NCBI GenBank assembly: GCA_016861105.1
Contig: BOKS01000002.1
Coordinates: forward strand, 1 to 64,000
Direction: 5' to 3'
From: Betaproteobacteria bacterium
GTDB taxonomy: Bacteria; Pseudomonadota; Gammaproteobacteria; Burkholderiales; Casimicrobiaceae
Length of the DNA stretch: 64,000 bases
Shown one piece after another: positions 1-64,000 of the stretch. Within the stretch, counting starts at the first letter, position 1; each line of letters starts with the position of its first letter. The position numbers and the translations under genes are program-made. Under the pieces are notes generated by a model. The model was not told the origin of the DNA. It ran no database searches and was given only the letters and a program-made list of their open reading frames with translations.

Positions 1-201
1 CTTCGCCTTGAACGTCGGTGAGTGGTTCCTGCGAGGTCGTTTCATGCTCTCTGCTCCTCGGCGACCAAGCGCCATTAGAGCAGAGCTACCCACCTATCCC
101 CCTGTCCGACTTTGCGGAGCCACTTCTGTGTTCCTGTCCATGTTTCCGGTGTGAGCCGGAGTGCCACCGGATGGTCCGGGGGTGTCAGCCCAGGAGGCAA
201 C
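1..201. other. Left edge, no gene supported
   Basis: No frame here looks like a real protein, and no tRNA or clear attachment site is visible. The plus frame starting at base 1 stops at 19-21, so these bases could be the tail of a gene that lies outside the window. The stretch otherwise serves as the leader of the AlpA-like gene, whose ribosome binding site AGGAGG is at 192-197. Confidence 0.4.
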
Positions 202-411
202 ATGGCAGAACAAGAGAACGCGGTGCTGATCCGTCGCAGGGAAGTTCAGCGGCGCACGGGGCTTAGCCGTACGACGATCTACGAGAAGATCGCCCGCGGC
301 GAGTTTCCACCTCCAATCAATCTCGGCGCCAGGTCCGTCGGCTGGGTTGAGGCGGAAATCCAGAGGTGGGTCACCGGACGGATCAACGCAAGCCGGGGGG
401 CCGCGAAGTGA
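202..411 (+). CDS. AlpA-family phage transcriptional regulator
   Basis: A 69-residue DNA-binding protein of the AlpA/MerR-like winged-helix type, used by P4-like satellites and prophages to control excision or early genes. The core reads RRREVQRRTGLSRTTIYEKI followed by ARGEFPPPINLGARSVGW, which is the usual AlpA helix-turn-helix plus wing, and WVEAEIQRWV follows. The start is fixed by a perfect AGGAGG at 192-197, four bases before the ATG; an upstream in-frame ATG at 112 lacks such a site and would add unlikely residues. The next frame begins at GTG 408 and overlaps this stop codon. With the primase-helicase gene downstream this resembles the control-replication module of a satellite. Family assignment is confident; the regulated promoter is unknown. 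Confidence 0.88.
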   Translation: MAEQENAVLIRRREVQRRTGLSRTTIYEKIARGEFPPPINLGARSVGWVEAEIQRWVTGRINASRGAAK

Positions 412-701
412 GGGCCCCAGAAACGCGAAGGCCGTCGGCTGGACCCCGACGGCCACCGCAACACCACATCACACACAGCCCGAATCGTACTCCGCCGCGT
501 CGCCCCCGGCAATCGGGCGAGCGGACATTTGCAGCCTATCTCGGAACAGCGCTGCGGCACACACGCGCTGCAGTCGATGCTCGACTCCGCCACGGCGTTT
601 GCGCCGGCGCTGTTGCCGCTGTCGTGAGGGCACGAGAAGCCCTGGACGCGGCGCTCTGGCTCGCGGAGTACATCCGTGAGGACGGCGATGAACGGGGCTG
701 A
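408..701 (+). CDS. Small basic hypothetical protein of the satellite module
   Basis: A possible 97-residue protein starting at GTG 408, whose GTGA overlaps the stop of the AlpA-like gene, a typical coupled start. The first 45 residues are rich in Pro, Arg and His and look unstructured. The second half (residues about 46-97) is a predicted amphipathic helix region with AAYLGTALRHTRAAVD and AREALDAALWLAEYI. It overlaps the start of the next gene by 14 bases, as expected in a compact phage operon. I recognise no family. Codon use is less convincing than in its neighbours, so it may be only partly real. Confidence 0.42.
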   Translation: MRAPETRRPSAGPRRPPQHHITHSPNRTPPRRPRQSGERTFAAYLGTALRHTRAAVDARLRHGVCAGAVAAVVRAREALDAALWLAEYIREDGDERG

Positions 702-3492
702 GAACTTCCGCGACGCGATCCGCGCAGCGGGGCTAATGCCGCCCGACACGATCGAGGCCGACGACAAGCTCCACCGCTTCTCGAGCAACGGGAAGCCGAG
801 CGACGATGCAGGCTGGTACGTGTACCACCCGAATGGCATCCCCGCCGCGAGCTTCGGCTGCTGGCGGGATGACATCAAGCAGACGTGGCACGCGAGCATC
901 GGCCGCAAGCTGTCCGCCGAAGAGGTCGAAGCGTTACGCCGCAAGGCCGAGACCGATCGCGCTCAACGCGAGGCGCTTGAGCAGGAGATGCACGCCAAGG
1001 CAGCGAAGCGCGCGACGGATCTCTTCTGGAACAAGGCGCAGCCTGCACCCGACGATCATCCCTATCTGGCGCGCAAGGGCGTCCCGCCACACGGCGTCCG
1101 CGTCGTTGGCGATGTGCTCCTCGTGCCGATGCGCGACTCGGCGGGGAAGCTCTGGAACGTCGAACGGATCCGGGCCGAACCGGGCGCCAAGAAGAAGGGA
1201 CTCTACGGCGGACGCCGCACCGGCTGTTATCACGCCATCGGCAAGCTCAACGGCCTCATCTGCATCGCCGAGGGGTACGCAACCGGTGCCAGCATCCATG
1301 AGGCCACCGGGCATGCAGTGGCGGTGGCGTTCACCGCCGGCAATCTGGAAACCGTCGCGCGCGAACTGCGAGCGAAGTACCCGGACGTTCGAGTCGTCCT
1401 GTGTGCCGACGACGACTACCAGACCGATGGCAACCCTGGCTTGACGCAGGCGACAGCGGCGGCCCGAGCGGTCGGCGGACTCGTCGCCGTCCCCGACTTC
1501 GGCGACGACCGACCGGATGCGTCAACGGACTTCAACGACCTGGTGCGCCACAGTGGCGCAGAGGCCGTAGAACGGGCCATAGCGAAGGCGCAGGCGCCGG
1601 AGGTAGGTCGAGACCAGCCGAGTGCCGCGAACGCAACAGCGGGCGATTCCGGCCCTCGCGTCGAGTTGCTATGCGCCGCTGACGTGAGGGCGGAGGCCGT
1701 GCACTGGCATTGGCACGAGTGGCTCGCCGCCGGCAAGCTGCACATCCTCGCCGGGCCGGCGGGCACGGGCAAGACAACGTTAGCGATTGCCTTGGCTGCG
1801 ACGCTCACGATTGGCGGACGCTGGCCGGATGGCACGCGAGCACGTGTCGCTGACGTGGTGATCTGGTCCGGCGAGGATGGCATCGCCGACACGTTGGCGC
1901 CACGACTGGCAGCAAACGGCGCTGACTCTGCCCGCGTTCATTTCGTGCGGAGTGTCGCCGACGACGGGGAGCGCCGCCCATTCGATCCGGCTACGATCCG
2001 CGCCTCCTCTTACGATCCAAGCGCGTCTGCTTGGTCGGTGTGTGCAGTTGCGCCGGTCATGTCACTCGCGAGCACTTCGCCCTCGGTGAGCGTCAACGGT
2101 TCGGACTGCCCGGATCGCAGTCAGTTCACGCTCCCCAACGGCCTCACACCCGATGAGCGCAACGCGCTGCTGCGTTACCTGACGTCGGCTCACCTGAAGT
2201 ATCCGCAAGCGGTCACCGAGATGGGTACCGGCAATGACGTGCTCTTCGAGGTCACGGAATTGGTTGGCGATGCGATCGAAGACTTCCTGCGGGGGGGTGG
2301 GCTGGACCCCCGATATCCAGTCCTCGAATCGATTCCACGTCAGGTACAGGTCCTCGAGAGACTCGTGTCCGTAGGAATCATGAGCGGCGGTGCGATCGGT
2401 CCCGGCGACGTACTTCAGGCGCTTACCAAGGAACCAGGTTTTCTCGAATTCGCTCCGCCGAGCAGCGCGTTCGAGGAGGTCCTGCTGCATCGCTGGCGAC
2501 TGGAGCGGCGCGAGAACGTCCGCGAAGCCACGCCGGAGGAGATCCAAAATCTGCTGGACCTGTTGAGGCCGAGAGAATCGCAAGCTCCACGCACCCCCAT
2601 GACGGGCTCGCCGGGCTTCGTCATGCACGAGATGTCGGGCGCGCTTGCGTCGATGGTCGTGAGCTTCCCCGTCTACGGGGCGGACCGACTGATCGCCTTG
2701 CCCTTCGTCCCGATCGACGTCGGAGATGGGGACTGGCTTGCGATCATGTTTGACGACCAGGTGCTTTGGTCGACGCTGGAGAGTGCGATCATCAGAAATG
2801 CTGTCAATATTCCCAGGGTGGACGCTAGTCTCGTGTCTGGCCGCACGGGAAGGCTTTCGTACGTGCTCGGCTCGACCGGATTGCGAACGGCGCGAATTCT
2901 AGTTCCCTCCTGGAACATGCTGGTGTCGACCGCGTGTGCGTTGTTTGCTGATGTCGAACTCGGGAGCGCGTTCTGCTCGAGCGTCGAATGGATGAAGAAT
3001 CGCGGCATCACCACGGGCTGCGCGGCGGAGTCGTACTGCCCGCAATCCGGCGTGAGCCGGTTGTCGATGGCGGCGTTCATGCAACGGCTCGGCCAGACGA
3101 TGGCTTCCGGAGGAGCTGTCTCAGAGGCCCAGGGCAACTATCTCGATCCCGATGCTGCGCCAGTCGTCTGCAGCACTGGCGCGGTATCTCCGGTGCCGTT
3201 TGCGCGGAACATCGCCATCGACGTCGTGATCGGCCTTGTCGGCTCGGGTTCCGGTTCGGTAGCCGCCCAACTCGTCTGGTCTCCCGACGGAGCGAGCTGG
3301 GTGCCTGTCGCAGCTTCTATCCCGTCGGGTTTCCGCGCGTCGCATTGGTCAAACGCGCGGCTCCAGGGCAGCCACCCGGCAGACGCCGGTGAAACCGTCC
3401 GACTGGGCGTCCGCATCGCGCGCCATGCAGGCACCAGCGACATCGCTCGCTATCACTGTCGGATTCGGCTCGTCCCACGGGGCGTCGAATGA
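688..3492 (+). CDS. Chimeric protein: Toprim/AAA primase-helicase N-terminus joined to an SLH-like C-terminus
   Basis: A 934-residue open frame starting at ATG 688. Residues 1 to about 435 match phage and satellite primase-helicases: an N-terminal primase-like region, a Toprim domain with the Glu in CIAEGYATGAS (E195) and the acidic run D241-D243, then a RecA-like ATPase with Walker A GPAGTGKTT (356-364) and VVIWSGEDG. The helicase should continue to a Walker B strand near residue 450, but after RRPFDPAT (about 436, base 1993) the similarity stops. What follows is unrelated: an unrecognised segment, then at about 752-803 an SLH-like repeat (FADVELGSAFCSSVEW, NRGITTGC, MAAFMQRLG) of the kind found in exported proteins, and a beta-rich tail. 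There is no signal peptide for that part. It is most likely an in-frame deletion or recombination product, hence a pseudogene-like fusion; a functional fusion cannot be excluded. Confidence 0.6.
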   Translation: MNGAENFRDAIRAAGLMPPDTIEADDKLHRFSSNGKPSDDAGWYVYHPNGIPAASFGCWRDDIKQTWHASIGRKLSAEEVEALRRKAETDRAQREALEQEMHAKAAKRATDLFWNKAQPAPDDHPYLARKGVPPHGVRVVGDVLLVPMRDSAGKLWNVERIRAEPGAKKKGLYGGRRTGCYHAIGKLNGLICIAEGYATGASIHEATGHAVAVAFTAGNLETVARELRAKYPDVRVVLCADDDYQTDGNPGLTQATAAARAVGGLVAVPDFGDDRPDASTDFNDLVRHSGAEAVERAIAKAQAPEVGRDQPSAANATAGDSGPRVELLCAADVRAEAVHWHWHEWLAAGKLHILAGPAGTGKTTLAIALAATLTIGGRWPDGTRARVADVVIWSGEDGIADTLAPRLAANGADSARVHFVRSVADDGERRPFDPATIRASSYDPSASAWSVCAVAPVMSLASTSPSVSVNGSDCPDRSQFTLPNGLTPDERNALLRYLTSAHLKYPQAVTEMGTGNDVLFEVTELVGDAIEDFLRGGGLDPRYPVLESIPRQVQVLERLVSVGIMSGGAIGPGDVLQALTKEPGFLEFAPPSSAFEEVLLHRWRLERRENVREATPEEIQNLLDLLRPRESQAPRTPMTGSPGFVMHEMSGALASMVVSFPVYGADRLIALPFVPIDVGDGDWLAIMFDDQVLWSTLESAIIRNAVNIPRVDASLVSGRTGRLSYVLGSTGLRTARILVPSWNMLVSTACALFADVELGSAFCSSVEWMKNRGITTGCAAESYCPQSGVSRLSMAAFMQRLGQTMASGGAVSEAQGNYLDPDAAPVVCSTGAVSPVPFARNIAIDVVIGLVGSGSGSVAAQLVWSPDGASWVPVAASIPSGFRASHWSNARLQGSHPADAGETVRLGVRIARHAGTSDIARYHCRIRLVPRGVE

Positions 3493-3637
3493 CCCCGGCG
3501 CCCGGCCGACATCGGCCTTCCGGCTGCCTATGGGCTGGGGCCGGAGCCGAACCAGCACGCGCTGTCGATCACCTCGTCCATGGGCGGACGCGCGACAGGA
3601 GAGGGTTTTCCCTTATGAAATCAGGGGTTACGTAGGA

Positions 3638-3665
3638 TTGAAACCCCGCCGCTTTCTGCTAGTCT
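3638..3665 (+). promoter_or_regulatory. Candidate sigma-70 promoter of the Bax inhibitor-1/YccA gene
   Basis: TTGAAA at 3638-3643, a 16-base spacer, and TAGTCT at 3660-3665 preceded by TGC, giving an extended -10. It lies 44 bases before the ATG of the downstream gene, in a gap that is visibly more AT-rich than its surroundings. The -10 match is only partial. Confidence 0.45.
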
Positions 3666-3708
3666 AACGGGCGCTTCGGCCCATGTCGGGCCGTTCCACG
3701 GAGGAAAG

Positions 3709-4431
3709 ATGGATCCCAAGCTCCAGCCTGTCTCGGTCCCGGGTTCGCGCCTGCCGCTCGAACAGGCGGGCGGTACGCTGGCCCTCGAGCGCAACAAGGT
3801 CCTGCGCAACACCTACTGGCTGCTCGCGCTGTCGCTGCTGCCCACGGTGGGCGGCGCGCTCGTCGGCACCCAGTTCAACCTGGCGCGCGTCTTCGCCGCC
3901 TATCCGATCGCGGCCCCGCTGGTGATGTTCGGCCTGATGATCGGGTCGCTGTTCGTCGTCACCGCGCTGCGCAACAGCGCGCTCGGCGTGGTCGCGCTGT
4001 TCGGCTTCACGTTCATCGCCGGGCTCGCGCTGACGCCGATCCTGACGTACGCGGCGGGCTTCGCGAACGGCGGGCAGCTGGTCGCCCTCGCCGGCGGCAT
4101 GACGGCCGTGATCTTCTTCGCCCTCGCCGGCTTCGCGACGGTGACGAAGAAGGACTTCAGCTTCATGGGCAAGTTCCTGTTCGTGGGGCTGATCCTGCTG
4201 ATCGTCGCGTCGCTCGCCAACCTGTTCTTCCAGGTGCCGGCGGCGTCGCTGACGATCTCGGCGATCGCGGTGCTGCTGTTCTCGGCGTACATCCTGTACG
4301 ACGTGTCGCGCATCGTGAACGGCGGCGAGACGAACTACATCATGGCGACGATGGGGCTGTTCCTCAGCATCTACAACCTGTTCGTCAGCCTGCTGAACCT
4401 CCTGCTCGCCTTCACCGGCCAGCGCGAGTGA
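3709..4431 (+). CDS. yccA: Bax inhibitor-1/YccA family membrane protein
   Basis: A 240-residue inner-membrane protein of the BI-1/YccA (UPF0005) family. The bacterial YccA member binds the FtsH protease and modulates its activity, and the wider family acts as pH-sensitive ion channels. About 30 cytosolic residues precede seven hydrophobic segments at roughly 34-54, 65-86, 93-115, 123-144, 155-175, 183-205 and 216-236. The sixth carries the family hallmark SAYILYDVSRIVNGGETN with its conserved acidic residue. The ribosome site GGAGGA at 3700-3705 fixes the ATG. It is a single-gene unit bounded by its own promoter and a strong terminator, and marks the return to core chromosome after the mobile remnant. 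The symbol is by family, not proven orthology. Confidence 0.88.
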   Translation: MDPKLQPVSVPGSRLPLEQAGGTLALERNKVLRNTYWLLALSLLPTVGGALVGTQFNLARVFAAYPIAAPLVMFGLMIGSLFVVTALRNSALGVVALFGFTFIAGLALTPILTYAAGFANGGQLVALAGGMTAVIFFALAGFATVTKKDFSFMGKFLFVGLILLIVASLANLFFQVPAASLTISAIAVLLFSAYILYDVSRIVNGGETNYIMATMGLFLSIYNLFVSLLNLLLAFTGQRE

Positions 4432-4471
4432 CGCTCCCGTCCCGGCCGAAGGGCCGGGACGGCACCCATCG

Positions 4472-4501
4472 CGGGCGGCCTTGCGGCCGCCCGTTTCTTT
4501 T
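4472..4501 (+). terminator. Rho-independent terminator after the YccA-family gene
   Basis: Stem CGGGCGGCC (4472-4480), loop TTGC, stem GGCCGCCCG (4485-4493), then TTTCTTTTC. A second perfect hairpin, GTCCCGGCC/GGCCGGGAC (4439-4460), stands just after the stop codon. The gene downstream, rlmD, is on the other strand and ends at 4529, so the element may act for both. Confidence 0.88.
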
Positions 4502-4528
4502 CGCGCCGCGCGGACGACCCGCGCGGCG

Positions 4529-5872
4529 TCAGTCGGGGCGCGTGAACAGCGCGATCGACTCGACGTGCGCGGTGTGCGGGAACATGTTGACCACGCCCGC
4601 CGCCGCCAGCGCGTAGCCGCGGTCGTGGACCAGCACCGCGGCGTCGCGCGCCAGCGTCGCGGGGTTGCAGGACACGTAGACGATCCGCGCGAGGGCCGCC
4701 TCGTCGTCGCGGTGCGGCAGCGCCCGGACGAGCTCGACTGCGCCCTCGCGCGGCGGGTCGACCAGCGCGGCGTCGAGCGGCAGCAGGGCCGCGATCGAGG
4801 CCGGCGTGGCCTCGAACAGGTTCGCCACGACGAAGCGCGTCCTGTCGGCGAGAGCGTTGGCCGCGGCGTTCTGCTGCGCGCGGGCCACCAGCGCCTGCGC
4901 GCCCTCGACGCCGGTCACGTCGGCCCCGCGCCGGGCGATCGGCAGCGTGAAGTTCCCCAGGCCGCAGAAGAAGTCGGCGATGCGCTCGCCGGGCTGCGGC
5001 CGCAGCAGCGCGAGCGCGCGTCGCACGAGGATGCGGTTCACCGCGTGGTTGACCTGCGTGAACTCGGTCGGGCCGAAGGGGATCTCGACGCCGGACTCGG
5101 GCAGCGCGTAGGCGAGCCGCGCCTGCGGCGGATGGAACGGGGCCGCGGTCGCCGGCCCGCCCGTCTGCAGCCACACGTCGACGCCGTGGTCGTCCGCGAA
5201 CTCGCGCAGCACCCGCGTGTCGGGCCCGGTCAGCGGCTCCAGGATGCGGAAGACGAGGGCGTACACCGGCACCCGGTCGCCGCCGTCGCCCGGCCGCTCG
5301 CCCACCGCGACCTCGATCTGCGGCACGCGGTCGCGGATCGACAGCTCGGCGACGAGCGCGCGCAGCGCCGGGAGCAGCGCGGAGACGTGCGGCGGCAGGA
5401 CGTGGCACTCGCGCATGTCGGCGACGTAGCTCGAGCGACGCTCGTGGAAGCCGACCAGCACGCCGCCCTTCTTCGGGACGTGGCGCACCGACAACCGCGC
5501 CCGGAAGCGATAGCCCCATGCCGGCCCGTGCACCGGCGGCAGCAGGCGCCCGGGCACCACGCGCCCGATGCGCGCGAGCGCCTCCTCCAGAACGCGCTGC
5601 TTCGCGGCGACCTGCAGCGCGGGGTCGGCGTGCTGCAGGCTGCAGCCGCCGCAGGTTCCGAAGTGCGGGCACCGCGGCTGCGCGCGCGACGCGCTCGCGC
5701 GCAGCACGGACACGGCGCGAGCGACCTCGTAGGTCGGCTTGCGCTTCTGCACGGCGATGGCGACGCGCTCGCCGGGCAGCGCGCCCTCGACGAAGACGGC
5801 CTTGCCGTCGACGCGGGCGACGCCGCGCCCCTCGTTGTCGAGCGACTCGATGCTGACGACCGGCTCCGCCAT
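4529..5872 (-). CDS. rlmD: 23S rRNA (uracil-1939-C5)-methyltransferase RlmD
   Basis: This SAM-dependent enzyme makes 5-methyluridine at position 1939 of 23S rRNA. The 447-residue length is normal. It has an N-terminal TRAM domain (residues 1-60), an iron-sulfur cysteine set ([14 protein letters not shown] near residue 70, with a further Cys in the TRAM-proximal region expected), a SAM-binding motif [21 protein letters not shown], and the catalytic-cysteine motif [12 protein letters not shown]. The ATG at 5872 is near the divergent tsaB gene; a TACAAT box on this strand at 5913-5918 fits its promoter. It converges on the yccA-type gene. Confidence 0.95.
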
Positions 5873-5912
5873 GGATGCGTCGTGGCCGCCCGGGGGCGGA
5901 AAAGGGGGCGAG

Positions 5913-5918
5913 ATTGTA
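5913..5918 (-). promoter_or_regulatory. Candidate -10 box of rlmD
   Basis: TACAAT on the minus strand, predicting a transcript start about 34 bases before the rlmD ATG. No convincing -35 hexamer is visible. Confidence 0.4.
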
Positions 5919-5959
5919 CCGCCGCGGCGCCGGCGCGGCGCCGCCGGCCGGGCGGCCGG

Positions 5960-5965
5960 TAGAAT
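5960..5965 (+). promoter_or_regulatory. Candidate -10 box of the tsaB operon
   Basis: TAGAAT, 32 bases before the tsaB ATG, in the 125-base divergent gap with rlmD. No -35 box stands out. The same TAGAAT or TACAAT hexamer recurs before several other genes in the window. Confidence 0.4.
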
Positions 5966-5997
5966 CGCGGTTTCTCGTGCAGCAACCCCGCCGCCGG

Positions 5998-6687
5998 ATG
6001 CGCGTGCTCGCGATCGAATCGTCCACCGACGTGCTGTCGGTCGCCGCCGGTGGCGACGGGCCCGTCGCCGGGCGCGCCGAGCGCGCGTGGCAGACGCACT
6101 CCGCGCGGGCGTTGCCGCTCGTCGACGAGGTGCTCGGCGAACTCGGCTGGACGCTCACCGACGTCGACGGCATCGCGTTCGGCGCGGGCCCCGGCTCGTT
6201 CACCGGCGTGCGGATCGCCTGCGGCGTGGCGCAGGGCCTCGCGCTCGGGATCGGCAAGCCGGTCGTCCCGGTCGGCACGCTGGAGGCGCTCGCCGAGGAA
6301 GCGCACGCCGCGCACCGCGCCACGCGCGTCGCGGCCTGCCTGGATGCGCGCATGCACGAGGTCTACTTCGCGGCGTTCGAACGCGTCGGCGCGTCGTGGC
6401 ACGCCGTGGCGGCACCGGCCGTCCTCAAGCCGAGCGAAGTCGCGTTCCCGCCGGGCCGCTGGTTCGGGGCCGGCGACGGGTTCGCGGTGGACCCGGCGCT
6501 CGCGGCGTCGGCGGCGCTCGAGGCGGTCGACGCCGCGCTCGTCCCCACGGCGCGGGCGGTGCTGCGGCTGGGTCGGGCGCGCCTCGCCCGCGGCGAGGGC
6601 GTCGCGGCCGAGCTCGCGCTGCCGCTGTACGTCCGCCATCGCGTCGCGCTGACGTCGGCCGAGCGCGCCGCCGGCGCGAGGCTCTGA
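5998..6687 (+). CDS. tsaB: tRNA threonylcarbamoyladenosine biosynthesis protein TsaB
   Basis: TsaB is the non-catalytic partner of TsaD in the complex that adds threonylcarbamoyl to A37 of ANN-reading tRNAs. The 229-residue protein shows the ASKHA fold start [17 protein letters not shown], then the conserved [16 protein letters not shown] and [11 protein letters not shown]. The ATG at 5998 is chosen because the family begins at this beta-strand; longer in-frame starts add low-complexity residues. Its stop overlaps the rimI start (TGATG at 6685-6689), so tsaB, rimI and the uracil-DNA glycosylase gene form one translationally coupled operon. tsaB-rimI linkage is common in proteobacteria. Confidence 0.94.
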
Positions 6688-7193
6688 TGGCGAGCCTGCC
6701 GGATCGCTTCGCCGCGCTGCGCCGCGTCGCGTGGCGCCCGATGGCGCGCGCGGACCTGGGCTACGTCGCCGCGCTCGAAGCGCAGATCCACGCTTCGCCG
6801 TGGACGCTGGGCAATTTCCGCGATGCGCTCGCGGCGGGCTACAGCGCGCAGGTCGGCGAGCGCGACGGGCGCATCGTCGTGTTCGGCGTGATGATGCTCT
6901 CGCCCGGCGAGGCGCAGCTCCTCAATCTCTCGGTGGTTCCCGATGCGCGGCGCCAGGGGCTCGGCGGCGCGCTGCTCGAGCGCTTCTGCGACGACGCGCT
7001 GCGTTGCGGCGCGGAGCAGATGTTCCTCGAGGTGCGCGTCGGCAACGCCCCGGCGATCGCGCTGTACGAGTCGGCCGGTTTCACGCGCGTGGCGCGCCGC
7101 GCCGCGTACTACCCGGCCGTCGGCCAGTCGCCGGCCGAGGATGCGCTGGTGATGCGGCTCGTGCTGCGGCGCCCGGCCGCGACGGGGGCGTGA
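6687..7193 (+). CDS. rimI: Ribosomal protein bS18 N-alpha-acetyltransferase RimI
   Basis: A 168-residue GNAT enzyme. RimI acetylates the N-terminal alanine of ribosomal protein S18 using acetyl-CoA. The acetyl-CoA binding motif is [18 protein letters not shown], followed by [19 protein letters not shown] and the RAAYYP loop typical of RimI. About 20 extra residues precede the first domain strand, so a later start is possible, but the ATG overlapping the tsaB stop is the natural coupled one. It also overlaps the next gene by TGATG at 7191-7195. Confidence 0.92.
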
Positions 7194-7951
7194 TGGCGTC
7201 GCGCGACGAGATCCTGCGCGAACTCCGGCTCGCCCCGCAGTGGCGGCTGCGCGCCCGGCCGGCCGATCCCGCGCCCGAGGCGCCGCCGCCGCCGGCGGAA
7301 GCGCCCGCGGGGGCGCGCGTCGTGCCGCTGCGACCGGCCGGCGACGCGGCGCAGCGTCTCGCGCGCATCGCGTCGCTCGACTGGCCGGAGCTCGCGGCCG
7401 ACGTCGAGGCGTGCACGGCGTGCGGCCTGTGCCGCACGCGCAAGCGCGCGGTGCCCGGCGTCGGCGATCCGCGCGCGCGCTGGCTGTTCGTCGGCGAGGC
7501 GCCGGGCGCGGAGGAGGACGCGCGCGGCGAGCCGTTCGTGGGCCAGGCCGGCCGGCTGCTGGACAACATGCTCGCCGCGCTCGGGCTGAGCCGGCGCGAG
7601 GGCGTCTACATCGCCAACGTGCTGAAGTGCCGGCCGCCCGGCAACCGCGCGCCGGAGCCGGCGGAAGCGGAGGCCTGCCGCCCGTACCTGGAGCGCCAGG
7701 TCGCGCTGGTGCAGCCCGCGCTGATCGTCGCGCTGGGCAAGAGCGCGGCGACGCTCCTGCTGGGCAGCGAGGCCACGATCGCGAGCCTGCGCGGGCGCGT
7801 GCATCGCTACCGGGGCATTCCGCTCGTCGTCACCTACCACCCCGCGTACCTGCTGCGCAACCTGACCGACAAGGCGAAGGCGTGGGAGGACCTGCTGTTC
7901 GCGCGCCGCACGCTGGTGCAGGCGCAGCGCGACGCGCCGCCGGCCGGCTAG
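7193..7951 (+). CDS. Family 4 uracil-DNA glycosylase
   Basis: This enzyme removes uracil from DNA at the start of base-excision repair. In the 252-residue protein, residues 1-65 form a Pro/Ala-rich linker and the rest is the iron-sulfur glycosylase domain. The four cluster cysteines are visible: ACTACGLCR supplies the CxxC pair, and LKCRPPGN and EACRPY give the other two. Active-site motifs are [20 protein letters not shown] and [10 protein letters not shown]. The ATG overlaps the rimI stop. The N-terminal extension resembles the DNA polymerase-linked uracil-DNA glycosylases of betaproteobacteria. Confidence 0.92.
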
Positions 7952-8074
7952 CTCCGCAGCCGGCGGCGCTAAGCGCCGCGTGCGTCCCTCCTCTTGCAAG
8001 ACGGGGCATCCGCCCCCACAGTACCGGCCGCGGGCGGCTTCGCGGGCGCCCACCACCAGTCCGGGAGACAGTCC

Positions 8075-8764
8075 ATGTCGCGCAACGTCGCCACCGCATT
8101 CGTCCTCGCCGCCGCGCTGCTGCTCGGCGGCTGCGGCTACAACCAGCTGCAGTCGCAGGACGAGCAGATCAAGGCGTCGTGGTCGGAGGTGCTGAACCAG
8201 TACCAGCGCCGCGCCGACCTCGTGCCCAACCTCGTCAACACGGTCAAGGGCTACGCCGCGCAGGAAGAGAAGGTGCTGATCGAGGTGACGCAGGCGCGCG
8301 CGGCGGTGGCGGGCATCAGGGCCACCCCCGAGCTGATCAACGACCCGGCCGCGTTCCAGAAATTCCAGCAGGCGCAGTCGGAGCTCTCGGGCGCGCTGTC
8401 GCGGCTGATGGTGGTCGTCGAGAACTACCCCAACCTCAAGTCCGACGCCCTGTTCCGCGACCTCCAGTCGCAGCTCGAGGGCACGGAGAACCGCATCACG
8501 GTCGCACGCAACCGCTACATCAAGTCCGTCCAGGACTACAACACCACCGTGCGCCAGTTCCCCACCAACCTGACGGCGATGATCTTCGGCCACGACGTGA
8601 AGCCGAACTTCGTGGTGGCCGACGAGGCCGCCGTCTCGAAACCGCCGGCGGTCGACTTCGGCAAGCCGGCACCGGCGGCGCCGCCGGCGGTCCCCGCGCC
8701 CGCGCCCGAGAAGAAGGCCGACGCCGGCGACACGGCGGCCGACCTGCTGAAGAAGGGCTACTGA
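8075..8764 (+). CDS. lemA: LemA family lipoprotein
   Basis: A 229-residue envelope protein. It has a lipoprotein signal with lipobox LLGGC (Cys about 20), then the conserved LemA helical core beginning GYNQLQSQDEQIKASWSEVLNQYQRRADL and running to about residue 185 with TENRITVARNRYI and NTTVRQFPTNL. The tail is a Pro/Ala linker ending in a charged helix. Its molecular function is not established; LemA is repeatedly found with TPM-domain proteins, as here. Start ATG 8075 follows GGGAGA at 8063-8068. It leads a three-gene set with the two TPM genes, interrupted by a strong hairpin. Confidence 0.93.
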   Translation: MSRNVATAFVLAAALLLGGCGYNQLQSQDEQIKASWSEVLNQYQRRADLVPNLVNTVKGYAAQEEKVLIEVTQARAAVAGIRATPELINDPAAFQKFQQAQSELSGALSRLMVVVENYPNLKSDALFRDLQSQLEGTENRITVARNRYIKSVQDYNTTVRQFPTNLTAMIFGHDVKPNFVVADEAAVSKPPAVDFGKPAPAAPPAVPAPAPEKKADAGDTAADLLKKGY

Positions 8765-8774
8765 CGCGGTGCGG

Positions 8775-8799
8775 GACGGTCCGCCCGCGGCGGACCGTC
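8775..8799 (+). repeat. Perfect hairpin between lemA and the first TPM gene
   Basis: GACGGTCCGCC, loop CGC, GGCGGACCGTC: an 11-base perfect stem directly after the lemA stop and 42 bases before the next ATG. No T-tract follows, so it is not a classic terminator. It could stabilise the lemA part of a shared transcript or attenuate downstream expression. Confidence 0.6.
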
Positions 8800-8840
8800 G
8801 CGTTCGGCGCCGGGCGCCCGCGCCCGGCCCGCGCCCGCCC

Positions 8841-9794
8841 ATGACCGACGCCGTGCGTCCGCCCCTCGCTCCGCTGCTGCGCATCGCTGCGGCGCTCGCC
8901 GCGCTCGCACTCTGGCCGCTGCTCGCGCTCGCCCAGCAGCAGCCGTGGGAGGCCGGGACCGACGGGCTGAGGCCGGTGCCGGCGCTGTCGGCGCGCGTGA
9001 CCGACCTCACCGCGACGCTGTCCGGCGCGGAGCGGCAGGCGCTGGAGGCGAATCTCGCCGCGTTCGAGCAGCGCACCGGCGGGCAGATCGCCGTGCTGCT
9101 CGTGCCGAGCACGCAGCCCGAGCCGATCGAGGCCTACGCCATCCGCGTGGCCGACGCGTGGAAGATCGGGCGCAAGGGTCAGGACGACGGGGCGATCCTC
9201 GTCGTCGCCAAGGACGACCGCCGGCTGCGTCTCGAGGTGGGCTACGGCTACGAGGGGGTGCTGACCGACGCGGTCAGCAAGCGAATCATCGCCGAGACGA
9301 TCACGCCGTTCTTCCGGCAGGGACAGTTCGGCGCGGGCATCAGCGCCGGCGTCGACCGGATGGTCGCCGTCCTCGAGAAGGAACCGTCCGGCGCACCGCC
9401 GCCGCGCGAGCAGCGGCGGCCGGAGTCGATCGGCGTCGACTTCGGCACGATCCTCGTCGTGCTGCTGGTGATCGTGCCGATGATCGGCGGGGTGCTGCGA
9501 CGGATCTTCGGCAAGGTCGGCGGCGCGACGGCCGGGGCCGGCCTGGTCGGCACGGTGGCGGGCGTCATCGCAGGGTCGCTGCTGATCGGCCTGGTGGCGG
9601 CGGTCCTCGCCTGGGTGTTCCTGCTGTTCTTCACGATGGCAGGCCCGGGCGCGCTCGCGCGTGGCGGCCGCAGCGGCACCACCGGTCCGTGGATCGGCGG
9701 CGGGCACTGGGGGGGCGGCGGCTTCGGCGGCGGCGGCGGTTTCGGGGGCGGGGGCGGCGGCTTCGGCGGCGGCGGCGCCTCCGGCGGGTGGTGA
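8841..9794 (+). CDS. TPM-domain membrane protein with glycine-rich tail (YgcG-like)
   Basis: A 317-residue protein with a signal peptide (residues 1-32, ending near LALAQQ), a TPM domain at about 50-180 (TGGQIAVLLVPSTQPEPIE, GQDDGAILVVAKDDRRLR, GYGYEGVLTDA), two or three membrane segments between about 195 and 275, and a C-terminal tail of glycine with scattered Phe and Trp (285-317). TPM domains have been implicated in photosystem repair in plants and, in bacteria, sit with LemA; no reaction is established. Start ATG 8841 is preferred over an earlier in-frame one at 8769 because the signal peptide begins here. The stop overlaps the next gene's GTG. Confidence 0.87.
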   Translation: MTDAVRPPLAPLLRIAAALAALALWPLLALAQQQPWEAGTDGLRPVPALSARVTDLTATLSGAERQALEANLAAFEQRTGGQIAVLLVPSTQPEPIEAYAIRVADAWKIGRKGQDDGAILVVAKDDRRLRLEVGYGYEGVLTDAVSKRIIAETITPFFRQGQFGAGISAGVDRMVAVLEKEPSGAPPPREQRRPESIGVDFGTILVVLLVIVPMIGGVLRRIFGKVGGATAGAGLVGTVAGVIAGSLLIGLVAAVLAWVFLLFFTMAGPGALARGGRSGTTGPWIGGGHWGGGGFGGGGGFGGGGGGFGGGGASGGW

Positions 9795-10324
9795 ACGAGG
9801 CGATGGACGCGACGACGATGCCCTGGCGAGCGCCGAACCGGTTCTGGCGGCACGCATTCTCCGACGACGCGGACGTGCGCCGTGCCTTTCCCGCGGAGGG
9901 AATGACCCGCGTCGAGCACGCGATCCGCGACGGCGAGGCGACGCACCGCGGGCAGGTGTGCGTGGCGGTGGAGGCCGCGCTGCCGCTGGCGCGCGTCGTG
10001 GCGAAGGTCCCGCCGCGCGAGCGTGCGATCGAGGTGTTCGGGCAGCTCCGCGTCTGGGACACGGAGGAGAACAACGGCGTCCTGATCTACGTGCTGCTGG
10101 CCGATCGCGACGTCGAGATCGTCGCCGACCGCGGCATCGACCGCGCGGTCGGGCACGCGGCGTGGGAGGCCATCTGCCGGCGGATGGAGGAGATCTTCCG
10201 CGAGGACCGCCACGTCGACGCCGTCGAGCACGGCGTGCGCGAGGTGTCCGCGTTGCTCGCGCAGCACTTCCCCGGCGGCGCCGACGACCGCAACGAGATC
10301 CCCGACCGGCCGGTGGTCCTGTAG
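9791..10324 (+). CDS. TPM-domain protein, soluble form
   Basis: A 177-residue TPM-family protein without signal peptide or membrane segment. N-terminal WRAPNRFWRHAFSDDADVRRAFP is followed by the TPM fold (HRGQVCVAVEAALPLARV, RVWDTEENNGVLIYVLLADR, VEIVADRGIDRAVG). The start is uncertain: GTG 9791 overlaps the preceding TGA and would be coupled, while ATG 9803 gives four residues fewer but has a GAGG only two bases away. It probably works with the exported TPM protein and LemA. What it does is unknown. Confidence 0.85.
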   Translation: MNEAMDATTMPWRAPNRFWRHAFSDDADVRRAFPAEGMTRVEHAIRDGEATHRGQVCVAVEAALPLARVVAKVPPRERAIEVFGQLRVWDTEENNGVLIYVLLADRDVEIVADRGIDRAVGHAAWEAICRRMEEIFREDRHVDAVEHGVREVSALLAQHFPGGADDRNEIPDRPVVL

Positions 10325-10435
10325 GGCGTCGCGGGGGCCAGGGGCGGGACGGCAGCGGGCTCGCCGCGTCGGCCCGTCCCCGGCGGCCGAAGGCACGCTC
10401 GTCCCGCGTCCCCGGCCGCCCGACCCTGCCGTCCC

Positions 10436-11800
10436 TCAGTGCGGCTTCTCCATCCCGATCAGGTGCAGCGAATCGTGCTGCGCCTGGTTGTAGCGGTGGC
10501 GCAGGAGCACGAGCGCCATCGACGCGCTGACGAAGAGCCCGAACACCAGGATCACGACCTTGATCGACAGGTCGGCGCGGATCATCAGCGCGTAGCCGAA
10601 GAGCATCGCGAGGATCGACAGGTTCTCGTTGAAGTTCTGCACCGCGATCGAGTGGCCCGCGCCCATCAGCACGTGGCCGCGGTGCTGCAGCAGCGCGTTC
10701 ATCGGCACGACGAAGAAACCGGCGAGCGCGCCCACGATCATCAGGATCGCGCAGGCGATCAGCACGTAGTAGGGCACGGCGATCGTGCGCGCGCCGAGCG
10801 CGAGGTCGAACGCGCCCTGCGGCCCGATGCTGCGCTCGTACATCGCGAGCACCATCACGATCAGGCCCATCGCGATGCCGACGGGCAGGATCGACACGCT
10901 CTGGCGCAGCGTCACCTTCGTCGCGGCGATCACGGCGCCGAAGGCGATGCCGACCGCCACGACCGCCTGCAGGATCGCCGCCTGCGAGAGGTTCATGCCC
11001 AGCGACACCTCCGCCCACTTCAGCACGATGAACTGCAGCGTCGCCCCCGCGCCCCAGAACAGCGTCGTCGTCGCGAGCGAGATCTGGCCGAGCCTGTCGC
11101 GCCACAGCAGCGCCACGCAGTGCGAGAACTCGCGGATCAGGAACGCGGGGTTGCGGCTCGCGATCCGGTGGTCGACGCCGGTGTCCGGGATCCACAGGTT
11201 GAACATCGCGGCGACGCCGTAGAAGAAGGCGATCACGATGATCGCGGCCTCGGCGGGCGAGTCCACGAAGGTGTCGACGCCCGGGACGTCGAGGCCGAGC
11301 AGCTGCGAGGAGACGGTCTGCGAGACCAGCGCGCCGCCGAGCACCGTGCCGAGGATGATCGAGCCGACGGTGGTACCCTCGATCCAGCCGTTCGCGGCCA
11401 CGAGCTGCTGCGGCGGCAGCAGCTCGGTCAGGATGCCGTACTTCGCGGGCGAGTACGCGGCCGCGCCGAACCCGACCACCGCGTAGGCGGCGAGCACGAC
11501 CAGGTACTCCGGCAGCCCCGGCGGCACGAGGAACTGGTGCAGCAGCATCAGCAGGCACCCACCCACCTTGATCGTGTTGGTCACGAACATCACCCTGCCC
11601 TTCGGCCGGCTGTCCGCGAACGCGCCGACCCAGGCGGCGAGCACGACGTACGACACCACGAAGAAGAACTTCAGCATCGGCACCATCCACGCGGGGCCGG
11701 CGAGCTGCGCGAGGAGCGCGATCGCGGCGACCAGCAGCGCGTTGTCGGCGAGCGAGCTGAAGAACTGCGCCGCCATGATGGTGTAGAAGCCGGGTTTCAT
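10436..11800 (-). CDS. lplT: Lysophospholipid transporter LplT
   Basis: A 454-residue major-facilitator protein with about twelve membrane helices. LplT flips lysophospholipids across the inner membrane for re-acylation by Aas. Signature stretches are FFSSLADNALLVAAIALL near the N-terminus, WVGAFADSRPKGRVM, and VGFGAAAYSPAKYGILTELL, which is nearly diagnostic. No Aas acyltransferase is fused or adjacent, so its partner must be elsewhere. It is transcribed divergently from alr. Confidence 0.9.
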   Translation of the reverse strand: MKPGFYTIMAAQFFSSLADNALLVAAIALLAQLAGPAWMVPMLKFFFVVSYVVLAAWVGAFADSRPKGRVMFVTNTIKVGGCLLMLLHQFLVPPGLPEYLVVLAAYAVVGFGAAAYSPAKYGILTELLPPQQLVAANGWIEGTTVGSIILGTVLGGALVSQTVSSQLLGLDVPGVDTFVDSPAEAAIIVIAFFYGVAAMFNLWIPDTGVDHRIASRNPAFLIREFSHCVALLWRDRLGQISLATTTLFWGAGATLQFIVLKWAEVSLGMNLSQAAILQAVVAVGIAFGAVIAATKVTLRQSVSILPVGIAMGLIVMVLAMYERSIGPQGAFDLALGARTIAVPYYVLIACAILMIVGALAGFFVVPMNALLQHRGHVLMGAGHSIAVQNFNENLSILAMLFGYALMIRADLSIKVVILVFGLFVSASMALVLLRHRYNQAQHDSLHLIGMEKPH

Positions 11801-11866
11801 CTCGATCCGGGTCGTGGCACCGGCAGGCGGGGCGGCGAGGCGGCGCAGCGGGCGCGGGCCGCCTTT

Positions 11867-11875
11867 TGATATGAT
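11867..11875 (+). promoter_or_regulatory. Candidate extended -10 promoter of alr
   Basis: TGATATGAT, an extended -10 (TG-N-TATGAT, hexamer 11870-11875), in the 191-base divergent gap between lplT and alr, 116 bases before the alr ATG. No -35 hexamer is evident, as is usual for extended -10 promoters. Confidence 0.45.
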
Positions 11876-11991
11876 CGCGAGGCTTTGGGAAGCCGGCGCT
11901 TTATACCACGAACGCGCCGCCCCGCCCCGCCCCGGACGGGAAGGCCCCGCCGGTGTCGTCCTGGCCGGCGCGGCCGGCCCGATCCTCCGCC

Positions 11992-13086
11992 ATGGCCCGA
12001 CCGCTCGTCGCGCAGATCAACCTCGCCGCGCTCGCGGCCAACCTCGGGCGGGCGCGCGAGAAGGCGCCCGGTGCGCAGGTGCTCGCCGTCGTCAAGGCCA
12101 ACGCCTACGGCCACGGCCTCGCGCGCGTGCTGCCGGCGCTCGAGCGCGCCGACGGCCTCGCGCTCGTCGAGCTCGAGGCCGCCCTGGCGCTGCGCGACGC
12201 GCACTACTCGCGCCGCATCCTGCTGCTCGAGGGATTCTTCGACGAGCGCGAGCTGCTCGACATCGCCCGCGCGCGGCTCGCCGTGGTCGTGCACGACGAG
12301 GCGCAGGTGGCGATGCTGGAGCGCGCCGTGCTGCCGCGTCCGCTCGAGGTGTTCGTCAAGGTCAACACGGGCATGAACAGGCTGGGGCTGGCGCCGCGCG
12401 ACGTGGCGCGCGCCTGCGAGCGGCTCGGCGGCTCGCCGTCGGTGGCGGCGCTGCGGCTGATGACGCACTTCGCGCGGGCCGACGAGGACGACGGCCTCGC
12501 GGAGCCGCTGGCCGTCTTCGACGACGCCTGCCGCAACCTCCCGTATCCGCGCTCGCTCGCGAACTCGGCGGGCGTGTTCCGCTACGCGGAGGTCGGCGGC
12601 GACATCGTGCGGCCGGGCATCATGCTCTACGGCGCCACGCCGTTCGCCTACGACACCGCCGAGATGCTCGGCCTGCGTCCGGTGATGACGCTGCACAGCG
12701 AGATCATCGCGGTCCAGCGGCTCGAGGCCGACCAGACGGTCGGCTACGGCGGCGCGTTCACCGCGTCGCGCCCGACGCGCGTCGGGGTGATCGCCTGCGG
12801 CTACGCCGACGGCTACCCGCGCCACGCGCCGAACGGCACGCCGGTGCTCGTCTGCGGGCGGCGCACGCGCCTCGTCGGCCGCGTGTCGATGGACATGATC
12901 ACCTGCGACCTCGGCGACGTGCCCGAGGCGCGCGTGGGCAGCCCCGTCGTGCTGTGGGGCGAGGGGCTGCCCGTCGACGACGTCGCGGCGGCCGCGTCGA
13001 CCGTCGGCTACGAGCTGCTGTGCGCGCTCGCGCCGCGCGTGCGCGTGGTGACGACGCGCGTGGGCCGCATCGACCTGCCGCTGTGA
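11992..13086 (+). CDS. alr: Alanine racemase
   Basis: This PLP enzyme interconverts L- and D-alanine, supplying D-Ala for peptidoglycan. It is 364 residues long, normal for the family. The cofactor lysine is K35 in [11 protein letters not shown]. Other landmarks are [13 protein letters not shown], the PGIMLYG motif of the barrel, VGYGGAFTA, and the C-terminal beta-domain [13 protein letters not shown]. The ATG at 11992 is chosen because the family starts about 34 residues before this lysine; an in-frame ATG at 11953 would add an Arg/Pro/Ser leader. hldD follows after 34 bases in the same direction. Confidence 0.95.
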
Positions 13087-13120
13087 ACCTCCAACGCACC
13101 CCCGCGATCCCGGACTCCCC

Positions 13121-14128
13121 ATGCTCGATGGCATGCTGATCGTCGTCACCGGCGCCGCCGGATTCGTCGGCGCGAACCTCGTGCGCGCGCTGAACGCCCG
13201 CGGCCACACGCGCATCCTCGCCGTGGACAATCTCGCGCGCGCCGACAAGGTGGCCAACCTCGCCGATCTCGACGTCGAGGGCTTCGTCGACAAGGACGAG
13301 TTCCTCCCGCGCCTCGCCGAGGGCGAGTTCGAGGACGAGCTCGGCGCGGTGTTCCACCAGGGGGCGTGCTCGGACACGATGGAGACCGACGGCCGCTACA
13401 TGATGCGCAACAACTACCGCTACTCGGTGGCGCTGCTCGACTACTGCCAGGACAACGACGTCCCGCTGATCTACGCGTCGTCGGCGTCGGTGTACGGCGG
13501 CGGCAGCGAGTTCCGCGAGGCGCGCGAGTGCGAGGCGCCGCTCAACGTCTACGGCTACTCGAAGTTCCTGTTCGACCAGGCGGTGCGGCGCACGCTTCCG
13601 GAGCGCACGGCGCCGGTGGTCGGCTTCCGCTACTTCAACGTCTACGGGCCGCGCGAGCAGCACAAGGGGCGCATGGCGTCGGTGGCGTTCCACTTCTTCC
13701 ACCAGTACCGTCGCGAGGGCCGCGTGCGGCTGTTCGAGGGCTCGGGCGGCTACGCGGCAGGCGAGCAGCGCCGCGACTTCGTGCACGTCGACGACGTCGT
13801 CGCGGCGAACCTGTGGTTCCTCGAGCACCCCGAGCGCTCGGGCGTGTTCAATCTCGGCACCGGCCGCGCCTCGACCTACAACGCGATGGCGGCCGCCGTG
13901 GTGAACGCGGTGGACGCGCGCGCGGGACGGCCGCGGCGCACGGTGCGCGAGCTCGTCGACGCGGGCGTCGTCGAGTACATCCCGTTCCCGCCGGCGCTCG
14001 TCGGCAAGTACCAGAACCACACGCAGGCGGACCTCGCGAACCTGCGCGCCGCGGGCTACGGCGCGCCGTTCCTCGACGTCGACGCGGGCGTCGAGCGCTA
14101 CGTCGAAAGTCTGATGGCCGCGCCCTGA
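13121..14128 (+). CDS. hldD: ADP-glyceromanno-heptose 6-epimerase
   Basis: HldD converts ADP-D-glycero- to ADP-L-glycero-D-manno-heptose for the lipopolysaccharide inner core, implying a Gram-negative with heptose in LPS. The 335-residue short-chain dehydrogenase-type protein has the NAD(P) motif [11 protein letters not shown], the family-specific [18 protein letters not shown], and catalytic Y144 and K148 in VYGYSK, then [17 protein letters not shown] 13121 or 13133 are both possible; family members usually begin at the ILVTG strand, which favours 13133. Confidence 0.95.
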
Positions 14129-14192
14129 GGTCCCGTCCTATCGTCCTTCGTGCCGGCGCGCTCCGCCGCCGGGCCCCCTACGGAGGACGTCG

Positions 14193-14558
14193 ATGAGAAA
14201 CCTGCTGCTCGCGCTCGCCGCGCTCGTGTTCGCGCACGTCGCCGGCGCTGCCGTCAACCTCAACACCGCCACGAAGGACGAACTCGTCGCGCTGCCGGGC
14301 ATCGGCCCGGCGAAGGCGCAGGCCATCGTCGACTACCGCAACCAGCACGGACCGTTCCGCGCGGTCGACGACGTGCGCAAGGTCAAGGGCATCGGCGAGA
14401 AGCTCTTCCTGCAGATCCGCCCCGAGCTGACGATCGGCGGCGGCGCGTCCCCGCGCGCCACCGCGGTCGCCGGCCGGCCCGAGGCGAAGGGGGAGGCGAA
14501 GCCGGCCGCCCGCGCGGCCGACGGCGGTATCGCGCGCGACGACAAGCCGCGGAAGTGA
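14193..14558 (+). CDS. ComEA-like helix-hairpin-helix DNA-binding protein
   Basis: A 121-residue exported protein with a signal peptide (1-19, ending HVAGA) and a compact ComEA domain, VNLNTATKDELVALPGIGPA then VKGIGEKLFLQIRP. These are two helix-hairpin-helix units that bind double-stranded DNA without sequence preference. In competent Gram-negatives such single-domain ComEA proteins sit in the periplasm and ratchet incoming DNA. The C-terminal 35 residues are a low-complexity basic tail. GGAGG at 14181-14185 supports the ATG. No other competence gene is nearby. Confidence 0.88.
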   Translation: MRNLLLALAALVFAHVAGAAVNLNTATKDELVALPGIGPAKAQAIVDYRNQHGPFRAVDDVRKVKGIGEKLFLQIRPELTIGGGASPRATAVAGRPEAKGEAKPAARAADGGIARDDKPRK

Positions 14559-14588
14559 CGCGCGGCGCGGGGCGATGCGGTCGGGGGC

Positions 14589-14594
14589 TACAAT
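14589..14594 (+). promoter_or_regulatory. Candidate -10 box of cysM
   Basis: TACAAT, 29 bases before the cysM ATG in the short gap after the ComEA-like gene. No -35 hexamer is visible. Confidence 0.4.
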
Positions 14595-14623
14595 GCCGAT
14601 TCGTCCGACGACCGCCTCGCCCC

Positions 14624-15508
14624 ATGCTTCCGACGCTCGCCGACACCGTCGGCAACACCCCGCTCGTGCGGCTGCAGCGGCTGCCCGGCACGACGAGCAA
14701 CGTCGTGCTCGGCAAGATGGAGGGCAACAATCCGGCCGGCTCGGTGAAGGACAGGCCGGCGCTGTCGATGATCGTCGAGGCCGAGAAGCGCGGCGAGATC
14801 CGGCCCGGCGACACGCTCGTCGAGCCCACGTCCGGCAACACCGGCATCGCCCTCGCGATGGTCGCCGCGATGCGCGGGTACCGCATGGTGCTCGTCATGC
14901 CCGACAACCTGTCCGTCGAGCGGCGCCAGGCGATGACGGCGTACGGCGCCGAGCTCGTGCTCACGCCGAAGGCGGGCGGCATGGAAGGCGCGCGCGACCT
15001 CGCCGAGCGCATGGTGGCCGAGGGCAGGGGACGGATGCTCGACCAGTTCTCCAACCCCGACAATCCGCTCGCGCACTACCGCGGCACCGGCCCGGAGCTG
15101 TGGGCGCAGACGGGCGGGCGCATCACGCACTTCGTCTCCGCCATGGGCACCACCGGCACCATCATGGGCGTGTCGCGTTTCCTCAAGGAACGCAATCCGG
15201 CGGTCGTCGTGATCGGTGCGCAGCCGGCGGAGGGGGCGTCGATCCCCGGCATCCGCAAGTGGCCGGACGCCTACCTGCCGAGGATCTACGAGCCCGGTCG
15301 CGTCGACCGCATCGAGCCGGTGACGCAGGAGGAGGCCGAGGCGACGACGCGGCGCCTCGCCGCCGAGGAGGGCGTCTTCTGCGGCATCTCGGCGGGCGGC
15401 GCCTGCGCGGTGGCGTTGCGCATCGCGCGCGAGGTCGAGAACGCGACGATCGTGTTCGTCGTCTGCGACCGCGGCGACCGCTACCTGTCGCTCGGCGTGT
15501 TTCCGTGA
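14624..15508 (+). CDS. cysM: Cysteine synthase B (O-acetylserine sulfhydrylase B)
   Basis: This PLP enzyme makes cysteine from O-acetylserine and sulfide or thiosulfate. It is 294 residues long. The cofactor lysine is K42 in NPAGSVKDRPA, a CysM-type sequence (CysK usually reads NPxxSVKCR). The substrate loop is EPTSGNTGIALAMVAA and the phosphate loop GTTGTI. RKWPDAYLPRIY further separates CysM from CysK. The ATG at 14624 matches the family start at TLADTVGNTPLV. Confidence 0.94.
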   Translation: MLPTLADTVGNTPLVRLQRLPGTTSNVVLGKMEGNNPAGSVKDRPALSMIVEAEKRGEIRPGDTLVEPTSGNTGIALAMVAAMRGYRMVLVMPDNLSVERRQAMTAYGAELVLTPKAGGMEGARDLAERMVAEGRGRMLDQFSNPDNPLAHYRGTGPELWAQTGGRITHFVSAMGTTGTIMGVSRFLKERNPAVVVIGAQPAEGASIPGIRKWPDAYLPRIYEPGRVDRIEPVTQEEAEATTRRLAAEEGVFCGISAGGACAVALRIAREVENATIVFVVCDRGDRYLSLGVFP

Positions 15509-15539
15509 ACGCCGAAGCCGCGCGCGCGAAGGGGGGCCC

Positions 15540-16373
15540 GTGACGGCGATCCTCGTGTTCGACATCGAGACGGTGCCCGATCTCGCGGCCGTGCGCCGCA
15601 CCTGCGAGGTCCCCGCCGACCTTTGCGACGCCGACGTCGCGGCGTGGTTCGCGCAGTCGCGGCGCGTCGCCACGGGCAGCGACTTCGCGCCCCTCTACCT
15701 GCAGAAGGTCGTCGCCATCGGGTGTGCCGTGCGCGACGGCCCGCGGTTCAGGATCGGGTCGCTGGGCGAGGTGGGCGACGACGAGCCCGACCTCCTGCGT
15801 CGCTTCTTCGAGCTCGTCGACCGCTTCACGCCGCAGCTCGTGTCCTGGAACGGCAGCGGCTTCGACCTTCCCGTGCTGCACCACCGGGCGCTGATCCACG
15901 GCGTGCCCGCCGCGCGCTACTGGGAGTGGGGCGACGACGACCGGGACTTCCGCTACAACAACTACCTGTCGCGCTACCACACCCGGCACCTCGACGTGAT
16001 GGACGTGCTGGCCGCGTACCAGCCGCGCGCGAACGCCCCGCTGGACGCGATGGCGCGCCTCTGCGGATTTCCGGGCAAGCTCGGGATGGATGGCAGCGAG
16101 GTCGCGGCGGCCGTCGCGGCCGGGCGCCTCGCCGAGGTGCGCGCCTACTGCGAGACCGACGTCCTCAACACCTACCTGCTCTACCAGCGCTTCCGGCTGA
16201 TGCGCGGCGAGGTCGACGCGGCGGCGTACGCCGCGGAGATCTCGTTCATCCGCGAGCGGATCGCCGCGAGCGACGCGCCGCACTGGCGCGCCTACCTCGC
16301 CGCGTGGGACGGTGCCGCGACGCGGGGCGAGCCGCGTCCGGCGACCGGCGCGCCGCGCGCGGCCGCCGGCTGA
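15540..16373 (+). CDS. Predicted 3'-5' exonuclease related to the PolB exonuclease domain
   Basis: A 277-residue DEDD-type nuclease fold. Motif I is VFDIETVP (acidic pair), motif II SWNGSGFDLPVL, and motif III AYCETDVLNTYLLYQRF with the final catalytic aspartate. QKVVAIGCAVRD also matches the family. It is found as a stand-alone protein in many proteobacteria; its substrate is not established, but repair or processing is plausible. The start is GTG 15540, because no ATG lies before the first catalytic strand. The C-terminal 25 residues are a disordered Ala/Pro tail. Confidence 0.86.
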   Translation: MTAILVFDIETVPDLAAVRRTCEVPADLCDADVAAWFAQSRRVATGSDFAPLYLQKVVAIGCAVRDGPRFRIGSLGEVGDDEPDLLRRFFELVDRFTPQLVSWNGSGFDLPVLHHRALIHGVPAARYWEWGDDDRDFRYNNYLSRYHTRHLDVMDVLAAYQPRANAPLDAMARLCGFPGKLGMDGSEVAAAVAAGRLAEVRAYCETDVLNTYLLYQRFRLMRGEVDAAAYAAEISFIRERIAASDAPHWRAYLAAWDGAATRGEPRPATGAPRAAAG

Positions 16374-16485
16374 GACGCCCCGCCGGCGACCAGCGCACGT
16401 CGGCGTCGGCGACGCTGGCGATCGCGGGTCCGCGTGCGATGCGGCCGCTCGCGACGGCGGCCGTGCCCGCGGTGCGCCGGACATC

Positions 16486-16510
16486 GTGGCCGCGTCATCG
16501 ACGCGGCCAC
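16486..16510. terminator. Bidirectional hairpin between converging genes
   Basis: GTGGCCGCGT, loop CATCG, ACGCGGCCAC: a perfect 10-base stem, extendable on both sides with mismatches. It lies five bases beyond the phzF-family stop and 112 bases beyond the exonuclease stop. There is no T-tract, so termination strength is uncertain. Confidence 0.5.
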
Positions 16511-16515
16511 GGTGT

Positions 16516-17361
16516 CTAGGCGGGCAGCGCGATCGTCCCGCGGCCGATCTCGACGACGCGACCGCCGACGCGGATCGACCCGTCGGCGTCGACGGCGAGC
16601 GCGAGGCGGCAGGGCCGGCCGACCGCCTCGCCCTGGTCGATCGTGAGGCGCTGCGGCAGCGGCGCCTGCGTCGCGATCAGCCAGCCGCCCAGGTTCGCGC
16701 ACGCCGAGCCGGTGCCGGGGTCCTCGACCACGGCGCCGTGCTTGAGGAAGAAGAAGCGCGCGAGCACGCGGTCCGCGTGCCGGGCGAACACGTACGCCAT
16801 CGCGCGCGCGCCGTTGCTCGCGTACGCCTGCATCGCCTCGGCGCGCGGCGCCGCGCGCCGCACGGCGTCGGCGCCCGCGACCGGAACGACCAGCTGCTCG
16901 CTGCCGGTGTCGACCCACAGCGGCGCATCGCCGATGTCGCCCGGCGCGAGCCCGAGCGCGGCCGCGAGGTCGGCATTCGAGGCGGCGGGCACGCGGTGCC
17001 GGGGCGCGTTCGCCCGCAGCGTCCACACGTCGCCGTCGGCCTCGACCGGGATCACGCCGGCCTTCATCGCCAGCGTCACGCCGTCGCCGCCGCCGCACAG
17101 CGCGCGCACGACGTGCGCCGTGCCGAGCGTCGGATGGCCGGCGAACGGCATCTCGAAGGTCGGCGTGAAGATGCGCACCGCCGCGGTCGCCTGGTCGGAC
17201 GGGAGCACGAACGTCGTCTCCGACAGGTTGAACTGCAGTGCGAGCGCCTGCATGGTGTCGCCGTCCAGCGAGCGGGCGTCCTCGAACACGCACAGCGGAT
17301 TGCCGCCCAGCGGCGACTCGGCGAACACGTTGACGAGGCGGAAGCGCAGTTCGGTGATCAT
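16516..17361 (-). CDS. PhzF family isomerase-like protein
   Basis: A 281-residue protein of the PhzF/diaminopimelate-epimerase fold. The family includes the phenazine isomerase PhzF and many uncharacterised members. Conserved segments are NVFAESPLGGNPLCVFEDA, the catalytic-glutamate region FNLSETTFVL, MPFAGHPTLGTAHVV, and EDPGTGSACANLGGWL. No other phenazine gene is present, so a phenazine role is unlikely. Its ATG overlaps the selU stop by four bases (17358-17361), making it the last gene of the tesA-selU-phzF unit. Confidence 0.88.
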   Translation of the reverse strand: MITELRFRLVNVFAESPLGGNPLCVFEDARSLDGDTMQALALQFNLSETTFVLPSDQATAAVRIFTPTFEMPFAGHPTLGTAHVVRALCGGGDGVTLAMKAGVIPVEADGDVWTLRANAPRHRVPAASNADLAAALGLAPGDIGDAPLWVDTGSEQLVVPVAGADAVRRAAPRAEAMQAYASNGARAMAYVFARHADRVLARFFFLKHGAVVEDPGTGSACANLGGWLIATQAPLPQRLTIDQGEAVGRPCRLALAVDADGSIRVGGRVVEIGRGTIALPA

Positions 17362-18470
17362 CGGGACGCCTCCACGGCGTGGATCAGCTCGCGGGCCGCG
17401 CTGCGGAACGCTTCGCCGTCGACGCCCGACGGGGCCACCACCGTCGCGCGGCCGATCGCGGGGAAGTTCGCCTCGATCGACCGCGTGTACGTCGGGTCGT
17501 AGTGGCGGTCGAGCAGTTCGCCGACGAGCGTGTCGAAGTCGCCGGCCGCGGCGAGCGCGTTCCAGCGCGCGACCGGCTCGCGGCCCAGCAGCGGGACGAG
17601 CGGGGCCAGCCGTTGCGCGAGCAGCGCGGGGTCGGCGAGGAAGTGCCGGTACTCCTCCTGCAGCAGGGCGATGCGGTGCGCGCGGCCGAGCTCGACGCGG
17701 GCGCACGGCGAGGCGCGCATCCGCTCGAGCAGCGTGCCGGGCACCTGCAGGCGCCCGATGCGCTTGCTCTCGGATTCGACGTACACCGGTCGCGCGGCGT
17801 CGACACGCTGCAGCGCGTCGGCGATCAGGGTCTCGAAGTGCTTCTGCGACGGCTGCGGCTGCCCGGGCAGGTCGCCCAGCAGCGAGCCGCGATGCCGTGC
17901 CATGCCCTCGAGGTCGAGCACTTGCGCCCCCTCCGCGCGCAGCGCATCGAGGAGGCGGCTCTTGCCCGACCCCGTCAGCCCGCAGACGACGCAAAACGGG
18001 AGCCCCGCCGGCAGCCGCTGCAGCGCGTCGATCACGTGGCGGCGATATGCGCGATAGCCGCCGTCGAGCTGCACGGCGCGCCAGCCGACCTCGCGGAGGA
18101 CGTGCGCCAGCGAGCGGCTGCGCTGTCCGCCGCGCCAGCAGTAGACCAGCGGCGCCCAGTCGCGGGGGCGGTGGGCGAAGCGCTCGACGATGCCCGCGAT
18201 GTTGCGCGCGATCAGCGCGGCGCCGCGCTTCTTCGCCTCGAACGGCGACGCCTGCGCGTGCAGCGTGCCGACCTCCGCGCGCTCCTCGTTCGACAGCACG
18301 GGGCAGTTGATCGCGCCCGGCAGGTGATCGTCGGCGAACTCGGCGGGCGTACGCACGTCGAGCCGCTCGGGCCACGCGTCGATCGCGTCCGGCGCGACGC
18401 GGCGCGGCTCGTGGCCGTCGCGCTGCGCCGGCCGGCGCACGGCAGCGGCCTCGTGCGCGATGGCGGTCAC
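17358..18470 (-). CDS. selU: tRNA 2-selenouridine synthase (MnmH/SelU)
   Basis: SelU replaces the sulfur of 2-thiouridine at tRNA wobble position 34 with selenium from selenophosphate, via a geranylated intermediate. The 370-residue protein has an N-terminal rhodanese domain whose catalytic cysteine is C111 in LVYCWRGGQRSRS, and a C-terminal P-loop domain with GLTGSGKSRLLDAL (about 150-165). The GTG start at 18470 overlaps the tesA stop as GTGA, so it is coupled. No selD is in view; the enzyme implies selenophosphate is made elsewhere in the genome. Confidence 0.93.
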   Translation of the reverse strand: MTAIAHEAAAVRRPAQRDGHEPRRVAPDAIDAWPERLDVRTPAEFADDHLPGAINCPVLSNEERAEVGTLHAQASPFEAKKRGAALIARNIAGIVERFAHRPRDWAPLVYCWRGGQRSRSLAHVLREVGWRAVQLDGGYRAYRRHVIDALQRLPAGLPFCVVCGLTGSGKSRLLDALRAEGAQVLDLEGMARHRGSLLGDLPGQPQPSQKHFETLIADALQRVDAARPVYVESESKRIGRLQVPGTLLERMRASPCARVELGRAHRIALLQEEYRHFLADPALLAQRLAPLVPLLGREPVARWNALAAAGDFDTLVGELLDRHYDPTYTRSIEANFPAIGRATVVAPSGVDGEAFRSAARELIHAVEASR

Positions 18471-19090
18471 TTGCGCAGCAGCGGGCGCAGCGCGGGCCAG
18501 ACGGTGTCCACCATCCGCGGCTGCGCCTGCGCGGTCGGGTGGATGCGGTCCGGCTGGAACATCGCCATGTCCTCGCCGAAGCCGTCGAAGAGATAGGGTA
18601 CCAGCGCCGCCTTGCGGGCCTGCGCCACGTCCGCGAACATCGCGTCGAACTCCCGGACGTAGGCGGGGCCGTAGTTCGGCGGCAGCTTCATGCCGACGAC
18701 CAGCGCCTTCGCGCCCGCGGCCTGCGCGTCGCGCACCATCGCGTCGAGGTTGGCGCGCGTCGCCGCCAGCGGCTGGCCGCGCAGCGCGTCGTTGCCGCCC
18801 AGTTCGATGACGACGACCGCGGGTCGATGCGCCTTCAGCAGCGCGGGCAGGCGCGCGCGCCCGCCGGCCGTCGTGTCGCCGCTGATCGAGGCGTTGACGA
18901 TCCGATGCGGCAGCTTGTGCTCGCGCAGCCGCGCCTCCAGCAGCGACACCCAGACTTCGCCCGGGGCGAGCCCGTAGCCCGCCGAGATGGAGTCGCCGAC
19001 GACGAGGACGACGGGCGCGGCCGTCGCGGCACGCGCGAGGGCGGGCAGCAGCAGGAGCGTGGCGAGGACGAGACGGCGCTGCGCGTGCAT
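18467..19090 (-). CDS. tesA: Arylesterase / acyl-CoA thioesterase I / lysophospholipase TesA
   Basis: A 207-residue SGNH hydrolase exported to the periplasm: signal peptide residues 1-24, block I VVGDSISAGYGL with nucleophile S34, block III ELGGNDALRG, and block V PDRIHPTAQAQ with the catalytic Asp-His. TesA cleaves acyl-CoA, lysophospholipid and aryl ester substrates. A TACAAT box at 19120-19125 on this strand precedes it by 29 bases. Divergence from ybbA-ybbP with selU nearby matches the gene neighbourhood of E. coli. Confidence 0.94.
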   Translation of the reverse strand: MHAQRRLVLATLLLLPALARAATAAPVVLVVGDSISAGYGLAPGEVWVSLLEARLREHKLPHRIVNASISGDTTAGGRARLPALLKAHRPAVVVIELGGNDALRGQPLAATRANLDAMVRDAQAAGAKALVVGMKLPPNYGPAYVREFDAMFADVAQARKAALVPYLFDGFGEDMAMFQPDRIHPTAQAQPRMVDTVWPALRPLLRK

Positions 19091-19119
19091 GGGGCGTCGG
19101 CCGGAGGCGATCCGGCGCC

Positions 19120-19125
19120 ATTGTA
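19120..19125 (-). promoter_or_regulatory. Candidate -10 box of the tesA-selU-phzF operon
   Basis: TACAAT on the minus strand, 29 bases before the tesA ATG. No convincing -35. Confidence 0.4.
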
Positions 19126-19239
19126 AGAGGTGGACTGGAGGGACCCGCCGCGGCCCGCGCGGTTCCCGTCGCGTCCCGGGGGCGATGCCTGGGGCCGCGG
19201 GACGCGCGTCGCCGGGCGGGGCGGGCGGCGCCCTCGGCG

Positions 19240-19245
19240 TATACT
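19240..19245 (+). promoter_or_regulatory. Candidate -10 box of the ybbA-ybbP operon
   Basis: TATACT in the 285-base divergent gap with tesA, 130 bases before the ybbA ATG. No -35 hexamer is clear. The rest of the gap is GC-rich with no other signal I can support. Confidence 0.35.
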
Positions 19246-19375
19246 CGGCGCCGCGCTTCGCGCGCCGCCGCGAGCGCTGTCCAACCGTCCGGGCCGCGGC
19301 GCTTGAAACGTCCGGCGCGCCGCCGCATCTCACCAGGACGGCCGCCCCGCTCCGCGCCGCGCCCCGAATCCCGCC

Positions 19376-20107
19376 ATGTCGTCCCCGATCCTTCGCGCCG
19401 AGGCGCTCTCGAAGACCGTGCAGAGCGGCGACGACCCGCTCACGATCCTCGACGGCGTGACGTTCGAGGTCGCTGCAGGCGACACGGTCGCGATCGTCGG
19501 TGCATCGGGATCCGGCAAGACGACGCTTCTCGGCCTGCTCGCCGGGCTGGACCGTCCGACCGCGGGCGACGTCTGGCTCGACGGCCACGCGCTCTCCGGC
19601 GAGGACGAGGACGAGCGTGCGGCGCTGCGGCAGCGGCTGCTGGGCTTCGTCTTCCAGTCGTTCCAGCTGCTGCCGGCGCTGACCGCGCTGGAGAACGTCA
19701 TGCTCCCGCTGGAGCTCGCCGGCGCCGACGACGCGGCGCAGCGGGCGCGGACCTGGCTCGACCGCGTCGGGCTCGCGCGGCGCGTGCGCCACTACCCGCG
19801 CCAGCTGTCCGGCGGCGAGCAGCAGCGCGTGGCGATCGCGCGCGCGTTCGCCGGCGACCCGAAGCTCCTGATGGCCGACGAGCCGACCGGCAACCTGGAC
19901 AACGCGACGGGCGCCGAGGTCGCCGACCTCATGTTCCGCCTCAATCGCGAGCACGGCACGACGCTGCTGCTCGTCACGCACGACCTCGCGCTCGCCCGCC
20001 GCTGCGGGCGTCGACTGTCGCTCGCCGGCGGCCGGCTTGTCGGCGACGAGCGCGCATCGCGCGAGGGCGGCGGCGTGCGCGACACGCCGGTCGCGCGGCC
20101 CGCCTGA
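19376..20107 (+). CDS. ybbA: ABC transporter ATP-binding protein YbbA
   Basis: A 243-residue ATPase of the LolD/MacB-like (type VII) class. Walker A is GASGSGKTTLLGLLAGL, the signature LSGGEQQRVAIARAF, Walker B LLMADEPTGNLD, and the H-loop VTHD. It pairs with the YbbP permease beginning eight bases after its stop. The substrate is unproven; such ATPases power mechanotransmission rather than classic transport. The divergent partner is tesA. Confidence 0.92.
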   Translation: MSSPILRAEALSKTVQSGDDPLTILDGVTFEVAAGDTVAIVGASGSGKTTLLGLLAGLDRPTAGDVWLDGHALSGEDEDERAALRQRLLGFVFQSFQLLPALTALENVMLPLELAGADDAAQRARTWLDRVGLARRVRHYPRQLSGGEQQRVAIARAFAGDPKLLMADEPTGNLDNATGAEVADLMFRLNREHGTTLLLVTHDLALARRCGRRLSLAGGRLVGDERASREGGGVRDTPVARPA

Positions 20108-20115
20108 CGCACGCG

Positions 20116-22629
20116 ATGCGCACGCTCGCCCTCGGCCTCCGCATGCTGCGGCGCGACTGGCGCGCCGGCGAGTTGCGCGTCCTCGTGGCGGCGCTCGTGC
20201 TGGCCGTCGCCAGCGTCGGAACGGTCGGGTTCTTCGCCGACCGCGTGAAGGGCGCGCTCACGCGGCAGGCGAACCTGCTGCTCGGCGGCGACCTGATGAT
20301 CACCGGCGATCGCCCGCTGCCGGCCGCGTTCGCGGAGCGCGCGCGCGCGGACGGGCTCGCGACCACGCCGGTGATCCGCTTCAACAGCATGGTGCAGCGC
20401 GCCGACGTGCCCGCGGACGGCGCCGCGGCGATCCTCACCGACGTGAAGGCGGTCGGTGCCGGCTATCCGCTGCGCGGCAGCGTCACGCTCGTCGGCGGCG
20501 AGGGGCGCGAGGATCGCGTCGCCGCGGGCATCCCGCCGCCCGGCGCGGCGTGGGCGGACGTGCGCCTCGCGCAGCGGCTCGGCATCGGCAAGGGCGCGCG
20601 ACTGTCGGTCGGCGAAACCACGATCGTGGTCGGCGAGATCCTGCGCTCCGAGCCCGAGGTCGCCGGCGTCGTGTTCTCGCTCGGGCCGAAGCTGCTGATG
20701 AATCTCGACGACGTGCCGGCGACGAACCTGCTGCAGCCCGGCAACCGGGCTTCGCACCGCCTGCTGGTCGCCGCGCCCGGCGAGGCGGCGCTCGAGCGCT
20801 ACCGGCGGTGGCTGGGCGGCGAGCTGAAGGCGGGGCAGCGCATGGAAAACGTGCGTGACCTGCGGCCCGAGGTGCGGCAGACGCTGGAGCGGGCCGAGAA
20901 GTTCCTCGGGCTCGCCGCGCTGGTGGCCGTCCTGCTCGCGGCGGTGGCGATCGCGCTGGCCGCCTCGCGTTACCTGCGGCGCCATCTGGACGCCGCGGCG
21001 ATGATGCGCTGCTTCGGCGCCTCGCGCGGGCGCACGCTCGCGCTCTTCGCGCTGCAGTTCCTCGTGCTCGGCGTCGCGGCGTGCGCGGCCGGCGTGCTCG
21101 TCGCGCTCGGCGGACAGGCGCTGCTCGTCGGCACGCTGTCGAGCCTGATGGACGCGGGCCTGCCGGCCCCGACGTGGGGACCGGCGCTCGCCTCGTTCGC
21201 GACCGGCCTCCTGCTGCTGTTCGGTTTCGCGCTCCCCCCGCTGGTCGCGCTGTCCGGCGTGCCGCCGCTGCGCGTGCTGCGCCGCGACCTGCCGCGCCCG
21301 AAGGTCGCCGGCGTGCTCGCCTACGCGCTGGGCGCGGCGACGGTGGCGATGCTGATCGCGTGGCAGGCGCGGGAGGCGCAGGCGGGCGCGATCATGGTGG
21401 GCGGCGTGGGGGCGCTGCTGCTCGTGGCGGCGCTCGCCGCCTGGGGGCTGATCGTGCTGCTGAAGCGGCTGCCGCAGCGTGGCGTGTCGTGGCGCTTCGG
21501 GCTCGCCAACCTCTCGCGGCGCCGCTTCGCCTCGTCGCTGCAGATCGGCGCGCTCGCCCTGGGGCTGATGGCGCTGCTGCTGCTCACGCTCGTCCGCGGC
21601 GACCTCATGCAGGCGTGGCGCGCCAACCTGCCGCCCGACGCCCCGAACCAGTTCCTCGTCAACGTGCTGCCCGACCAGGCCGCGGACGCGCGCGCGACGC
21701 TCTCGCAGCGCTTCGGGCGCGACATCGCGTTCTCGCCGATGGTGCGCGGTCGCCTGGTGGAGGTCAACGGCCAGGCGCTCGACACGACGCGGTTCGCCGA
21801 CGCGCGCGCGCGCCGGCTGGCGGAGCGCGAGTTCAATCTCTCCTGGACCGACGCGCTGCCCGGTGGCAACCGCGTCGTCGCCGGACGCTTCTGGCCGCCG
21901 GGCGCGCGCGGCGCCGAGCAGGGCATGTCGCTGGAGGACGGCATCGCCGAGTCGCTCGGCGTGCGGCTCGGCGATGCGCTCACGTTCGACGTGGCAGGCG
22001 CGCGCGTCACCGCGAAGGTCACCAGCCTGCGCAAGGTCGACTGGGACAGCTTCCGCGTGAACTTCTTCGCGCTGTTCCCGCCCGGCCCGCTCGACGACAA
22101 GCCGGTGTCGTACATCGCGGCGTTCCGCGCGCCGGACACCGACCACGGCTGGCTCGCGCCGCTCGTGCAGAAGCACCCGAACATCCTCGCGATCGACGTC
22201 GGCGAGCTGATGCGGCAGGTGCAGGGCATCGTCGACCGCGTGTCGCGCGCGATCGAGTTCGTCTTCCTGTTCACGCTGGCCGGAGGCCTGCTCGTGCTGC
22301 AGGCCGCGGTGGCCGCGACGCAGGACGAGCGCCGCTTCGACGCCGCGGTGCTGCGCACGCTGGGCGCGTCGCGCCGCCAGCTGCAGTCGGCGCAGGTCGC
22401 GGAGTTCCTGCTGCTCGGTGCGCTCGCCGGGCTGGTCGCTGCCGCCGGGGCGACCGCGATCGGCTGGGCGCTGTCCGACCGCGTGTTCCGCATCCCGTTC
22501 CAGGCGAATCCGCTGGTGTGGCTCTACGGCGTCGGCGGCGGTGCGCTGGCCGTCGCGTTCGCCGGCTGGCTCGGGACCCGCAACACGGTGCGCCAGCCGC
22601 CGCTGGCGGTCATCCGCCAGCTCGGATGA
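20116..22629 (+). CDS. ybbP: ABC transporter permease YbbP (FtsX-like, ten helices)
   Basis: An 837-residue inner-membrane protein: one N-terminal helix (about 18-38), a large periplasmic region, then two FtsX-type blocks of four and related helices (about 265-450 and 710-835). Typical motifs are LAASRYLRRHLDAAAMMRCF and the C-terminal DERRFDAAVLRTLGASRRQL with its coupling loop. Together with YbbA it forms a MacB-like machine, proposed to extract lipids or hydrophobic compounds from the membrane. Its last bases overlap the ATG of the globin gene. Confidence 0.92.
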   Translation: MRTLALGLRMLRRDWRAGELRVLVAALVLAVASVGTVGFFADRVKGALTRQANLLLGGDLMITGDRPLPAAFAERARADGLATTPVIRFNSMVQRADVPADGAAAILTDVKAVGAGYPLRGSVTLVGGEGREDRVAAGIPPPGAAWADVRLAQRLGIGKGARLSVGETTIVVGEILRSEPEVAGVVFSLGPKLLMNLDDVPATNLLQPGNRASHRLLVAAPGEAALERYRRWLGGELKAGQRMENVRDLRPEVRQTLERAEKFLGLAALVAVLLAAVAIALAASRYLRRHLDAAAMMRCFGASRGRTLALFALQFLVLGVAACAAGVLVALGGQALLVGTLSSLMDAGLPAPTWGPALASFATGLLLLFGFALPPLVALSGVPPLRVLRRDLPRPKVAGVLAYALGAATVAMLIAWQAREAQAGAIMVGGVGALLLVAALAAWGLIVLLKRLPQRGVSWRFGLANLSRRRFASSLQIGALALGLMALLLLTLVRGDLMQAWRANLPPDAPNQFLVNVLPDQAADARATLSQRFGRDIAFSPMVRGRLVEVNGQALDTTRFADARARRLAEREFNLSWTDALPGGNRVVAGRFWPPGARGAEQGMSLEDGIAESLGVRLGDALTFDVAGARVTAKVTSLRKVDWDSFRVNFFALFPPGPLDDKPVSYIAAFRAPDTDHGWLAPLVQKHPNILAIDVGELMRQVQGIVDRVSRAIEFVFLFTLAGGLLVLQAAVAATQDERRFDAAVLRTLGASRRQLQSAQVAEFLLLGALAGLVAAAGATAIGWALSDRVFRIPFQANPLVWLYGVGGGALAVAFAGWLGTRNTVRQPPLAVIRQLG

Positions 22630-23030
22630 CGACACAGGCAGCGCCGGACGCGCAGGCGGCAACGCCGTTCGCCCGGCTCGGCGGCGAGGAGGGCGTGCGC
22701 GCGCTGGTCGACCGCTTCTACGACCTGATGGACCTCGAGCCCGAGTTCGCCCCGCTGCGCGCCGTGCACGGGGCCTCGCTCGCGCACGCGCGCGACAAGC
22801 TGCACCTGTTCCTGTGCGGCTGGCTCGGCGGCCCGCCGCTGTACGCGAGCCGGTACGGCCATCCGCGCCTGCGTTCGCGGCACCTGCCGTTTCCGATCGG
22901 GGCGCGCGAGCGCGACCAGTGGGTCGCCTGCATGGCGCGCGCGCTCGACGACGCCGGCGGCCCGGACGACCTCAAGGCGCCGCTGATGGAGGCCTTCGCC
23001 GGGACCGCCGACTGGATGGTGAACCGCTGA
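22626..23030 (+). CDS. Group II truncated hemoglobin
   Basis: A 134-residue heme protein of the trHb2 (YjbI/GlbO) type: FARLGGEEGVRALVDRFYDLM, then KLHLFLCGWLGGPPLY, and RLRSRHLPFPIG carrying the proximal His, with the distal Trp region DQWVACMARAL. Such globins bind oxygen or nitric oxide; function here is not shown. ATG 22626 overlaps the ybbP stop (ATGA), so it is translationally coupled to the ABC system. Confidence 0.9.
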   Translation: MTTQAAPDAQAATPFARLGGEEGVRALVDRFYDLMDLEPEFAPLRAVHGASLAHARDKLHLFLCGWLGGPPLYASRYGHPRLRSRHLPFPIGARERDQWVACMARALDDAGGPDDLKAPLMEAFAGTADWMVNR

Positions 23031-23055
23031 TCGGCACGGCGCGCCGCGCGGGCCG

Positions 23056-24225
23056 TCACTTGCCCGCGAGCACCGACTCGCGCGACCAGCGCCGCGCGAC
23101 GCCGGCGAGCGCGAGCGCGATCAGCAGCAGCGGGAGGAGCCACGACAGCGCGTAGTCGGCCGGCGCGATCCCCTCGCCGCGCAGCGCGCGGTTGAGCAGC
23201 GCGTACTGGCCGGACACGGGGACGAGCGCGATCCAGTCGGGCTCGCGGCGCTGCGCGAACAGCTGCACCGCCGGGATCAGGGCGACGACGAACATGAACA
23301 CGGACACGTTCGCCTGCGCCTCCTTGAACGTGCGCCCGCGCGCGCCGACCCACAGCAGCACGGCGGGCATCAGCGCGATCATCGGCAGCAGGATCGCCAC
23401 GAAGCGGCCCAGCTCCCCCGCGCCGAAGAGGAACGGGATGCCGACCGGCGGCAACGGCGCGAACGACAGCGTCGCCCAGAACCCGGCGAGCGTCACCAGC
23501 ACCACGGCCGCGTTGAACGCCGCCGTCGCCAGCCACTTGCCTGCGACGAGCTCGAGCGGCGTCGCCGGGGTCGTGAGCAGCGGCTCGAGCGACTGGCGCT
23601 CGCGCTCGCCGGCCGTCGCGTCCAGCGCCACCGCCATGCCGCCCATGATCGCGGCGAACAGGCCGTAGTAGGCGACGAGGAACAGGACGAGCGCGCCGGA
23701 CTGCTGCGGCGTGGCGAGGTTCACCGTCCGCACGTCGAGGGGTGCGCCGACCTCCGGCGCGACGCCGCGCAGCAGCAGGCGCATGCGGCCCCACTGGGCG
23801 CCGTAGGCGCGCAGCAGCGTCTCGGCCTGGTCGATCGATGCGCGCGAGCGGTCGCGCGAGCGGTCGAAGACGAGCCGCACGACGCCCGCGCGCCCGGCCT
23901 CGACGTCGCCGGGGAACGCCGGGTCCACCACGAGCACCACGTCGAGCTCGCCGGCGCGCACGCGGGCCTCGTAGTCGTCGGGCGCCGCGGCGATGCGCAC
24001 CTGCTCGCGTTCGAGAAACGCCACCAGCGCGGGCGCGTGCTCGGCGCCATGGACGGGAAGCGCGAGGTCGCGCGCGGCGCGCGCCTGCTGCGCCATGAGG
24101 TTGAAGATCAGCATCAGGAAGATCGGGCCGGCGAGCGCGGCGGTCGCCAGCGTGACCAGCAGCGTGCGCCGTTCGCGCAGCGTGTCGACCGCCTCCTTCG
24201 CGGCGACGGCGAGGACGCGGTTCAC
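23056..24225 (-). CDS. ABC-2 type permease, NatB-like
   Basis: A 389-residue membrane protein with one N-terminal helix (about 21-45), a periplasmic domain to about 175, and five or six C-terminal helices ending at about 380. The start MNRVLAVAAKEAVDTLRERR is typical of NatB-type sodium-extrusion permeases. ATAGERERQSLEPLLTTPAT is the conserved cytoplasmic loop. Its gene follows the ATPase after 16 bases. The transported ion or drug is not provable from sequence. Confidence 0.87.
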   Translation of the reverse strand: MNRVLAVAAKEAVDTLRERRTLLVTLATAALAGPIFLMLIFNLMAQQARAARDLALPVHGAEHAPALVAFLEREQVRIAAAPDDYEARVRAGELDVVLVVDPAFPGDVEAGRAGVVRLVFDRSRDRSRASIDQAETLLRAYGAQWGRMRLLLRGVAPEVGAPLDVRTVNLATPQQSGALVLFLVAYYGLFAAIMGGMAVALDATAGERERQSLEPLLTTPATPLELVAGKWLATAAFNAAVVLVTLAGFWATLSFAPLPPVGIPFLFGAGELGRFVAILLPMIALMPAVLLWVGARGRTFKEAQANVSVFMFVVALIPAVQLFAQRREPDWIALVPVSGQYALLNRALRGEGIAPADYALSWLLPLLLIALALAGVARRWSRESVLAGK

Positions 24226-24241
24226 GGCCGGAGCGCGCCGG

Positions 24242-24985
24242 TCATGCCGCGAGTCCCTCGCCGGAGCCCAGCAGGCCGACGAAGGCGTCCTCGAGCGAGG
24301 CGGCCCCGGAGAGCGCGAGCAGCTCGGCCGCCGTGCCCGCCGCGACGACGCGCCCGCGGCCGAGGATCACGATGCGGTCGCACAGCGCCGCGACCTCCTG
24401 CATGACGTGCGAGCTGAACAGCAGGCACTTGCCCTGCGCCCGCAGCGCCTTGAGCTGCGCGCGCAGGCTGCGCACGCTCATGATGTCGAGCCCGTTCGTG
24501 GGCTCGTCCAGCAGGATCGTGTCGGGGTCGTGCACGAGCGCGCGGGCGATCGCGGTCTTCATCTTCTCGCCCTGCGAGAAGCCCTGCGCCGGCCGGTCGG
24601 CGATCGCGGCGAGCCCCATCGTGTCGACGAGCGTCGCGATGCGCCGGTCGAGCACGTCCGCGGCGATGCCGTGCAGGCGGCCGTAGTAGCGGATGTTCTC
24701 GCGCGCGGTGAGGCGCGGATACAGCCCGCGCGCATCGGAGAGCACGCCGATGCGGCGCCGCACCGCGCGCCGGTCGGCCACGACGTCGAGGCCGCCGATG
24801 CGGGCCCGGCCGGCATCGGGGACGACCAGCGTGGCCAGCATCCGCAGCAGCGTGGTCTTCCCGGCCCCGTTGGGCCCGAGCAGCCCGGTGATCTCGCCGT
24901 CCGCCGCGACGAACGACACGCCGTCGACCGCCTGCACCTCGCGGCGCCTGCCGAACGCCTTCGCGAGACCGTCGACGGCGATCAC
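24242..24985 (-). CDS. ABC transporter ATP-binding protein, NatA-like
   Basis: A 247-residue ATPase. Walker A is [19 protein letters not shown], Walker [16 protein letters not shown], and the H-loop LLFSSHVM. The signature reads [15 protein letters not shown], with FSQGEK instead of LSGGQ, which is characteristic of NatA-type ATPases. The GTG start at 24985 overlaps the stop of the preceding hydrolase gene (GTGA), so three genes form one minus-strand operon. Confidence 0.9.
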
Positions 24986-26481
24986 GGCGCCGGCCCCAGC
25001 CGGCCGGTCCACAGCGGCGGGCGCTTCGCGTTCGCGAAGCGCTCGATGCACGCGGACGGCAGCGTGTCGAAGCCCGCGCGGTCGACGAAGGCGGCGACGA
25101 GCCGCGGGCCGCACGCGTGCGGCGAGACGATGTGGCCGTAGCCTGCCGCCACGACGTGGCGATGGTTGGCGAGCGTGCGTCCGACCTCCTCGGCGTACGC
25201 CGGCGGCGTGACGGGATCGAGCGCGCCGGAGAGCATCAGGATCGGCAGGTCGGAGGCGACCGGCGTCGCGTGGCCGTCCGCCGCGTCGCCCCGCGGCCAG
25301 ACGTCGCAGACGTCCAGCGCGGCGCGCGCGAGCCGACCCGCGCGCAGCGCCGCGAGCGCCGCGCGCTCGCCTGCCGTCACGCGCGGCGCGTCTTCCGCGC
25401 AGGTGACCGCGTAGTGCAGCGCGACGTCGACCTGCTCGGCGAGATCGCTGCCGACGAGCTGCGCCGTGGCGAACAGCGGCGCGAAGTCGCCGTCCGCCGC
25501 GCGGGCGAGGATCGCGGGGATCAGGCCGGCGAGCTCGGGAACGTAGGTGAGCGGATGCAGGCCGGCGAGCAGCGCGTCGAAGGTCAGCGTCACCGTTTGC
25601 GTCACGCCGGTGCGCGGCTCGGCGACGACGACCTCGCGTCCCGCCGGGCCGAGCGAGGCGCGCAGCGCCTCGAGCGTCGCCGCGGGATCGGCCCGCGACG
25701 CCGCGCACGCGGGTGCGTCGCGGCAGGCCGCGAAGACCGCTTCGAGCGCGCGCTCGCGCGTGCGCCAGACGTCGAGGGAGATGCGCATCGACGGCGGCGC
25801 CACGCCGTCGAGGATCGCGCTGCGCACGCGCCCGGGGTGGCGACGGACGTACTCGAGCGCGACGCGCGAGCCGTAGCTCCCGCCCCACAGGTTCCACTTC
25901 GCGACGCCGAGCGCCTCGCGCACCGCCTCCAGGTCGGCGATCCACGCGGCCGTCGTGTAGTGCGCGAGGTCCACGCCGCGGGCGGCGAGCTCGGCGACGC
26001 AGGCGCGCGCCTTGGGCAGCGGGTCGACGTCGAGCGCTTCGTCGGCGTCGTCGCCGGGCTCGAACGCCGCGCAGTCGAGCGGCGCGCTGCGTCCCGTGCC
26101 GCGCTGGTCGACGAGCACGATGTCGCGGGTGCGGCGCACCTCGACGAGCCGGGACGCGAACGCCGCGAGCGACGACGCGGCCTGGCCGGGGCCGCCGGCG
26201 AGGATCAGCAGCGGATCGGGCTTCGGCGACAGCGTGTTGGCGCGCAGGACGGCGACGTGGAGCCCGATCGTGCGGCCGCCGGGCCTGCCGCGATCCTCGG
26301 GGACGTCGAGCGTGGCGCACTGCGCCGCCGTCGCGAGCCGCGGCAGCCGGCAGTCGGCGAGCGCGAGGCGATCGCCGCGCGGCGCGTCGTTCGAGCAGGA
26401 CGCGAGCAGCGTCGCGGCCGCGGCCAGCGCGACGCGCGCTGCGCGGCGCCTCGCGCGCGCCCGCCCGTTCCCCTCGATCAT
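24982..26481 (-). CDS. Alpha/beta-hydrolase lipoprotein, S33 (tripeptidyl/proline peptidase-like)
   Basis: A 499-residue hydrolase starting with an Arg-rich signal and lipobox LLASC (Cys about 28). [12 protein letters not shown] is the oxyanion-hole motif, [13 protein letters not shown] the family hallmark, and [15 protein letters not shown] the nucleophile-serine elbow; [12 protein letters not shown] and [12 protein letters not shown] give Asp and His of the triad. The C-terminal part matches the TAP-like module. It heads the operon with the NatA/NatB-like exporter, which might act on its product. ATG 26481 is chosen as the signal peptide start. Confidence 0.87.
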
Positions 26482-26621
26482 GGCGCCGGATGGTAGCAAA
26501 CGGTGCCGGCACGGCAGCGACGGGCCGCGACGGCCGGCGGCCGGGCGCGACCGGCTGGCGCCGGCGGGCGCGGACGGCAGGTGTAGCATCCTCGACACTT
26601 CCGCTGCAATTCCGTCCGCCC

Positions 26622-27479
26622 ATGCACGCGCGCGACCTCGAGCCCGGCATCGTCACCGACCTCAGGGACCGGCTGACCTACGGCGGCTACCTGCGCCTCG
26701 ACCTCGTGCTCGCGGCGCAGCAGCCGCTGTCCGGCGGCGCGGGCGGGGCGCCGCGGCACGACGAGATGCTGTTCATCGTCCAGCACCAGGTCTCCGAGCT
26801 GTGGATGAAGCTGATGATCCACGAGCTCGCGGCGGCCATCCGGCACGTCCAGCGCGACGCCCTCGGCGAGAACTCCAAGATCCTCGCGCGCGTGAAGCTG
26901 ATCCAGCGGCAGCTGTTCGACATGTGGGCCGTGTTGGAGACGCTGACGCCCTCGGAGTACGACGCGTTCCGCCCGTCGCTGGGCACGTCGTCGGGCTTCC
27001 AGTCCGCGCAGTACCGCGCGATCGAGTTCCTGCTGGGCAACAAGCAGGCGGCGATGCTCGACGTCTTCCGCCACGACCCGCAGGCGCACGCCGAGCTCGA
27101 GCGGCTGCTGCACGCGCGCTCGCTCTACGACGAGTTCCTCGGCCACCTCGCGCGCCGCGGCCTGCCGGTGCCCGCGGCGGTGCTGGAGCGCGACTTCAGC
27201 CAGCCCTACGTCCGGCACCCCGACCTCGTGCCCGTGTTCAAGACCGTCTACGACGACCCCGGGCACTGGTGGGACGCCTACGACATGTGCGAGAAGCTCG
27301 TGGACGTCGAGGAGGGCTTCCAGCTCTGGCGCTTCCGGCACATGAAGACCGTCGAGCGGATCATCGGCCACAAGCCGGGGACCGGCGGCTCGTCGGGAGT
27401 CGGCTTCCTGCGCAAGGCGCTCGACATCGCGTTCTTCCCCGAGCTGATCGACGTCCGCACCCAGATCGGCCGGCGCTGA
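26622..27479 (+). CDS. kynA: Tryptophan 2,3-dioxygenase
   Basis: This heme enzyme opens the indole ring of tryptophan to N-formylkynurenine. The 285-residue length fits bacterial enzymes. Landmarks are [40 protein letters not shown], the loop [13 protein letters not shown], and [20 protein letters not shown] with the heme-ligand His. A TAGCAT box at 26583-26588 may be its -10. A kynureninase-like gene lies 0.9 kb downstream; the formamidase gene kynB is not here. Confidence 0.96.
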
Positions 27480-27556
27480 CGCTGCGCGTCAGGTCCGGAC
27501 CGTGCCGGCGGCCGTCCTACGGTCCGGCCGCAGTCCGCCGGCGTTGATCTGGCGCA

Positions 27557-27584
27557 TTGTCGCCGACGGACGGTCGGGTAGCAT
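27557..27584 (+). promoter_or_regulatory. Candidate promoter of the 84-residue membrane protein gene
   Basis: TTGTCG at 27557-27562, a 16-base spacer and TAGCAT at 27579-27584. The predicted transcript would have a leader of about 75 bases. Both hexamers are imperfect. Confidence 0.4.
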
Positions 27585-27666
27585 GCGCGCACGTTTTTCG
27601 CTTGAACCCCTCCGAACGGCCGCCGCGGGAATCCCCGCCGGGCCCCATCGCCTGTCGAGATTCCCG

Positions 27667-27921
27667 ATGCAAGCCATCGATCTGCAGTTGCGCTCCGCCC
27701 TCGCGTTCGCCTACGCGTTCGTCATCGCGCGCGTCGTCGCCGCCGCGGCCTCCGGCGCCGAGGTCAACGTCGTGGCGGTGCTCGCCACCTACCTGCTGCT
27801 CGGCGGCGTGGCAGTCGTCCTGCGCGGCACGACGCCGGCCGACACCGACGTCAAGCAGGCGCGCACGATGGCGTTCGTCACGCTCGGCGCGCTGGCGGCC
27901 ACGGCGCCCGCGTTCTGGTAG
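27667..27921 (+). CDS. Small membrane protein of unknown function
   Basis: An 84-residue protein with two clear hydrophobic segments, about 10-32 (LAFAYAFVIARVVAAAA) and 37-55 (VVAVLATYLLLGGVAVVL), and a third weaker one at the C-terminus (70-83). DTDVKQARTMAFVT links them. I do not recognise a family. ATG 27667 is chosen because the membrane protein begins there; upstream in-frame starts would add a Pro/Arg-rich leader overlapping the presumed promoter. Confidence 0.6.
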   Translation: MQAIDLQLRSALAFAYAFVIARVVAAAASGAEVNVVAVLATYLLLGGVAVVLRGTTPADTDVKQARTMAFVTLGALAATAPAFW

Positions 27922-27951
27922 CGGCGTCGCGGCGTTTGCCGGCCCGGCCGC

Positions 27952-28299
27952 TCACTCGCCGCCCGCGGGTCCCCAGAACACGACCCACGTGACGAAGTCG
28001 TCGCCGAAGCCCTCGAAGCGGTGCGCGACGCCAGCGGGCACGAAGAACGCGGAGCCCGGCGCGAATGCGTGGCGCGTGCCGGCGACGACGAACTCGCCGC
28101 GGCCGCAGACCACGAAGTAGAGCTCGTCCTGCTCGTGCGGCGCCTGCGGGTCGTGGCCGCGCGGCGCGTAGAGCTCGACCGACATCGTGCCGTGCGCGAA
28201 GGCGCGCACGAAGCGCTCGCCCTGCGGCCAGCGCGCGCTCGGCGGTCCCGGCAGCCGGCGCAGCAATTCCTCGGCCGTCGCCTTCAGCGTGGCATCCAT
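27952..28299 (-). CDS. Cupin-domain protein
   Basis: A 115-residue single-domain cupin: PRGHDPQAPHEQDELYFVV is motif 1 with metal-ligand His/Glu residues, and PAGVAHRFEGF motif 2 with the last His. Small cupins of this kind include dioxygenases, isomerases and sensors; nothing fixes the substrate. Its position between the tryptophan dioxygenase and kynureninase-like genes might hint at aromatic metabolism, as 3-hydroxyanthranilate dioxygenase is also a cupin, but it is too short and lacks the characteristic sequence to be called that. Confidence 0.78.
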   Translation of the reverse strand: MDATLKATAEELLRRLPGPPSARWPQGERFVRAFAHGTMSVELYAPRGHDPQAPHEQDELYFVVCGRGEFVVAGTRHAFAPGSAFFVPAGVAHRFEGFGDDFVTWVVFWGPAGGE

Positions 28300-28399
28300 C
28301 GATGAGCTCCCGTCGGGGCTGGGTCGGCGCGGCAGCCTACGGGCGCGGCGGCGGCGCGTCAACCGGGCGGGACTGCCGCCGCCGTAGTATCGTCGACCC

Positions 28400-29626
28400 G
28401 TGCCGTCCACCGCCGATCCGCTCGACGCCGCGCTCGCCGCGCTCGGCCCGGCGCCGCTCGACGACGCGCGCCTGCGCGCGCACGTGTGGCCCCTGTTCGC
28501 GCGCGTGCTCGCGCGCAGTGCGCAGCGCGTCTACCTCGCGAACCACTCGCTCGGCCGGCCGCTGGATGCGATGGACGCGGACGTGCGCGAGGGACTCGCC
28601 GCCTGGTACGCCGACCTCGGCGGCGCGTGGTCCGCGTGGATGGCCGAGCACGATGCCCATCGCGCGCGGCTCGCACGGCTGCTCGGTGCCGCGCGGCCCG
28701 GTACGGTCGTGCCGCGCACGAGCGCGGCACAGGGCTTGCGGGCGGTCCTCAACAGCGCCGACGCGCCGCCGCGGGTGGTCGCCACGCGCGGCGAGTTCGA
28801 TTCGCTCGACGTCGTGCTGCGCGAGTACGCGAACCGCGGCCGGGTGCGCCTCGACCTCGTCGAGCCGGACGGCGACGGCGAGTTCCACGCCGAGGCGATC
28901 GTGCGCGCGATCGTGCCCGGGACCGGCCTCGTCGTGCTCTCGCAGGTGATGTTCCAGAGCGGCCAGGTGCTGCCGGAGCTCGGCGCGATCGTCGCGCACG
29001 CGCACCGCGTCGGGGCGCGCGTGCTGCTCGACGTCTACCACGCGCTCGGCGTGCTCCCGGTCGACGTCGCCGCGCTCGGCGTCGACTTCGCCGTCGGCGG
29101 CGCCTACAAGTACCTGCGCGGCGGCCCGGGCGCCTGCTTCCTGTACGTCGCGCCCGCGGTGCTCGACGCGGGCGTGCGCACGCTCGACATCGGCTGGTTC
29201 GCGAAGGAGGCGCCGTTCGGCTACGCCCGCCCCGATCCGCCGCGCCTCGCCGCCGGCGGCGACGCGTGGCTGGAGTCGACGCCGCCCGTGCTGACCTGGT
29301 ACCAGGCGCGCAGTGGCCAGCGCTTCACGCTGGGGATCGGCGTCGCGCGTCTGCGCGAGCACTCGCTGCGCCAGCAGCGCCGTCTCGTGGACCTCCTGGC
29401 GGAGCGCGGGATCGCGGGCGTCGGCGGCACGCCGGAGCGCGGGGCGTTCGTGGTCGTCCGGCGGTCGGATGCCGGCGCGGTGGCCGAGAAGCTGCGCGGA
29501 CAGGGCGTCGACGTCGACGCGCGCGGACGCTTCCTGCGCCTGTGTCCCGACGTGCTGACGGCCGACGAGGAGCTGGTGCACGCCGCGGGCGCGGTCGCCG
29601 CGGCCTGCGGCGGCGCGTGCGGCTGA
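28400..29626 (+). CDS. Kynureninase-like class V aminotransferase-fold PLP enzyme
   Basis: A 408-residue fold-type I PLP enzyme. VYLANHSLGRPLD matches the kynureninase N-terminal substrate motif, LLDVYHALGVLPVD holds the cofactor-aspartate region, and VGGAYKYLRGGPGACFLYV the Schiff-base lysine in kynureninase-like context. It may cleave kynurenine-type substrates, and kynA nearby supports this, but divergence from true KynU leaves a cysteine-desulfurase-like or aminotransferase role open. Start is GTG 28400; a TAGTAT box ends ten bases earlier, so any transcript from it would be nearly leaderless. Confidence 0.75.
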   Translation: MPSTADPLDAALAALGPAPLDDARLRAHVWPLFARVLARSAQRVYLANHSLGRPLDAMDADVREGLAAWYADLGGAWSAWMAEHDAHRARLARLLGAARPGTVVPRTSAAQGLRAVLNSADAPPRVVATRGEFDSLDVVLREYANRGRVRLDLVEPDGDGEFHAEAIVRAIVPGTGLVVLSQVMFQSGQVLPELGAIVAHAHRVGARVLLDVYHALGVLPVDVAALGVDFAVGGAYKYLRGGPGACFLYVAPAVLDAGVRTLDIGWFAKEAPFGYARPDPPRLAAGGDAWLESTPPVLTWYQARSGQRFTLGIGVARLREHSLRQQRRLVDLLAERGIAGVGGTPERGAFVVVRRSDAGAVAEKLRGQGVDVDARGRFLRLCPDVLTADEELVHAAGAVAAACGGACG

Positions 29627-29654
29627 GGCGGACGCCACGCAGTCCCGCAACGCC

Positions 29655-29702
29655 CCGTGCGCGTGCGGCAGCGGCCGCGCCCACAAGCGCTGCTGCGGCG
29701 CC
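29655..29702 (+). other. SEC-C zinc motif without a canonical start codon
   Basis: In the frame of the next gene, bases 29655-29702 encode PCACGSGRAHKRCCGA, a textbook SEC-C motif (CxCGSG, then CC) normally found within ten residues of a protein N-terminus or at a C-terminus. The frame is open from the stop at 29556-29558, but contains no ATG, GTG, TTG or CTG until GTG 29748. The natural start position is occupied by ACG at 29637, so the reading would be TQSRNAPCACGSG. Either a non-standard start is used, or the motif has been lost from the protein. Confidence 0.7.
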
Positions 29703-29747
29703 CTCGCGTCCGCGCATGCCGGTGGCAGCGCGCTTCCGCCGCCGGTC

Positions 29748-30980
29748 GTGCAGACGCTCGCCGCGGCGCTCGCGGCGCACCGCGAGCACCGCTTCGCGGC
29801 CGCCCGCGACGGCTACGTCGCCGCATTGCGCGTCGTGCCCGCACTGGCCGACGCGCTCCACATGCTGGGCGTCGTGCACCTGCAGACCGGCGAGCCGGCA
29901 CGGGCCGTCGCGCTCCTGCTGCGCGCCGCCGAGGCGTTCGACTGGAACGTGCCGGCCGTTCGCCACAACCTGCGCCTCGCGCTCGCCGCGCTGCTCGCGG
30001 ATCCCTCGGTGGCGCACCCCTGGGCGACGTGGCTCGCCTACCGCGAGGCCGTGGATGCCCGGCGGCGTCGCGCGCGCCCCTTCGCCGGGCGCATCAGCGT
30101 CGTCGTCCCGGCGTTCAATCACGCGCAGTGGGTCGGCGAGGCGCTGGACTCGCTGGCGACACAGACACGGCCCCCCGACGAGATCGTCGTCGTCGACGAC
30201 GGGTCGACCGACGGGACGGCGGAGCGGATCCGCGCGGCGCTGTCCCGCTGTCCGGGACGCCCCCGGTTCGTCTCCCGGTCCAACCGCGGGGCGGCCGCGA
30301 CGATCAACGAGGGGGTCGCCCTGACGAGCGGCGACTACGTCAACGTCCTCAACTCCGACGACCGGTTTCCGCCGACCCGCCTCGCCACGATGGCCGAGCA
30401 CGTGGCGGGCTGCGGTGCGGCCTGGGGATTCTCGCGCGCGACGTGCATCGGCGCGTCCGGCGAACCCGTGGCACCCGGCACCGCGGAGCGCTGCGACGCG
30501 ATCGCCGCGCTGATCGACGAGGTCGGGGCTGCGGCGAGTGTGGGCCTCGCGTTCCTGTCGGCCAATCCCGCGGTGTCGAGCGGCAGCCTGTTCTTCGCAC
30601 GGACGCTCCACGAGCGCCTCGGCGGGTTCGCCGACCTGCGCTACAACCACGACTGGGACTTCTGCCTGCGCGCGAGCCTGCTCGCCGAGCCGGTGTTCGT
30701 CGCGCGTGCCGAGTACGACTACCGGCTGCACGACGCCAACACGATCACGGGCGCGGGCGTGGCGGCCGCGGCCGAGGCCGCCCGGCTGTTCGAGCGCTTC
30801 CACGCGGCGGCCGCCGGAACCGCGGCGCCCGGGCAGCCGTTCGCGCCGGTCCCGGGCGTCTGGGGCGCGGCGTACTGGCTGCGCCTGCTGCAGGGCGGCC
30901 AGCCGGGCTTGCTTCCGCCGGACGTCCTGCGCGCGTGCGCGAAGGCGGCGACGCGGATCGCTGCCGGGATCGCGGCGTGA
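29748..30980 (+). CDS. Family 2 glycosyltransferase with TPR-like N-terminus
   Basis: From the first canonical start, GTG 29748, the protein has 410 residues; the conserved reading extends further upstream into a SEC-C motif. Residues 1-90 form TPR-like helices (AALAAHREHRFAAARDGY, ADALHMLGVVHLQTGEPARA). Residues from about 108 are a GT-A fold: RISVVVPAFNHAQWVGEALD, IVVVDDGSTDGTAERI, NVLNSDDRFPP (the DxD-type motif), and YNHDWDFCLR. It probably transfers a sugar from a nucleotide sugar to a surface glycan or protein. The next gene, another glycosyltransferase, begins inside its stop. Confidence 0.84.
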   Translation: MQTLAAALAAHREHRFAAARDGYVAALRVVPALADALHMLGVVHLQTGEPARAVALLLRAAEAFDWNVPAVRHNLRLALAALLADPSVAHPWATWLAYREAVDARRRRARPFAGRISVVVPAFNHAQWVGEALDSLATQTRPPDEIVVVDDGSTDGTAERIRAALSRCPGRPRFVSRSNRGAAATINEGVALTSGDYVNVLNSDDRFPPTRLATMAEHVAGCGAAWGFSRATCIGASGEPVAPGTAERCDAIAALIDEVGAAASVGLAFLSANPAVSSGSLFFARTLHERLGGFADLRYNHDWDFCLRASLLAEPVFVARAEYDYRLHDANTITGAGVAAAAEAARLFERFHAAAAGTAAPGQPFAPVPGVWGAAYWLRLLQGGQPGLLPPDVLRACAKAATRIAAGIAA

Positions 30981-31888
30981 CGACCGCAGCGCCCGTGGCG
31001 AGCGTGATCGTGGCGCTCAACCCCCACGACAACGACCTGCGCCGCATCTTCGCCGCGTGCGACGCGCAGCAGGGCATCGCCGCGCCCTACGAGGTGCTGG
31101 TGATCGACAACGGTGCGCGCGCCGGCGTGGCGGCGGCGTGCCGCGAGCACGCGGCCGCGCATCCGGGCACGGCGGTGGTCCACGTCGCGTGCGACCGCCG
31201 CGGACGGGCTGCCGCCAACAACGCGGGCATCCGCCGCGCCCGCGCCGGGCACTTGGTGTTCGTCGCCGACGATTTCATCCCGGCGCCGACGCTGCTGCGC
31301 GCGCACCTCGACTTCCAGCAGCAACTCGCGGCACCGGCTGCGGGCATCGGCCCCGCGTACTTCACGCCGGCGTGCGCCCGTGATCCCTTCCGCCGCTGGC
31401 TCGAGGACAGCGGACGGCTGTTCGGCGTGCCGTTCCGCACGGCGTCCGTCCAGTGGCCGGGCCAGTTCTTCTACGTGGGAAACGTCTCGCTGCCGCGAAG
31501 CGCGTTCGACCGCGTCGGCGGGTTCGACGAGCGCTTCGAGGACGACCTGCAGGACGACCTCGAGTTCGGCCTGCGCCTCGCCGCCGCGGGGATCCGCACG
31601 CACCTGCTGCCGGCGGCGGTCGCCTGGCACGACCACGACCTCACGCTCGACGAGCGGCTCGAGGCGATGCGGCGCGCGGGGCGCGCGGCGCGGCGGATGG
31701 AGGCGCGCGCAGCGGGCGCCAGGCCGTGGGCGCCGATCGTCGACCAGCCGGTCGCGCCGCTCGCTGCGCTGGCGGCGGTCGACCGCGCGACCGATCCCTC
31801 GGCGCAGGCCCGTGCCGAGTACTTCCGCGCGCGGGTCGACCTCGCGTTCATCGAGGGGTATCGCGCCGGGGACCCGGCCCCCCCTTGA
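30977..31888 (+). CDS. Family 2 glycosyltransferase
   Basis: A 303-residue GT-A enzyme: VASVIVALNPHDNDLRRIFA, YEVLVIDNGARAG, GRAAANNAGIRRARAGHLVFVADDF (DD motif), and DRVGGFDERFEDDLQDDLEFGLRL, which carries the usual ED base region. It likely acts with the previous gene, whose stop it overlaps (GTGA at 30977-30980). Its own stop, TGA 31886-31888, is the first three bases of a palindromic repeat, and the last residues GDPAPP may be altered by that insertion. Confidence 0.86.
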   Translation: MTTAAPVASVIVALNPHDNDLRRIFAACDAQQGIAAPYEVLVIDNGARAGVAAACREHAAAHPGTAVVHVACDRRGRAAANNAGIRRARAGHLVFVADDFIPAPTLLRAHLDFQQQLAAPAAGIGPAYFTPACARDPFRRWLEDSGRLFGVPFRTASVQWPGQFFYVGNVSLPRSAFDRVGGFDERFEDDLQDDLEFGLRLAAAGIRTHLLPAAVAWHDHDLTLDERLEAMRRAGRAARRMEARAAGARPWAPIVDQPVAPLAALAAVDRATDPSAQARAEYFRARVDLAFIEGYRAGDPAPP

Positions 31889-31979
31889 CCCCAAAACGAG
31901 GGTCAGAGTCGCATTTCCACGGCCAGCATCCAAGACGCACGGAAATGGAAATGCGAGTCTGACCCTCGATTTGGGGTCA
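31886..31979. repeat. REP-like palindrome A (GGGTCAGAG family)
   Basis: Arms 31886-31919 and 31946-31979, 34 bases each with 32 complementary, and a 26-base loop. Each arm begins TGACCCC and contains GAGGGTCAGA. The left TGA is the stop of the glycosyltransferase gene and the right TGA (minus strand) the stop of the DUF2970 gene, so the element sits flush between converging genes. Two other members are at 42.5 and 62.9 kb. Confidence 0.92.
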
Positions 31980-32258
31980 GGCGCCGGCGCTGCGGATCAC
32001 GATGCGGACCACCAGCAGGAGGGCGAGCACGAAGAGCGCCCCGCAGACCACCCCGACGATCACGACCTGATGCGGCCGGATGGTCAGCGCGTCGCGCTGC
32101 ATGTGCCGGCCCTTGCGGACGCCGAAGAAGCTCCAGAACACGGCGCCGAACACCTCGCGGAGCGTGGCGTCGCGGCGGGGTGGATCGTCGGCGGGTGGGC
32201 TGGGCTCGCGGCCGGGTGCCTCGTCGGCGCGAGGGCGCGGCGTCGTCTCGTGGGTCAT
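31977..32258 (-). CDS. DUF2970 small membrane protein
   Basis: A 93-residue protein: 32 disordered Pro/Arg-rich residues, then [20 protein letters not shown], the DUF2970 hallmark, and one C-terminal membrane helix (about 65-88). DUF2970 is common in betaproteobacteria and has no known function. ATG 32258 is used because the family core follows within 35 residues. The stop codon lies in the palindrome. It diverges from clpB. Confidence 0.85.
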
Positions 32259-32358
32259 CGTCGGTCGCTGCCTGCGGCGCACGCGACGCGCAGCGGGAAG
32301 CCGGCACCGATCGTAGCACGCACCCCGCGCCCTCCCGCCGGCGTGCCGGAAACATCCC

Positions 32359-32386
32359 CTTGAAAGCGCAGCGGATTCCCCCATGT
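32359..32386 (+). promoter_or_regulatory. Sigma-32 heat-shock promoter of clpB
   Basis: CTTGAAA at 32359-32365, 13-base spacer, CCCCATGT at 32379-32386: an exact match to the heat-shock consensus CTTGAAA-N13-CCCCATnT. It predicts a transcript start about 37 bases before the clpB ATG. Confidence 0.92.
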
Positions 32387-32429
32387 CGGTGACAGGAATG
32401 CGCCCCGGCCGAGGGGCGGGGAGAACCGC

Positions 32430-35018
<2,589 letters not shown>

Positions 35019-35062
35019 CCCGCGGCGAGGGTGCGGGCCGCGCGCCGGCGGTCCGGGGCGGC

Positions 35063-35091
35063 TTGACACGCGAATGAGAAGCATTATCATT
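35063..35091 (+). promoter_or_regulatory. Fur-controlled sigma-70 promoter
   Basis: TTGACA (35063-35068), 16-base spacer, TATCAT (35085-35090): 6/6 and 5/6 matches. A 19-base Fur box at 35073-35091, AATGAGAAGCATTATCATT, differs from AATGATAATCATTATCATT at two positions and covers the spacer and -10. Iron-loaded Fur bound here should block RNA polymerase. Confidence 0.88.
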
Positions 35092-35116
35092 CGTGAATGC
35101 CCCTCCGGAGCCGCCG

Positions 35117-35380
35117 ATGAGCCTTCCGCCCCCCGTGCCTTCCGCCCGGGCCGCCGCCGACCGCGTCGAGTCGGTCGTCGCCGGCACGCTGTGCCTGATG
35201 AGCTGCTACGCAAGCGATCCGCGGCGCTGCCACGCCGAGCGCATCGCGTCGAACCTCGCGCTGCTCGCCGAGGACGCTGCGGTGTCCGCCCCGATGCGGA
35301 CGCTCTGCCGGCGCATGTCCGAGCGCTGGGACGCGCTCGCCACGCTGGCGGCGGACGGCCGCCGGGGCGCGCTCCACTGA
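35117..35380 (+). CDS. Small cysteine-containing protein, predicted iron-regulated
   Basis: An 87-residue protein without signal peptide or membrane segment. The body is predicted helical: RVESVVAGTLCLMSCYASDP, RRCHAERIASNLALLAED, APMRTLCRRMSERWDALATL. Cysteines at 26, 30, 38 and about 69, with neighbouring His, could bind metal. I do not recognise a characterised family. Start ATG 35117 has CCGGAG at 35105-35110; an in-frame GTG at 35093 would begin inside the operator. It is the first gene behind a Fur-type promoter, so a role in iron limitation is inferred. Confidence 0.7.
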   Translation: MSLPPPVPSARAAADRVESVVAGTLCLMSCYASDPRRCHAERIASNLALLAEDAAVSAPMRTLCRRMSERWDALATLAADGRRGALH

Positions 35381-35385
35381 CTGCG

Positions 35386-35640
35386 ATGCCCGCCGACCCG
35401 TCGTCGTGCACTGCCGAGGCGCTGTGGGGTCCTCTGCTCGCGCACTACTCGCGCGTCGCGCGCGGCTGCGCGTGCCGCGGCGACGCCGACGCCGTCCGAT
35501 TGCTCGCGGCGCTCGCCGTGTGCGCCGGAGCGCCGCTGCTGCGGTGCACGGCGGCAGGGCTCGCCGTGGAGCTTCGACGTGGCAGCGCTGCGCGGGCTCA
35601 ACGCACGGCGGAACTCGCCGCCGCAGCCGCGGGTCTATGA
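35386..35640 (+). CDS. Second small cysteine-containing protein of the Fur-type operon
   Basis: An 84-residue protein five bases after the previous gene. Helical, with SRVARGCACRGDADAVRLL, ALAVCAGAPLLRCTAAG and an Ala-rich C-terminus; five cysteines in all. There is no signal peptide. No family recognised. Codon use resembles genuine genes here, and its tight spacing suggests co-expression with the first small protein under iron control. The short length means it could be a shadow frame, so confidence is moderate. Confidence 0.55.
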   Translation: MPADPSSCTAEALWGPLLAHYSRVARGCACRGDADAVRLLAALAVCAGAPLLRCTAAGLAVELRRGSAARAQRTAELAAAAAGL

Positions 35641-35890
35641 CGCGGGTCCGGCCGACTCCTCCGGACGCCTGCAAGCCGGCCCCTCGCGGGGCCGCCGCGA
35701 CGCGACAGCCCGCATGGGGTTGCGCGTCGCGGTCGTGCATGCACGCTGTGCTCCGCCGGCGCCCCGTCGCGCGGCCGGCGCGACGTCCCACGGGCGGCGG
35801 CGCACTGCCGCACCGGCCCCCCACGGGGGCCTGGCTTCCGCGGGGCCCGATTCCCGAGTCGTCCGCACGACACGGTCGCCGTCTTCGGTT
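35641..35890. other. Convergent intergenic region with two GC hairpins
   Basis: No gene is supported. Two perfect hairpins stand out: GGCCCC-TCGC-GGGGCC (35678-35693) and GGCCCCC-CAC-GGGGGCC (35815-35831). Both lie between the stop of the small iron-type operon and the stop of the DUF2917 gene and may act as weak terminators in each direction; neither has a T-tract. Confidence 0.45.
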
Positions 35891-36238
35891 TCAGACGTAC
35901 GGCGCCCAGCGGCGCCCGACGCGCGCGTCGTCCAGCCGCGCGAACCACGCGGCCACGCGGTCGAACCAGGGGAGCCGGCGCCCGCGCGCATCCAGGCGGC
36001 GCGCGGCGCGCCCCGCGATCACGACCGAGGTCGGCGCCTGCGCCGCCGCGATCGTGAGGCCGTTGCGCTCGATCGTCCAGGCGTCGCCGGCCTGCAGGAC
36101 GATGTCGCGCGCGTCGCCGTGCTGCGTCACCCACAGCCGGCCGCGCGTCACGCGCAGCGTGTTGCCGCGCGCATCGTCGAGGTGCAGCGCGGCGCCGTCG
36201 TCGAGGTCGAAGTGTCGTTCCGGTCCGGGGCAGGTCAT
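35891..36238 (-). CDS. DUF2917 protein
   Basis: A 115-residue protein whose core is the DUF2917 beta-fold: LHLDDARGNTLRVTRGRLWV, TQHGDARDIVLQAGDAWTI, and ERNGLTIAAAQ. The family is widespread in betaproteobacteria, often beside LysR regulators, and has no known biochemical role. ATG 36238 starts right before the domain, preceded on this strand by CAGGAGAG. It diverges from the LysR gene, a frequent regulator-target arrangement. Confidence 0.84.
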   Translation of the reverse strand: MTCPGPERHFDLDDGAALHLDDARGNTLRVTRGRLWVTQHGDARDIVLQAGDAWTIERNGLTIAAAQAPTSVVIAGRAARRLDARGRRLPWFDRVAAWFARLDDARVGRRWAPYV

Positions 36239-36260
36239 GGCGCTCTCCTGAAGGCATGCG

Positions 36261-36266
36261 TAGAAT
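36261..36266 (+). promoter_or_regulatory. Candidate -10 box of the LysR gene
   Basis: TAGAAT in the 146-base divergent gap, 118 bases before the LysR ATG. No -35 hexamer is clear. Confidence 0.3.
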
Positions 36267-36384
36267 GCATCCGGCCCGGCGCGGTCAGCGCACTGCGCCG
36301 CCGGCCGATGCACGAGCGACATCGTGGCCGAGACGGCGCGCGCCCGCCAACGACGAATGCGCATGCGATCGATGAGGCAGGCTC

Positions 36385-37335
36385 ATGCATAGGACGCTGC
36401 GGCGGCTGCCGTCGCTGGACTTCCTGCGCGGCTTCGAGGCGGTGGCGCGGCGCGGCTCGTTCACGCTCGCCGCGGAGGAGCTGTTCCTCACGCAGTCGGC
36501 GCTCTCGCGCCAGGTCAAGGCGCTGGAGGAGGCACTGGGCGTGCCGCTGTTCGAGCGCCGGCATCGCGCGGTGACGCTCACGCCGGCGGGGGCCGCGTTC
36601 CGCGGCGACGTGGCCGAGGCGCTGCGCGTGATCGCGGCGGCGGCGGAGCGCGCCGGCACGCGCAGCGACGCGCTGCGCGTCACGACGACGGTGTCGTTCG
36701 CGTCGCTCTGGGTGATCCCGCGGCTGCCCGCGTTCCGCGAGGCGCACCCCGAGGTGGAGGTCTTCCTGTCCGCCAACGACAGCTTCGTGGATCTCGCACG
36801 CGGCGACGTGGACCTCGCGATCCGCTACCTGGGCGCGGAGGTTCCGGCGTCGGCCGTCCGGCTGTTCGGCGAGCGCATGCTCCCCGTCGTGAGCCCGGCG
36901 GTGGCGAGGCGCGCGCCGCTGCGCACGCCGGCGGACCTCGCGCGACACGTGCTGCTCCACTTCGACGACCCGGAGGGGCGCCTGCCGTGGCTGCACTGGC
37001 CCACGTGGCTCGCCGCGAACGGGGCGGCGGGCCTCAAGCCCGCGGGATCGCTGCGCTTCACGCTCTACGACCAGCTGATCCAGGCCGCCGCGGGCGGGCA
37101 GGGTGTCGCGCTCGGCCGCCTGCCGCTCGTCCAGTCGTTCCTCGACCGCGGGCAGCTCGTGGCGCCGTTCCCGCGCCGCTACGATTCGCAGCGCGGCTAC
37201 TACGTCCTCGCCGCGCCGCACGCGGCCGCGCGACCGGACGTCGAGGCGTTCGTCGCGTTCCTGCGCGCCGAGGCGGCGAAGGCCGAGGCGGGCGGCGCGC
37301 CGGCGCGTCAGCGCTCGAAGGCGCTGAAGACGTAG
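36385..37335 (+). CDS. LysR-family transcriptional regulator (GcvA-like)
   Basis: A 316-residue regulator. N-terminal winged helix (about 10-68): LRGFEAVARRGSFTLAAEEL, TQSALSRQVKALEEALGVPL, FERRHRAVTLTPAG. The effector domain follows, with the GcvA-type features VTTTVSFASLWVIPRLPAF and GQGVALGRLPLVQ. The target may be the divergent DUF2917 gene, as LysR proteins often act on their divergent neighbour. The C-terminus overlaps the end of the converging cytochrome P460 gene by 28 bases. Confidence 0.92.
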   Translation: MHRTLRRLPSLDFLRGFEAVARRGSFTLAAEELFLTQSALSRQVKALEEALGVPLFERRHRAVTLTPAGAAFRGDVAEALRVIAAAAERAGTRSDALRVTTTVSFASLWVIPRLPAFREAHPEVEVFLSANDSFVDLARGDVDLAIRYLGAEVPASAVRLFGERMLPVVSPAVARRAPLRTPADLARHVLLHFDDPEGRLPWLHWPTWLAANGAAGLKPAGSLRFTLYDQLIQAAAGGQGVALGRLPLVQSFLDRGQLVAPFPRRYDSQRGYYVLAAPHAAARPDVEAFVAFLRAEAAKAEAGGAPARQRSKALKT

Positions 37336-37805
37336 TCGCGCGCCTGCTGCGGCGCGTGGCAGCCGAAGCACGCGGTCTTCGCGTCGGCCCCGACGGCCCG
37401 CTCGGTCCTCGAGTCGCCCTTGAAGCCTTCGAAGCCCCAGCCGCCGGTGTCCGCCCAGCGCTTCGCGTCGCGGTGCATGACGCCGACGACCTTGCGCGCG
37501 CCGGCGGTCACGGCCGATCCCTCGGTGCGCGCGTCGCGCAGGTCGAAGACGATCACCGCGCCGTCCGGGAACCGCCCATCGCGGTAGCCCTGCATCGCCT
37601 TCGCGTTCGCGTAGATGTGGTGAACGCCGCCGAACGCGTCGTACAGCGGATGCCCGGGCAGGATCTGCATCGACTTCACGTGCGTCCACTGGCGGTAGCC
37701 CTCCGGATAGGGGACCGGCGCGCCGGCGTCGGCGGCGGCGGCCGCGAGCGCCAGCGCGACCGCGGCGGCCAGGTGCACGAGGGGGGAACGGGCGGAGTTG
37801 GGCAT
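37308..37805 (-). CDS. Cytochrome P460 family protein
   Basis: A 165-residue periplasmic c-type heme protein: signal peptide 1-27, then YPEGYRQWTHVKSMQILPG, GGVHHIYANAKAMQGY, FPDGAVIVFDL, and the heme attachment motif CFGCH at 146-150. P460 enzymes with a lysine cross-link oxidise hydroxylamine; cytochrome c'-beta relatives without it bind nitric oxide. K81-type cross-link assignment is not possible by eye. GGAGG five bases before the ATG supports the start. The HxlR gene diverges from it. Confidence 0.88.
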   Translation of the reverse strand: MPNSARSPLVHLAAAVALALAAAAADAGAPVPYPEGYRQWTHVKSMQILPGHPLYDAFGGVHHIYANAKAMQGYRDGRFPDGAVIVFDLRDARTEGSAVTAGARKVVGVMHRDAKRWADTGGWGFEGFKGDSRTERAVGADAKTACFGCHAPQQARDYVFSAFER

Positions 37806-37817
37806 GCGGGCCTCCAG

Positions 37818-37823
37818 TAGAAT
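37818..37823 (+). promoter_or_regulatory. Candidate -10 box of the HxlR gene
   Basis: TAGAAT in the 123-base divergent gap with the P460 gene, 105 bases before the HxlR ATG. No -35 hexamer is clear. Confidence 0.3.
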
Positions 37824-37928
37824 GGGCCGCGACGCGGGTCGTCGCAGTGCGGCGCGATTCTGGCGAGCGCGCCGGCGCGCGCCAAGCGGGCACCGCGCGG
37901 TGCCCTACGCACTTTTCGGTGTGCATCG

Positions 37929-38264
37929 ATGACGGAGCAGCGCAAAGAAAAATCCTCGGCCGCGCCGCCGGTGGCCCGGATGGTCGAGGACATCGTGGGG
38001 TGCAAGTGGTCGCTCGCGGTGCTGGCGCGCGTCCGCGACGGCGTGCGCCGCCCCGGGGCGCTCGAGCACAGCCTTCCGGGGCTGTCGACCAAGGTCCTGA
38101 ACGAGCGCCTGCGCAAGCTCGTGCGCTACGGGATCCTCGCGCGCACGGCCTACGCCGAGGTGCCGCCGCGCGTCGAGTACGCGCTGACGCCGTTCGGCGA
38201 GCGCTTCGCGCGCATGCTCGACGAGATCGCCTCGCTCGAGCGCGAGTTCGGCGCGCGGCGATGA
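37929..38264 (+). CDS. HxlR-family winged-helix transcriptional regulator
   Basis: A 111-residue MarR-like dimeric regulator. Core: VEDIVGCKWSLAVLARVRDG, RPGALEHSLPGLSTKVLNER, LRKLVRYGILARTAYAEVPP, RVEYALTPFGERF. This is the HxlR helix-turn-helix and wing; the early cysteine in GCKW is frequently redox- or aldehyde-sensitive in this family. It may control the divergent P460 gene or the overlapping methyltransferase (ATGA at 38261-38264). Confidence 0.9.
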   Translation: MTEQRKEKSSAAPPVARMVEDIVGCKWSLAVLARVRDGVRRPGALEHSLPGLSTKVLNERLRKLVRYGILARTAYAEVPPRVEYALTPFGERFARMLDEIASLEREFGARR

Positions 38265-38863
38265 CGACGGATGCGGCGCCGCACGCGTCGCTCGCGCCCT
38301 CGCCGTGGGTCGAGCGCTTCGCCCCGCTGGTCGCCCCCGGGGCGCGCGTGCTCGATCTCGCCTGCGGCCACGGCCGCCACGCGCGCCTCTTCGCGGCGCG
38401 CGGCAGCCGCGTGCTCGCCGTCGACCGCGACGCGGCGGCGCTCGCGTCGCTGCACGGCGTCGCGGGCGTCGCCACGCTCGCCGCCGACCTCGAGGGCGCG
38501 CCGTGGCCGCTCGCCGAGGCGCGCTTCGATGCGATCGTCGTCGTCAACTACCTGCACCGGCCGTTGTTCGCGCCGTTGCGGGCGGCGCTCGCGCCCGACG
38601 GGCTGCTGATCTACGAGACCTTCGCCCGCGGGAACGAAGCGTTCGGACGCCCCTCCAATCCCGCGTTCCTGCTCGAGCGCGGCGAACTGCTGGCATTGGC
38701 CCGCGACGGCCTGTCGGTCGTCGCATTCGAGCAGGGCCGCGTGCGTGGCGCCGGGCGCGATGCCGTCGTGCAGCGCCTCGCGGCGGTCGGGCCGGAGCGC
38801 GCGTGGCCGTGGCCGCTGCCGGACGCCGGTCCGCGCGCCGGTCCGGTACGGGATTGGGAGTAG
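38261..38863 (+). CDS. Class I SAM-dependent methyltransferase (TehB-like)
   Basis: A 200-residue methyltransferase: motif I ARVLDLACGHGRHARLFAAR, motif II-like VLAVDRDAAAL, and FDAIVVVNYLHRPLF as motif IV, then LLIYETFARGNEAFGRP. The last is typical of the TehB/tellurite-resistance-like and related small methyltransferases. Substrate unknown. It overlaps the HxlR stop and so is coupled to the regulator. Confidence 0.87.
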   Translation: MTTDAAPHASLAPSPWVERFAPLVAPGARVLDLACGHGRHARLFAARGSRVLAVDRDAAALASLHGVAGVATLAADLEGAPWPLAEARFDAIVVVNYLHRPLFAPLRAALAPDGLLIYETFARGNEAFGRPSNPAFLLERGELLALARDGLSVVAFEQGRVRGAGRDAVVQRLAAVGPERAWPWPLPDAGPRAGPVRDWE

Positions 38864-38866
38864 AAT
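38861..38866 (+). promoter_or_regulatory. Candidate -10 box of the dapA operon
   Basis: TAGAAT beginning inside the methyltransferase stop codon (TAG 38861-38863), 24 bases before the dapA ATG. No -35 hexamer is clear. Confidence 0.4.
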
Positions 38867-38890
38867 CGCCGCTTTGCACCCGCGATTGTC

Positions 38891-39778
38891 ATGCTGACCG
38901 GAAGCTTCGTCGCGATCGTGACGCCCATGAGCGCCGGCGGCGCGCTCGACCTGCCCGCGCTGCGCTCGCTCGTCGACTGGCACATCGCCGAAGGCACGTC
39001 GGGGATCGTGATCGTCGGCACCACCGGCGAGTCGCCGACCGTCGATCACGAGGAGCACCGCCTGCTGATCCGCACGGCGGTGGAGCACGCGGCCGGACGC
39101 GTGCCGGTGATCGCCGGCACCGGCGCGAACTCGACGCGCGAGGCGCTCGACCTCACCGAGTACGCGAAGGGCGTGGGCGCCGACGGCTGCCTGTCGGTGG
39201 TGCCGTACTACAACAAGCCCACGCAGGAAGGCCTCTACCGGCACTTCCGCGCCGTCGCCGAGGTCGGGCTGCCGGTCATCCTGTACAACGTGCCGGGTCG
39301 CACGGTCGCCGACCTCGCCAACGAAACGGTGCTCCGTCTCGCCGACGTGCCGAACGTCGCGGGGCTGAAGGACGCGACGGCGGACCTCGGCCGCGGCAGC
39401 GAGCTGCTGCGCGCGCTGCGGCAGAAGGGCCACCGCCGCTTCGCCGTGTACAGCGGCGAGGACATCACGGCGCTGCCGCTGATGCTGATGGGCGGCCACG
39501 GCGTCATCTCGGTGACCGCGAACGTCGCGCCGGGCCCGATGGCCAGGATGTGCCGCGCGGCACTGGGCGGCGACGCCGCCACGGCGCGCGAGTGCAACGA
39601 CAGGCTGCTGCCGCTGCACCGCCGGCTGTTCGTCGAGGCCAATCCGATCCCGGTCAAGTGGGCGCTCGCCGAGATGGGCCGGATCGCCAACGAACTGCGG
39701 CTGCCGCTGGTGCCGCTTTCCCCGCAACACCACGAAGCGGTCCGCGACGCGATGCGCGAAGCCGGCCTGCTGTCGTGA
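38891..39778 (+). CDS. dapA: 4-hydroxy-tetrahydrodipicolinate synthase
   Basis: DapA condenses pyruvate with aspartate semialdehyde, committing carbon to lysine and diaminopimelate. The 295-residue beta/alpha barrel shows [33 protein letters not shown], catalytic Y132 in LYNVPGRT and the Schiff-base K160 in GLKDATAD. The neighbour order dapA-bamC-(MBL)-purC parallels dapA-bamC-purC of E. coli. Its stop overlaps an alternative GTG start of bamC. Confidence 0.97.
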
Positions 39779-39795
39779 CCGTCACGGAATCGCCG

Positions 39796-40953
39796 ATGGA
39801 CCCCGTCTTCACCGTCCTGCGCGCCGGCGCGAAGCTGTGCGCGGCGGGACTGCTGCTCGCCGCGCTGGCCGGCTGCGAGACCTTCGCGCCGACCGCCAGC
39901 CTCGGCAAGCGCATCGAGTACAAGACCACCGGGACCGCGCCCGCGCTCGAGATCCCGCCGGACCTCACGACGCCGCGCTTCGACGACCGCTTCGCCGCGA
40001 CCACCGCGAGCGGGCTCGCCGCCCAGCAGGGCAGCCGGCCGCGCTCGGAGGTGCTTCCCGCGAATCCGGAGGCCCGCATCGTGCGCGCGGGCACCGAGCG
40101 CTGGCTCGTGGTCAAGGCGTCGCCGGAGCAGACGTGGAACACGCTGCGCCAGTTCTGGACCGACCTCGGCTTCGTGATCTCCGTGGAGCAGCCGGTGATC
40201 GGCGTGATGGAGACCGACTGGGCCGAGAACCGCGCGGAGATCCCGCAGGACATCGTGCGGCAGACGCTGGGCAAGTACGTCGACATCCTGTACACGACCT
40301 ACAAGCGCGACAAGTTCCGCACGCGCGTCGAGCGCGGCGCGGAGCCCGGGACGGTCGAGGTCTACATCTCGCACCGGGGGATGGAGCAGATGCCGACCGC
40401 GAGCAGCCAGGGCTCGCCCGTGGCCTTCGCGTGGGCCGTGCTGCCGCCGAACCCGGACCTGGAGGCGGAGATGCTCACGCGCCTGATGCAGCGCTTCGGC
40501 GCCCCGGCGCCCGCCGCCGCCACGGCCGTCGCGGCGTCGACCCCTCCCGCGCCCGGGCAGCCGACGCCGGTCGACGCCGCGCGCCTCGAGAAGGGCAGCG
40601 ACGGCGCAGCGCGGCTGGTGATGGACGACGCCTTCGACCGGGCGTGGCGGCGCGTGGGACTCGCCCTCGACCGCACCGGCTTCACCGTGGTCGACCGCGA
40701 CCGCAGCAACGGCCTGTACTTCGTGCGCTACGCCGACCCGGACAGCGACGTCGCCAAGGCGCGCGATTCCGGCTGGCTCGCGAAGCTCATGTTCTGGAAG
40801 ACCGACGAGAAGGACCGTCCCGAGCAGTACCGCATCAAGGTGACCGAGACCGCGCCGACGTCGACGGTCACCGTGCAGGACACCAAGGGCGAGATCGACC
40901 GCTCGGCGAACGGCGAGAGGATCCTCGCGCTGCTGCGCGAGCAGCTGCGCTGA
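39796..40953 (+). CDS. bamC: Outer membrane assembly lipoprotein BamC
   Basis: BamC is the lipoprotein of the BAM complex that inserts beta-barrel proteins into the outer membrane. The 385-residue protein has a lipobox LAGC (Cys27), an extended N-terminal segment with the conserved LEIPPDLTTP that contacts BamD, then two helix-grip domains (about 85-230, WLVVKASPEQTWNTLRQFW, and 265-385, RLVMDDAFDRAWRRVGLALD) joined by an Ala/Pro linker. ATG 39796 gives a standard lipoprotein signal; GTG 39775, overlapping the dapA stop, is a possible longer start. Confidence 0.92.
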   Translation: MDPVFTVLRAGAKLCAAGLLLAALAGCETFAPTASLGKRIEYKTTGTAPALEIPPDLTTPRFDDRFAATTASGLAAQQGSRPRSEVLPANPEARIVRAGTERWLVVKASPEQTWNTLRQFWTDLGFVISVEQPVIGVMETDWAENRAEIPQDIVRQTLGKYVDILYTTYKRDKFRTRVERGAEPGTVEVYISHRGMEQMPTASSQGSPVAFAWAVLPPNPDLEAEMLTRLMQRFGAPAPAAATAVAASTPPAPGQPTPVDAARLEKGSDGAARLVMDDAFDRAWRRVGLALDRTGFTVVDRDRSNGLYFVRYADPDSDVAKARDSGWLAKLMFWKTDEKDRPEQYRIKVTETAPTSTVTVQDTKGEIDRSANGERILALLREQLR

Positions 40954-41014
40954 CGGCGGCGCGGCCGTGCGCGATCCCGCACCCGCGTTCCGGCCGTAGG
41001 CGCGCGCCGCCCCG

Positions 41015-41779
41015 ATGCGCTTCGCATCGATCGGCTCGGGCAGCGAGGGCAACGGGCTCGTGGTCGAGGCGGGCTGCACGCGCGTGCTGATCGACTGCGG
41101 CTTCGGCGTGCGCGACGCCGCCGCGCGCCTCGCCCGCCTCGGCCTGTCCCCCGGCGACCTCGCCGGCATCCTCGTCACGCACGAGCACTCGGACCACGTC
41201 GGCGGCGTCGCCGCGTTCGCGGCGCGCCACGACGTCCCGGTCTGGATCACGTTCGGCACGCTCGACGTCGTCGGCGAGCGGATGGCGGTCGTCCCGCGCG
41301 TGTACGGCTTCGACTCTCACGACGTGCTCGCGATCGGCGATCTCGACGTGCGCCCGTTCCCGGTGCCGCACGACGCCCGCGAGCCCGTGCAGTTCGTGCT
41401 CTCCGACGGCGCCGCGCGACTCGGCGTGCTGACCGACCTCGGCACGGTGACGCCGCACGTCGAGGCGAGCCTGTCCGGCTGCGACGCGCTCGTGCTCGAG
41501 TGCAACCACGACGAGGCGATGCTCGCGGGCGGCCGCTACCCGTATCCGCTGAAGCAGCGCATCGCCGGGCGCTTCGGCCACCTGTGCAACGAGGCCGCCG
41601 CCGCCCTGCTGCGCGCGATCGACACGACGCGGCTGCGGCACGTGATCGCGGCGCACCTGTCGCGGGAGAACAACACGCCGGACCTCGCGCGGGGCGCGCT
41701 CGCGGGCGCGCTCGGCTGCGCGCCCGCGTGGATCGGCGTCGCCGACCAGTCCGAGGGGTTCGGCTGGAGGCAGCTGTGA
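41015..41779 (+). CDS. MBL-fold metallo-hydrolase (YycJ/VicX-like)
   Basis: A 254-residue metallo-beta-lactamase-fold protein: FASIGSGSEGNGLVVEAGCT at the N-terminus, the zinc motif THEHSDHVGG, later ligands in VPHDAREPVQ, LTDLGTV and ECNHDEAML, and AAHLSRENNTP near the end. Related proteins include YycJ/WalJ exonucleases and PhnP-like phosphodiesterases. It sits between bamC and purC, and its stop is overlapped by a GTG that could start purC, so the genes are co-transcribed. Confidence 0.87.
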   Translation: MRFASIGSGSEGNGLVVEAGCTRVLIDCGFGVRDAAARLARLGLSPGDLAGILVTHEHSDHVGGVAAFAARHDVPVWITFGTLDVVGERMAVVPRVYGFDSHDVLAIGDLDVRPFPVPHDAREPVQFVLSDGAARLGVLTDLGTVTPHVEASLSGCDALVLECNHDEAMLAGGRYPYPLKQRIAGRFGHLCNEAAAALLRAIDTTRLRHVIAAHLSRENNTPDLARGALAGALGCAPAWIGVADQSEGFGWRQL

Positions 41780-41802
41780 CCGCAGTCCCCGTGGAGACCG
41801 GC

Positions 41803-42528
41803 ATGGAGAAGCGCCAGGAGCTGTACAAGGGCAAGGCGAAGACGGTCTACGCGACGGACGACCCGCGCTACCTCGTCATGCACTATCGCGACGACGTCTC
41901 CGCGTTCGACGGTGCGAAGCTCGCCAGCCTCGAGCGCAAGGGCGAGACCAACAACCTGTTCAACGCCCACGTGATGCAGCGGCTCGCCCAGGCGGGCGTC
42001 GCCTCGCACTTCGTGCGCGTGCTGGGCGAGCGCGAGTCGCTGGTCAGGGCGATGAAGATGCTGCCGGTCGAGTGCGTGGTGCGCAACGTGGTCGCGGGGT
42101 CGATGGCCAAGCGCTACGGCATCGCCGAGGGCACGCGGCTCCCCGAGCCGATCTTCGAGTTCTTCCTCAAGAGCGACGCGCTCCACGATCCGCTGGTGAA
42201 CGACGACCACATCCGCGTGCTGGGCTGGGCGAGCGCCGACGAGATCGCGCAGATGAAGGCGATGACGCACCGGGTCAACGGCGTGCTGCGGCCGCTGTTC
42301 GCCGCGGCCGGGATCGACCTCGTCGACTACAAGCTCGAGTTCGGCCACCCGGTCGACGACCCCGGCGGGCCCCTCGTGCTGGGCGACGAGTTCACGCCGG
42401 ACGGCTGCCGCCTGTGGGACGCGACGACCGGCGAGAAGATGGACAAGGACCGCTTCCGGCGCGACCTCGGAAGCGTCATCGAGCACTACCGCGAAGTCGG
42501 CCGGCGCATCGGCGTGCCGGGCATGTAG
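41803..42528 (+). CDS. purC: Phosphoribosylaminoimidazole-succinocarboxamide synthase
   Basis: PurC (SAICAR synthetase) joins CAIR and aspartate using ATP in purine synthesis. The 241-residue protein starts EKRQELYKGKAKTVYATDDP (ATP-binding beta-hairpin), then SAFDGAKLASLERKG, VECVVRNVVAGSMAKRYG, and the substrate motif KLEFGHPVDD and GDEFTPDGCRLWD. ATG 41803 follows GGAG at 41792-41795 and matches the family start; GTG 41776 would add nine residues. Palindrome B begins nine bases after its stop. Confidence 0.96.
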   Translation: MEKRQELYKGKAKTVYATDDPRYLVMHYRDDVSAFDGAKLASLERKGETNNLFNAHVMQRLAQAGVASHFVRVLGERESLVRAMKMLPVECVVRNVVAGSMAKRYGIAEGTRLPEPIFEFFLKSDALHDPLVNDDHIRVLGWASADEIAQMKAMTHRVNGVLRPLFAAAGIDLVDYKLEFGHPVDDPGGPLVLGDEFTPDGCRLWDATTGEKMDKDRFRRDLGSVIEHYREVGRRIGVPGM

Positions 42529-42530
42529 TT

Positions 42531-42652
42531 CGCGTCGATCGGGGTCAGAGCCGATCGGGGTCAGAGCCGCAACGCAGGCGCGGATTCGCCCCGCCTGCGT
42601 TGCGGCTCTGACCCCGATCGACGCGCTCCGCCTGCGTTACGGCTCTGACCCC
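42531..42652. repeat. REP-like palindrome B, compound
   Basis: The core is a perfect 29-base inverted repeat, 42552-42580 and 42592-42620, with an 11-base loop. Each arm starts CGATCGGGGTCAGAGCCG. Around it, GATCGGGGTCAGAGCC is repeated directly at 42537-42552 and 42553-42568, a further inverted copy (GCGTTACGGCTCTGACCCC) ends at 42652, and CGCGTCGATCGGGG pairs 42531-42544 with 42612-42625. This is a nested, multi-copy element between converging purC and the DUF7931-like gene, whose TAG abuts the last GGGGTCA. Confidence 0.93.
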
Positions 42653-43149
42653 TAAAGGCCGAGCACCGAACCGCCGAGCGCCGGCTCGCCGGTCGCCCAG
42701 ATCTCGTCGAAGCGGGTCGCCAGCGGCTCGACCGCCTGCGGCATCGACAGCAGCAGCGTCGCGCGCGGCTGGTCGACGTGGTAGCGGTGCAGCGCGTGGC
42801 GGGCATCGACGATCACGAGCGCGTCGCTCGCGCTGCGCGCCTCGGGGCCGGTGCGCCAGACCGCCATCGCGTGCGCGTACCCGCGGAGCAGGGCCGTGAT
42901 GCGCGGGCACGAGCGCTCCAGGTGCCGCGTGTCGTGGACGACGATGCGCAGCTCCGCGGTGCGCGAGCGGCGCAGGAACGCCTTCAGCGCCTCCGCGCGG
43001 GCCGCCGTGTCCCAGCCGCCGTCGGCGAGATCGCGGTCGAAGACGTGGACGCGCTGCGTGGCGAGCGCGAGCAGCGCGTCGATCGCCTCCCGCTGCGCGG
43101 CGATCGTGTCGAGGCGCCGCTCCTCGGGTGGCGGGGCGGCGTCAGGCAT
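42652..43149 (-). CDS. DUF7931-like hypothetical protein
   Basis: A 165-residue soluble protein. Segments such as QREAIDALLALATQRVHVFD, AFLRRSRTAELRIVVHDTRH, RITALLRGYAHAMAVWRT and ASDALVIVDARHALHRYHVD suggest a phospholipase-D-like alpha/beta fold with a degenerate active site, similar to the small proteins found next to ycfD-type genes in betaproteobacteria. Function unknown. Its ATG (43149; ATG 43167 is an alternative) overlaps the roxA stop by eight bases, so both are made from one message. Its stop is at the edge of palindrome B. Confidence 0.72.
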   Translation of the reverse strand: MPDAAPPPEERRLDTIAAQREAIDALLALATQRVHVFDRDLADGGWDTAARAEALKAFLRRSRTAELRIVVHDTRHLERSCPRITALLRGYAHAMAVWRTGPEARSASDALVIVDARHALHRYHVDQPRATLLLSMPQAVEPLATRFDEIWATGEPALGGSVLGL

Positions 43150-44275
43150 CGGGGACGAGGTAGCCATCGAGGTACCAGCGGTGGAGGCGCGCGACCTGCG
43201 CGCGGGGAAGCGTCGCGCTGGCAGCCGGTGCCAGCGCGCGATCGTCGGCCAGCCGTTCGAGCGCGACATCGCCGGGGTTGCGCGCGGCGGACTCGCCGTT
43301 GACGTGGAACGCGCGGTCGTCGTAGAGCATCAGCGTGCGCGCGTCGAGCCGCACGCCGCACCGCGCGATGCGCGCGCGGAACGCGGCGGGTCGCAGCGGA
43401 GCGTCGGGCGGATCGAAGACGACGATCGCCTTGGGCTCGGACAGCGTGCGCCCGAGGAACCGGGCGACCGTCGCGCGGTCCCAGCGGATGGCCGCGAGCA
43501 GCGCGGCGACGCGCTTCACCATCGCGTCGGGAATGCGCGCAGGCGCCGACGTCGGGCGCAGGCCGGGATCGGCGTAGCGCCCGTCGAGGTCGAGATCGTC
43601 GCGCAGGAAGTCGAGGAACGCCGTGCCGAGCTCCTGCGCAGTGGCCGCGCGGAACCCGATCGAGTACGTCGTGCACGGCTCGAGCGCGACGCCGTCGTGC
43701 GCCCACTCCGGAGGCAGGTACAGGAGGTCGCCCGGGCCGAACACGTGATCCTGCGCGGGCGCGAAGCGGCGCAGGATGCGCAGCGGCAGGCCGGGCCGGA
43801 AGCGCGCGTCGTCCTGGCGACCGTAACGCCAGCGTCGCCTGCCGAAGCCCTGCAGCAGGAACACGTCGTAGTTGTCGAGGTGCGGGCCCACGCCGCCACC
43901 GGGGACGGCGTAGCTCGCCATGACGTCGTCGAGCCGCGCGTACGGCACGAACGCGAAGCGGCGCAGCAGGTCGTCGCAGTCGCGATCGTGCAGGTTGACG
44001 CCCTGCACGAGCAGCGTCCAGCCGCGGGGCGGGAGCGCGCGGAAGTCGGCGGCGCGCAGCGGTCCGTGGCGCAGCGTCCAGGCGGCGCCCTCGCGCACGA
44101 CCAGCCGCGACTCGACGTCGTCGCGCATCGCCAGCGTGCGCAGTGCCCGCGCGTCGAGCGGTCCCCGGAAGCCCGGCAGCGCCCCGGTCACGCGCAGCGC
44201 CTCCTTCTGCCAGTGCCGGGCGAGGAACGCGGCCGGCGAGAGCCCGCCGAGCAGGCGCCGTCGTGCGTCGGACAT
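43142..44275 (-). CDS. roxA: Ribosomal protein uL16 3-hydroxylase (RoxA/YcfD-like JmjC cupin)
   Basis: A 377-residue 2-oxoglutarate/Fe(II) oxygenase; YcfD hydroxylates Arg81 of ribosomal protein L16. N-terminal SPAAFLARHWQKEALRV leads into the JmjC barrel: VQGVNLHDRD, ASYAVPGGGVGPHLDNYDVF (iron ligands His and Asp in HLDNYD), GDLLYLPPEWAHDGVALEP (second His), followed by dimerisation and winged-helix parts. ATG 44275 lies only seven bases after a TATAAT on this strand, suggesting a leaderless transcript. Confidence 0.92.
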   Translation of the reverse strand: MSDARRRLLGGLSPAAFLARHWQKEALRVTGALPGFRGPLDARALRTLAMRDDVESRLVVREGAAWTLRHGPLRAADFRALPPRGWTLLVQGVNLHDRDCDDLLRRFAFVPYARLDDVMASYAVPGGGVGPHLDNYDVFLLQGFGRRRWRYGRQDDARFRPGLPLRILRRFAPAQDHVFGPGDLLYLPPEWAHDGVALEPCTTYSIGFRAATAQELGTAFLDFLRDDLDLDGRYADPGLRPTSAPARIPDAMVKRVAALLAAIRWDRATVARFLGRTLSEPKAIVVFDPPDAPLRPAAFRARIARCGVRLDARTLMLYDDRAFHVNGESAARNPGDVALERLADDRALAPAASATLPRAQVARLHRWYLDGYLVPDA

Positions 44276-44282
44276 GCGCCCG

Positions 44283-44288
44283 ATTATA
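44283..44288 (-). promoter_or_regulatory. TATAAT box immediately before roxA
   Basis: A consensus -10 hexamer on the minus strand ending seven bases before the roxA ATG. If used, transcription would begin at or next to the start codon. No -35 is clear. Confidence 0.45.
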
Positions 44289-44328
44289 GGACCGGGCAGG
44301 TGCCGCCGGCCGCCCCGTCCCCCGGCGC

Positions 44329-44334
44329 TACAAT
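44329..44334 (+). promoter_or_regulatory. Candidate -10 box of slyD
   Basis: TACAAT, 52 bases before the slyD ATG in the divergent gap with roxA. No -35 hexamer is clear. Confidence 0.4.
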
Positions 44335-44386
44335 GGCCGCTCGCCCGCGCCCGTGCGGCCTTTCTCCTCCGCCCCCGAGGGCCCCG

Positions 44387-44860
44387 ATGAACATCTTCGC
44401 CAACACCGTCGTCTCGATCACGTTCAAGCTCTACGATGCGCAGAACGCGCTGATCGAGGAGACGCCGGAGCCGATCGCGTACCTGCACGGCGGCTACTCG
44501 GGGATCTTCCCCAAGATCGAGGAGGCGCTCAACTTCCGCAACGTCGGCGACGTCGTGTCGGTCACGCTCGAGCCGACCGACGCGTTCGGCGACTACGACC
44601 CGCAGCTCATCCGGCTCGAGCCGGTCGACTCGCTGCCGCCCGACGTCGCGGTCGGCGGCTACCTCGTCGCCGACGAGAACGGCGAGGAGCGCGTGTGGCG
44701 CGTCACCAACATCGCCGACGGCAAGGCGGTGCTCGACGGCAACCACGAGCTCGCGGGCCAGCGGCTGCGCTTCGACTGCACGGTGGTCGAGATCCGTCCC
44801 GCCACGCAGGAGGAGATCCAGCACGGCCACGTGCACGGCGCGCACGGGCATCACCACTGA
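44387..44860 (+). CDS. slyD: SlyD-type FKBP peptidyl-prolyl isomerase
   Basis: A 157-residue prolyl isomerase and metallochaperone. FKBP strands VVSITFKLYDAQNALIEETP and PIAYLHGGYSGIFPKIEEAL flank the inserted chaperone (IF) domain (about 68-125, with VEPTDAFGDYDPQL-type start), and the FKBP domain closes with LRFDCTVVEIRPATQEEI. The short His-rich tail HGHVHGAHGHHH would bind nickel, as in SlyD, but is much shorter than in E. coli. It diverges from roxA and converges on mutS. Confidence 0.93.
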   Translation: MNIFANTVVSITFKLYDAQNALIEETPEPIAYLHGGYSGIFPKIEEALNFRNVGDVVSVTLEPTDAFGDYDPQLIRLEPVDSLPPDVAVGGYLVADENGEERVWRVTNIADGKAVLDGNHELAGQRLRFDCTVVEIRPATQEEIQHGHVHGAHGHHH

Positions 44861-45091
44861 GTCGACGGAAAGGGCGCCTCGCGCGGTCCGTGGCGAGTAC
44901 GGCGCCGCGCCTCGTTCGGCGCGACGGATGCCAGTGCGGGCGGACTGGCTCGGCCATGCGCCGCCCGCCGGGAAAGGCCACGCAACGACGAGCGTCGCGC
45001 CTGCGGGGCGACTCCGCGCCGGCCGCCAGCGCCTTCCACCGTCGTCGTGACTGCGACCGCGGGGACCTGGCGTCGTTCGCGCCTGATGTGA

Positions 45092-47713
45092 TCAGCCGCC
45101 CGCGAGCTGCTTGAGCTCGTAGAGCGCGGCGAGCGCCTCGCGCGGCGACAGCGCGTCCGGATCGAGCGTGGCGAGCCTGTCCAGCGCGGGCGCGCCCGGG
45201 ACCGACGCCGGAGCGGCCGGCGCGGCCTCCGCGGCGAAGAGGTCCGCCTGGCCCTCGTTGCGCGACGAGAACTGGTCGAGGCGCGCGAGGTAGGCGCGCG
45301 CCTGCCGCACGGTGTCCGCCGGCACGCCGGCGAGCTTCGCGACCTGCAGGCCGTAGCTGCGGTTCGCCGGCCCGTCCTCGACCGCGTGCAGGAACACGAT
45401 GCCGTCGCGGTGCTCGACGGCGTCGAAGTGGACGTTCGCGCAGCCCTCCAGCTCGGCGGCGAGCGCCGTGAGCTCGAAGTAGTGCGTGGCGAACAGCGTG
45501 AGGCTGCGGTTGCGCTCGGCGAGCCGGTGCGCGATCGCCCACGCGAGCGCGAGGCCGTCGTAGGTCGACGTCCCGCGCCCGATCTCGTCGATCAGCACGA
45601 GGCTGCGCGGCGTCGCGCGATTGAGGATGAACGCCGCCTCGGTCATCTCGACCATGAACGTCGAGCGTCCGCCGGCGAGGTCGTCCGAGGCGCCGATGCG
45701 CGTGAAGATCGCGTCGAGCGGGCCGACGACCACCTCGTCCGCGGGCACGAAGGCGCCGCAGTGCGCGAGCAGCGCGATGGCGGCGGTCTGGCGCATGTAA
45801 GTCGACTTGCCGCCCATGTTGGGCCCGGTGACGACGAGGAGGCGCCGCTCGCGCGAGAGCGCGACGTCGTTGGGGACGAAGTCCTCGACCTGGCGCTCGA
45901 CGACCGGATGGCGGCCGCGGCGGATCGCGATGCCGGGCTCGGCGACGAAGCGGGGCCGCGTCCAGCGCAGCGCGAGCGCGCGCTCGGCGAGCGTCGCCAG
46001 CACGTCGGTCGCGGCGAGCGCCCCGGCCGCCGCCTGCAGCGCGGGGATCGCCGGCACGAGGTCGGCGACCAGCGCGTCGAACAGGAGCTTCTCGCGGGCC
46101 AGCGCGCGCTCCTGCGCGGACAGCGCGCGGTCCTCGAAGGCCTTGAGCTCGGGCGTGACGTAGCGCTCGGCGTTCTTCAGCGTCTGCCGCCGGCGGTAGT
46201 CGTCGGGCACGCGCGCGGCGTTGGCGTGCGTGACCTCGATGTAGTAGCCGTGCACGCGGTTGAACTCGACCTTGAGCGACGCGATGCCGCTGCGCTCCCG
46301 CTCGCGCCGCTCGAGGTCGAGCAGGAACGCGCCGCAGTTCGCGTCGATCGACCGCAGCTCGTCGAGCTCGGCGTCGACGCCGGACGCGATCACGCCGCCG
46401 TCGCGCAGTTGCGCCGCCGGCTCGGGCTGAAGCGTCGCCGCGAGCCGCGCGTGCCACCGCGCGTCGACGCCCAGCGCCTCCCGCGCACGATCGAGCAGCG
46501 TGGCGCCCAGGGGCGCGAGCGCTTCGGCGAGCGCCGGCAGCGCGGCGAGCGTGTCGCGCAGCGCCGCGAGCTCGCGCGGGCGCACGCCGGCCAGGGCGAT
46601 GCGCCCGGCGATGCGCTCGACGTCGGCGGTGCGCCGGAGCAGCGCACAGGCCGCGGCGCGCGCCGACGAGGCGCCGAGCAGCGCCTCGATCGCGTCGTGG
46701 CGCTCGGCCGCGCGCGCGGGATCGGCCAGCGGCTGGAGCAGCCAGCGCCGCAGCAGCCGGCTGCCGGCCGCCGTGGCGCAGGCGTCGAGCAGCGACAGCA
46801 GCGTGGGTGCCGGATCGCCGGCGAGCGTCTGCGTGATCTCCAGCGTCCGGCGTGCCGCCGGGTCGAGGCCGAGGAACTCGCCGGTCGCTTCGACCGCGAG
46901 CGTGCGCACGTGCGGGAGCGCCGCCTGCTGCGTCGCGCCCGCGTAGCCGGCCAGCGCGCCGGCGGCCTGGACGGCGAGGGGCACGTCGTCGGCGCCGAAC
47001 GCCGCGAGGCTGTGCACGCCGAGCACGCGCAGCAACGCGCGTTGCGCCCCCTCCCGGTCGAACTGCCAGCCGGGCAGCGCGCGCGTCGGCACGACGCGGC
47101 CGCGCAGCGCAGGGGGTGGCGACGCCTCGGCGACCAGCAGTTCGGCGGGCTCGATGCGCTCGAGCGTCGCGGCCGCTTCGGCGAGCGGCGCCTCGGCCAG
47201 CGTCAGGCGCCCGGAGGCGAGCTCGAGCCACGCGACGCCCGCGCGCTTGCCGTCGGCGTGCCACGCGGCGAGCAGGCACTCGCGCCGCGCGTCGAGCAGG
47301 CTCGCGTCGGTGAGCGTCCCGGGCGTGACGATGCGCGCGACCTTGCGCTCCATCGGGCCCTTCGCGGAAGCGTCCCCGACCTGCTCGACGATGACGACGG
47401 ACTCGCCGGCCTTCATCAGCCGCGCGAGGTGCTGCTCGACGGCGTGGTGCGGCACGCCGGCCATCGGGATCCGCGCCCCCGCCGACTGGCCGCGCGCCGT
47501 CAGCGTGATGTCGAGCAGGCGCGCCGCGCGCTCCGCGTCGTCGAAGAACAGCTCGTAGAAGTCCCCCATCCGGTAGAAGACCAGCTTGTCCGGATGCTCC
47601 GCCTTGACGCGGAGGTACTGCTGCATCGACGGCGTGTGGGCGCCGCCCGGCGCCGGCGCGCGCTCGTTGGACGTCGTGGGCGCGGGCACGTCGGGGATCA
47701 TCGCGACGATCAT
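45092..47713 (-). CDS. mutS: DNA mismatch repair protein MutS
   Basis: MutS recognises mismatches and starts methyl-directed repair. At 873 residues it is full length. The mismatch-binding domain begins [16 protein letters not shown] with the phenylalanine motif [12 protein letters not shown] (Phe-x-Glu wedge). The C-terminal ATPase has Walker [22 protein letters not shown]-like [19 protein letters not shown], Walker [18 protein letters not shown] and FATHYFELT, then a short dimerisation helix. Start 47713 is accepted; ATG 47701 is four codons later. It lies downstream of the PEP-CTERM gene, separated by a terminator. Confidence 0.97.
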
Positions 47714-47750
47714 ACCAACCCGTGGCCGCGATCCTGCCGCGGCGGCCCTG

Positions 47751-47781
47751 AAACGACGACGGAGCCCCGCGGGGCCCCGTC
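47751..47781 (-). terminator. Terminator after the PEP-CTERM gene
   Basis: On the minus strand GACGGGGCCCC-GC-GGGGCTCCGTC (47758-47781; one mismatched pair) followed by GTCGTTTC. It stands 22 bases beyond the PEP-CTERM stop and 38 bases before the mutS ATG, insulating mutS from the sigma-54 promoter. Confidence 0.7.
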
Positions 47782-47803
47782 GCAGTGCCGGATGCGGGTG
47801 CGA

Positions 47804-48514
47804 TCAGCGCCTGCGAAGGCGCACGAGTCCGGCGGCCGCCGCGGCGAGTCCGAGCAGCGCGAGCGAGCCGGGCTCGGGCACGCGGAACGGCTCGTGGCGG
47901 CCGGTGATCACGTCCTGGCGCGTCTCGGAGGTGAGCAGCAGGACGCGCGACGCGGCGAGGTCGGGTGCGCCGAGCAGCGCGACGATCGCGTCGTAGATCG
48001 TCGACACGCCGGCGGACACGCCGGTCAGGCCGAGCGAGCCCGCACCCAGCGCGAAGGTGCTGTCGTAGATGCCCTTCCAGATGCCGAGCTGGATCGCCGC
48101 GGCGAGATTCGCGTTGCCGCCGACGTTCAGCCAGTCGTAGTCGTCGCCGCCGGCGACGTAGGCGTTGACGGCGCCGAGGAAGTCGAGGACGCGGGCCGGC
48201 GCGCCGACCGAGACCTGGTAGGTGATCGTCGCGCCGTTGGACAGCGTCTGCGCGAGATCGTGGCAGTACGCGTAGAGCGGGGCGCCGTTGAGGTGGAACG
48301 CGGAGGCGTCGATGCCGACGGGGTTGGCGATCGTGCCCTGGAAGCGCCCGGCGTTGGTGGTGAACGATCCGACCGGTGCCGGCGCGGAGACGCCGATGCC
48401 GCCGACGCCGGGGTTGAGCACCGGGTTGTTCCACGTCACGTCGATCTGGGCGGCGGTGGCGGCCGTCGATGCCGCGACGAGGATGCCGGCGAGCAGTTGG
48501 GCGAAGCGGTTCAT
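47804..48514 (-). CDS. PEP-CTERM surface protein with thioester-domain-like motif
   Basis: A 236-residue exported protein: signal peptide 1-22 (ASTAATAA), a beta-rich domain, and the sorting tail FRVPEPGSLALLGLAAAA then RLRRR (about 212-236). Exosortase A recognises this tail and removes it in the inner membrane. Within the domain, C84 in LYAYCHDLAQ and Q142 in NLAAAIQLGIWKGIYD occupy the pattern of Cys-Gln thioester domains (YCxD, later QxxIW), which form an internal bond able to attach covalently to surfaces. A GAGG six bases before ATG 48514 and the sigma-54 promoter behind it settle the start. The thioester is inferred from motif spacing only. Confidence 0.85.
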   Translation of the reverse strand: MNRFAQLLAGILVAASTAATAAQIDVTWNNPVLNPGVGGIGVSAPAPVGSFTTNAGRFQGTIANPVGIDASAFHLNGAPLYAYCHDLAQTLSNGATITYQVSVGAPARVLDFLGAVNAYVAGGDDYDWLNVGGNANLAAAIQLGIWKGIYDSTFALGAGSLGLTGVSAGVSTIYDAIVALLGAPDLAASRVLLLTSETRQDVITGRHEPFRVPEPGSLALLGLAAAAAGLVRLRRR

Positions 48515-48550
48515 GCGAATCCTCGGAGTAGGAGATTTCGCCCAATGCAC

Positions 48551-48566
48551 TGCAACCCTGATGCCA
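48551..48566 (-). promoter_or_regulatory. Sigma-54 (RpoN) promoter of the PEP-CTERM gene
   Basis: On the minus strand TGGCATCAGGGTTGCA: TGGCAt-N5-TTGCA, with the invariant GG and GC exactly ten bases apart, one base from the TGGCAC-N5-TTGCA consensus. Start of transcription would be near 48540, about 26 bases before the ATG. RpoN control together with the PrsK/PrsR system is established for PEP-CTERM genes in floc-forming betaproteobacteria. Confidence 0.88.
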
Positions 48567-48627
48567 GTCGATGCAAATCGTTGAGTCGTCGCGAAAAACC
48601 GCACACGTGCCGGCGACGGACGGCGAC

Positions 48628-48648
48628 GGTGTCAATTCGATCGACACC
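48628..48648 (-). promoter_or_regulatory. Candidate enhancer site for a sigma-54 activator
   Basis: GGTGTC-N9-GACACC, a perfect 6-base inverted repeat centred about 75 bases upstream of the sigma-54 -24 element. Spacing suits a bacterial enhancer-binding protein such as PrsR, whose recognition sequence I do not know. Only one copy is seen. Confidence 0.35.
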
Positions 48649-49187
48649 ATTTCGTAAGAATTTTCGACGCTGTCGTGAACAAGGGGGCGCCGCCCGTCAC
48701 CAGCGCCGCACAAGCGCCTGAAACGCCTGCGCGCTGCGGTCGTCCGGCGCGCGCGGGGCGATGTCAAGCGCGCCGCCGCGCCGGTCGTGCACGCGCGCCG
48801 TGCGTTTCGGGCGGCGCCGCGACCGTTCGTCGGCGATGAATGTGCGGGCCGCGACGACGGTCCGCTACAGGTGCACAGTGAGCGGTTCCGCGGACCGCGT
48901 CGCGACGCCCACGGTGTCGCGCGCCGCCGCGCGCGCCGCCCGTGTCGCCGGCGCCCGTCGCGCGCATGACAAACTGGGAAAACTTTCCGGAAAGGGCACG
49001 AGCGCACCGGCGCCGCGCATTGCCGTCGCGCGGTGAAACACTCGCCGTGTCGGCCCGCGGTACACCACAGCGTGTCGCCGACCGGCGACCGACGCTTTCG
49101 ACGCCGCCCGCCAGCATCGCGCAACGGTGGATCGAGCGTGTAGTATGGCCGTCCTTTTCGCGCTTGCGGACGAACCGGGGAGAAACG

Positions 49188-49835
49188 ATGCTCGCACTCA
49201 TCTCGCGCCTTGCCGGCCCGGGGCCGGCCGGCCGCCGGATGCCGCTGCTGATCGCGGCGGCGCTCGCCCTGCTGGTCGGCGGCTGTGCCGCGCCCAAGTA
49301 CCCGCCGGCGCCGCAGCAGGCGGCCACCCCCGACTACGCCTACCGCATCGGACCGCTGGACAACGTCAACGTCATCGTCTGGCGCAATCCGGAGCTCTCG
49401 ATCGCGGTGCCCGTGCGCCCGGACGGCAAGATCTCCACGCCGCTGGTCGACGACATCGTCGCGATCGGCAAGACGCCCACGGAGCTCGAGCGCGAGATCG
49501 AGAGGGCGCTGACCAAGTTCATCCGCGACCCGGTGGTGACGGTCGTGGTCACGACGTTCGTCGGGCCGTCGAGCGAGCAGATCCGCGTCACGGGCGAGGC
49601 CGCGAGGCCGCAGGTCCTGCCCTACCGCCAGAGCCTGACGCTGCTCGACGTGATGATCGCGGTGGGCGGACTCACCGACTTCGCCGACGGCAACGCCGCC
49701 ACGATCTACCGCGCGGCGGAAGGCGGGAAGATCTACAGCGTGCGCCTGTCCGACCTGATCAAGCGCGGCGACATCACGGCGAACGTGGACATGCGCCCCG
49801 GGGACATCCTGATCATTCCGCAGAGCTGGTTCTGA
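49188..49835 (+). CDS. XrtA-system polysaccharide export lipoprotein (Wza-like)
   Basis: A 215-residue lipoprotein: signal and lipobox LVGGC (Cys about 29), Poly_export domain YRIGPLDNVNVIVWRNPELS, DGKISTPLVDDIVAIGKTP, then a SLBB domain IRVTGEAARPQVLPYRQSLT and MRPGDILIIPQSWF at the end. The short form lacks the long Wza C-terminal helix that builds the outer-membrane pore, as is usual for the exosortase-A version. It begins the operon; the chain-length gene follows after 35 bases. Confidence 0.92.
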   Translation: MLALISRLAGPGPAGRRMPLLIAAALALLVGGCAAPKYPPAPQQAATPDYAYRIGPLDNVNVIVWRNPELSIAVPVRPDGKISTPLVDDIVAIGKTPTELEREIERALTKFIRDPVVTVVVTTFVGPSSEQIRVTGEAARPQVLPYRQSLTLLDVMIAVGGLTDFADGNAATIYRAAEGGKIYSVRLSDLIKRGDITANVDMRPGDILIIPQSWF

Positions 49836-49870
49836 CGCGCGCCGCGCCCCCCGGCGAAGGAAGGACTCCG

Positions 49871-51442
49871 ATGAACGAGACCATTGAGCTGCTGCGCCGC
49901 TACGTCCTCGACATGTGGCATCGCCGCTGGATCGGGCTCACCGTGGCCTGGCTCGCGGCGCTGATCGCGATCGCGCTCGTCTACCGCATCCCCGAGCGCT
50001 ACGAGGCGACCGCCCGCGTGTCCGTCGACACCGAGTCGCTGCTGAAGCCGCTGCTGTCCGGACTCGCCGTCCAGCCGAACATCGACCAGCAGGTCGCGTT
50101 GGTGAGCCGCACGCTGATCAGCCGCCCGAACGTGGAGAAGGTCGTGCGGATGGCGGACATGGACCTCGCGGTGCAGACGCCGGCGCAGCGCGACCAGATC
50201 GTCGACGGCGTGATGCGCTCGCTCAAGATGGCCGGCAACGCGCGCGGCGGCAACCTCTACCAGATCAGCTACCAGGACGGCAATCCGGAGCAGGCGCGCA
50301 AGGTCGTCCAGTCGCTGATCACGATCTTCGTCGAGTCGAGCCTCGGCGACAAGCGCCAGGACTCGCGCGCGGCCGTGCGCTTCCTCGACGAGCAGATCCG
50401 CCAGTACGAGGCGGCGCTGCAGGCCGCGGAGAACCGGCTGAAGGAGTTCCGGCTGCGCTACCTCGGCATGTCGCAGAGCGGCGCCGACTACTTCGCGCGG
50501 ATGAACGGGCTGGCGCAGCAGATCGAGGCGGCGCGGCTCGAGCTCAACGCGGCCACACAGGCGCGCGACGCCTACCGGCGCGAGCTCGCCGGCGAGCAGC
50601 CGACGTTCATTCCCGAGGCGTCCGCGCCGGTCGCGGCCGCGCCCGACACCGTGCCCGAGATCGACGGCCGCCTGCAGCAGCTGCGCCGCGAGCTCGACGA
50701 GATGTCGCGCAAGTACACGGACAACCATCCGGACGTGTCGAACACCAGGCGGATCATCGGCGAGCTCGAGGGCGAGCGGAAGGCCGTGCTGGAGGAGCGG
50801 CGCAAGGCGGCCCCGCCCGGATCCCCGGCGGCGGCGCCGCTCGACCGCAATCCGGTGTTCCAGCAGCTGCGCATCTCGATGGCCGAGGCCGAGGCGCAGG
50901 TCGCCTCGACGCGCGCCCGGCTCGCCGGGCTGGAGGCGCAGTACGCGCAGCTGCGCGGCCAGGCGCGCATGGTGCCGGAGGTCGAGCAGGAATTCACGCA
51001 GCTCAACCGCGACTACGAGGTGCAGAAGCGCACCTACGAGACGCTGCTCGGCCGGCGCGAGTCGGCGATGATGGGCATCGAGGTGCAGGACACCGGCGCT
51101 GCGCAGTTCCGCGTGATCGATCCGCCGCGCGTCGGCCCGAAGCCGGTCGCGCCCAACCGCCCGATGCTGCTCGCGGTCGCCTTCCTCGCGTCGCTCGGCG
51201 CGGGGATCGCGGCGGCGTTCTTCGTCAGCCAGCTCGCGCCGACGTTCCACGACCAGCGCACGCTGCGCGAGATCGCGAAGCGCCCGGTCCTCGGGCCGGT
51301 GTCGCTGCTGCCCACGCCGGCGCTGGTCCGGCAGAAGCGCCGCCGCTCGCTGATGTTCGCGGGCGGCGTCAGCGGGCTGGTCGCGCTGTTCGCGGTGGTC
51401 GCGGCCTTCTCGCTCGTCCAGTGGCGCACGCTGCTGGCGTGA
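49871..51442 (+). CDS. XrtA-system chain length determinant protein (Wzz/PCP type)
   Basis: A 523-residue polysaccharide co-polymerase. A first membrane helix at about 21-38 (WIGLTVAWLAALIAIALVY) begins the Wzz domain (YEATARVSVDTESLLKPLL). A long periplasmic coiled coil follows (about 165-250 and 275-400), then the GNVR-type TQLNRDYEVQKRTYETLLGR, a Pro-rich segment VIDPPRVGPKPVAPNRP, a second helix (428-450) and a further one (490-512). It sets polymer length with the tyrosine kinase encoded next. AAGGA precedes the ATG. Confidence 0.92.
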   Translation: MNETIELLRRYVLDMWHRRWIGLTVAWLAALIAIALVYRIPERYEATARVSVDTESLLKPLLSGLAVQPNIDQQVALVSRTLISRPNVEKVVRMADMDLAVQTPAQRDQIVDGVMRSLKMAGNARGGNLYQISYQDGNPEQARKVVQSLITIFVESSLGDKRQDSRAAVRFLDEQIRQYEAALQAAENRLKEFRLRYLGMSQSGADYFARMNGLAQQIEAARLELNAATQARDAYRRELAGEQPTFIPEASAPVAAAPDTVPEIDGRLQQLRRELDEMSRKYTDNHPDVSNTRRIIGELEGERKAVLEERRKAAPPGSPAAAPLDRNPVFQQLRISMAEAEAQVASTRARLAGLEAQYAQLRGQARMVPEVEQEFTQLNRDYEVQKRTYETLLGRRESAMMGIEVQDTGAAQFRVIDPPRVGPKPVAPNRPMLLAVAFLASLGAGIAAAFFVSQLAPTFHDQRTLREIAKRPVLGPVSLLPTPALVRQKRRRSLMFAGGVSGLVALFAVVAAFSLVQWRTLLA

Positions 51443-51455
51443 CCGGGGAACCGAC

Positions 51456-52433
51456 ATGAGCCTGATCGAACAAGCCGCGAAACGACTCGAGGAGTTGCGC
51501 CGCGCCGGGGCGACGCAGCGCGACGACGCGCCCGCCGAGGCGCCGCGCGAGCCGCTGCCCACGCCCGAGGCCCTCGTGCGCGCGCTCGAGGCGCGCCGGG
51601 AGGCGAACGACGGCGTCGCGGGGCCGGCCGCCGCGCAGACCCCGCCGCTGCGGGTCGCGCCGGCCGGCGAGGCGCCGCTGCTGCGCCCGGCGCGCGAGGT
51701 GGCGAAGGCGCCGGCGCGCACCACGCGCCACGTCGACGTCGACCTCGAGCGGCTGAAGACGCTCGGCTTCGTCACGCCCGACGCGCCGCAGACGCAGCTC
51801 GCCGAGGAGTTCCGCGTGGTGAAGCGGCCGATCCTGCGCAACGTCCGCGGGACCGACGGCGCCAGCGTGCCGCACGGCAACCTCGTCATGGTGACCAGCG
51901 CGGTCGCCGGCGAGGGCAAGACGTTCACGGCCGTCAACCTCGCGATCAGCATGGCGATGGAGTACGACAACACCGTGCTGCTCGTCGACGGCGACGTCGC
52001 GCATCCGTCGCTGCCCCGCCTGTTCGGCGTGCCCGAGTCGCCCGGGCTGCTCGACCTCCTCACCGACGAGCGTCTCGACGTGGCCGACGCGCTGGTGCGC
52101 ACGAACATCGAGAAGCTCACGGTGCTGCCGGCGGGCACCCCGCACCGGCGCTCGACGGAGCTGCTGGCGAGCGAGCAGATGGCGGCGCTGCTGAGCGAGC
52201 TGTCGTCGCGCTATCCGGACCGGGTGATCATCTTCGACTCGCCGCCCCTGCTGTCCACGACGGAGGCGCGCGTGCTGGCCTCGCACATGGGACAGGTGCT
52301 CGTGGTGGTGGCCGCGCAGTCGACCTCGCACGACAAGGTCACCAAGGCCCTCGACACGATCGAGCGCTGCGAGGTGGTGATGACGCTCCTCAACAAGTCG
52401 AGCGCGGCGAACGCCGGCGCGTACCGCTACTGA
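51456..52433 (+). CDS. XrtA-associated tyrosine autokinase (CpsD/BY-kinase)
   Basis: A 325-residue BY-kinase. N-terminal 110 residues are a disordered adaptor beginning MSLIEQAAKRLEELRRAG, typical of the exosortase-A version. The catalytic half has Walker A TSAVAGEGKTFTAVNLA, Walker A' TVLLVDGDVAHPSLPRLFG and Walker B RVIIFDSPPLL. BY-kinases regulate polymer assembly through phosphorylation of a C-terminal tyrosine cluster; here only Y323 and Y325 (AGAYRY) are present, an unusually short tail. It is 14 bases from the chain-length gene. Confidence 0.92.
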   Translation: MSLIEQAAKRLEELRRAGATQRDDAPAEAPREPLPTPEALVRALEARREANDGVAGPAAAQTPPLRVAPAGEAPLLRPAREVAKAPARTTRHVDVDLERLKTLGFVTPDAPQTQLAEEFRVVKRPILRNVRGTDGASVPHGNLVMVTSAVAGEGKTFTAVNLAISMAMEYDNTVLLVDGDVAHPSLPRLFGVPESPGLLDLLTDERLDVADALVRTNIEKLTVLPAGTPHRRSTELLASEQMAALLSELSSRYPDRVIIFDSPPLLSTTEARVLASHMGQVLVVVAAQSTSHDKVTKALDTIERCEVVMTLLNKSSAANAGAYRY

Positions 52434-52533
52434 CCGGCGGAGCCGGACGCCGCGCCATGCCCGTCCCGTCGCGCCGCCCCGTCGCCGCCCGCCGCGCCAG
52501 CCCCGCCGTGCGGCGGCAGGCGCCGCCCGCGGC

Positions 52534-54066
52534 ATGACGTCGGCCGCACGACGGCCGCGCGATCCGTGGCGCGTCGCCGCCGCGGCCCTGCTGGCGCTGG
52601 CGTGCGGCGCCGCCGGCGCGCAGGGGACGGTCACGCCCACGCTCTCCGGCCGCATCGAGTACACGAGCAACGTCAACCTGTCGCCCGACGACCAGCGCGA
52701 GCACGACGTCATCCTCTCGCTCACGCCCGGCATCGCGATCGACTACCGGGCGCCGCGGGCGTCGCTGCAGGGGTCCTTCGCGGTCCCCCTCACCTACTAC
52801 GCGCGGGCGTCCTCGTCGAGCCGCGCCGACGTGCAGGCGGCGTTGCGCGGCAGCGCCGAGGTGCTCGCGGACCTGTTCTTCGTCGACGCCTCGATCAACG
52901 TCTCGCAGTCCTACGCGAACCCGTTCGGGCCGCGGCCGGACGACATCACGAGCATCACGGAGAACCGCCAGACGTCGGCCACGTACCGCCTGTCGCCCTA
53001 CCTGCAGCGCCGCGTGGGCAACTACCGCTACCTGCTGCGCGACGATCTCACCTGGACGCGCTTCTACGACTCGCCGTTCGACGAGGGCACCACCTACTCG
53101 AACCGCCTGTTCGGTACGGTGGAGCGCGACGCGACGCCGTACGGCTGGGCGCTCGACGTCTACCGCGACGAGTACGAGTTCACCGACAGCCGCTCGGAGC
53201 AGCTGCTCGAGCGCGTCCGCGCGCGCGGCATCTGGCAGCCCAGCCCCCTGTTCTCCGCGTACGTGACCGGCGGCTACGAGCGCAACCGCTTCCCGCTCAC
53301 GCGCTACGAGGGCGAGACCTACGGCCTCGGCTTCACGTGGCGGCCCACCCCGCGCACGAACGTCGACGCCAACTGGGAGAAGCGCTTCTTCGGCGATTCC
53401 TACCTGTTCAACCTCGACCATCGCACCCGGCTCGCCGTCTTCCGCCTGCGGGCGTCGCGCGACGCCTCGTCGTTCCCCGAATTGCTCGCGCAGGTCCCCG
53501 AGGGTACCTTCGTCCCGGGGCTTCTCAACGAGCTCCTCGTCGCGCGCATCCCCGATCCCCAGGAGCGCGCGCAGTTCATCGTCGACTACATGTCCAGCCG
53601 CGGCCTGCCCCTCGTGCTCAATGCACCGCTCGAGCTGTACACGACGCGCATCACCGTGATCGAGCGGGCGGTCGCGAGCGTCGGGCTGCTCGGCGTGCGC
53701 AACTCGCTGTTCCTGTCGGCGTTCTACTCGAAGAGCACGCCGGTCACCGCCTCGGGCACCGAGATCCCGCCGCTGGTCGCGCAGTCGCTCGACAACAACA
53801 CGCAGGTCGGCGGCACCGCCGTCTGGAGCTACCGGCTCTCGGGGCTGTCGTCGCTGTCGCTGTCGGGCACCGTGACGCGCACGCGGGCCAACGATCCGTT
53901 CACCGACGAGTCGACGCAGCGCATCGCGCGGCTCACCTTCACGCGGCGCGTCTCGCCGTGGACCAGCGTGTTCGCCGGCGCGCGCTGGCAGGACTTCGAG
54001 TCCGACTTCTCGCGGCCCTGGGACGAATACGCGGTCTACGCGGGCTTCAACTACAGGTTCCACTGA
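52534..54066 (+). CDS. PEP-CTERM-system associated outer membrane beta-barrel protein (TIGR03016 type)
   Basis: A 510-residue exported protein: signal peptide 1-30 (ACGAAGAQG), then a repeated alternating pattern of outer-membrane strands such as TPTLSGRIEYTSNVNLSPDD, LTYYARASSSSRADVQ, YSNRLFGTVERDATPYGW and, at the end, YAVYAGFNYRFH with a terminal aromatic-hydrophobic strand. The family is found only with exosortase A loci and may be the outer-membrane channel for the polymer. ATG 52534 is chosen; 100 bases of GC-rich spacer separate it from the kinase gene. Confidence 0.88.
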   Translation: MTSAARRPRDPWRVAAAALLALACGAAGAQGTVTPTLSGRIEYTSNVNLSPDDQREHDVILSLTPGIAIDYRAPRASLQGSFAVPLTYYARASSSSRADVQAALRGSAEVLADLFFVDASINVSQSYANPFGPRPDDITSITENRQTSATYRLSPYLQRRVGNYRYLLRDDLTWTRFYDSPFDEGTTYSNRLFGTVERDATPYGWALDVYRDEYEFTDSRSEQLLERVRARGIWQPSPLFSAYVTGGYERNRFPLTRYEGETYGLGFTWRPTPRTNVDANWEKRFFGDSYLFNLDHRTRLAVFRLRASRDASSFPELLAQVPEGTFVPGLLNELLVARIPDPQERAQFIVDYMSSRGLPLVLNAPLELYTTRITVIERAVASVGLLGVRNSLFLSAFYSKSTPVTASGTEIPPLVAQSLDNNTQVGGTAVWSYRLSGLSSLSLSGTVTRTRANDPFTDESTQRIARLTFTRRVSPWTSVFAGARWQDFESDFSRPWDEYAVYAGFNYRFH

Positions 54067-54071
54067 CGGCC

Positions 54072-55106
54072 ATGTTCGAGTCCTACTACGGCTTCTCGGG
54101 CAAGCCGTTCCAGCTCAATCCCGACCCCGCGTTCTACTTCGGCAGCCGCGGCCACCAGCGCGCCTTCGCCTACCTGCAGTACGGGCTCTACCAGGGCGAG
54201 GGGTTCATCGTCATCACCGGCGAGGTCGGCGCCGGCAAGACCACGATCGTGCGCAGCCTGCTCGAGCAGCTCGACACCTCGAAGGTGGTCGCGGCGCAGA
54301 TCGTCTCCACGAACCTCGACGCGGACGACATGCTGCGGGCGGTCGGCGTCGCGTTCGGGCTGCCGGTGCGGACCGTCTCCAAGGCCGTGCTGCTCGGCGC
54401 CATCGAGGCGTTCCTCTGCCAGCTCGCCACCGAGAAGAAGCGCGCGCTGCTGGTGGTCGACGAGGCGCAGAACCTCACGGCCCGCGCGGTCGAGGAGCTG
54501 CGGATGCTCTCGAACTTCCAGCTCGGCGAGCAGGCGCTGCTGCAGAGCTTCCTCGTCGGCCAGCCCGAGCTGCGCACCGTGATGCAGAGCCCGCGGATGC
54601 AGCAGCTGCGCCAGCGCGTCATCGCCTCCTACCACCTCGGCCCGCTCGACGAGAGCGAGACGCAGGCCTACGTCGAGCACCGGCTGCGCCACGTGGGCTG
54701 GAGCGACGACCCGCGCTTCGCGCCCGCGTGCTTCCCGCTGATCCACGCGCTCACCGGCGGCATCCCGCGGCGGATCAACGCGCTGTGCAACCGGCTGCTG
54801 CTGTCCACCTACCTCGGGGAGAAGCACACGGTCGAGCCCGCGGACGTCCAGGCGATCGCGCGCGAGCTCGCCGAGGAGCTGGGCGGCGTCGACGAGCGTG
54901 CGGCCGAGCCCGCGCGCGGGCAGGCGCCGGCGCCCGCCGCCGCGGGGGCGGGCGCGGCGACGCCCGCAGTCACCGACATCGGCCTGCGCCGCCTCGAGGA
55001 CCGGCTGGAGCGCGTCGAGCGCACGGTCGGCGCCACCGTCGACCTGCTGCACAACCTGCTGCACCCGGACAAGGCCAAGTCCTCGGGCACGCAGACGGGG
55101 CGCTGA
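54072..55106 (+). CDS. XrtA-associated AAA ATPase (ExeA/GspA-like)
   Basis: A 344-residue ATPase: MFESYYGFSGKPFQLNPDPA is the ExeA-type start, Walker A ITGEVGAGKTTIVRSLL, Walker B ALLVVDEAQNLT, and the sensor region GQPELRTVMQSPRMQQLRQR. A C-terminal region after about residue 275 is an Ala/Pro linker plus coiled coil (GLRRLEDRLERVERTVG). It probably powers or organises polymer export at the membrane. Only five bases separate it from the beta-barrel gene, and its stop overlaps wecB. Confidence 0.92.
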   Translation: MFESYYGFSGKPFQLNPDPAFYFGSRGHQRAFAYLQYGLYQGEGFIVITGEVGAGKTTIVRSLLEQLDTSKVVAAQIVSTNLDADDMLRAVGVAFGLPVRTVSKAVLLGAIEAFLCQLATEKKRALLVVDEAQNLTARAVEELRMLSNFQLGEQALLQSFLVGQPELRTVMQSPRMQQLRQRVIASYHLGPLDESETQAYVEHRLRHVGWSDDPRFAPACFPLIHALTGGIPRRINALCNRLLLSTYLGEKHTVEPADVQAIARELAEELGGVDERAAEPARGQAPAPAAAGAGAATPAVTDIGLRRLEDRLERVERTVGATVDLLHNLLHPDKAKSSGTQTGR

Positions 55107-56278
55107 TGCGGGGCGGGCACGCGCGCTCGGGATGCATCGCCTGCGTCGTCGGCGCGCGCCCGAACTACATGAAGATGGCGCCGCTCATCCGCGCCTTCGC
55201 GACGGAGCGGCGGCTGCCTGCTGCGCTCCTCGTGCACACCGGGCAGCATTACGACGTGGCGATGAACGAGCGCCTGTTCCGCGACCTGGGCCTGCCCGCG
55301 CCCGACGTCAACCTCGAGGTCGGGTCGGCGACGCACGCGGTGCAGACGGCCGAGGTCATGCGGCGCATCGAGCCGGTGCTCGACGAGCACGCGCCGTCGT
55401 GCGTCGTCGTCGTGGGCGACGTCAACTCGACGCTCGCGGCGAGCCTCGTCGCGGCGAAGAAGGGCATCCCCGTCGCGCACGTGGAGGCGGGGCTGCGCAG
55501 CCGCGACCGCACGATGCCCGAGGAGATCAACCGGCTGCTCACCGACCAGCTGGCCGACCTGTGTTACGTGACCGAGCGCGGCGCGATCGAGAACCTGTGC
55601 CGCGAGGGCGTCGCGCCGGAGCGCATCCACTTCGCCGGCAACGTGATGATCGACTCGCTCGACCGGCACCGCGCCGCCGCGGTGGACCCCGCGGCCACGC
55701 TCGCGGCCGCCGGCGCCGACCCGGGGCTCGCGCGGCGGGCGTCGGGGTTCGCGGTGGCCACGCTGCACCGCCCGTCGAACGTGGACGACGCGGCGGCGCT
55801 CGCCGAGTCGCTGGCGATCCTCGGCGACGTCGCGCACTCGATGCCGGTGATCTGGCCGGTGCACCCGCGCACGCGTTCCAACCTCGAGCGCTTCGGCCTG
55901 ATGGCGCGGCTGGAGGCCGTGGCGATCGCGCTGCTGCCGCCGCAGGGCTACCTCGAGATGCTGGGCCTGCTCGCCGGCGCGCGCGTGGTGCTCACCGACT
56001 CGGGCGGGCTGCAGGAGGAGACGACCGCACTGGGCGTGCCGTGCCTGACGATGCGCGAGAACACGGAGCGGCCGGTCACCGTCGACGAGGGCACGAATCT
56101 GCTCGTGGGGCGCGACCGCGCCCGCGCGGCGGCCGCGCTCGCCGACGTCGTCGCCGGCCGCGGCAAGCGCGGCCGCAAGCCCGAGCTGTGGGACGGACGC
56201 GCTGCCGGCCGGATCGCGCGGCATCTGGCCGACTGGCTCGCGCAGCGCGGCGTGATCCGCCAGCAGGTGCCCGCATGA
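55106..56278 (+). CDS. wecB: UDP-N-acetylglucosamine 2-epimerase (non-hydrolysing)
   Basis: WecB interconverts UDP-GlcNAc and UDP-ManNAc, so the polymer may contain ManNAc or a derivative. The 390-residue GT-B-like protein shows GARPNYMKMAPLIRAF, VHTGQHYDVAMNERLF, HVEAGLRSRDRTMPEEINR, ATLHRPSNVD, and DSGGLQEETTALGVP. ATG 55106 overlaps the preceding stop (TGATG). The start is slightly extended relative to the family. Confidence 0.94.
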   Translation: MRGGHARSGCIACVVGARPNYMKMAPLIRAFATERRLPAALLVHTGQHYDVAMNERLFRDLGLPAPDVNLEVGSATHAVQTAEVMRRIEPVLDEHAPSCVVVVGDVNSTLAASLVAAKKGIPVAHVEAGLRSRDRTMPEEINRLLTDQLADLCYVTERGAIENLCREGVAPERIHFAGNVMIDSLDRHRAAAVDPAATLAAAGADPGLARRASGFAVATLHRPSNVDDAAALAESLAILGDVAHSMPVIWPVHPRTRSNLERFGLMARLEAVAIALLPPQGYLEMLGLLAGARVVLTDSGGLQEETTALGVPCLTMRENTERPVTVDEGTNLLVGRDRARAAAALADVVAGRGKRGRKPELWDGRAAGRIARHLADWLAQRGVIRQQVPA

Positions 56279-57147
56279 CCGCCGCGACGTCCGCGCCGGC
56301 CGCCGCGTCCCGCCCGATCGTCAACGCGCTGTCGGTGGACGTCGAGGACTATTTCCAGGTCTCGGCCTTCGAGAAGCGCATCTCGCCGGACGACTGGGAG
56401 CAGCTCCCCTGCCGCGTCGAGCGCAACGTCGAGCGCATCCTCGCGCTGTGCGACGCGCACGGCGCGAAGGCGACGTTCTTCACGCTCGGCTGGATCGCGC
56501 AGCGCTATCCCGGGCTCGTGCGCCGGGTCGCGGACGCCGGGCACGAGGTGGCGAGCCACGGCCACGCGCACCGGCGCGCGCACGACCAGCACCCCGACGA
56601 GTTCCTGCGCGACATCGCCCGCACGAAGGCGCTGCTCGAGGACCTGACCGGGCGCGCCGTGCGCGGCTACCGCGCGCCGAGCTTCTCGGTGGGACCGCGC
56701 AACCCGTGGGCCTTCGAGTGCATCGCGAAGGCGGGCTACCGCTACAGTTCCAGCGTCTACCCGATCCGGCACGACCACTACGGCGCGCCCGACGCGCCGC
56801 GCTTTCCGCACGAGATCGTCGCCGGGCTGCTGGAGGTGCCGGTGGCGACCGTCCAGCTGATGAAGCGCAACTGGCCGGCCGGCGGCGGCGGCTACTTCCG
56901 GCTGCTGCCCTACGAGGTGTCGCGCTGGTCGATCGCGCGCATCAACGGCGTCGACGGGCAGCCGGCGATCTTCTACTTCCACCCGTGGGAGCTCGACCCC
57001 GACCAGCCGCGCATCGGCGGCGTGCCGGTGCGGACGCGCGTGCGGCACTACCTCAATCTCCACCGCACCGAGTCCCGGCTCGCGCGGCTGCTGCGCGACT
57101 TCCGCTGGGACCGCGTCGACCGCGTCTTCCTCGACGGGGGGCACTGA
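56275..57147 (+). CDS. XrtA-system polysaccharide deacetylase (DUF3473)
   Basis: A 290-residue NodB-fold deacetylase: NALSVDVEDYFQVSAFEK carries the catalytic Asp-Asp pair, ASHGHAHRRAHDQHPDEF the metal-binding HxxxH, YRAPSFSVGPRNPWA motif 3, and the DUF3473 extension YFHPWELDPDQPRI near the C-terminus. It removes acetyl groups from amino sugars of the growing or exported polymer. ATG overlaps the wecB stop and its own stop overlaps the next ATG. Confidence 0.93.
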   Translation: MTAATSAPAAASRPIVNALSVDVEDYFQVSAFEKRISPDDWEQLPCRVERNVERILALCDAHGAKATFFTLGWIAQRYPGLVRRVADAGHEVASHGHAHRRAHDQHPDEFLRDIARTKALLEDLTGRAVRGYRAPSFSVGPRNPWAFECIAKAGYRYSSSVYPIRHDHYGAPDAPRFPHEIVAGLLEVPVATVQLMKRNWPAGGGGYFRLLPYEVSRWSIARINGVDGQPAIFYFHPWELDPDQPRIGGVPVRTRVRHYLNLHRTESRLARLLRDFRWDRVDRVFLDGGH

Positions 57148-58220
57148 TGGAGGCCGTGGCGATCGCCGCGCCGGCCGCCGCGACGACCGCGGCGCTGCGC
57201 GTCGCGCCGCTCGCGGCCGCCGACGTGCCGCGCTGGGAGGCCTACGTCGAGCGCGCGCCCGACGCGACGTTCTTCCACCGCGCCGGATGGCGGACGGTCC
57301 TCGAGGACGTGTTCCGGCACCGGACGCACTATCTCGTCGCGGAGCGCGGCGGCACGATCGCCGGCGTCCTGCCGCTGGCGGAGGTGCGCACGCGGCTGTT
57401 CGGCCACGCGCTCGTGTCGCTGCCGTTCGCCGTCTATGGAGGGCCCGTCGCCGACGACGCGGCGGCGCGCGACGCGCTCGTCGACGCGGCCGAGGCGCTG
57501 GGTCGCGACCTCGGCGTGGCGCACCTGGAGCTGCGCGGCCGCGCGCCGGTGCGCCCCGGCTGGCCGGCGCAGGACCTGTACGTGACGTTCCGCAAGCGCC
57601 TCGCGCCGGACGTCGAGGCGAACATGCTGGCGATCCCGCGCAAGCAGCGCGCGATGGTGCGCAAGGGCATCAAGCACGGGCTGGCGAGCGAGATCGACGC
57701 CGACGCACGCCGCTTCTTCGCGCTCTACGCCGACAACGTCCACCGGCACGGCACGCCGCCGTTCGCGCACGCGTACTTCGAGCGCCTGCGCGACGTGTTC
57801 GGCGGCGACTGCGAGGTGCTGACGGTGGTTGCGCCGGGCGGGCGGGCGGTCTCGTCCGTCCTGTCGTTCTACTTCCGCGACGAGGTCCTGCCCTACTACG
57901 CGGGCGACAGCGTGGACGCGCGCGACCTCGCCGCCAACGACTTCAAGTACTGGGAGCTCATGCGCCGCGCGTGCGAGCGCGGGCTCGCGGTGTACGACTA
58001 CGGGCGCAGCAAGCGCGGCACGGGAAGCTTCGACTTCAAGAAGAACTGGGGCTTCGAGCCCGCATCGCTGCACTACGCGTTCCGGCTCTACCGCGGCGGC
58101 GAGGTGCCGCAGCAGAATCCGCTCAACCCCAAGTACCGCGCGATGATCGCGCTGTGGCGCCGGCTGCCGCGCGGACTCGTCAACGCCATCGGCCCGCACA
58201 TCGTGCGCGGACTCGGCTAG
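57147..58220 (+). CDS. FemAB-family XrtA/PEP-CTERM-associated protein
   Basis: A 357-residue protein with two GNAT-like domains in the FemAB arrangement: TFFHRAGWRTVLEDVFRHRT, SLPFAVYGGPVADD, IPRKQRAMVRKGIKHGLA, and YDYGRSKRGTGSFDFKKNWG near the end. FemAB enzymes transfer amino acids from aminoacyl-tRNA; the exosortase-associated group may decorate the polymer or a carrier with an aminoacyl group. Coupled by TGATG to the deacetylase. Confidence 0.9.
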   Translation: MEAVAIAAPAAATTAALRVAPLAAADVPRWEAYVERAPDATFFHRAGWRTVLEDVFRHRTHYLVAERGGTIAGVLPLAEVRTRLFGHALVSLPFAVYGGPVADDAAARDALVDAAEALGRDLGVAHLELRGRAPVRPGWPAQDLYVTFRKRLAPDVEANMLAIPRKQRAMVRKGIKHGLASEIDADARRFFALYADNVHRHGTPPFAHAYFERLRDVFGGDCEVLTVVAPGGRAVSSVLSFYFRDEVLPYYAGDSVDARDLAANDFKYWELMRRACERGLAVYDYGRSKRGTGSFDFKKNWGFEPASLHYAFRLYRGGEVPQQNPLNPKYRAMIALWRRLPRGLVNAIGPHIVRGLG

Positions 58221-58222
58221 TC

Positions 58223-59782
58223 GTGGCCTCCGTGATCGGTTCCCCGACGCGCGCCCCGTCGCAGGACGCCGGAGCGTCGTTCCGCGCCGCGCCGGCCGTC
58301 GCCGCGGCGCTCGCCGCGATCGCGATCCTCGCCGCCTACGCGCCCACCGTCGCATCGATCGTGGCGATCTGGCGGCGATCGGAGACGTTCGCGCACGGCT
58401 TCGTGGTCGTCCCGATCGCGCTGTGGCTCGCGTGGCGCAAGCGCCGGGAGATCGCCGCGGTGCCGGCGAAGCCGTGGACCCCGGGGCTCGTGCTGGTCGG
58501 TGCGGCCGGCGCGGCGTGGCTGGTCACGGCCTCGGCGGAGGTGCTCGGGCTCAACCAGTTCGCGCTCGCCTTCATGGTGCAGGCGGCGATCGTCACGGTC
58601 GTCGGCCTGCAGGTGGCCCGCGCGGCCGCGTTCCCGCTGCTCTTCGTCCTGTTCGCGGTGCCGGCGGGCGAACTGCTGGTGCCCACGCTGATCGACTGGA
58701 CCGCCGACTTCACGGTCGCCGCGCTGCGGCTGTCCGGCGTGCCGGTGTTCCGCGAGGCGAACCACTTCGTGATCCCGTCGGGCGCGTGGTCGGTCGTCGA
58801 GGCCTGCAGCGGACTGCGCTACCTGATCGCGTCGTTCATGATCGGCGTCGTCTACGCGGCCATCGCCTACCGCAGCCCGTGGCGGCGTGCCGCCTTCATC
58901 GCCGCCTCGATCCTGGTGCCGATCCTCGCGAACTGGCTGCGGGCCTACATCATCGTGATGATCGGACACCTGTCGGACAACCGGCTCGCGGTGGGCGTCG
59001 ACCACCTGATCTACGGCTGGGTGTTCTTCGGGCTGGTGATGGGCCTGCTGTTCTGGATCGGCTCGACGTGGTCGGAACGCGAGCCCGCATCCGCGGAGGA
59101 CGTGCCCGCGCACCCCGCCCACGCCACCCACGCCGCGCGGCCGGCGGCGGCGTTCTTCGTCGCCGCGGCCGCCGCGGTCGCCGTGGCCGTGCCGTGGCGT
59201 CCCGTGTTCGCGTCGATCGAGCGTCCGCCGTCGGCGGTCGTGCCGCAGCTCGCGCGGCTGGCGGGCGGCGGCGGATTCGTGCCCGCGGAGCGCGAGGCGC
59301 CGGCGTGGACGCCGAGCTACAAGGGCCAGGCGGCAGTGCTGCGCCAGTCGTTCGAGCGCGACGGCGCCGCCGCGTGGCTGTACGTCGCGTACTACCGCAA
59401 CCAGGCGAAGGGACGCGAACTCGTCACCTCCGGCAACCAGCTCGTCGGGATCGCCGACCACCGCTGGCGCGAGGTCGAGCGCAGCACGGCCACGGTGACC
59501 TTCGACGGCCGCGACGCGCAGGCGCGGCGCTCCACGATCTCCGGCCCGCGCGAGCGCCTCGTCGCCTACAGCCTGCTGTGGGTGGACGGGACGCTGACGT
59601 CGAGCGAGTACGCCGCGAAGGCGCTGCTGTCGTGGTCGAAGCTGCGCGGCGGCGCCGGCGACGCCGCGCTGGTCGTGGTCTACGCGCGCGACGACCGGTC
59701 CGCCGACGTGGCGGCGGCGGCGCTGCGTGCGCTGTCGCCGGAGCTCGCGACGATGCTCGCGCAGGCCCGGGAGCGGCGGTGA
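58223..59782 (+). CDS. xrtA: Exosortase A fused to EpsI domain
   Basis: A 519-residue membrane protease/transpeptidase. Eight to nine membrane helices fill residues 20-285; the catalytic cysteine C195 in VEACSGLRYL, R240 in ANWLRAYIIVM and H261 in GVDHLIYGWVFF form the exosortase triad. After one helix (about 308-325) the periplasmic EpsI domain (330-519) follows, with SYKGQAAVLRQSF and LVAYSLLWVDGTLTSS. Exosortase A cleaves PEP-CTERM tails. The start is GTG 58223, two bases after the FemAB stop; GTG 58232 is an alternative. Confidence 0.95.
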   Translation: MASVIGSPTRAPSQDAGASFRAAPAVAAALAAIAILAAYAPTVASIVAIWRRSETFAHGFVVVPIALWLAWRKRREIAAVPAKPWTPGLVLVGAAGAAWLVTASAEVLGLNQFALAFMVQAAIVTVVGLQVARAAAFPLLFVLFAVPAGELLVPTLIDWTADFTVAALRLSGVPVFREANHFVIPSGAWSVVEACSGLRYLIASFMIGVVYAAIAYRSPWRRAAFIAASILVPILANWLRAYIIVMIGHLSDNRLAVGVDHLIYGWVFFGLVMGLLFWIGSTWSEREPASAEDVPAHPAHATHAARPAAAFFVAAAAAVAVAVPWRPVFASIERPPSAVVPQLARLAGGGGFVPAEREAPAWTPSYKGQAAVLRQSFERDGAAAWLYVAYYRNQAKGRELVTSGNQLVGIADHRWREVERSTATVTFDGRDAQARRSTISGPRERLVAYSLLWVDGTLTSSEYAAKALLSWSKLRGGAGDAALVVVYARDDRSADVAAAALRALSPELATMLAQARERR

Positions 59783-60957
59783 GCGCGCCGCGCCGCATCG
59801 TGCACGTCGTCTACAGGCTCGCGGTCGGGGGCCTGGAGAACGGGCTCGTCAACCTCGTCAACCGGCTGCCCGCGGAGGCGTGGACGCACACCATCGTCGC
59901 GCTCACGGACGTCGACGCGGCGTTCGCGCGCCGCATCGTGCGCGACGACGTCGAGCTGGTGGCGCTGGGCAAGCGCCCCGGGCACGCGCTGCCGCTGTAC
60001 CCGCAGCTGTGGCGGCTGTTCCGCGACCGGCGGCCCGCCGTCGTGCACACGCGCAACCTCGCGCCGCTGGAGACGATGCCGGCGGCGTGGGCCGCCGGCG
60101 TGCCGGCGCGCGTGCACGGCGAGCACGGCCGCGACGCGGAGGATCCGGACGGCCGCAACGTGCGCCGCCAGCGCATCCGCCGCGCATTCCGCCCGTTCGT
60201 GACGCACTACGTCGCGCTGTCGCCCGACCTCGCGCAGTACCTCGCCGGACCGATCGGCGTTCCGCCGTCGCGCATCGCGCAGATCTACAACGGCGTCGAC
60301 GTCGTGCGCTTCGCGCCGGCGCGCGCCCGCGAGCGGATCGCCGGCTGCCCGTTCACGGACCCGAACGAGTTGATCGTCGGCGCGGTCGGGCGTCTCGACC
60401 CGGTGAAGGACCACGCGACGCTGGCGCTCGCCTTCGCCCGCGCCGTCGCCGTGCGGCCGGACCTCGGCGCGCGGCTGCGGCTGGTGATCGTGGGCGACGG
60501 CCCGCAGCGTAGGCGCGTGGAGGAGATCGTCGCCGCGGCCGGGCTGGGCGCGCGCGCGTGGCTGCCGGGCGAGCGCGACGACGTGCCGCAGGTGCTGCGC
60601 GGCCTCGACGTCTTCGTCCTGCCGTCGTTCGGGGAAGGCGTGTCGAACACGATCCTCGAGGCGATGGCCACCGGCCTGCCGGTCGTCGCGACCCGCGTGG
60701 GCGCCAACGCCGATCTCGTCACCGACGGCACGAGCGGGACGATCGTGCCCGCGTCCGACAGCGAGGCGCTGTCCGCCGCGATCGTCGCCTATGCGGACGA
60801 CCCCGCGCGCGCCGCGGCGCACGGCCGCGCGGCCCGGCAGCGCGCCGAGCAGCAGTTCAGCCTCGACAGGATGGTGGAGCGCTACCACCGGCTGTACCTG
60901 GAGGCGGCGGGCGAGACGCGGACCCCTACGCGCGACGCCGTCGCGGCGGGCCGCTGA
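59779..60957 (+). CDS. Family 4 glycosyltransferase of the exosortase A system (TIGR03088 type)
   Basis: A 392-residue GT-B enzyme: IVHVVYRLAVGGLENGLVNL at the N-terminus, GEHGRDAEDPDGRN, then GRLDPVKDHATLALAFARAV, the donor-binding LVIVGDGPQRRRVEEI, and LPSFGEGVSNTILEAMATGL with the EX7E motif. It adds one of the sugars of the repeat unit. GTG 59779 overlaps the exosortase stop (GTGA). Confidence 0.93.
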   Translation: MSAPRRIVHVVYRLAVGGLENGLVNLVNRLPAEAWTHTIVALTDVDAAFARRIVRDDVELVALGKRPGHALPLYPQLWRLFRDRRPAVVHTRNLAPLETMPAAWAAGVPARVHGEHGRDAEDPDGRNVRRQRIRRAFRPFVTHYVALSPDLAQYLAGPIGVPPSRIAQIYNGVDVVRFAPARARERIAGCPFTDPNELIVGAVGRLDPVKDHATLALAFARAVAVRPDLGARLRLVIVGDGPQRRRVEEIVAAAGLGARAWLPGERDDVPQVLRGLDVFVLPSFGEGVSNTILEAMATGLPVVATRVGANADLVTDGTSGTIVPASDSEALSAAIVAYADDPARAAAHGRAARQRAEQQFSLDRMVERYHRLYLEAAGETRTPTRDAVAAGR

Positions 60958-60973
60958 GCGAAAGGCGCGCGCG

Positions 60974-62902
60974 ATGTGCGGGATCGCCGGCCTCTTCGAC
61001 ACGCGCGCGCGGCGCGACGTCGACCGCGCGCTCCTCGACCGCATGAACGAATCGCAGCGCCACCGCGGGCCGGACGGCGGCGGCCTTCACGTCGAGCCCG
61101 GCGTCGGGCTCGGGCACCGGCGCCTCGCCATCATCGACGTCGCCACCGGCCAGCAGCCGCTGTTCAACGAGGACGGCAGCGTGGCGATCGTCTTCAACGG
61201 CGAGATCTACAACTACCGCGAGCTCATCCCGGAGCTCGCCGCGCTCGGGCACGCGTTCGCCACCAAGAGCGACACCGAGGTCATCGTCCACGCGTGGGAG
61301 GCGTGGGGCGAGGCGTGCGTCCAGCGCCTGCGCGGGATGTTCGCCTTCGCGCTGTGGGACCGCAACCGCGAGACGCTGTTCCTGGCGCGCGACCGCCTCG
61401 GCGTCAAGCCGCTGCACTACGCGCTGCTCGACGACGGCACATTGCTGTTCGGCTCGGAGATGAAGGCGCTGCTGGCGCACCCGGCCCTGTCCCGCACGAT
61501 CGACCCGTGCGCGATCGAGGAGTACTTCGCGCTCGGCTACGTGGCCGAGCCGCGCACCGTCTTTTCGGGCGCGCGCAAGCTTCCGCCGGCGCACACGCTG
61601 GCCGTGCGCCGTGGCGAGCGGCTGCCCGAGCCGCGCCGCTATTGGGATCCGCGCTTCACGCTCGACCGCGCGCTCGATCCGCGGGAGGCGTGCGACGAGC
61701 TGACCGCGCGGCTCGACGAGTCCGTGCGGCTGCGCCTGATCTCGGAGGTCCCGCTCGGCGCGTTCCTCTCCGGCGGCGTGGATTCGAGCGCGGTGGTCGC
61801 GTCGATGGCGCGCGTGTCCGCCGACCCGGTCAATACCTGCGCGATCGCCTTCGCCGATCCGGCGTTCGACGAGTCCCGCTACGCGCAGATGGTCGCGTCG
61901 CGCTACGGCACCCGGCACTTCGTCGACCGCGTCGAGAGCGACGACTTCGACCTGATCGACGAGCTGGCCCGCGTCTACGACGAGCCCTACGCCGACAGCT
62001 CGGCCATCCCGACCTACCGCGTCTGCCAGCTCGCGCGCCGGCACGTCACCGTCGCGCTGTCGGGCGACGGCGGCGACGAGAACTTCGCGGGCTATCGCCG
62101 CTACCGGCTGCACCTCGGCGAGGAGCGGCTGCGCCGGGCGCTGCCGCAGTCGGTGCGCGGCGCGTTGTTCGGCGCGCTGGGCCGCGCCTACCCGAAGGCC
62201 GACTGGGCGCCGCGCTTCCTGCGCGCGAAGTCCACGTTCGAGGCGCTGGGCCGCGATTCCGTGGCGGCGTACTTCCACGGCGTGTCGATCCTGCGCGACG
62301 ACATGCGGCGGCGTCTCTTCACGCCCGCGTTCCGCCGCGAGCTGGGCGGCTACGGCGCGGTCGAGGTGTTCCGCCGCCACGCCGCGGACGCCGGCACCGC
62401 GGATCCGCTGGCGCTGGTGCAGTACCTCGACCTCAAGACCTACCTCGTCGGCGACATCAACACCAAGGTCGACCGCGCCAGCATGGCGCACTCGCTCGAA
62501 GTCCGCGAGCCGCTGATGGATCATCCGCTGGTCGAGTGGCTCGCGAGCCTGCCGTCGTCGCTCAAGGTCCGCGACGGCGAGGGGAAGTGGCTGCTCAAGA
62601 AGGCCATGGAGCCGCGGCTGCCCGACGAGGTGCTCTACCGGCCGAAGATGGGCTTCGCCGTGCCGCTCGCCCGCTGGTTCCGCGGTCCGCTGCGCGAGCG
62701 CGTGCGCGACGCGCTGCTCGGCGAGCGGCTGGCCGACACCGGCATGTTCGAGCGCGTCTGCCTGCGGCGCCTCATCGACGATCACCAGTCGGGCCTGCGC
62801 GACCACAGCGCGCCGCTGTGGACGCTGCTCATGTTCGACGCCTTCCTGCGCAACACGGTCGACGCGGGCGGCCGCGCGGCGGCGCTGGAGCGGGCGGCAT
62901 GA
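60974..62902 (+). CDS. XrtA/PEP-CTERM-system amidotransferase (asparagine-synthase-like)
   Basis: A 642-residue protein of the AsnB fold. Class-II glutaminase domain with nucleophile Cys2 (MCGIAGLF) and NESQRHRGPDG, then the synthetase domain with the PP-loop LSGGVDSSAVVA and ALSGDGGDENFAGYRRY. Such enzymes in polysaccharide loci amidate uronic acids or similar carboxylates rather than aspartate. The ATG follows the glycosyltransferase stop by 16 bases. Palindrome C starts ten bases after its own stop. Confidence 0.94.
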   Translation: MCGIAGLFDTRARRDVDRALLDRMNESQRHRGPDGGGLHVEPGVGLGHRRLAIIDVATGQQPLFNEDGSVAIVFNGEIYNYRELIPELAALGHAFATKSDTEVIVHAWEAWGEACVQRLRGMFAFALWDRNRETLFLARDRLGVKPLHYALLDDGTLLFGSEMKALLAHPALSRTIDPCAIEEYFALGYVAEPRTVFSGARKLPPAHTLAVRRGERLPEPRRYWDPRFTLDRALDPREACDELTARLDESVRLRLISEVPLGAFLSGGVDSSAVVASMARVSADPVNTCAIAFADPAFDESRYAQMVASRYGTRHFVDRVESDDFDLIDELARVYDEPYADSSAIPTYRVCQLARRHVTVALSGDGGDENFAGYRRYRLHLGEERLRRALPQSVRGALFGALGRAYPKADWAPRFLRAKSTFEALGRDSVAAYFHGVSILRDDMRRRLFTPAFRRELGGYGAVEVFRRHAADAGTADPLALVQYLDLKTYLVGDINTKVDRASMAHSLEVREPLMDHPLVEWLASLPSSLKVRDGEGKWLLKKAMEPRLPDEVLYRPKMGFAVPLARWFRGPLRERVRDALLGERLADTGMFERVCLRRLIDDHQSGLRDHSAPLWTLLMFDAFLRNTVDAGGRAAALERAA

Positions 62903-62912
62903 AGCGCTTCGC

Positions 62913-63012
62913 GGCAACGGGGTCAGAGCCGTTCTTCGCCGGTGCAGCCGTGGCTTCGTACGGCGACCGTTCGGCGAAGAACGTCTCTGACCCCGTTGCC
63001 GTCGCTGACCCC
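62913..63012. repeat. REP-like palindrome C
   Basis: Arms 62913-62941 and 62972-63000, 29 bases with 28 complementary and a 30-base loop; arms begin GGCAACGGGGTCAGAG. A further GCTGACCCC follows at 63004-63012. It lies inside the XrtA operon, in the only gap over 100 bases between the amidotransferase and next glycosyltransferase genes. Confidence 0.93.
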
Positions 63013-63026
63013 TTTCGGTGACGGCG

Positions 63027-64000
63027 ATGCGCATCCTGCACGTCCTCGACCACTCGCTGCCGCTGCACAGCGGCTACGCGTTCCGCACCGCGGCGATCCT
63101 GCGCGAGCAGCACGCGCTCGGCTGGGAGACGCTGCAGCTGACCACGCCGCGACAGCAGGCCGGCGACGACGTCGAGCGGGCCGGCGGGCTCGTCTTCCAC
63201 CGCACGCCGCTGCCCGGGTCCGCGCTCGCCCGCGTGCCGCTGGCTGGCTACGCGCGGGAGATGGCCGCCACCGCGGCGCGCATCGGTGCGCTGGCGGCAT
63301 CGTTCCGGCCCGACGTGCTCCACGCGCACTCGCCGGTGCTCGACGTGCTGCCCGCGCTGCGCGTGGGGCGCCGGCTCGGGCTGCCGGTCGTCTACGAGCT
63401 GCGTGCGCTGTGGGAGGACGCCGCCGTCGACCACGGCACGACCACCGAGGGAAGCGCGCGCTACCGCGCGTCGCGCGGCGTCGAGACGTGGGCGCTGCGC
63501 CGCGTCGACCACGTGACGACGATCTGCGAGGGCCTGCGCGCGGAGATCGTCGCGCGCGGCATCGCGCCCGAGCGCGTGACCGTGGTGCCCAACGCGGTGG
63601 ACGTCGCCGCGTTCCGTTTCGCGCAGCCGGCCGACGACGCGCTGCGCGCCCGGCTGGGCTTCGCCGGCTGCACGGTCGTCGGCTTCGCCGGCTCGTTCTA
63701 CGCCTACGAGGGAATCGACCTGCTGATCGACGCCGTGGCGCGCCTCGCCCCCGCCCACCGGCGCCTGCGCGTGCTGCTGGTCGGCGGCGGCCCGCAGGAG
63801 CGGGCGCTGCGCGCGCAGGCGATCGAGCAGGGACTGGGCGACCGCGTCGTCTTCAGCGGCCGCGTGCCGCACGACGAGGTGCAGCGCTACTACGGGCTCA
63901 TCGACGTGCTCGCGTATCCCCGCCACCGGATGCGCCTCACGGAGCTCGTCACCCCGCTCAAGCCGCTGGAGGCGATGGCGCAGGGCCGCATGCTCGTCGC
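63027..64000 (+). CDS. Exosortase A system glycosyltransferase (TIGR04063 type), truncated by window edge
   Basis: The first 324 residues of a GT-B family 4 enzyme; the end lies beyond the window. RILHVLDHSLPLHSGYAFRT is the characteristic start of the exosortase-A group. LHAHSPVLDVLPALRVGRR, ELRALWEDAAVDHGTT, VVPNAVDVAAF, VLLVGGGPQERALRAQA and LTPLKPLEAMAQGR-type TELVTPLKPLEAMA follow. ATG 63027 is preferred; GTG 63018 in frame is an alternative. Palindrome C lies just upstream, so its message carries the repeat in its leader. Confidence 0.92.
   Translation, partial: MRILHVLDHSLPLHSGYAFRTAAILREQHALGWETLQLTTPRQQAGDDVERAGGLVFHRTPLPGSALARVPLAGYAREMAATAARIGALAASFRPDVLHAHSPVLDVLPALRVGRRLGLPVVYELRALWEDAAVDHGTTTEGSARYRASRGVETWALRRVDHVTTICEGLRAEIVARGIAPERVTVVPNAVDVAAFRFAQPADDALRARLGFAGCTVVGFAGSFYAYEGIDLLIDAVARLAPAHRRLRVLLVGGGPQERALRAQAIEQGLGDRVVFSGRVPHDEVQRYYGLIDVLAYPRHRMRLTELVTPLKPLEAMAQGRMLV

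Follow-up and report, generated by a model that had tools for sequence, protein, structure and literature searches.

Inverted pairs of ends in three intergenic gaps

The window, that is the whole stretch of 64,000 nucleotides analysed here, belongs to a genome that is 85% complete and contains palindromic elements at about 31.9, 42.5 and 62.9 kb. All three lie between ORFs, just after genes, and each is an inverted pair (doublet) of GGGTCAG-cored ends. Two of the gaps separate convergent ORFs: one, between a + strand ORF that ends at 31888 and a - strand ORF that ends at 31977, is filled by the 31.9 kb doublet, and the other, between ORFs whose ends are at 42528 (+) and 42652 (-), contains the 42.5 kb doublet, which has extra tandem ends on both sides. 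The third is located between an ORF ending at 62902, which we take to be asparagine-synthetase-like, and one starting near 63018, presumably glycosyltransferase-like, both names being recognised from the sequence. The parts of the elements are as follows.

31890..31919, + strand: left arm at 31.9 kb, with stem CGCATTTC of family A
31946..31975, - strand: right arm of the 31.9 kb doublet
42542..42553, + strand: additional left-end motif in tandem, GGGTCAGAGCCG (42.5 kb)
42552..42579, + strand: left arm at 42.5 kb, whose stem CAACGCAGGCG is private
42593..42620, - strand: right arm of the 42.5 kb doublet
42640..42651, - strand: additional right-end motif (42.5 kb), which follows a near-copy (GCCTGCGTTA) of the right stem
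62912..62941, + strand: left arm at 62.9 kb, whose stem TTCTTCGCCG is private
62972..63001, - strand: right arm of the 62.9 kb doublet
63000..63011, - strand: third end motif at 62.9 kb, imperfect (GGGTCAGCGACG)

The nearly complementary arms reported by the first-pass annotation are real: around GGGTCAGAG, they measure 30, 28 and 30 bp at 31.9, 42.5 and 62.9 kb, with 2, 0 and 1 mismatches between arms, respectively. The end motif that it assigned to all three needs a correction at 31.9 kb, where one arm reads GGGTCAGAG and the other GGGTCAGAC. Folded as DNA, the three elements gave z-scores of -9.0 to -11.4, far better than shuffles, and in a control only 2-4 of 3000 random window stretches scored as high, which is about the number expected from overlap with the elements themselves. 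Beyond the motif, complementarity extends to the outer arms over about 8 bases, after which pairing drops towards background. Folding energies of single-end hairpins were weak and not clearly above shuffles, and the claim of pairing within one end is therefore based on covariation across copies. No Rfam family matched over positions 62800-63150, and the 62.9 kb doublet was absent from the orthologous place in the genomes G004, G018 and G014.

Stem families and their transposases

The 31.9 kb stem (family A) is the commonest repeat of the genome, GGGTCAGASTCGCATTTC being matched with at most one mismatch at 113 sites, versus none for its reversed control in the same genome. The 42.5 and 62.9 kb elements share the core of a second family (B), and their stems (GAGCCGCAACGCAGG and GAGCCGTTCTTCGCC) occur at no locus but their own among the GGGTCAGAGCCG matches in this genome. 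The 31.9 kb stem is thus not private, and the other two remain so. The ordinary alternative named at the time, spread of a few fixed stem families, applies to the 31.9 kb copy and to most family B copies, leaving out the 42.5 and 62.9 kb elements. Stems are thus mostly fixed families, and the finding made in the window is mostly ordinary repeat spread with one unexplained twist. Further unusual family B stems, CCGTAACATCG and CCGTGACAATCG, resemble the ends of a transposase of genome G020 (CCGTAACAATC). Near-identical doublets were also seen 1.2-1.4 kb apart on one contig (L138 at 32, 1191 and 2621; L105 at 3834 and 5217), possibly as part of a tandem array.

The window's genome has two PF01797 (Y1_Tnp) genes. 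One is open, encodes 231 amino acids (G000:C4:176521-177213) and carries family A ends on its flanks; the other (L067/L325, G000:C7:107217-107699) is flanked by family B ends and broken by one TGA and one TAG in the matched stretch. Inverted TIRs of the same family as the dispersed repeats thus flank a transposase gene, and an HUH transposase is indicated by the Y1_Tnp match together with a TNHVH motif. Among the TIR-flanked transposases of the window's genus, every one has a stem variant of its own. In the genus of G076, TIR-flanked genes carry one type each (GCCC, CTCC, CCCC or GCAC), alike on both sides where both were found; the GCAC, GCCC and CTCC/CCCC variants fall in different parts of the protein tree, and three genomes (G373, G374, G338) each contain two transposases with two different variants. 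Stem type tracks transposase lineage, and the idea that each copy must have had its stem freshly created gives way to stems being families of transposase lineages.

This association has exceptions. No TIRs were found near three transposases of the window's genus (L317, L318, L321), and no GGGTCAGA ends within 400 bases of six others from several species of the G076 genus (L405, L410, L411, L412, L414, L415). These six form a clade of close Y1 transposases of 232-233 amino acids with RGNDNQ near the N-terminus, possibly a domesticated gene. Doublets and transposase also overlap imperfectly in the window's genus, G015, G018 and G021 having doublets without a protein match and G003 the reverse. 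Numerous Proteobacteria have doublets with the GGGGTCAGAG core, as do contigs classified under certain other phyla. Their distribution is patchy, with 8 of 300 genomes of the order versus 13 of 22 of the genus, the latter count using a slightly looser pattern. A literature search with the core sequence returned chance matches only.

Y1/HUH transposases of the TIRYT/RAYT kind with TIR doublets were described in 2013 (Di Nocera et al. 2013, PMC3733652). In TIRtrons, as here, inverted TIRs with the motif GGGGWSAS flank a Y1 transposase gene, repeats are single, dimeric or grouped with double palindromic TIRs, and one genome may hold several TIR families and transposases (PMC3733652). Family B GGGGTCAG fits the motif and family A AGGGTCAG is one base off. 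Neither arm-by-arm covariation nor a match between stem type and transposase tree is reported in the parts of that account drawn on here. REPINs (Bertels and Rainey 2011, PMC3116915) share with the present elements the inverted doublet folding into a long hairpin, the link to a transposase and compensatory arm changes; unlike them, the window's ends, read directly, have GGGTCAG as core and no GTAG/GTGG tetranucleotide beside the stem. Most TIRYTs that have the consensus GGGG[AT][CG]A[CG] belong to TnpAREP subclass 2.1 (PMC6006769). A Pfam scan of the intact proteins did not reveal the C-terminal helix-turn-helix of this subclass, Y1_Tnp being the sole relevant match at E up to 1, although a diverged domain could escape. 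The transposase scored 70 bits with the NCBIfam REP_Tyr_transpos model, below the cut-off of 80. The IS200/IS605 family has a Y1/HUH transposase and hairpin ends as well, but the score with the NCBIfam IS200 model NF033573 was only 13.7 bits for a cut-off of 55. A PDB sequence search returned only TnpArep 4ER8 (E = 0.19).

Matched arms within copies and one-sided changes at orthologous sites

Among 98 deduplicated copies from many taxa, inner arms matched at 0.82, versus 0.38 when arms were re-dealt between copies; the values were 0.57 versus 0.32 for outer arms, and 0.49 versus 0.35, at an offset of 3, for the outer against the inner arm of one end. Because each genome has its own families, a comparison within one genome and one subfamily is stronger. 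In subfamily C of G014, within-copy agreement at positions 2, 3, 4, 9 and 10 was 0.95, 0.95, 0.86, 0.81 and 0.76, versus 0.38, 0.61, 0.38, 0.39 and 0.35 after re-dealing. Positions 2-4 were identical in both arms of 17 of the 21 copies (about 2.4 expected), with 8 different matched triplet types, and none of 10,000 re-deals reached this, even with copies collapsed to distinct types; the 4 other copies were unmatched. The first-pass annotation had proposed a test for coevolution of the arms inside a copy combined with differences from copy to copy, and this is what is observed even inside a single genome and subfamily. The picture was less clear in other families: in G006, G013 and the ATG family of G014, one-sided changes were commoner than paired ones.

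The history of individual copies was read at two elements of G076, in a genus other than the window's, by comparing the same intergenic place in related species at about 76-87% identity. Depending on the species, the place holds a homologous doublet, another TIR family, a single arm, an unrelated palindrome or nothing. Within the first 12 stem positions, homologous doublets showed 26 departures, all of them one-sided and leaving a mispair, and no paired two-arm change, a left-arm indel in three second-site copies inflating their mispair count. Homology of the copies is inferred from position and family, and one family may also have reinserted where it had been before. Arm identity within copies (0.82 and 0.78) was not above that between copies (0.86 and 0.82), and indel asymmetry was retained in L362, L367 and L368. 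Copies caught with one arm only, which the first-pass annotation had suggested looking for, are L360 and L371; L364 differs from L360 by an inserted doublet, an insertion polymorphism, and nested insertions were found. Doublets thus insert as units, as the proposal that the hairpin is created or corrected as a unit would have it, but ongoing correction in place is contradicted by the orthologous copies. The data also fit a restoration of symmetry during mobilisation, the only form in which the proposal survives. Taken together, these comparisons suggest that arms match while families are mobile and would decay independently afterwards.

Origin of the paired stems

The window hairpins are likely to be non-autonomous doublets of the ends of a TIRYT/RAYT-type Y1 (HUH) transposase, with stems kept paired by enzyme selection. 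Each end comprises the constant core GGGTCAG, a few adjoining lineage-dependent bases and short flanking arms, which join those of the partner in one long hairpin and can also pair inside a single end. The substrate of the transposase is probably single-stranded DNA in folded form, in which the core would be read and the stem would have to be paired without having a fixed sequence. Such pairing-dependent, sequence-tolerant recognition would let stems drift between transposase lineages and subfamilies, whereas copies still mobilised would keep both arms matched; in copies no longer moving, the arms would degenerate one at a time or be deleted. In agreement with this, TnpAREP tolerated an exchanged upper stem in the E. 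coli REP, and in two REP systems of group 3 its cleavage was severely lowered or almost lost when the stem carried mismatches (PMC8266576). An enzyme for which the stem must be paired but may vary in sequence would account for matched arms in families of many subtypes as well as for the one-sided decay of resident copies. Counted against this reading are the 42.5 and 62.9 kb stems, which have no family in this genome and were traced to no transposase, the REP_Tyr_transpos score, the transposases devoid of TIRs and the one-sided changes in G006, G013 and the G014 ATG family.

Selection by the transposase is favoured over symmetry made on mobilisation, which we regard as unlikely. There, a single-stranded intermediate would fold back and, before inserting or while doing so, have one arm made to match the other by copying or repair, so that with each move a new stem could become fixed in the two arms simultaneously. 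The match of arms in families of several subtypes, and not in resident orthologous copies, is what such copying predicts, and selection for pairing yields the same pattern. One variant is also present at both distant ends of a transposase unit; these ends are about 1 kb apart, however, a distance over which a short hairpin would not readily allow one end to be copied from the other. The unmatched copies of subfamily C speak against it as well.

Continual correction of resident hairpins by replication template switching (quasipalindrome correction), a known bacterial process, would account for matched arms but is very improbable in view of the exclusively one-sided departures, the arm identities and the retained indels described above for the two orthologous sites. 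Equally improbable is the insertion of elements into the tip of pre-existing terminator stems forming the outer arms: a few copies have outer palindromes of at least 14 bases and the window elements follow genes, but several of the longest such palindromes are among tandem repeats, and we rejected it as a general case on the outer pairing, which stops at about 8 bases in most copies, and on the orthologous empty sites, where no such stem was seen by eye.

With many transposase-stem pairs in related species and with orthologous filled and empty sites, these elements offer a clean comparative system, which bears on how hairpin-recognising transposases change their target stem and on whether arms are matched by selection or by copying during mobilisation. 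Some individual sites have features of their own. In L336, L339 and L341, unrelated palindromic repeats stand at the intergenic position where sister species carry TIR doublets, which suggests an insertion hotspot. L347 contains ACACCGGGGTCAGAAGTCG, which reads as a deletion of an L338-like allele between short GTCAGA repeats and is likely to be the scar of a lost doublet. Finally, the doublet of L361 is a hybrid: the outer flank is AAACC at one end and GAATT-family sequence at the other, a pattern that would arise if, at the shared core, one family had recombined with an older end or inserted there.
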